IMG/VR virus record: IMGVR_UViG_3300042691_003303
Location: 1-24,046 of that record
DNA length: 24,046 nucleotides
Source of the DNA: a virus
Direction: 5' to 3' (one strand)
Under the pieces are notes generated by a model. The model did no database searches, was not told the DNA's origin, and was given only the letters and a program-made list of their open reading frames with translations. Both the position numbers and the translations under genes were made by a program. Below are positions 1-24,046 of the stretch, one piece after another; the first letter of the stretch is position 1; every line of letters begins with the position of its first letter.

Positions 1-2
1 AC

Positions 3-863
3 GAAGTCTTTGATGGCGTTTATGAACAACGCGCTGACGAGTGGAAAGGATTTGTAGAGCAGATCCAAGGCATTCCACGTAATTATCACGAAGAAGTAAT
101 GCTGTACGGTATGAATGCAGCTCCTGCCATGCCTGACGGAACTCCTGTCAGCTATGATCAGGGCGGTACTCTGTACATCACCCGTTTCATCTATCAAATC
201 TATGGTTTAGCATACGCTTTAACCAAAGTGTTGATGGAAGACGGCGATCACATCCGTATCGGCAGCACTTTCGCCAAGCATTTGGCTCAATCCATGATTG
301 AAACCAAAGAGACATTGTGCGCTAACTTACTCAACTTTGCATTTACCACTGGTTATACTGGCGGTGACGGCGTAACGTTGGTTAACACAGCACACCCTGT
401 AGCTAATGGCTTAACCTATAGCAACAAATTGACTACTCCTGCCGCTTTGTCGCAGACTTCTGTTGAGCAAATCCTCATTCAGATCCGTTCTGCAATCGAC
501 AACAACGGTAAGCGTATCCGTTTGAAAGCTGAACAGTTAGTTGTACCTCCAGCACTCGAGTTCCAAGCAGAAGTAATTCTGAAGTCGGTTCTCCGCTCTG
601 GTACTGCTGACAACGATCTCAACCCAATCAAGTCCACTGGTATGCTACCAAAGGGTACACATGTTGTAACCCGTTTGAGCTCCAGCAAGGCATGGTGGGT
701 ACAGACCGATGCTGAGAATGGCTTGATGTTAGTAATGCGTCGCCCCATGGAGAAATCGATGGAAGGGGATTTTGAGACTGACAGCATGCGTTATAAGGCA
801 ACTGAGCGTTATGCAACCGGCTGGCACGATGCCCGTAACATTTACGGTACTCAAGGCGTTTAA
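3..863 (+). CDS. Major capsid protein, 5' truncated
   Basis: This is the 3' part of a major capsid (HK97-fold-type) protein gene that forms the icosahedral shell. The frame is open from base 3, so the ATG at 99 is an internal methionine, and 286 residues are visible. I recognise the family from the region containing LVNTAHPVANG, the helix-rich segment after it (SVEQILIQIRSAID), the LVVPPALEFQAE stretch, and the C-terminal pattern DSMRYKATERYATGWHDARN. These are typical of capsid proteins of uncultured aquatic podovirus-like phages as I remember them. The gene ends 20 nt before a strong intrinsic terminator, as expected for the most abundant late product. An alternative is another HK97-like subunit such as a Mu gpT-type protein. 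I am confident in the capsid call but not in a subfamily. Confidence 0.85.
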   Translation, partial: EVFDGVYEQRADEWKGFVEQIQGIPRNYHEEVMLYGMNAAPAMPDGTPVSYDQGGTLYITRFIYQIYGLAYALTKVLMEDGDHIRIGSTFAKHLAQSMIETKETLCANLLNFAFTTGYTGGDGVTLVNTAHPVANGLTYSNKLTTPAALSQTSVEQILIQIRSAIDNNGKRIRLKAEQLVVPPALEFQAEVILKSVLRSGTADNDLNPIKSTGMLPKGTHVVTRLSSSKAWWVQTDAENGLMLVMRRPMEKSMEGDFETDSMRYKATERYATGWHDARNIYGTQGV

Positions 864-882
864 TCAGCACCTTAGTAGTCCT

Positions 883-910
883 AAAGCCACCCTACAAGGG
901 TGGCTTTTTT
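883..910 (+). terminator. Rho-independent terminator after the capsid gene
   Basis: An 11-bp perfect stem (AAAGCCACCCT pairing with AGGGTGGCTTT) with a 3-nt loop (ACA) is followed directly by further T residues, giving a run of six T. It lies 20 nt after the capsid stop codon and before the repeated 22-bp element, so it likely separates the capsid transcript from the fiber operon. On the minus strand only three T follow the stem, so it acts mainly on + strand transcription. Confidence 0.9.
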
Positions 911-937
911 ACTATTTGGGGCGTTTTTAAGTAATAA

Positions 938-959
938 TTTGCATAAGTAGTTATAGGAA
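938..959 (+). promoter_or_regulatory. Repeated 22-bp intergenic element, copy 1 (candidate phage promoter)
   Basis: The element reads TTTGCATAAGTAGT, then TA, then TAGGAA. It matches 20 of 22 bases with a second copy at 14921-14942, and both copies lie in the only two real intergenic gaps, each upstream of a gene block. The run TATAGGAAGA resembles the start-site end of T7-type promoters (TATAGGGAGA), so a promoter for a single-subunit phage RNA polymerase is a reasonable guess. No polymerase gene is in the window. A host sigma-70 reading is less consistent between the copies. Confidence 0.5.
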
Positions 960-1044
960 GATTAATCCCATTCTGACCGCCGTTCCTTCCCGGTGAGACG
1001 ACTCAGAGACAGCTTGGGATACCCACTGAGATAAGGAAACAATA
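960..1044 (+). promoter_or_regulatory. Structured 5' leader, possible RBS-sequestering fold
   Basis: The 85-nt gap before the ATG at 1045 can form nested helices: 965-970 with 1015-1020 (ATCCCA/TGGGAT), 972-975 with 1004-1007 (TCTG/CAGA), and 976-979 with 991-994 (ACCG/CGGT), which closes an 11-nt loop at 980-990. Six loop bases (983-988, TTCCTT) are complementary to the ribosome-binding sequence AAGGAA at 1033-1038, so a pseudoknot hiding the RBS is possible. Competing hairpins exist (994-997 with 1002-1005; 1015-1018 with 1022-1025). No known RNA family was recognised. Confidence 0.35.
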
Positions 1045-1566
1045 ATGTCTAGTACATTTACAACCCCCATTCGCATTTTCAAGCGAAACAACCCATCTAA
1101 CGACGGCACTATTGCTCCAGATAACACTGGTGCGGCCGTAGTATCCCAACAAGCCACATTTTCTGGCGTAGCTGCCGCTGGTGCAATTACAACCACCAAA
1201 ATTGGTGAGTCTAGTTCTTCTTCATTCGTAATTCCCGCTGGCTCAATTATTTCTGATGTTAAACTATATGCAACAACCGCACCTTCTGCATTAGTTGGCG
1301 GTGTTATTACCGTTGCTGTTGATGGTGTAACAATTGGAACAATTACCGCTAACACAACTGGTGGTGTGATTGATATGGCGTTTACTGCGACCACAACCGC
1401 TGCTGCGGAAGCCGCAAATGTAGGTTCTGCTGATGCAGTAGTAACTTTCACATGGGCACGCACATCGATCACTGGCACATTGGCTGGTGTTCTTTCTGTA
1501 GAGTACACAGCACGCAACGCTGACGGTTCAATTACTCCATACGGTTCTGGCTACACCAATAACTAA
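1045..1566 (+). CDS. Small beta-rich virion protein (possible head decoration or fiber protein)
   Basis: This 173-residue protein is dominated by Ala, Thr, Val, Gly and Ser, with almost no charged clusters and no cysteine, which is typical of beta-sandwich virion surface proteins. It is the first gene after the capsid gene, terminator and structured leader, the place where many phages encode head decoration or head fiber proteins. The start is supported by AAGGAA 6 nt upstream of the ATG. An N-terminal stretch of about 20 residues (FTTPIRIFKRNN) could be an anchoring arm. The C-terminus has a polar Gly/Tyr/Asn tail (PYGSGYTNN). I do not recognise a named family, and the decoration role is inferred only from position and composition. 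Confidence 0.75.
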   Translation: MSSTFTTPIRIFKRNNPSNDGTIAPDNTGAAVVSQQATFSGVAAAGAITTTKIGESSSSSFVIPAGSIISDVKLYATTAPSALVGGVITVAVDGVTIGTITANTTGGVIDMAFTATTTAAAEAANVGSADAVVTFTWARTSITGTLAGVLSVEYTARNADGSITPYGSGYTNN

Positions 1567-1579
1567 TTAGGAGCCAATC

Positions 1580-1882
1580 ATGCGTCAAGTAACCGTGACG
1601 GCTGATGCAACTGGAGTAACTACTCCAGTTGTACTCGACCAATACATTGCACCATTCCAAGTAACATATTCAAAAACTGGATCTGGCACTGTTCAAGCAA
1701 CAGCAACAGATCCATATCCCGTAGAAAACGGTAATTTTGTTTCTGCTACTTATACTTGGATTACTGCACCCACAGCAGCACCAAACACAGCAACATTTTT
1801 AGCACAACCATATCGTGCTATTCGTTTATCTGGTGCAGCCGAAGGTGACACACTTACTGTAATTCAATCTGGAGTTAAGTAA
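1580..1882 (+). CDS. Small beta-rich virion-type protein, function unknown
   Basis: A 100-residue, Thr/Val/Ala-rich protein with the N-terminal pattern RQVTVTADATGVTTPVVLDQY. I associate this pattern with short conserved proteins encoded just after the capsid block in uncultured aquatic phages. A good RBS (TTAGGAGCC) lies upstream. The stop codon overlaps the next start (TAATG at 1880), so the next gene is probably translationally coupled. Codons near the 5' end contain a perfect inverted repeat (1609-1630). A minor capsid or connector-associated role is possible. No catalytic motif or membrane segment is visible. Confidence 0.75.
   Translation: MRQVTVTADATGVTTPVVLDQYIAPFQVTYSKTGSGTVQATATDPYPVENGNFVSATYTWITAPTAAPNTATFLAQPYRAIRLSGAAEGDTLTVIQSGVK
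1609..1630 (+). repeat. Perfect inverted repeat inside a coding region
   Basis: AACTGGAGTA, then AC, then TACTCCAGTT, a 10-bp perfect inverted repeat with a 2-nt centre, starting 29 nt after the start codon of the gene at 1580. As RNA it could form a hairpin with about 8 bp and a 6-nt loop. No T-run follows, so it is not a terminator. Confidence 0.7.
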
Positions 1883-2229
1883 TGCCCGTATACCTCGACA
1901 CTCGGGGTAATAGTGTCCTATCTGTGGCGATCTGTGATCGTTGCAATAGGAAGTTTGCGTACACCGAACTCATGCCCGATCCCAATTTCCCTGGGATGCG
2001 GGTGTGTGCGGCAGACAAAGATAATTTTGATCCATGGAGATTACCAGCGCGTCAAACAGAAAACATTGCGTTACGGTTTCCTCGCCCTGACCAAAGCGTT
2101 GCAATTGGCCCTGTTGGCGGTCAGCAATTGGTTACACAGGGCAACCCAAATCAAACCACGCAATATGACAGTTTCTTTATTGACGGTGATCCACCCGTTC
2201 ACGGCACGTCTGGCGATATAAAAACATAA
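1882..2229 (+). CDS. Small protein with a zinc-knuckle-like motif, function unknown
   Basis: 115 residues. The N-terminal half has C18-x2-C21, C42 and D45, that is CDRC followed 20 residues later by CAAD. This could bind one metal ion as a zinc-ribbon-like fold with Asp as fourth ligand, or may be a degraded CxxC pair. The segment DPWRLPARQTENIALRFPRP is Pro/Arg-rich and looks like an extended arm. The C-terminal third is polar and Gly/Gln-rich. The start overlaps the upstream stop codon (TAATG). It sits between small virion genes and the collagen-like fiber gene, so a minor structural or assembly role is likely but not shown. Confidence 0.75.
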   Translation: MPVYLDTRGNSVLSVAICDRCNRKFAYTELMPDPNFPGMRVCAADKDNFDPWRLPARQTENIALRFPRPDQSVAIGPVGGQQLVTQGNPNQTTQYDSFFIDGDPPVHGTSGDIKT

Positions 2230-2238
2230 AGAGAAAAC

Positions 2239-3828
2239 ATGGCAGACCGTTCAATAACACAACTACAAGTAGCTGGGCCGTTAACAGGTAACGAGGTTAC
2301 TGTTGTTGTCCAAAACGGAATTACCAAGCAAACTCAGCTACAAGATATTTCTAATCTTGGTGGCCCTACTGGACCGACGGGACCGCAAGGTAACGCTGGC
2401 CCTACTGGACCAACTGGTGCGACTGGTGCGACTGGTGCTGCATCGAATGTAACTGGCCCTACTGGCCCTACTGGCCCTGTTGGTGCTACAGGCCCCACAG
2501 GGGCTGCATCGAATGTAACTGGTCCCACTGGGCCAACAGGACCGACAGGTGACACTGGACCGACAGGAGCAGCATCCAATGTAACAGGACCCACTGGATC
2601 AACTGGTGCTACTGGGCCACAAGGTCCGCAAGGAATACAAGGCCCCACTGGACCGATTGGGCCTCAAGGTGCTACTGGCGACACAGGACCGACAGGTGCC
2701 GCATCTAATGTGACGGGACCGCAAGGCCCTACCGGACCACAGGGTATACAAGGACCAACTGGATCTCAAGGCATTCAAGGTGCCACTGGCGATACTGGAC
2801 CGCAGGGACCGACAGGACCACAAGGAATACAGGGTCCTACTGGCCCGACAGGTGATACTGGACCGCAAGGTATACAAGGCGTAACTGGCCCAACTGGACC
2901 GCAAGGTCAAACCACTGGTTTAACATTATTCCTTGACGGCGCTACGGCAACTGGACCGCAGGCATACAATTTGTTAGTTGTGCCAAACACTGGTGCACAA
3001 ACAACGCTGTCATTAGCAACAAGTACAGCCACCCCACTTTTACTTGGTTCGTTTGTAACTGCTGCTGGTGTGCCTAACAACACATCTTTCATAGGTGGTT
3101 TGTGGGAACTGTATGCGTGGATAAGTCATGCTGGTGGTGGTGCAACATTTAGATTTTGGTCTGAGGTTCAAGAAGTTGCATCGGACGGCGTTACTGTATT
3201 GCAAACACTTGCAAGCGGAAATTACGCATCAGGAACTCTTGTTTCAACATCAACTAACACGTTGTATGAATATGATCTATATGTTCCCACAGCTACATTA
3301 GCATCAACAAGCAGTCGCATACTAGTTAATTTATATGTTCAAGGACAAACAGGTAGCACAACCGCATCCTTGAACATGCGCAACAACACGCAGTCGCACA
3401 TTGTTACAACGATTGCGTTTAACGTTGTCGGACCAACCGGACCACAAGGTCCAACGGGTGACACTGGACCGCAAGGACCGACAGGACCGCAAGGCATTCA
3501 AGGTGCAACTGGCCCAACTGGCGATACTGGACCGCAGGGATTAGTCGGCCCCACTGGCCCAACTGGAGACACAGGACCACAAGGTCCTACTGGTCCGACA
3601 GGCTGGACGGGACCGATTGGCCCAACTGGTGACACTGGCCCAACTGGACCAACCACATACCCAGGTGCTGGCGTGGCAGTATCAACTGGTACAGCATGGG
3701 GAACATCATTAGTAGCAGCAAGTGCAAACACCGCAAGCGCGCTGGTACAGCGCGATACTAACGGTAACTTTAGTGCTGGTACAATAACCGCAACAGCGTA
3801 TAATGGAGTGAGTGGCGGAGTATTTTAA
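2239..3828 (+). CDS. Collagen-like fiber protein with two Gly-X-Y domains
   Basis: 529 residues. Residues 1-40 form a short N-terminal domain ([20 protein letters not shown]), a type common at the virion-attachment end of phage fibers. Residues 41-223 are collagen-like Gly-X-Y repeats, mostly GPT and GPQ. Residues 226-396 form a globular beta-rich domain. Residues 397-471 are a second Gly-X-Y run, and 472-529 form a Thr/Ala-rich tail ending in GGVF. Collagen-like phage proteins form homotrimeric rods, so this is probably a head or tail fiber. In the first run the triplets are interrupted four times by GAASNVTG, at residues 66, 88, 110 and 153. The next gene, 14 nt downstream, is a glycosyltransferase. 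GPT triplets are O-glycosylated in the Bacillus spore protein BclA, so this rod may be its substrate (inference). Confidence 0.85.
2359..2907 (+). repeat. Collagen-like coding repeat tract 1
   Basis: About 61 tandem Gly-X-Y triplets in the 9-nt pattern GGN-CCN-ACN, with alternating codon choices (ccc, cct, cca, ccg). Four in-frame GAASNVTG interruptions lie at residues 66, 88, 110 and 153, that is 22, 22 and 43 residues apart, which suggests that the tract grew by duplicating a unit of about 66 nt. Confidence 0.9.
3427..3651 (+). repeat. Collagen-like coding repeat tract 2
   Basis: A second run of 25 Gly-X-Y triplets (residues 397-471), again rich in GPT, GPQ and GDT, without the GAASNVTG interruptions seen in tract 1. 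It separates the central globular domain from the C-terminal tail. Confidence 0.9.
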
Positions 3829-3841
3829 CTAGGAGCAGTCT

Positions 3842-4885
3842 ATGAAAATCGCTGTATATGCGATTAGCAAAAACGAAGAACAGTTTGTAAAGACATTCTG
3901 TGAATCGAGTAAACTAGCAGATTACATTATGATCGCCGATACGGGATCAACCGACGGAACAGTCGAGGAGGCTAAAAAGTATGGGGCTGTTGTTCATAGC
4001 ATTTGCATTTCTCCTTGGCGCTTCGATCATGCTAGGAATGCCGCTTTGGCATTACTCCCCGCTGATATTGATGTCTGCGTATCGTTAGATTTAGACGAGC
4101 AATTAGAACCTGGTTGGCGTGATGAAATAGAAAGACTCTGGACACCAGAGACAACACGACTTAGTTATAAGTTTGATTGGGGACACGGTAAAGTATTTTA
4201 TAGTACAAAAATACATAACCGCAAAGGATACCACTGGCATCATCCGTGCCATGAGTACATTAGGCCTGATCATCGAACCAAAGAGGTGTATGCGTATAGC
4301 GAGATGTTAATGATTACGCATCACCCAGACGAGACAAAATCTCGTGGGCAATATTTAGATTTGCTTGAGATGTCTGTTAAAGAAGATCCAAGTTGCCCTC
4401 GTAATGCGTTTTATTATGCTAGGGAGTTAACATACTACCAGCGTTGGCAAGAAGCAATTGTTGCACTGCAAAAGTATTTAGATATGCCCGAGGCAACCTG
4501 GAACAACGAGAGATCGTATGCGTTAAGATTGATTGGTAACTGCTACGATAACTTAGGACAAGATGGCATGTCGTGGTATCGTAGGGCAGTAGCAGAAGAC
4601 GCTGGTGTGCGTGAAACATGGTGTGAATTAGCACAGGCATGTTATAGAAAAGGATTATGGGAGGAGTGTTACGGCGCGGCATGTAACGCCCTCAAGCTGA
4701 CAGAGTGTACTTTTACGTATACAATTGATGCAAACAATTGGAAAGCAAGGCCGCACGACTTAGCGGCGATTGCAGCGTACCGATTAGGATTTAAAGAAGA
4801 AGCAATTAAGCATGGCACGAACGCCCTAGAATTTGAACCCAATAACGAGCGATTACTAAAAAACCTCGAGTATTATAAGGAATAA
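3842..4885 (+). CDS. GT2-like glycosyltransferase with C-terminal TPR-like repeats
   Basis: 347 residues. The N-terminal domain (about 1-150) has hallmarks of a GT-A glycosyltransferase of family 2: AISKNEEQF near the start, nucleotide-binding DTGSTDGT at 33-40, and a metal-binding DxD (LDLDE, D83 and D85). HHPCHEYI at 133-140 contains the conserved His-Glu seen in this subgroup. Residues about 185-345 are helical pairs resembling tetratricopeptide repeats (for example NAFYYARELTYYQRWQEAI), a scaffold that often binds the acceptor protein. The enzyme should transfer a sugar from a nucleotide-sugar in the host cytoplasm. The start is preceded by AGGAG. It follows the collagen-like fiber gene by 14 nt, making that GPT-rich rod the most attractive acceptor. 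A host surface glycan is the alternative. Confidence 0.85.
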   Translation: MKIAVYAISKNEEQFVKTFCESSKLADYIMIADTGSTDGTVEEAKKYGAVVHSICISPWRFDHARNAALALLPADIDVCVSLDLDEQLEPGWRDEIERLWTPETTRLSYKFDWGHGKVFYSTKIHNRKGYHWHHPCHEYIRPDHRTKEVYAYSEMLMITHHPDETKSRGQYLDLLEMSVKEDPSCPRNAFYYARELTYYQRWQEAIVALQKYLDMPEATWNNERSYALRLIGNCYDNLGQDGMSWYRRAVAEDAGVRETWCELAQACYRKGLWEECYGAACNALKLTECTFTYTIDANNWKARPHDLAAIAAYRLGFKEEAIKHGTNALEFEPNNERLLKNLEYYKE

Positions 4886-4887
4886 AT

Positions 4888-5253
4888 ATGGCACAAGCGG
4901 GATTTACACCGATTAGTTTATACTACAGCACTACACCAAGTGCTGCGCCGACTGCTGGCAATTTGGTTAATGGCGAGTTAGCAATTAATATTACCGATGG
5001 TAAATTATTTTACAAAGATAATTTGGGTGTTGTACAATCATTTTCTAGTACAACTGCAACAAATTTAGCTGGGGGTGCTGCTAGTCAAATTCCATACCAA
5101 ACGGGTGCAGGAACAACTGCGTTTATTCCAAATGGCACGGCAGGACAAATTTTAACAAGCAATGGAACTTCTGCACCTAGTTGGCAAGCAGCACCGGCAA
5201 CTGGAGTAACAAAAGCCCAAGCAATTGCTTATTCAATGACATTAGGATTCTAA
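4888..5253 (+). CDS. Small fiber-like virion protein
   Basis: 121 residues. The N-terminal half (FTPISLYYSTTPSAAP...NGELAINITDGKLFYKD) is a short module that I recognise from many phage fiber N-termini, where it precedes the receptor-binding part. The second half has GGAASQIPYQTGAGTTAF and NGTAGQILTSNGTSAPSW, low-complexity beta-strand repeats typical of trimeric fiber shafts. The protein is much shorter than usual fibers, so it may be an adaptor or a fiber remnant whose receptor-binding part is now supplied by other proteins. The ATG lies 2 nt after the glycosyltransferase stop, with AAGGA embedded in the end of that gene. Confidence 0.75.
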   Translation: MAQAGFTPISLYYSTTPSAAPTAGNLVNGELAINITDGKLFYKDNLGVVQSFSSTTATNLAGGAASQIPYQTGAGTTAFIPNGTAGQILTSNGTSAPSWQAAPATGVTKAQAIAYSMTLGF

Positions 5254-5262
5254 GGATAAAAC

Positions 5263-5667
5263 ATGGCAAATCCCAATATAGCAGCACTAACAACGATTAA
5301 AGGTAATACGGCATATGTCGTTCCGTCTACCACAAACGCAACAACTAGCTGGACATTTGATGGAGCAACATCACTAACTGGACTAACTCCAGCGGCTGGA
5401 ACTGTAAACAAAATTACGGGCTTGATCGTATCTAATACGACTGCTTCCGCTGCTTCAGCAACAGTTGGCGTAGGCAACAGCGCTACATTCGGTTCTGCTA
5501 CAGTGATCGGTTACTTGGCTTATCAGATCTCTGTGCCAGCAAACGCATCTTTGATCGTGGTAGATAAGACTACCGACCTTTACATTACGGAGAACCAATC
5601 TGTTGGTGTGACATCAGGCACGGCATCCGCCTTGACCTACACAGCAATTTTTGAAGCGATAACCTAA
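5263..5667 (+). CDS. Small beta-rich virion-type protein, function unknown
   Basis: 134 residues rich in Thr, Ala and Val, beginning with NPNIAALTTIKGNTAYVV. The composition is that of a beta-sandwich virion protein (TVGVGNSATFG, YQISVPANASLIVVDKTTDLYI), and I recall similar proteins next to fiber genes in uncultured phages. The RBS AAGGAT lies 7 nt upstream. The gene ends 1 nt before the first RCC1-repeat gene, so the two are likely co-translated. A fiber-tip, baseplate or adhesion role is possible but nothing in the sequence decides it. Confidence 0.75.
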   Translation: MANPNIAALTTIKGNTAYVVPSTTNATTSWTFDGATSLTGLTPAAGTVNKITGLIVSNTTASAASATVGVGNSATFGSATVIGYLAYQISVPANASLIVVDKTTDLYITENQSVGVTSGTASALTYTAIFEAIT

Positions 5668-5668
5668 G

Positions 5669-6811
5669 ATGTCCCTGCGTTACACAGGAGCTTGGTTACA
5701 GGACGGAGCGTTTAATCCGCTTGTTGCCCCACCGCCGCCTACTGTTACTTATTATTTAAACAGTTGGGGAGTTAATTCTAGCGGTCAGCTAGGTTTAGGA
5801 AACACAACAGACTATTCATCTCCCAAACAAGTTGGTGCATTAACGGACTGGTTGGAAATTGCTGGGGGTTATGCACACGGATTAGCAGTTAAAACTAATG
5901 GTACTTTGTGGTCTTGGGGAAGTGGAAGTAATGGTCGATTGGGTTTAGGAAATACTACAAGTTACTCTTCACCAAAGCAGATTGGTGCTCTTACAACCTG
6001 GAGAACAGTGTTTTGCGATGGCTTTTCAAGTTTTGCAATAAAAACAGACGGTACTTTATGGGCTTGGGGGTCTAATCCATTTGGTGCATTAGGATTAGGC
6101 AACACAACAGACTATTCCTCTCCAAAACAGGTTGGAACATTAACAAACTGGGCGAGCGGGGCGGGCGGAAATAGAGCAATATACGCTGTCAAAACTGACG
6201 GCACACTTTGGGCTTGGGGGCAACCAGCTGGCGTTGGCGCTCTTGGTTTAAACAATAATACATATTATTCATCGCCTGTCCAAGTTGGCTCTCTAACTAA
6301 TTGGTCTTCTGTATCAGGAATGCTTTATGCTGCTGTAGCTGTTAAAACAAACGGCACATTATGGTCATGGGGGTTTAACGCAGAAGGTCAATTGGGCATT
6401 GGTAACACAACTAATTATTCCTCACCTAAACAAATTGGTTCTTTAACAACATGGTCTAAAGTTGGATCTGGCAATCGTTTTGCAATTGCTATAACTAATA
6501 GTGGAACAATTTGGTCTTGGGGTCAAAACAACAATGGTCAACTAGGTCTTGGCGACACAACAAACAGATCTTCACCTAATCAAATTGGTTCACTAACAAA
6601 TTGGTCAAATGTTTCAGGCGGCAGTGCTTTTGCTTTGTCCATTAAAACAAACGGCACACTTTGGTCTTGGGGTCAAAATAACGATGGTCAATTAGGTCTA
6701 GGAAACATAACATACTACTCCTCCCCTAAACAAATTGGTGCTTCAACAGGTTGGGTAAAGATAAATGCTGGTGGAGTTGGTAGCACTCGTTCTTTTGGAT
6801 TAGTTATTTAA
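5669..6811 (+). CDS. RCC1-repeat beta-propeller protein A1
   Basis: 380 residues. A short N-terminal segment (1-27, with RYTGAW and the linker PLVAPPPPTV) precedes seven RCC1-type repeats of about 50 residues. Each has G-x-LGLGNTT, SSPKQxGxLTxW and KTDGTLWSWG. Seven repeats match the seven-bladed RCC1 propeller. The last repeat stops at SFGLVI without KTDGTLW, and the first starts at LNSWG, as expected if N- and C-terminal strands close one blade together. The segments after each LTxW differ strongly between repeats and probably form binding loops. The location among fiber genes suggests an exposed virion or receptor-binding protein. There is no clear independent RBS and the ATG is 1 nt after the upstream stop. 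It pairs with the next gene and is most like the protein at 9761. Confidence 0.85.
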   Translation: MSLRYTGAWLQDGAFNPLVAPPPPTVTYYLNSWGVNSSGQLGLGNTTDYSSPKQVGALTDWLEIAGGYAHGLAVKTNGTLWSWGSGSNGRLGLGNTTSYSSPKQIGALTTWRTVFCDGFSSFAIKTDGTLWAWGSNPFGALGLGNTTDYSSPKQVGTLTNWASGAGGNRAIYAVKTDGTLWAWGQPAGVGALGLNNNTYYSSPVQVGSLTNWSSVSGMLYAAVAVKTNGTLWSWGFNAEGQLGIGNTTNYSSPKQIGSLTTWSKVGSGNRFAIAITNSGTIWSWGQNNNGQLGLGDTTNRSSPNQIGSLTNWSNVSGGSAFALSIKTNGTLWSWGQNNDGQLGLGNITYYSSPKQIGASTGWVKINAGGVGSTRSFGLVI

Positions 6812-6812
6812 T

Positions 6813-7976
6813 ATGCCAATCAACCCATCACCCTACATCCAATACGGCGGTCTTTGGACGGCATCTCAGCAAGCAGACGCTAAAGCTGCGGGTACTTGGC
6901 CCGTGCCTCCTGTGCCGTATTTATACACTTGGGGTATAGGCACTGATGGTCGAATTGGTGACAATGCTACAACGGATCGTTCATCACCAGTACAAATTGG
7001 TAGTTTAACAACTTGGCTTGAGGTAGCAGCAGGATACAGTTACTTTAGTGCGTCTATTAAAACAGACGGCACATTATGGACATGGGGTCAAAGTAATGTG
7101 AGTTACGGACAACTTGGTTTAGACAATACAACCAATTATTCTTCACCAAAACAAGTCGGAGCATTAACCAACTGGTCAAAAATACAGTGCGGTGGAAACT
7201 CTATGCTGGCACTAAAAACGGACGGTACGATTTGGTCTTGGGGTAATGGTGCAGATAGCCAATTAGGGTTAGGAAATACAACATCCTATTCTTCACCAAA
7301 ACAAATTGGCTCTCTCACAAATTGGGCATATATTTCTTGTATGTTAGATTCATGCTCCACAATTAAAAACGATGGTTCTTTATGGGTTTGGGGTAGAAAT
7401 ACTTTTGGTGGGCTTGGTAATGGTAATACAACAAATGTTAATTCACCTATTCAAATTGGCGCTTTAACTAATTGGAGCAAAGTTGCTAATTCTGGTTTTC
7501 ATACAATTGCTGTTAAAACCGATGGCACATTATGGTCATGGGGTTATAACGTTAATGGTCAACTTGGGCTAAATAACACTACAAATTACTCATCTCCTGT
7601 TCAGGTTGGTGCGTTAACTAATTGGGCTAATGTTGCAGCGCATGGAACTTTTTCGTTTGCTCTTAAAACAGACGGAACAATATGGGCTTGGGGTAATAAC
7701 AGTAGTGGACAGTTGGGCTTAGGAAATACAACTAACTATTCATCTCCAAAACAAATAGGTGCGTTAACCACTTGGTCAAAAATTGCGGTTCGTTTAAACG
7801 GGTCATTTGCCATAAAAACCGATGGCACTTTGTGGACTTGGGGAAACGGGGCAAACGGGCAAAATGGTGTTGGTAATATAACAAACTATAGTTCGCCAAT
7901 TCAAGTAGGATCATTAACATCTTGGAATAATATTGCAGGAAATAGATCCGCTGGGATTGGCATTGCAAGAATTTAA
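6813..7976 (+). CDS. RCC1-repeat beta-propeller protein A2
   Basis: 387 residues with seven RCC1-type repeats after an N-terminal domain of about 39 residues (PSPYIQYGGLW, then AAGTWPVPPVP). This N-terminal domain differs from that of A1 but is shared with the protein at 10888, so it is probably a specific docking region. The repeats have the LGLGNTTNYSSPKQVGALTNW scaffold and KTDGTLWSWG. Repeat 1 is atypical (RIGDNATTDRSSP) and repeat 3 has KNDGSLWVWG, a small drift. The start is TAATATG, 1 nt after the A1 stop, so the two are probably made together. Likely a virion-surface propeller; the ligand is unknown. Confidence 0.85.
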   Translation: MPINPSPYIQYGGLWTASQQADAKAAGTWPVPPVPYLYTWGIGTDGRIGDNATTDRSSPVQIGSLTTWLEVAAGYSYFSASIKTDGTLWTWGQSNVSYGQLGLDNTTNYSSPKQVGALTNWSKIQCGGNSMLALKTDGTIWSWGNGADSQLGLGNTTSYSSPKQIGSLTNWAYISCMLDSCSTIKNDGSLWVWGRNTFGGLGNGNTTNVNSPIQIGALTNWSKVANSGFHTIAVKTDGTLWSWGYNVNGQLGLNNTTNYSSPVQVGALTNWANVAAHGTFSFALKTDGTIWAWGNNSSGQLGLGNTTNYSSPKQIGALTTWSKIAVRLNGSFAIKTDGTLWTWGNGANGQNGVGNITNYSSPIQVGSLTSWNNIAGNRSAGIGIARI

Positions 7977-7991
7977 ACAGAGGAAAACGTT

Positions 7992-9764
7992 TTGAAGAAA
8001 ACATTGCACTTTTTATCAGGAATACCAAGAAGCGGTTCTACCGTCTTGGCAGCGATTCTAAATCAGAATCCAATGACGCACGTCAGCACTACATCTGGTT
8101 TGGTACACGCCTTAGATGGACTTGCCAATACTTGGCACTCCGCTGGTCTACTAAATGAGAATGACCCAGAGCGTAAACTCCTTGCCCAGACGATGCGTGG
8201 CACGATTGATGCGTTCTACGAGTCTACTGATAAGCCTGTGATTATTGATAAAGGGCGTGGCTGGCCCGTGCCTGTGATTATGCAAGCGATGGGTCAAGTG
8301 CTACAGCACAAGCCTAAGATTATTGCGACTGTTCGTTCTGTGCCAGACTGTATGGCATCGTTTGTGCGGATTGCTAAACCAGCCGATTTAGATGAGTTTA
8401 TGCACTCTGGGCAGCTTGCCGACCATTTGAAGGCGGCGTACATCTCGTTGCAAGAAGGCTATCAGTTTATGCCTGAGTGCTTTCTCTTTATTGAGTACGA
8501 AGACCTATTGGCAAACCCAAAGGCACAATTAGACCGTATCCATGAGTTCTTAGAGTTGCCAGCGTTTGATTACGACCTGTCTAATATTGACGGCTCCTCA
8601 GTAAAAGAAGACGATGAGAACCTACATGGTTACTCTGGAATGCACGATGTCAAACCCGTCTTGGCACGGCAACACAATGAGTCGCCAAAAGACGTACTAA
8701 AGAACCACTACGCAGCATTCTGCCAGCCTGAGTTCTGGTTAGAAAAACCCCGTACCGTACCAGAGTTAACGGACTTAGATTTACAGTTAGCGGCATCGAC
8801 CGCTGGTGATTTTGTAGAAGGCTGGAGATTAGCGCAGAAGTTAGAAGCCCAAGAGCCTAATAATCACCGTGCAGCGTACAACCGTGGCTGGTATTTGTTA
8901 CGGCAAGGGCAGATTCAAAAAGGTTATCAGTTGATGGATCGTGGTCGTTTGGTTGGTGTATTTGGTAACAAGCACCCAGAGACCGTGACTCAGCCGTGGG
9001 ATGGCAAAACAAAAGGCACAATCCTGCTGTATTTAGAAGGCGGTTTGGGGGATCAGATTCACCAAGTCCGTTATGCCAAAGACATCGCCGACCGTGGCAA
9101 TAAAGTCATCGTGGCGTGTACTGGGTCATTAGTTCCGATGTTTAACCAACTACCTGGCGTATCAGCTGCCGTCCAACATGGCGCTGAGTATGGGGTTTAC
9201 CATGACTACTGGGTAGCTGGTATGAGTGCGGTAGTACCTCTAGGTTACGAGTTAAAAGACTTGAAAGGCACGCCCTACATTGAGAAGCCAATTGCTATCA
9301 AAGGACGCAAGAAACGCATCGGTCTGCGCTGGCAAGGTAACCCAACATTCGAGCATGAGCATCACAAAAAGTTCCCGTATCAGTTAATGTTTGATGCGGT
9401 TAAGTCGGATGAGTACGAGTTTATCTCGCTCCAGCGTGATGAAGGTGCAGAGGCTTGCCCACCATGGGTTCGTCAAGTTCCATTAAATAGCTGGGAAGAT
9501 ACGAGAAACGCCATTGCCTCATGTGATTTGGTCATCTCTTCTTGCACATCAGTATCCCATCTATCCGCCGCTATGGGCGTTGAGACATGGGTAGTAACCC
9601 CAATCATGCCGTACTTCTTGTATGCGCTTGATGGTGAAAAAACACCATACTACAATAGCATGACGCTGATTCGTCAGGAAGTTTTTGGCGACTGGCAAGC
9701 CCCGTTTGACAAGATTAAAGCTAAACTAAACGCAACTAAACAACCCATAAGGATGGTCAGTTGA
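7992..9764 (+). CDS. Sulfotransferase-TPR-glycosyltransferase (GT9-like) fusion
   Basis: 590 residues with a TTG start (GAGG 8 nt upstream; MKKTLHFL follows). Residues 1-250 look like a sulfotransferase: P-loop GIPRSGSTVLA at 10-20, the place where PAPS phosphate binds, and IATVRSVPDCMASFVR at 111-126, corresponding to the 3'-phosphate-binding region (R115, S122). Residues about 265-325 are TPR-like. Residues 340-580 resemble a GT-B glycosyltransferase of the GT9/heptosyltransferase type, with GGLGDQIHQVRY, IGLRWQGNP and CDLVISSCTSVSHLSAAMGV. The protein could add sugar and sulfate to one acceptor. The gene splits the two RCC1 pairs and looks more GC-rich than them. The stop overlaps the next TTG start. 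Motif loss in either catalytic site cannot be excluded by eye. Confidence 0.8.
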   Translation: MKKTLHFLSGIPRSGSTVLAAILNQNPMTHVSTTSGLVHALDGLANTWHSAGLLNENDPERKLLAQTMRGTIDAFYESTDKPVIIDKGRGWPVPVIMQAMGQVLQHKPKIIATVRSVPDCMASFVRIAKPADLDEFMHSGQLADHLKAAYISLQEGYQFMPECFLFIEYEDLLANPKAQLDRIHEFLELPAFDYDLSNIDGSSVKEDDENLHGYSGMHDVKPVLARQHNESPKDVLKNHYAAFCQPEFWLEKPRTVPELTDLDLQLAASTAGDFVEGWRLAQKLEAQEPNNHRAAYNRGWYLLRQGQIQKGYQLMDRGRLVGVFGNKHPETVTQPWDGKTKGTILLYLEGGLGDQIHQVRYAKDIADRGNKVIVACTGSLVPMFNQLPGVSAAVQHGAEYGVYHDYWVAGMSAVVPLGYELKDLKGTPYIEKPIAIKGRKKRIGLRWQGNPTFEHEHHKKFPYQLMFDAVKSDEYEFISLQRDEGAEACPPWVRQVPLNSWEDTRNAIASCDLVISSCTSVSHLSAAMGVETWVVTPIMPYFLYALDGEKTPYYNSMTLIRQEVFGDWQAPFDKIKAKLNATKQPIRMVS

Positions 9765-10885
9765 GCTACCGTTACGATGCCTCTTTTATAAAGCCAGGGT
9801 TAAATACCTTAGTACAAGGTACGCCTACTTATTTACCTTATTTATACGCTTGGGGGCAAGGTACTAATGGTGGATTAGGTCTTGGTAACACCACTAATTA
9901 TTCCTCTCCAAAACAAGTAGGATCTTTATCTAATTGGGCGGATATTAGTTCAAGGTTTAACGTTACGTTTGCAGTTAAAACAGATGGGACGTTATGGGCT
10001 TGGGGCAACAATAACAGTGGTCAGCTTGGCTTGGGAGACACAACAAACAGATCTTCACCAGCTCAAGTTGGAGCATTAACCAATTGGTTGCAAGTATCTG
10101 CGGCATCTTATGTTGGGTATGCAATTAAAACAGACGGCACACTATGGTCTTGGGGGACTAATGGTTTTGGGCAACTAGGGCTTGGTAATACAAACAATTA
10201 TTCTTCGCCAAAGCAAGTTGGCTCACTTACAAATTGGTCAAAAATTGCAGCTGGTTCAGTTTATTGTGCATACGCCATAAAAACAGACGGAACCCTTTGG
10301 TTTTGGGGTTATGGTGGAAACGGTCAATCAGGATTAGGTAATGTAAATAATTATCTTAGTCCTAAACAAGTTGGCGCACTAACTAATTGGCTTCATATTT
10401 CTGGTGGCTCATATACTGCATTTGCTGTAAAAACAGACGGCACACTGTGGACGTGGGGAACAAATACTTCTGGTCAATTAGGACTTGGAAATACAACAAC
10501 ATATTCTTCGCCAAAACAGGTTGGTGCATTAACAATATGGAAAACTGGATCTAATTGGGCATCCATGGGAGCCATTACAACTGACGGAAGGCTTTATACA
10601 TGGGGACCAAATGGTTCTGGTCAATTAGGATATAACACTGGCGGAGGAAGCACATCTAGCCCACAACAGGTTGGTTCATTAACTAATTGGTCTCTTGTTT
10701 ATATGACTGCTCATGCTATTGCAGTTAAAACAGACGGTACATTATGGTCTTGGGGTAACAACGGGCAAGGTCAATTAGGTTTAGGTAACACAATAGATAG
10801 GTCATCTCCAAATCAAGTTGGCGCTTTAACTACTTGGTTAAAAGCATCTAATGGTTATAGCAATTCCTTTGGATTACTTTATTAA
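9761..10885 (+). CDS. RCC1-repeat beta-propeller protein B1
   Basis: 374 residues, seven RCC1-type repeats after a short N-terminal segment (SYRYDASFIKPG...LVQGTPTYLP) clearly related to that of the protein at 5669. The TTG start overlaps the stop of the sulfotransferase fusion (TTGA), with AAGGA about 8 nt upstream, so it is translationally coupled. Repeats 1-4 and 7 are regular. Repeat 5 has TTDGRLYTWG, and repeat 6 has a diverged loop (GYNTGGGSTSSPQQ). The C-terminus (NSFGLLY) matches the closing strand of A1 (RSFGLVI). Its role is probably that of the A1 protein with different variable loops: an exposed propeller on the particle that may bind host surface ligands. Confidence 0.85.
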   Translation: MSYRYDASFIKPGLNTLVQGTPTYLPYLYAWGQGTNGGLGLGNTTNYSSPKQVGSLSNWADISSRFNVTFAVKTDGTLWAWGNNNSGQLGLGDTTNRSSPAQVGALTNWLQVSAASYVGYAIKTDGTLWSWGTNGFGQLGLGNTNNYSSPKQVGSLTNWSKIAAGSVYCAYAIKTDGTLWFWGYGGNGQSGLGNVNNYLSPKQVGALTNWLHISGGSYTAFAVKTDGTLWTWGTNTSGQLGLGNTTTYSSPKQVGALTIWKTGSNWASMGAITTDGRLYTWGPNGSGQLGYNTGGGSTSSPQQVGSLTNWSLVYMTAHAIAVKTDGTLWSWGNNGQGQLGLGNTIDRSSPNQVGALTTWLKASNGYSNSFGLLY

Positions 10886-10887
10886 AT

Positions 10888-12060
10888 ATGCCAATAGTCT
10901 ACTCATACATCCAATACACAGGCATCTGGAAACTAGACGCTGCTAGTAAAGCCAAGGGCGCTGGTACTTGGCCCGTGCCACCTACACCTAAGTTATTTAC
11001 ATGGGGTAACAATGCTAATGGTCAACTAGGGCTTGGCAATACAACATCTTATTCATCTCCAAAACAACTTGGTAGTTTAACTAACTGGTCTGTTATAGCT
11101 ATTGGGGGAGATACTGGTAGTAATCAATACGTTTCGTCTGTAAAAACAGATGGCACACTATGGGCATGGGGTAGAAACGGCTACGGACAACAGGGCATAG
11201 GAACTACAACGGGTAATTCTTCTCCTGTACAAGTTGGGGCTTTAACAACATGGTTAACGGTAGCAAATGGCTATGGACATACATTAGCTATTAAAACTGA
11301 TGGCACACTATGGGCATGGGGTTTAAATAATACTGGTCAACTTGGTTTATCAAATTCATATAATTACTCCTCACCAGTCCAAGTTGGTGCTTTAACTAAT
11401 TGGTCGCAAGTATCCTGCGGTTATCTACATACAGCGTCTGTTAAAACTGATGGCACACTATGGACTTGGGGTTTAAATAGTAATGGGCAACTTGGTTTAG
11501 GAAACACAACAAACAGAAATTCTCCTGTTCAGGTTGGAGCATTGACTAATTGGTCTTTTGTAATGTGTGATAAGTATTCAACACTATCTATTAAAACAGA
11601 CGGCACTATTTGGTCTTGGGGCATGAATCCTTTTGGTAATTTAGGTCTTGGAAATCAAGCCTACTACTCATCTCCAAAACAAATTGGTGCGCTAACTAAT
11701 TGGTCTAAGGTATCTGCTTCAAATTATGCAGTGGGTGCTATTACAACTAGTGGTGCTTTATATGCATGGGGTCTTAATGATTTAGGTCAATTAGGCGTGG
11801 GAAATATAACTTATTACTCATCTCCGAAACAAGTCGGTGCATTAACCAATTGGCTTAATGTTTGTTCTGGTGCGTACTTTATGGTTGCTACAAAAACTGA
11901 TGGGACATTGTGGTCTTGGGGATCTGGTAATTCTGGGCGATTAGGTTTAGGCAACACAACTAACTATTCTTCACCAAAACAAGTCGGTGCTTTAACAACT
12001 TGGTCTTACATACCTAGAAGGTCTGCAAGTAATTTTATTTTAGCGATAGCAGCAACTTAA
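10888..12060 (+). CDS. RCC1-repeat beta-propeller protein B2
   Basis: 390 residues with seven RCC1-type repeats. The N-terminal domain (YSYIQYTGIWKLD, then GAGTWPVPPTPKLFTWG) is homologous to that of the protein at 6813. Repeat 1 has an insertion (IGGDTGSNQYVSS), repeat 2 deviates (QQGIGTTTGNSSP), and repeat 5 has TTSGALYAWG. The spacing to B1 (TAAATATGCCAAT) mirrors the A1/A2 junction (TAATATGCCAAT), showing that the pair was duplicated as a unit. No independent strong RBS is visible. Like the other three, it probably folds as a seven-bladed propeller exposed on the virion. An effector role inside the host cannot be ruled out from sequence. Confidence 0.85.
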   Translation: MPIVYSYIQYTGIWKLDAASKAKGAGTWPVPPTPKLFTWGNNANGQLGLGNTTSYSSPKQLGSLTNWSVIAIGGDTGSNQYVSSVKTDGTLWAWGRNGYGQQGIGTTTGNSSPVQVGALTTWLTVANGYGHTLAIKTDGTLWAWGLNNTGQLGLSNSYNYSSPVQVGALTNWSQVSCGYLHTASVKTDGTLWTWGLNSNGQLGLGNTTNRNSPVQVGALTNWSFVMCDKYSTLSIKTDGTIWSWGMNPFGNLGLGNQAYYSSPKQIGALTNWSKVSASNYAVGAITTSGALYAWGLNDLGQLGVGNITYYSSPKQVGALTNWLNVCSGAYFMVATKTDGTLWSWGSGNSGRLGLGNTTNYSSPKQVGALTTWSYIPRRSASNFILAIAAT

Positions 12061-12080
12061 TTTTTTCAAAGGAGCAAAAA

Positions 12081-12509
12081 ATGGCATTATATGTTCAAGT
12101 AGTAAACAACCAAATGGCACAGTGCATTGACACTACGCCGCCAGTACCAGTCGGGCAAGATGGCTGGAAGAACGCAATTGAGATCAAACCAACGCCAGTA
12201 CCTTATCGGCAAGGTCTAAACGGGCCAGTCTATGACTGCTCTAAAGATCCTGTTGAGATCGTATGGACGGTGTTTGATTACGACATCCCAACACGTAAGA
12301 GCAGCCAGCTTGGTCAAAACACCAGCCAGTACAACCAAGTCGTTGCACAGCAAGTTGCGTTGGAAACCAATAACAACCCAGACGATCATTATGATCCAGC
12401 CGTTGTAGCAGCCGCTCAAGCTCGCTACGAAGACTTGCGTACACAGATCAACGCAGCAACAACGCAAGAAGAGTTGGATGTAACTCAAGCAGAATTGAAC
12501 AACAACTAA
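12081..12509 (+). CDS. Unknown protein, possible fiber-assembly factor
   Basis: 142 residues. The N-terminal half (about 1-67) is compact with strand-like segments (LYVQVVNNQMAQCID, PVEIVWTVFDYDIP). The C-terminal half is Gln/Asn/Ala-rich and helical (AAAQARYEDLRTQINAATTQEELDVTQAELNN), probably a coiled coil. The layout of short globular domain plus helical tail, placed directly after the fiber/propeller genes, is like small tail-fiber assembly or attachment proteins, but I do not see a diagnostic motif. A strong RBS (AAAGGAGC) precedes the ATG. Confidence 0.7.
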   Translation: MALYVQVVNNQMAQCIDTTPPVPVGQDGWKNAIEIKPTPVPYRQGLNGPVYDCSKDPVEIVWTVFDYDIPTRKSSQLGQNTSQYNQVVAQQVALETNNNPDDHYDPAVVAAAQARYEDLRTQINAATTQEELDVTQAELNNN

Positions 12510-12549
12510 AGTATATAATCAACCCTTAGTCTTTTACTTTGGAGAAAGT

Positions 12550-13386
12550 ATGAAAAAGATATTAATCATGGGTTTACCAGGGTCAGGCAAAACATACCTA
12601 GCCCAAGCATTAAAGAAGTACTTGGAAGAACACGGCACAACCAGCGTAGGCAATGCTGAGATGCTTCCAATCACCGGGTTTAATGCTCGTGTGACTTGGT
12701 TCAATGCGGATGAAGTACGCAAGAAGTACAACGATTGGGATTTCTCAAAAGAAGGTAGAATCCGTCAATCTCTGCGCATGGCGCAGTTCGCTTTAGAAGC
12801 TGGTGGTGATTATGTGATTTGCGACTTTGTTGCTCCCTTAGTCGAGATGCGTAATAACTTCAAAGCCGACTGGACGATCTGGATGGACACCATCGATGCT
12901 GGTCGGTTTGAGGATACCAACAAAGCGTTCATCCCGCCAGAAGTCTATGACTTCCGTGTCACCGAGCAGAACTGCGAGAAATGGGCTGAGTTCATTGGCA
13001 ACCACATTATCGAGAACCGTAGACGACCCACATTTAATTGGCAAAAAGAAACCGTCCAAATGCTAGGCAGATGGCAACCATGGCACGCTGGTCACAGAGC
13101 GCTCTTTGAACGGGCGATTGCCAAAACTGGGCAAGTTGTGATCCAGATTCGTGACTGCCAAGGTTGGCAAGGATCAAACCCATTTGCGATTGAGCAAGTG
13201 AAGAGTTACATAAAACGAGATCTTGATCCGCTGTTTCAAGGTCAATACGAAATTCAAGTCGTGCCCAACATTGTGAACATTACATACGGGCGCGATGTGG
13301 GTTATAAGATTGAGCAAGAGGTGTTTGACAAAGCAATCCACGACATCTCAGCCACAAAGATACGTAAAACAATGGGAATTGAATAA
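12550..13386 (+). CDS. APS-kinase-like domain fused to an HxGH nucleotidyltransferase
   Basis: 278 residues. The N-terminal kinase (1-160) has a Walker A P-loop GLPGSGKT at 8-15, FNADEVRKKYNDWDFSKEGR and SLRMAQFALEAGGDYVICDFVAP, a pattern like adenylylsulfate kinase (the enzyme that makes PAPS) or a related P-loop kinase. The C-terminal domain (165-278) is a cytidylyltransferase/NMNAT-type nucleotidyltransferase: GRWQPWHAGH at 173-182 (HxGH) and ISATKIR at 266-272. If the kinase acts on APS, the product would feed the sulfotransferase at 7992. However, the second domain looks more like NadM/NadR-type adenylyltransferase than ATP sulfurylase, so an NAD-salvage role is a real alternative. RBS GGAGAAAGT precedes the ATG. 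Substrate specificity is unresolved. Confidence 0.8.
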   Translation: MKKILIMGLPGSGKTYLAQALKKYLEEHGTTSVGNAEMLPITGFNARVTWFNADEVRKKYNDWDFSKEGRIRQSLRMAQFALEAGGDYVICDFVAPLVEMRNNFKADWTIWMDTIDAGRFEDTNKAFIPPEVYDFRVTEQNCEKWAEFIGNHIIENRRRPTFNWQKETVQMLGRWQPWHAGHRALFERAIAKTGQVVIQIRDCQGWQGSNPFAIEQVKSYIKRDLDPLFQGQYEIQVVPNIVNITYGRDVGYKIEQEVFDKAIHDISATKIRKTMGIE

Positions 13387-13391
13387 CCATC

Positions 13392-13625
13392 ATGGGAATG
13401 CAAGAACTTTTAAACATCGGCATACCGATTATTTGCGGCGTGCTTGGTTGGTTCTGTCGTGAGCTTTGGACTGCCGTCCAAGAGCTCAAAGAAGACCTAG
13501 CCAAGCTCAGAGCAGAACTGCCGACCCACTACGTCAGTAAAGACGACTTTAATGATCGCTGGTATGAGGTGCTTAAAGCTCTGCATCGTATCGAAGATAA
13601 GTTAGATCAAAAGGTTGATAAATGA
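13392..13625 (+). CDS. Small membrane/coiled-coil protein in the lysis block
   Basis: 77 residues: one hydrophobic segment at about 7-21 (LNIGIPIICGVLGWF), then a charged heptad-like region (LWTAVQELKEDLAKLRAEL) and a second helix (RWYEVLKALHRIEDKLDQKVDK) separated by HYVSKDDF. This N-in single-TM plus coiled-coil layout resembles small phage lysis-block proteins that may be antiholins, spanin-like or holin partners. The RBS is weak; the start lies 5 nt after the kinase stop and ends in an ATGA overlap with the holin gene, so coupled expression with the holin is likely. The exact role is unknown. Confidence 0.75.
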   Translation: MGMQELLNIGIPIICGVLGWFCRELWTAVQELKEDLAKLRAELPTHYVSKDDFNDRWYEVLKALHRIEDKLDQKVDK

Positions 13626-13990
13626 TTATTGAATCCATTATTGGTGCTTTAGTACCAGTGGGGGTTGAAGGCATCAAACAACTAATCAATCGGTTTACTG
13701 GCGGTGTTAAACCCACCACGGTTGCCGAGCAGATTGAACTTGAGAAAATGGATATCAGTCGCATTGAGGCATTGGCTAGACTGGATAACCCATCTGGCAC
13801 ACCAAGCCAGTGGGTGGTCGATCTGCGTGCCTCCGCTCGTTACATTGGTGCGTTAGCTGTGATTGCCATTGGTATTAGCACCATCTTTTTAAATGTGCCA
13901 GAACAGATCCAACGTATCGGCATCGAGGCAGCCAACATTGCATTTGGTTTCTTGTTCGGTGCACGCATCATGGCTAACTTAAAAAAATAA
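13622..13990 (+). CDS. Holin, 3-TM family
   Basis: 122 residues, matching the three-transmembrane holin layout of the GTA-release family: an N-terminal hydrophobic/amphipathic helix (4-19, ESIIGALVPVGVEGIK), a cytoplasmic charged stretch (33-58), the characteristic SQWVVDLRASARYIGA (62-77), and two hydrophobic segments (about 73-91 and 98-116). Holins form membrane lesions that let endolysin reach the cell wall and set the time of lysis. It starts in an ATGA overlap with the upstream gene and ends in a TAATG overlap with the endolysin gene, a classic holin-endolysin order. Confidence 0.85.
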   Translation: MIIESIIGALVPVGVEGIKQLINRFTGGVKPTTVAEQIELEKMDISRIEALARLDNPSGTPSQWVVDLRASARYIGALAVIAIGISTIFLNVPEQIQRIGIEAANIAFGFLFGARIMANLKK

Positions 13991-14358
13991 TGCCATTTAC
14001 TTTATCACAGCGTTCTAAAGACAAAATGAAAGGTGTCGATCCACGATTGGTAAAAGTCGTGGAAGAAGCCATTACATTAACCGAAGTAGACTTTGGCGTT
14101 ACCGAAGGGTTACGAACCGAAGAACGACAAAAGGAGTTAGTCTCAAAAGGACTAAGCCAAACATTAAAATCCAAGCACTTAACTGGGCACGCAGTCGATG
14201 TAGTCGCCTTTGTGGATGGTAAGGTAACTTGGGAAAAGGAGTTTTACCATAAAATAGCCAATGCCATGAAAAAAGCAGCCGACAACCAGGGGACTAAAAT
14301 CCGCTGGGGTGGTGACTTTAAGAGCTTTTTTGATGGCCCCCATTTTGAGTTAGTTTAG
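13990..14358 (+). CDS. Endolysin, L-alanyl-D-glutamate peptidase (M15 family)
   Basis: 122 residues. The zinc-binding and catalytic motifs of VanY/T5-type peptidases are visible: SKHLTGHAVD at 61-70 gives ligands H63 and D70, seven residues apart as in the T5 endolysin (H66, D73), and DGPHFEL at 115-121 gives catalytic D115 and ligand H118 (compare D130 and H133 in T5). ITLTEVDFGVTEGLRTEERQKEL is the usual N-terminal part of this fold. The enzyme cuts the peptidoglycan stem peptide in the periplasm. There is no signal peptide, so it depends on the holin. The start overlaps the holin stop codon (TAATG). Confidence 0.9.
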   Translation: MPFTLSQRSKDKMKGVDPRLVKVVEEAITLTEVDFGVTEGLRTEERQKELVSKGLSQTLKSKHLTGHAVDVVAFVDGKVTWEKEFYHKIANAMKKAADNQGTKIRWGGDFKSFFDGPHFELV

Positions 14359-14374
14359 TACACTAACAAAAAAG

Positions 14375-14382
14375 AAAGGAGG
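14375..14382 (+). promoter_or_regulatory. Strong ribosome-binding site for the lysozyme gene
   Basis: AAAGGAGG, the strongest Shine-Dalgarno match in the window, lies 5 nt before the ATG at 14388. Together with a 29-nt gap after the M15 endolysin, it gives this lysozyme independent and probably high translation, unlike the coupled genes upstream. Confidence 0.8.
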
Positions 14383-14387
14383 ATATC

Positions 14388-14909
14388 ATGGGTAAAACCC
14401 TGATGATCTGTATTTGCTCGTTTTTTGCAATCATGGCGGTTGTATTCAATTCCGCACAAAGTAAAGAAGTTAGTCCGTTTCGTTGGGTGGATCATTCCAC
14501 CATAGCTTTAATTGAACATTTTGAAGGCAAGCGTCACAGAGCTTATCAAGACAGCGAAGGTAATTGGACGATTGGGGTGGGACATTTAATCCAGCCCAAA
14601 ACGCATTATTTGCTCTATAGGGAGCTTTCTGAGGATGAGGTAATAGCCATCCTACACCGTGACCTAGAAAAGTGCTCTAAAGCCCTAGAATCCAGTTTAA
14701 ACACTGGTGTGACACGGGGGCAGATCAACGCGCTATTAAGTCTTTGCCATAACATTGGCCCAGACAGTTTTGTGAAGTCAGAAGTTCTTCGGCACCTAAA
14801 CCTTGGCAATATTCATCAAGCTGCCGATTCGTTTTTAAATTGGGCTAATCCTCCTGTCCTTAAAAAGCGCCGAGAGATTGAGCGTAAATTATTTTTAGTG
14901 GGGGCGTAA
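14388..14909 (+). CDS. GH24 lysozyme with N-terminal hydrophobic signal (secreted or SAR endolysin)
   Basis: 173 residues. The catalytic spacing of T4-type lysozymes is intact: E46 in HFEGKRHRAY, D55 in YQDSEGNWT, T61, that is E-8-D-5-T. The GVGHL segment and the C-terminal KKRREIERKL helix also fit GH24. The enzyme cleaves the MurNAc-GlcNAc glycan strand. Residues 5-20 (LMICICSFFAIMAVVF) are hydrophobic and are followed by NSAQSK, so it could be a cleaved signal peptide or a signal-arrest-release anchor that allows export by the Sec pathway without the holin. This is a second cell-wall enzyme beside the M15 peptidase, with a different bond specificity. A virion-associated role cannot be excluded. 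Confidence 0.88.
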   Translation: MGKTLMICICSFFAIMAVVFNSAQSKEVSPFRWVDHSTIALIEHFEGKRHRAYQDSEGNWTIGVGHLIQPKTHYLLYRELSEDEVIAILHRDLEKCSKALESSLNTGVTRGQINALLSLCHNIGPDSFVKSEVLRHLNLGNIHQAADSFLNWANPPVLKKRREIERKLFLVGA

Positions 14910-14920
14910 ACCCTTGATTT

Positions 14921-14942
14921 TTTGCATAAGTAGTATTAGGAA
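14921..14942 (+). promoter_or_regulatory. Repeated 22-bp intergenic element, copy 2 (candidate phage promoter)
   Basis: The element reads TTTGCATAAGTAGT, then AT, then TAGGAA, and matches 20 of 22 bases with copy 1 at 938-959. GGGGCGT occurs 13 nt before both copies (918-924 and 14901-14907); here it overlaps the lysozyme stop region. It precedes the gene block 14960-24046. See copy 1 for the promoter interpretation. Confidence 0.5.
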
Positions 14943-14959
14943 ACCATAAAGGAGAGATT

Positions 14960-15547
14960 GTGGAAGGATTTAATAAATTACCCAAAATGCAATGCTTTAA
15001 AGAAGGCGGTGCAGTCAAGCCAGCGTACAAAGCAGGCCGGCATGTTGAGTCTAAAGAAATGGAAAAAGACGTTGCTCAAGACAAAGCCATCGTCAAAAAA
15101 GCATTTAAAATGCACGACACCCAATCGCACGAGAACGAAAAAACTGATCTCTCCAAGTTACGTGCTGGCGGTCGTATGAAGAAAGAAGGCGGTTGCGTTG
15201 GTCGTTATAAGGCTGGCGGTGCGGTCGAAATGAAAGCTGGTAAAAAGGTAAGCATGCCTAAAACCAGAAAAGCCAAGACTCCAAGTGCCGCCATGAAAGC
15301 CACATCAAATATTAAAGACATGGGCGCTAGTGGTGCATTAGATAGCATTATGCCCCCTCCCGCCGCTGGCGGTATGGCTGCCGCTCCAAGCGCACCCGTC
15401 GATCAAATGGCACCTCCTCCAATGATGCGTAAAGGTGGTTCTTTAAAAAAAGCCGATGCTAAAGCAAACCCCGGTTTAGCTAAACTGCCAACCCATGTGC
15501 GTAACAAAATGGGATACAAAAAAGCTGGCGGAAAGGCTTGCGATTAA
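14960..15547 (+). CDS. Lys/Gly-rich basic protein of unknown function
   Basis: 195 residues with a GTG start 5 nt after GGAG. The frame begins [20 protein letters not shown]. The protein is basic and low-complexity, with recurring GGAV and GGRMKK units ([31 protein letters not shown]), a charged helix-prone stretch about 30-70 ([33 protein letters not shown]), and a Pro/Ala/Met-rich stretch ([16 protein letters not shown]). I remember similar KxGG-rich proteins from uncultured aquatic phages near tail genes. Such charge suggests DNA contact, for example an internal virion protein, but no motif proves it. It is the first gene after the second repeated element. Confidence 0.75.
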
Positions 15548-15548
15548 T

Positions 15549-15716
15549 ATGCCAATCGAGTCCAAACAACAGATGAAAGCCATGTACGCAGCCGCGGCTG
15601 GCAAATCGACTCTTGGCATTCCTAAAAAGGTAGGTAAAGAGTTTATCAAAGCGGGTAAAGCTCAAGCTAATCTACCAAAACGAGTACCTAAAAAAGCGGC
15701 AGGCCGCGGGAGATAA
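15549..15716 (+). CDS. Small Lys/Ala-rich basic protein
   Basis: A 55-residue protein starting at the ATG at 15549. A longer reading from 15495 would overlap the upstream gene by 53 nt, so the shorter start, just after the stop of the previous gene (TAATATG), is preferred. The sequence reads [19 protein letters not shown] followed by [18 protein letters not shown] and ends [12 protein letters not shown], a strongly basic tail. SKQQMKAM and [10 protein letters not shown] recur, in my memory, in small phage proteins of unknown role. The charge suggests nucleic-acid binding or a partner of the upstream Lys/Gly-rich protein. Confidence 0.65.
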
Positions 15717-15718
15717 TC

Positions 15719-16798
15719 TTGGCGTATTCCAATACCACTGGTCAGACAACAGTTAATGTCGATCAGTTGATCTCGTATGCATATCGTGATGCTGGTAAAA
15801 CGGCAGAAGAAATAACGCCCGAGTATATCAACGCTGGTAAACAAGCGTTGTTTTACAATCTACAAAATCTCTCCAATCTGGGTGTTAATCTTTGGTTATT
15901 GGAAAACAAAGTAATTGGTGCTCAAACCAATCAACAGTGGGTTACTCTTCCCAAAACAACAATTGATGTAAGAGAAGCAAACTGGGTATACATTACTAAT
16001 CCATCGTATAGTGGATTGATCCCAGCATCAAATCCCAATGTGGTTAATTTGTTTGATCAAGATGCAAACGACACCTTGGATCTTTACGCAACCACAACAC
16101 TGGTAGACAACTATTTTGGTGCAGTGTATAGCAACCAAACTCGTTTGTTTTATGTTGGTTTTAATGCGTATTGCCCAGGCACAGTCGCCACTTACGAATT
16201 GGATTTTGAAGTTAGTAACGATGGAATTAATTGGACAGTATGGGAATCCTTTCCGTCTACCACATTAGCAGATCGTGAATGGGCATACTTTACAATTAAT
16301 GCTACTCAACAATTCTATTATTTTAGATTAAAGAATAGAGTCACAACCGCAACTTTCTCGTTGCGTGCTATTCAATTTGCACAAAGCCAACAAGTTATTC
16401 CTTTAGCTCGCCTAAATCGTGATGACTATTGGAATCTCCCCAACAAACAATTCGCATCGGTACGCTCATTACAATATTGGTATGATCGTCAAATCGAACC
16501 CAGCATGTATTTGTGGCCTGTGCCAAACAACAATTATCAAGTTTTTCAATTAATCATTGAGAAACAAATGGAAGATGTTGGATCGTTAACCAATCAAATC
16601 TATGTACCAGATCGTTGGATTAACTGTGTGCAAAAACAACTATCCCATAGTATGGCAATGCAACTCCCTGGTGTTGATTTAAACCGCATCACATACCTAG
16701 AGGCACAAGCACAAAAAGCCTATTCCGATGCGGCAAGTGAAGAGCGTGATAAGTCGCCCATTTATTTCCAACCCAATATTAGTTACTACACACGATGA
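15719..16798 (+). CDS. Neck/head-tail connector protein with discoidin-like insert
   Basis: 359 residues with a TTG start (GGGAG upstream). Residues 1-65 are helical (VNVDQLISYAYRDAGKTAEEIT) and resemble the start of P22 gp4-like tail accessory proteins that join the portal. Residues about 118-221 form a beta-rich domain with the pattern FEVSNDGINWTVWESFP followed by FYYFRLKN, like the F5/8 type C (discoidin) carbohydrate-binding fold. Residues 222-345 return to connector-type sequence (LQYWYDRQIEPSMYLWPVP). The protein probably docks the short tail to the portal, with an exposed sugar-binding-like domain. The family call is by pattern. Its stop overlaps the next start (ATGA). Confidence 0.7.
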   Translation: MAYSNTTGQTTVNVDQLISYAYRDAGKTAEEITPEYINAGKQALFYNLQNLSNLGVNLWLLENKVIGAQTNQQWVTLPKTTIDVREANWVYITNPSYSGLIPASNPNVVNLFDQDANDTLDLYATTTLVDNYFGAVYSNQTRLFYVGFNAYCPGTVATYELDFEVSNDGINWTVWESFPSTTLADREWAYFTINATQQFYYFRLKNRVTTATFSLRAIQFAQSQQVIPLARLNRDDYWNLPNKQFASVRSLQYWYDRQIEPSMYLWPVPNNNYQVFQLIIEKQMEDVGSLTNQIYVPDRWINCVQKQLSHSMAMQLPGVDLNRITYLEAQAQKAYSDAASEERDKSPIYFQPNISYYTR

Positions 16799-17415
16799 CT
16801 AACGCATACGTAATGACATATGACAATTTGGTCGCCGATGTAATTAATTACATGGAGCGTAATGACGTTCAATTTGTGGCGCAGATTCCAAACCTAATTG
16901 GTTTAGCAGAGTCTGCGATTGCTGCTGAATTAAAAACCTATTTGCAGTTAACCGTGGTGGAAACCACCTTGGCACAGAATCAAGTCATTCTTGCTAAACC
17001 AGCGCGCTGGCGTAAAACGGTTTCGATGAAAACCAATGGCAAACCATTGTTATTGCGTAGTCAAGACTATGTGGCTCAGTATCAATCTGAATCAAGCCCA
17101 AGCGAACCATTGTACTATTCAGAATATGACTACAACAACTGGAACTTTGCTCCTACGCCAGACGATGATTACCCAGTAGAAATTATTTACTATAGTGAAA
17201 TCCAGCCTTTGGATTCGACCAACCAACAAAATTTATTCACTCGTGAATGTCCGCAAGCCATGTTATTTGGCACATTATTACAAGCTCAAGGTTATTTAAA
17301 GGCATTAGACAAGTTGCCTGTTTGGAAACAATATTACACTGAGGCTTTGGCAGCATTGAAGAAAGAAGACAATTCACGCCGTATTGACAGAAACGTTACG
17401 GTTCAGGAACCCTAA
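16795..17415 (+). CDS. Head-tail adaptor protein
   Basis: 206 residues. The N-terminal half is helical (YDNLVADVINYMERNDVQFVAQIPNLIGLAESAIAAEL), then strand-rich with WRKTVSMKTNGKPLLLRSQDYV. The C-terminal half has VEIIYYSEIQPLDSTNQQNLFTRECPQAML followed by helices ending near WKQYYTEALAALK. I associate this layout with adaptor/tail-tubular proteins of short-tailed phages, which form the ring between portal and hub. The 4-nt overlap with the neck gene and position before the hub gene support this. No catalytic motif is present. Confidence 0.7.
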   Translation: MTNAYVMTYDNLVADVINYMERNDVQFVAQIPNLIGLAESAIAAELKTYLQLTVVETTLAQNQVILAKPARWRKTVSMKTNGKPLLLRSQDYVAQYQSESSPSEPLYYSEYDYNNWNFAPTPDDDYPVEIIYYSEIQPLDSTNQQNLFTRECPQAMLFGTLLQAQGYLKALDKLPVWKQYYTEALAALKKEDNSRRIDRNVTVQEP

Positions 17416-17418
17416 GAT

Positions 17419-18681
17419 ATGCCAATTTATACTTCGCCCTTTACTGGAACAGTTGTTCAACCAACTGATGTATCTTATTACGAACTTAACTTTAGTTCGA
17501 ATGTGCAGTTGTATTGGCCTTTGGTTGTCAATCCAACCCAAGTTCCAGCGGCACGTATTATTGATGCTACTCCATCTACAACAAGTCTTGTAGTATCTTT
17601 ACCCGCCGCTAATCAAGGTACGGTTGGTGCGGACATTTTAATCCGTAACTTTGGTGCAAGTGCTTTTACTGTACAAGATTATTCTGGCACTGGATCAGTA
17701 ACAATTAATCCTGGTGTATCCAAATATTTCTATTTGTCTGACAATACTACGGAAGCTGGTGTCTGGCAGAATGTAACCTTTGGTGCTGGCACATCATCGG
17801 CTGATGCCGCATCACTGGCTGGTTTTGGTTTGGTTGCTTTGGCTGGCAAATTAAACACCACACAGAATGTTGTTGAAGTATCTTCTCCCCCAACAATCAA
17901 TGATGCAAGTCGTGCTAGTACAATTTTATGGACAGCGGGCAACGACACCATCACACTACCCACTGCTACTAGTTTAACGGCGGGTTGGTTTATTGCATTT
18001 AGAAATGCTGGAAGTGGAACATTAACATTTACACCGCAAGGCACATCTGTAATTAACGGACAGCAGTCTTTAGATGTTAACCCAGCCGAATCTGGTTTTA
18101 TTGTATTCCAACAATCTACTGGTGACTTCTTTACTGTTGGATTAAATGTCCCATCTAATGTGACATTTACTTCCGCAACATACGATGTGGATTCAATCGT
18201 TGGTAACACATTAAGTTTAGTGGCGTTTGCTCCAATCATTCAAACCTATGTGGCTTTGTCTGGCACTCGTACCGTCGACCTAGATGTTACATTACCAGCC
18301 ACAACTCAGTTGTATGTTTTGGTAAACAACACAGGACAACCGTCTTATAATATTACTTTCCAAGTGTCTGGAAGTTTACAGACACCAATTAATTTATCGG
18401 ATGGTCAAGTTGCTTTGGTATTGAGCGATGGTAACTTCTTATATGTTATCAGTCAAACAACCACAACTTCATTTTTAGCAATTAACGGATCGGCAGCAGC
18501 TCCGTCGTATTCGTTTATTAGTGACAACAACACTGGTATGTATTTAGTTGGAACTAGTGTTTTGGGATTGTCTGCCAATTCAGCAAATATGTTGCAACTT
18601 GACAACACCAATCCTCTTAATCCTCAAGTATCCACCCCAGCAACATTTACCGCTGGATTGATTGGTGGTGGGACGTTCTAA
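17419..18681 (+). CDS. Beta-rich tail/fiber-type virion protein
   Basis: 420 residues, almost all Thr/Ser/Val/Ala-rich strands. The middle (about 170-320) has repeated short strand motifs (GNDTITLPTATSL, RNAGSGTLTFTPQGTSVINGQQSL), typical of beta-helix or shaft regions. The C-terminal part has PSYSFISDNNTGMYLVG, a pattern frequent at the distal end of phage fibers, and it ends in GLIGGGTF. There is no catalytic triad or intramolecular chaperone motif that I can see. Being encoded between adaptor and hub genes it may be a tail fiber or a protein of the tail shell. Its stop overlaps the next start (TAATG). Confidence 0.75.
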   Translation: MPIYTSPFTGTVVQPTDVSYYELNFSSNVQLYWPLVVNPTQVPAARIIDATPSTTSLVVSLPAANQGTVGADILIRNFGASAFTVQDYSGTGSVTINPGVSKYFYLSDNTTEAGVWQNVTFGAGTSSADAASLAGFGLVALAGKLNTTQNVVEVSSPPTINDASRASTILWTAGNDTITLPTATSLTAGWFIAFRNAGSGTLTFTPQGTSVINGQQSLDVNPAESGFIVFQQSTGDFFTVGLNVPSNVTFTSATYDVDSIVGNTLSLVAFAPIIQTYVALSGTRTVDLDVTLPATTQLYVLVNNTGQPSYNITFQVSGSLQTPINLSDGQVALVLSDGNFLYVISQTTTTSFLAINGSAAAPSYSFISDNNTGMYLVGTSVLGLSANSANMLQLDNTNPLNPQVSTPATFTAGLIGGGTF

Positions 18682-20816
18682 TGGCTGTTCAGAATGCAGT
18701 CCAAGAACAATACAATCTCGTTTATACCCTAGGAGTTAAACCAGGTATAAAGCGAGATGGTACTGTTTTTGAATCGCAAGAATTTAGTGACGGTGAATGG
18801 TGTCGGTTTCAGCGTGGTGTGCCAAGGAAAATGGGTGGGTATCGTGAGTTGTTTGCCACCTTTACTGGCATTCCCCGTGGAATGATTGCTAATCCATTTA
18901 ACGGCGTTAACTATGTGTTTGTTGGTAATCAGTACGGTTTAGAAGCGTTTACTACAGGCACAACATTTGGTGTTGGCTCTGGCCCACTAACAGTAAATAT
19001 TTTACCTGGCTATTCGCCATTTACTTTAGTATCAAACACTGCAAGTTCTTTTGTAATTGCTGGCGATGTTACGGCGGCATTTCCAAACGGCATGGTAGTA
19101 ATATTTGATGACGACATTACCACAGCAACAACGGTAATCAGTTCGTCATACGGTGCGCCCAATACAACGGTTAATGTAACAGCATCGTCAATTGTCGGGT
19201 CACCAACTACAGTGTCTTTGTATGATGTAACTTTTGCCCCAGACCCGAAGTTACTGTGGCAGTTTGATTTACAGTATTCCCCCGCTGGTGGCTCATTGCA
19301 AGTGCTTGCTCACCCAGGACACAATTTAGATAACATTGATAATGCTATCAAAACACAAGTGTTAACTGGTGGACTATTACCAGATGCACTTAATGAATGG
19401 ACATTTTATGGATTGGCAGATACTGGTGGTCAAAACCCTACCTATCGTCCAATCGTAGTAGACGGTGGTGTTTGTGTATTGTATCCATACACATTTGTTT
19501 ATGGTTCGGATGGGTTTATTGCAAACAACCATGTCGATACAAACGCTGACTTAACAACTTACAATCAGCAAACAATTACTGACTGGAATGGCCCAACATC
19601 CAACCAAGTCAACATGGCATCGTCAAAGATTGTAAAAGGCATTCCGGTTCGTGGTGGTACAAATTCACCGTCTGGTTTGTTTTGGGCAACAGATAGTTTA
19701 ATTCGTGTTTCGTTTACAGGAAGCTCACCGTTGTACTGGAGATACGATATTATTTCCAGCCAAATCTCTACCATGTCATCTTCTTGTTTTGTTGAGATGG
19801 ATGGCATTTTTTATTGGATGGGTGTGGATCGATTCTATTTATATAATGGATCGGTTTCGGTACTGCCAAACGATAAGAATGTAAACTGGTTGTATGATAA
19901 TGTTAACTTTGTACAACGCCAAAAAGTATGGGCAACTAAAGTACCTCGTTACAATGAGATTTGGTTTTTTTATCCCCGTGGTGATGCAACGGAATGTACC
20001 GATGCTATCATCTATAATGTAAAAGATAAACTTTGGTACGATGCTGGCAGTGCTCCTGGTGCACGCCGTTCGTGTGGTTATACTACTGAAGTTTTCCCCA
20101 CACCCATTTGGGCTAGTTGGCAAGATTTAAATACCTTTAGTTTGCCGTTTACTGTAATTAATAATCCTCCTAGTGAGTCTGCACCAACGGCAAAACAGAT
20201 TTATTTAAACGGCGATGTTTCAATTACATTTGGGGCTGGCGATTATATTGCCACTTCAAACGGAGCAAACCCAACCGTTTATAAAGTTGTAACAAGTCAG
20301 TTTATTTTTACTTCTGCGGTAACTGCTACTAACCCAGATGGTGTTACATTAATTACGGTAGAAAATGATTTTGATCCCGCTCTAAATGCTGGCGATTTAG
20401 TGTATTATATAGAGGGTGGTTATCCTCTTTGGCAACATGAGTTTGGAACTAATGCGGTAACTTTTAACCAAGAGTTTGCTATTACTTCCAGTATTACAAC
20501 TTGTGATATTAGTTGGGTTGGTGGTACTCCATCACAAGACTCGGCAACTGGTGTTAATCGCCGTATGCATTTACGCCGCGTTGAACCAGACTTTGTGCAA
20601 AGTGGTGAAATGGGTATGACTATTTTGGGTCGTAAGTTTGCTCGTGGTGCAGTAGAAAACTCTGGGCCATTTTACTTTGATCCAGACACTGGCAAAATTG
20701 ATTTGCGTGTTGAACATCGTGAAATGCGGTTGAAGTTTGAATCCAATGTATTAGATGGTAATTTTGAAATGGGTCGTATTTTGTTGACGGTTGAATATGG
20801 TGATGAACGCCCATGA
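18681..20816 (+). CDS. Tail hub/nozzle protein (P22 gp10/T7 gp12-like)
   Basis: 711 residues, a size typical of the tubular hub that forms the distal tail of short-tailed phages. Recognisable parts are the N-terminal RFQRGVPRKMGGYRELF motif, the repeated beta-propeller-like middle (MASSKIVKGIPVRGGTNSPSG, FWATDSLIRVSF, DGIFYWMGVDRFYLYNGS), and QKVWATKVPRYNEIWFFYPRG followed by YNVKDKLWYDAG. Residues about 490-600 are an extra beta-rich insertion. The C-terminus (FESNVLDGNFEMGRILLTVEYGDERP) is the characteristic closing segment. The protein channels DNA out of the particle and seals it. It overlaps the upstream and downstream genes (TAATG, ATGA). Confidence 0.8.
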   Translation: MAVQNAVQEQYNLVYTLGVKPGIKRDGTVFESQEFSDGEWCRFQRGVPRKMGGYRELFATFTGIPRGMIANPFNGVNYVFVGNQYGLEAFTTGTTFGVGSGPLTVNILPGYSPFTLVSNTASSFVIAGDVTAAFPNGMVVIFDDDITTATTVISSSYGAPNTTVNVTASSIVGSPTTVSLYDVTFAPDPKLLWQFDLQYSPAGGSLQVLAHPGHNLDNIDNAIKTQVLTGGLLPDALNEWTFYGLADTGGQNPTYRPIVVDGGVCVLYPYTFVYGSDGFIANNHVDTNADLTTYNQQTITDWNGPTSNQVNMASSKIVKGIPVRGGTNSPSGLFWATDSLIRVSFTGSSPLYWRYDIISSQISTMSSSCFVEMDGIFYWMGVDRFYLYNGSVSVLPNDKNVNWLYDNVNFVQRQKVWATKVPRYNEIWFFYPRGDATECTDAIIYNVKDKLWYDAGSAPGARRSCGYTTEVFPTPIWASWQDLNTFSLPFTVINNPPSESAPTAKQIYLNGDVSITFGAGDYIATSNGANPTVYKVVTSQFIFTSAVTATNPDGVTLITVENDFDPALNAGDLVYYIEGGYPLWQHEFGTNAVTFNQEFAITSSITTCDISWVGGTPSQDSATGVNRRMHLRRVEPDFVQSGEMGMTILGRKFARGAVENSGPFYFDPDTGKIDLRVEHREMRLKFESNVLDGNFEMGRILLTVEYGDERP

Positions 20817-21064
20817 GTATTCAAAGTTATTTCCCTATCAATCCGCAATATATGACTTGGGAAGAATGGAATGGTAACTTCATTCATTACTTTAGTGAAG
20901 AACCCATTCGTTACAGCCCAGAAGAAGAGTGGAAACTAGTTGCCAAAGACATTAGTCAACTGCCCACATTTGAAAGCTATCCCGTGCCCGATCCAGAGGC
21001 ATTTGACACATGGCAAGACTGGGCATCGGTGCTCAGTTTTATTTTAAACGGTCCTACACAATAA
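20813..21064 (+). CDS. Small acidic Trp/Tyr-rich protein, function unknown
   Basis: 83 residues, acidic and rich in aromatic residues (TWEEWNGNFIHYFSEE, YSPEEEWKLVAKD, DTWQDWASVL). It starts in an ATGA overlap with the hub gene and sits before the long last gene, so it is likely made with them. The compact aromatic pattern suggests a small folded helper or tail component. No known motif was recognised. Confidence 0.7.
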   Translation: MSIQSYFPINPQYMTWEEWNGNFIHYFSEEPIRYSPEEEWKLVAKDISQLPTFESYPVPDPEAFDTWQDWASVLSFILNGPTQ

Positions 21065-21065
21065 C

Positions 21066-24046
21066 ATGGCTGGATTAGATACACTACAATCTAAATATGG
21101 AATCCGCCATTTTGAGGATGGTGGTAGTACTGGCTCTGATCCAATAGCAGATGCGTATAATGCCGCCTATGCCGCAGCCGTAGCTCAAGGACAGTCAACC
21201 ACCCCAGGGGGCGGTACAACTTCCGCAGCACCTTCTGGTGGGTTAAATATTGCATCACCAGATTTTAATCCGCAAGCCTACATTGAGGCGGGTGGTGGGA
21301 CTTGGAATGCACCAACTCCAGCAACGCAATCGGATATTAGTGGGTTATATCAATCGGTTTTAGGTCGTGCTCCAGATCCAGAAGGTTTGGCTTATTGGAC
21401 TCAACAAGCTAATTTGGGTGCACCCCTATCAGCAATTGAAACTGCATTTAGGGCATCGCCAGAATACAAGGACACGTATGCGCCGAAATCAAATATATCT
21501 CAAGTGGAGTTTGATCCTCGTCCAGGATATGTTAACGCGCCTACGGTCGGTGGTGGATTAACAGCCTCTGGCATACCGTATCAAAATATTGCTAATGCGA
21601 TTAATGCTACATTAGCAGATACAAATCTTTCTGCCAAAGAACAAGCTGATAAAATTTATAATGTTGCGCAGCAATACGGTGTAACGCAAGACGATGTTGC
21701 AAAAGCACTAAACATTCCGTTAACTCAGGTTCAAAGTTACCTTCAAAACAGAGTAGATTATCCAATTGTAGAGGCCTACAAAACATATCTTGGTGGCAGA
21801 GATCCAGAAAAAGAAGGTTTGGAGTATTGGAGAAGTCAATTAGCCGCTGGTAAAACTCCAGAGGAAATTACTGCGGCAATTGCTGGATCACAAGAATCCT
21901 TGGGTCTTCGTGCTAGTGAGTTGTCTACACTGTTTACCAGACAGTTTGACACACCTTTTGTAAATGCTTTGACTCAGGAAGAGATGAATAAGTTTGCAAA
22001 TATTTTTGCGCAAACTGGTGGTAACCTTTCCGCAGATCAACGCTACCTAGAAGTATTAAAACAAGCGGCATTAGACCCAGAGTTGGGTACTATCATGAAA
22101 GAAAAAGACCGTTTGTTATACGAGGCTTTGACACCGCTTGATGAAAGTAAACGGGGCATTTATACTTCTAGTCCGTTTAAAACACCCGGCACTGGTGACT
22201 GGGGATCAGAAAAAATTAATGGTGTAGATGTACCTATACTAAATGCCAAAATAATTTCTCAATATCTAAATCCTGGTGAGACATTGCAAGATTTTTCTCA
22301 CGGTAGAAATTTAGGTATTTATAAAGATTTAGGTTGGAACTTAGGTGGATTTAGTAGCACGATTGCTAGAGGTGCAGATGCAGTCGGAGTTAAAAAGTAT
22401 GACGATGAAAATTACGGTAGATCATACACTGGATTAAATGAGGCAGCTCAACTCTTTAATATAGACCCATCAAAGTTTCAAGACAAACAAGTACAAGAAG
22501 TAACAAAAGATGCATACGATGAAAGCGGTCAGTTAATTCAAAAAGGCGGTCAGCCAGCGTTTAGAACGGATGACACGACAGGAGAAAGAATTCCTGTTAT
22601 GAAAACAGTTAGCGCGCAAGACCAACTGTATGACGCCATTAACGAAGCATCTAAAGATCTTTACGCAGTAACAGGGCCAAACTTACAGTTTTCCCACGCC
22701 CAGCAAACCGAATACAACCCAAATGCTTTTCAGACCGTATTATATAAACAGGCTGGTGAAAAACTAGTACCGCTAACCACACCACAAACGCATGGCGGTA
22801 TGTATAACTATGATGTATATACAGGTGGCGGTAAAGGCTGGATGAGAGACAGTGGTTTCTTACAGGGCGTTGCACTGGTTGGTGGTGCTGCATTGGCATG
22901 GACAGGTGCTGGAACGGCTTTGGCTGGATCAATTGGTAATGTTCTCACAGGTGCTGCGGCAGCTGCCGTGCCAACCACAACTGCTACAATAGTTGGTGGC
23001 ATCGCAGTCGGTGCGGCAACAGGTGCAGTAACCGCCGCTTTGACTGGTGGGGATGTTGGTAAGGGTGCATTAACTGGTGGTGTAATGGGTGGTGTTGGTG
23101 CTGGTATGCCAACGGTTCTAAAAAATGTACCCGGTATGGATTCTTTAGTAGGCTCAATTGCCAATACTACGGGCCTTGATCCCAAACAAGTTAGCGGTGT
23201 TATTAGTTCTACTTTAGCTCGTACTTTATCTACTGCCGCCGCTGGAGCAAATGGTGATCAGATTCTGAAATCATTTAGTACAGCGTTAGCCTCTTCCTCA
23301 ATTGGTACTGGGTCTGCTAAAGGCGTTGAAAAATTATTTGAAGGCACTTTTACACCAGAGCAATTAGCTGGTATGGCACGAGCCACACAGTTAGTTACTA
23401 ACGCAGCAACAACCGCAGCTATGAGTGGTAAGAATACAGATCAAATTGCTGGATCGGTAATTAACTCATTAGTAACTGGTGCTGGCAGTATTCAAGATGC
23501 CGTTAATAAGGCTGGTACTCAACCACCAAAAACACTTACTAAGGCAGAACTTGATGCTTGGATGGAAGGTCAAAGTCAAGTTCAAACTGGGCCATCACCA
23601 TATTATGAAACTGCTGGTGGAACGGCGTTGGTTAAAAGAGAGCCAACGGGCACTGTTACAGTTTCACAACAAGCACCAGATATTCAAGGTCCTGGGCTAC
23701 AAACACCCGTTTTATCTGCCGAAGAACAAATACAATTTGATAAAGAAATAGCAGAAGCAGATGCTAAAGTTCAAGCATCTTTAGCAAGTAAAGCATCAGA
23801 GGTTGTTACTAAATTAGACAAAACAGATGCAAGTGATGAATATATTTTAGATGCTTTAAAACTATACGACATATCAAAAGCTACTGGCAAAATTGCTTTA
23901 GATATGGTAAAGGCTGGTGCATCACAAGAACAAATTGCTGCTGCCCTATCTAAAGGTACTGGAACAACGACAACAGGTGGCACTGGCACTGGCACTGGCA
24001 CTGGCACTGGCACTGGCACTGGCACTGGCACTGGCACTGGCACTGG
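21066..24046 (+). CDS. Large DUF4214-containing protein, 3' truncated by the contig end
   Basis: The frame is open from the ATG at 21066 to the end, at least 993 residues. Residues about 93-140 (GLYQSVLGRAPDPEGLAYW) and about 235-280 (AYKTYLGGRDPEKEGLEYW) are two DUF4214-like motifs. Residues about 280-590 are polar and unclassified. Residues about 597-682 are Gly/Ala-rich and hydrophobic (GVALVGGAALAWTGAGTALAG, VGGIAVGAATGAVTAALTGG), with membrane-insertion character. A helical region follows to about 970, then (Gly-Thr)n from the GGCACT repeats. Following the hub gene, it could be an internal or DNA-ejection protein, or a tail-tip protein. The C-terminus is unknown. Confidence 0.75.
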   Translation, partial: MAGLDTLQSKYGIRHFEDGGSTGSDPIADAYNAAYAAAVAQGQSTTPGGGTTSAAPSGGLNIASPDFNPQAYIEAGGGTWNAPTPATQSDISGLYQSVLGRAPDPEGLAYWTQQANLGAPLSAIETAFRASPEYKDTYAPKSNISQVEFDPRPGYVNAPTVGGGLTASGIPYQNIANAINATLADTNLSAKEQADKIYNVAQQYGVTQDDVAKALNIPLTQVQSYLQNRVDYPIVEAYKTYLGGRDPEKEGLEYWRSQLAAGKTPEEITAAIAGSQESLGLRASELSTLFTRQFDTPFVNALTQEEMNKFANIFAQTGGNLSADQRYLEVLKQAALDPELGTIMKEKDRLLYEALTPLDESKRGIYTSSPFKTPGTGDWGSEKINGVDVPILNAKIISQYLNPGETLQDFSHGRNLGIYKDLGWNLGGFSSTIARGADAVGVKKYDDENYGRSYTGLNEAAQLFNIDPSKFQDKQVQEVTKDAYDESGQLIQKGGQPAFRTDDTTGERIPVMKTVSAQDQLYDAINEASKDLYAVTGPNLQFSHAQQTEYNPNAFQTVLYKQAGEKLVPLTTPQTHGGMYNYDVYTGGGKGWMRDSGFLQGVALVGGAALAWTGAGTALAGSIGNVLTGAAAAAVPTTTATIVGGIAVGAATGAVTAALTGGDVGKGALTGGVMGGVGAGMPTVLKNVPGMDSLVGSIANTTGLDPKQVSGVISSTLARTLSTAAAGANGDQILKSFSTALASSSIGTGSAKGVEKLFEGTFTPEQLAGMARATQLVTNAATTAAMSGKNTDQIAGSVINSLVTGAGSIQDAVNKAGTQPPKTLTKAELDAWMEGQSQVQTGPSPYYETAGGTALVKREPTGTVTVSQQAPDIQGPGLQTPVLSAEEQIQFDKEIAEADAKVQASLASKASEVVTKLDKTDASDEYILDALKLYDISKATGKIALDMVKAGASQEQIAAALSKGTGTTTTGGTGTGTGTGTGTGTGTGTGTGT
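23979..24046 (+). repeat. GGCACT hexanucleotide repeat at contig end
   Basis: Eleven perfect GGCACT units plus GG, running to the last base of the window and encoding alternating Gly-Thr. The contig probably ends here because the repeat cannot be spanned by assembly, so the true copy number is unknown. Confidence 0.95.

Follow-up and report, generated by a model that had tools for sequence, protein, structure and literature searches.

A sulfotransferase-glycosyltransferase fusion gene in a phage adhesin cassette, with a proposed role in modifying RCC1-repeat proteins

A stretch of phage DNA of 24,046 nucleotides (IMG/VR virus record IMGVR_UViG_3300042691_003303, positions 1 to 24,046; hereafter the window) encodes a single protein in which a sulfotransferase domain, TPR-like helices and a GT-B glycosyltransferase (GT) domain are joined, and its gene, here named STGT, lies among genes for RCC1-repeat proteins in a conserved cassette. 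We propose, with a probability of roughly 0.55, that STGT is a bifunctional enzyme that glycosylates and then sulfates the adjacent RCC1 adhesins in the manner of TibC and TibA, with PAPS supply boosted by the phage. The TPR-like helices would dock the acceptor for the GT-B domain, which would move a sugar from a nucleotide-sugar onto the beta-propeller RCC1-repeat proteins whose genes flank STGT on both sides; the N-terminal sulfotransferase would then add sulfate from PAPS to that glycan, and the product of the APS-kinase-like gene at 12550 would convert APS to PAPS during infection. The outcome would be negatively charged, glycan-coated attachment proteins, with the whole set passing between phages as one module. 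A fuller version, which we hold tentatively and at rather less than even odds, is that of a portable, self-contained phage sulfo-glycosylation system that modifies the receptor-binding RCC1 propellers after translation, probably in recurrent loops of the N-x-T-x-Y-S-S-P kind; its PAPS would come from the phage kinase, and adhesin and modification would form one host-range module. The features of the window are listed in Table 1.

Table 1. Features of the STGT fusion gene and of the surrounding cassette in the window.
Feature	Coordinates	Strand	Basis
GT2 glycosyltransferase, C-terminal TPR	3842..4885	+	PF00535 E=9e-6, phrog_13126 E=1e-105
Tail-fibre-like small ORF	4888..5253	+	phrog_1699 long tail fibre distal subunit E=1.3e-5; 34/80 STGT loci, 7/75 controls
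Conserved cassette ORF upstream of RCC1a	5263..5667	+	58/80 STGT loci, 0/75 backbone control loci
RCC1-repeat protein a, probable adhesin/acceptor	5669..6811	+	PF00415 E=5e-64; phrog_4219/7220
RCC1-repeat protein b, directly upstream of STGT	6813..7976	+	RCC1 E=8e-68
STGT (sulfotransferase / TPR-like / GT-B fusion gene)	7992..9764	+	intact ORF, 590 aa, TTG start, TGA stop
STGT sulfotransferase domain, residues 1-250	7992..8741	+	Pfam Sulfotransfer_3, Foldseek TPST2 E=8e-7, invariant motifs
STGT two TPR-like helical hairpins, residues 261-320	8772..8951	+	predicted helices 261-271, 274-287, 292-304, 308-320
STGT GT-B glycosyltransferase domain, GT9/OGT/TibC type, residues 336-580	8997..9731	+	predicted fold, Foldseek, invariant motifs
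RCC1-repeat protein c, TTG start	9761..10885	+	RCC1 E=6e-67
RCC1-repeat protein d	10888..12060	+	RCC1 E=2e-72
Conserved cassette ORF, last RCC1 to kinase	12081..12509	+	71/80 STGT loci, 0/75 controls
APS-kinase-like domain + NadM-like nucleotidyltransferase domain	12550..13386	+	PF01583 APS_kinase 32.6 bits vs cut-off 21.1

The fusion is real and chance is excluded: among its 220 IMG/VR relatives, each of the best 80 is a full-length fusion with an open frame, at 73-95% identity (these 80 loci are partly redundant, with 30 nonredundant at 93%). A GAGG ribosome-binding-like site precedes the start codon of STGT, and its stop is overlapped by 4 nt by the gene for RCC1c; the TTG starts originally predicted for both genes are confirmed. 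Of 79 relatives aligned at the STGT start, 70 have ATG and 9 have TTG, and the start call is therefore right, with TTG as the minority form. Both halves of the protein have dN/dS values of 0.02-0.04 relative to three close relatives, and with values of about 0.03 both are under strong purifying selection.

Residues 7-192 match PF13469 (Sulfotransfer_3; E=5.6e-16, 59.9 bits against a cut-off of 27) and the N-terminal half also matches PF00685 (Sulfotransfer_1; E=4.9e-10, 39.7 bits against a cut-off of 22), the two matches spanning residues 7-195. The signature of PAPS-dependent sulfotransferases is present, with a PRSGST phosphosulfate loop (12-17) and the 3'-phosphate-binding residues R115 and S123 eight apart, and P12, R13, S14, G15, S16, T17, R115, S123 and Y169 are invariant among 30 nonredundant homologs. 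In an AlphaFold2 model of the whole of STGT from 30 homologs (pLDDT 80), the N-terminal half is matched by Foldseek to human and tick tyrosylprotein sulfotransferases (TPST). From its sequence, the domain is a PAPS-type sulfotransferase with predicted activity.

In the middle of STGT the TPR models of Pfam are all sub-threshold (TPR_17 scores 17 against a cut-off of 24.4), and on the isolated C-terminal half no Pfam model reaches its cut-off, the GT9 family PF01075 giving at best 11.1-13.2 bits against 22. Since Pfam is sub-threshold there, the GT half was judged by two structure predictions. The C-terminal half of the full-length model matches SPINDLY, bacterial OGT and heptosyltransferases, and a model of residues 259-590 from a more diverse alignment including unfused members (AlphaFold2, pLDDT 92.1) has Thermobaculum OGT, TibC, SPY and WaaF as its best PDB matches; Foldseek E values for the GT domain lie between 1e-5 and 1e-3 against OGT, TibC, SPY, WaaF, WaaC and 3tov. 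A G-D motif (Asp354), S-x-x-H and R-Q...W are invariant in fused and unfused forms down to 25% identity, and D354, in the first lobe, is by motif at the position of the GT9-type catalytic base. Modelling thus supports a C-terminal GT-B domain of the GT9/GT41 type.

The original prediction of two enzymatic domains joined by TPR-like helices on one chain is supported: in profile searches of each domain the sulfotransferase scores above the Pfam cut-off, and the GT-B domain is recognized by its predicted fold, with GT9 and TPR_17 both below their cut-offs. Its suggestion of a coordinated sugar-plus-sulfate role is strengthened by the invariance of the PAPS motifs and the GT9-type Asp, by purifying selection on both halves, and by the separate, neighboring GT and sulfotransferase genes of some relatives. 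As far as sequence can tell, the enzyme identity of STGT is close to certain.

The cassette consists of RCC1-repeat genes, the fusion gene, two small conserved ORFs and the APS kinase gene, and occupies a variable region between the capsid and lysis genes, adjoining tail-fibre-like proteins. RCC1 genes are present in 79 of the 80 fusion loci, the ORF at 12081 in 71 (it has no Pfam match above cut-off and no PHROG match), and the ORF at 5263 and the kinase gene in 58 each; all of these and the fusion are at 0/75 in control loci found via the backbone gene at 18681 of the window phage, about 27 of which extend at least 6.2 kb upstream of that gene, the window's distance to the kinase gene. Controls that reach far enough and were mapped carry other ORFs at the cassette position. 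All 75 controls have the backbone genes at 17419 and 18681, against 4/80 and 18/80 of the fusion loci, respectively. Because the cassette genes track the fusion loci and are absent from the backbone loci, we interpret the cassette as an exchangeable module.

The linkage is seen from whichever gene it is approached. Starting from the fusion, a kinase gene is found no more than 6 kb downstream in 37 of the 40 loci with at least 5 kb of downstream sequence (3/40 are without one), and starting from the kinase, a sulfotransferase gene is upstream in 42 of the 54 loci with at least 5 kb upstream (26 fused, eight with a separate GT gene and eight alone), a count in which L180 was scored as a miss though a sulfotransferase directly precedes its kinase. 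Of the 40 new loci of 9 kb or more reached from RCC1, 39 have a GT gene and 38 of these also a sulfotransferase gene, with some of the contigs repeating contigs of the fusion set. An RCC1 gene is no more than 1.2 kb away from 91/95 fused and 11/12 unfused GT genes, with 0/75 in control loci, and in two of the exceptions (L160 and L183) RCC1 genes were found under a looser pattern.

Some cassettes include genes for further glycan enzymes, a GT25, a UDP-galactopyranose mutase and an FkbM methyltransferase, consistent with the construction of a larger glycan. The GT2-TPR gene of the window is outside the core cassette (2/80 STGT loci) and is possibly another glycan enzyme; upstream of it is a gene for a collagen-like G-P-T repeat protein (2239-3828) that matches tail-fibre PHROGs. 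In the cultured cyanophage S-SRM01, a tail-fibre gene is accompanied by genes for RCC1, TPR-GT, sulfotransferase, GT2 and epimerase. We also note that in 12 loci (L036, L038, L039, L041, L046, L047, L048, L051, L061, L074, L078 and L169) genes for GIY-YIG/NUMOD3 homing endonucleases or their homologs begin exactly at the stop codon of the fusion with a 4-nt overlap (Pfam 1.2e-11 in L047), and a related gene is upstream of the fusion in other loci, which suggests a role of homing in the spread or conversion of the cassette. In one locus (L211:2367-4070), where an unfused sulfotransferase and the kinase also occur, a 567-aa protein is by eye carbamoyltransferase-like.

Gene order points to the RCC1 proteins as the probable acceptors. 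Each of the four in the window has seven RCC1 repeats by Pfam, and they may be virion proteins: virions of E. coli phage W70 contain RCC1-annotated phrog_4219 proteins, as seen by mass spectrometry (PMC11370258), and a Clostridioides phage has an RCC1 gene flanked by tail-fibre genes. The cassette proteins of many loci have two classes of RCC1 loop, N-x-T-x-Y-S-S-P and D-x-x-x-R/K-S-S-P, in which N occurs with Y in 673 loops and D with Y in 0/167, N being coupled also to the T two residues on; these statistics are suggestive, as repeats inside one protein are not independent. The N-x-T-x-Y loop suits a modified sequon, and the coupling can also be purely structural. Other phages carry RCC1 genes and, over the stretch read, none of these enzymes, and thus RCC1 itself does not require them. 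One locus (L365) has seven tandem RCC1-repeat genes and no GT or sulfotransferase gene within its 9.6-kb stretch.

The gene at 12550, which the original prediction did not mention, is the probable source of donor (PAPS) for the sulfotransferase. It scores 24.2 bits against the cut-off of 138.7 for the NCBIfam equivalog TIGR00455, and two kinase-only homologs at the same cassette position match APS_kinase best of all Pfam families (E=3e-17 and 8e-17; 62-63.5 bits). We considered and rejected a full PAPS synthase composed of kinase and nucleotidyltransferase, as the second domain is NadM-like (NMN adenylyltransferases) and not an ATP sulfurylase, and many cassettes have the kinase domain alone. 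The two-domain kinase is present in phages with no recognizable sulfotransferase nearby (on large contigs, e.g. L212 and L213) and in Stenotrophomonas phages that gave no match to the fusion protein, and for this reason the gene may have another use. Between the sulfotransferase and two-domain kinase genes of one locus (L185:7449-8411) there is a gene for a 320-aa protein with a weakly kinase-like C-terminal part after an N-terminal part of 185 aa.

Separate genes for the same functions are found in some relatives: two loci (L148 and L152) code for RCC1, GT, sulfotransferase and kinase individually, with the GT gene before that of the sulfotransferase. The GT and sulfotransferase are thus separate neighbors in some genomes and fused in others, which argues for a joint function. 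In cyanophage BUCT-ZZ01 the same GT is encoded directly after an RCC1-repeat gene and is fused to a methyltransferase-like domain, suggesting that the GT-RCC1 pair is constant and the tailoring partner changes. Three loci (L044:11105-11884, L049:11459-12241 and L158:10023-10784) have a second, short and unfused sulfotransferase gene in the region of the fusion. In INPHARED no record spans the whole of STGT, and its halves match different records or separate genes of one record. In the tree of GT domains the fused forms make up a single clade (100/99) that excludes the unfused GTs; in that of the sulfotransferases they likewise group together (100/100), next to a phage protein that is unfused, and the bacterial representative falls outside the clade. 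These trees indicate a single fusion event, within phages.

That STGT is instead a foreign gene recently acquired from a host, the separate origin originally predicted from a GC contrast, is very improbable. The contrast itself is real over the whole gene, with 47.5% GC (GC3 0.484) in STGT and 40.3-42.6% (GC3 0.25-0.28) in the four RCC1 genes, and codon usage deviates from the rest of the window at z=6.5. STGT is unlike the RCC1 genes only, however: GC is 47.3% in the major capsid gene (GC3 0.477), 47.3% in the 12081 ORF and 46.1% in the kinase gene (GC3 0.498), and codon usage deviates at z=10 in the capsid gene and at z=6.0 and 6.5 in RCC1c and RCC1d. We therefore reject GC as a sign of separate origin, since the capsid and kinase genes share the GC3 of STGT and it is the RCC1 genes that are low outliers. 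STGT is inherited inside the whole adhesin cassette, and on the tree it is other phage sulfotransferases, not bacterial ones, that come nearest to it. A search for the fusion in hosts, run on genome_contigs, found it in full in two records only, both metagenome-assembled contigs and possibly phage; the other 60 matches are to the sulfotransferase half only, mostly in Rhodanobacteraceae.

The acceptor is where the other readings differ. STGT could modify a host surface glycan (LPS or capsule) during infection, bringing about serotype conversion or superinfection exclusion, with the adhesins merely sharing a host-recognition region; LPS is a substrate of GT9 enzymes, WaaC and WaaF are also among the matches of the GT domain, and the GT25, UDP-galactopyranose mutase and methyltransferases of some cassettes are typical of surface polysaccharides. 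We think this rather unlikely, as the GT and RCC1 genes are no more than 1.2 kb apart in about 95% of loci, fused and unfused, and overlap in the window, the cassette is among late genes between capsid and lysis genes, and protein glycosyltransferases (OGT, SPY) are built as TPR plus GT-B. The TPR domain and OGT/TibC-like fold, which point to a protein acceptor, together with an RCC1 linkage that holds across fused and unfused forms, also make it improbable that the enzymes produce a sulfated small molecule or sulfolipid and that the adhesin linkage is a by-product of module exchange, even though sulfotransferases accept a wide range of substrates (PMC10580990). We give a similarly low standing to direct sulfation of tyrosine in the RCC1 repeats (loop G-N-x-T-x-Y-S-S-P), with the GT glycosylating the same loops. 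The best solved structural relatives of the domain are tyrosylprotein sulfotransferases and a recurrent loop Tyr is tied to the N-x-T sequon by the counts given above, but that Tyr is without the acidic context of TPST substrates and the coupling of N with Y and of D with R can be structural among non-independent repeats. Moreover, the Glu of the GEET region is catalytic in TPST, and GEET aligns to STTS in STGT (residues 32-35, invariant in the homologs) with no acidic residue; with this Glu missing, a TPST-type mechanism of tyrosine sulfation is disfavoured.

Sulfation of a glycan on the RCC1 adhesins would bear on the phage sulfotransferases, which have so far been catalogued among auxiliary metabolic genes without a known function (PMC10580990). 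The conserved cassette permits a concrete claim, namely that the substrate is the neighboring RCC1 adhesin and that the phage supplies the donor through a kinase of its own. Should this hold, sulfation of attachment proteins would be the practice of a widespread group of aquatic phages, and this would be a phage-borne case of an adhesin that travels with its own glycosyltransferase, like the bacterial TibA and TibC. Searches of the literature for phage sulfotransferases with RCC1, APS kinase or tail fibres found nothing relevant, and for sulfated phage virion proteins no report was found in the library searched.

Several known systems resemble parts of STGT. The closest in proposed role is TibC (BAHT family, adhesin TibA; PMC4358343), a dedicated adhesin glycosyltransferase whose GT-B fold is among the best Foldseek matches and which shares the putative catalytic Asp; STGT has 12-14% identity to it, is helical in the model before the GT domain (TPR-like helices) where TibC has an N-terminal beta-barrel and iron-finger, and is fused to a sulfotransferase that TibC does not have, and the acceptors of TibC are autotransporters and not phage RCC1 proteins. 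Bacterial OGT and SPINDLY (GT41), the top Foldseek matches, have TPR helices N-terminal to GT-B, a layout that STGT may share; STGT has only two TPR-like hairpins, with the Pfam TPR models below cut-off, is 11-13% identical to them, and has a C-terminal motif that resembles GT9 (a weak PF01075 match). The GT9 heptosyltransferases WaaC and WaaF share the GT-B fold (TM about 0.5), the G-D motif and the C-terminal SxxH, but STGT is below the Pfam GT9 cut-off and has a TPR-like region and a fused sulfotransferase. TPST and the Sulfotransfer_3 family share the fold and PAPS-binding motifs of the N-terminal domain, from which STGT departs at the TPST Glu region and in its GT fusion. Homologous but unfused domains are present in the sulfotransferases of cyanophages S-SKS1, S-SRM01 and S-SCSM1 (25-30% identity in the listed records) and in those of OM43-related phages, in a study that describes phage sulfotransferase function as unclear (PMC10580990). 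Lastly, BUCT-ZZ01 UTS52179.1 has the same GT domain (34.6% identity); its gene directly follows one for an RCC1-repeat protein, next to a tail-fibre gene, and it differs in that the partner of the GT is methyltransferase-like and not a sulfotransferase.
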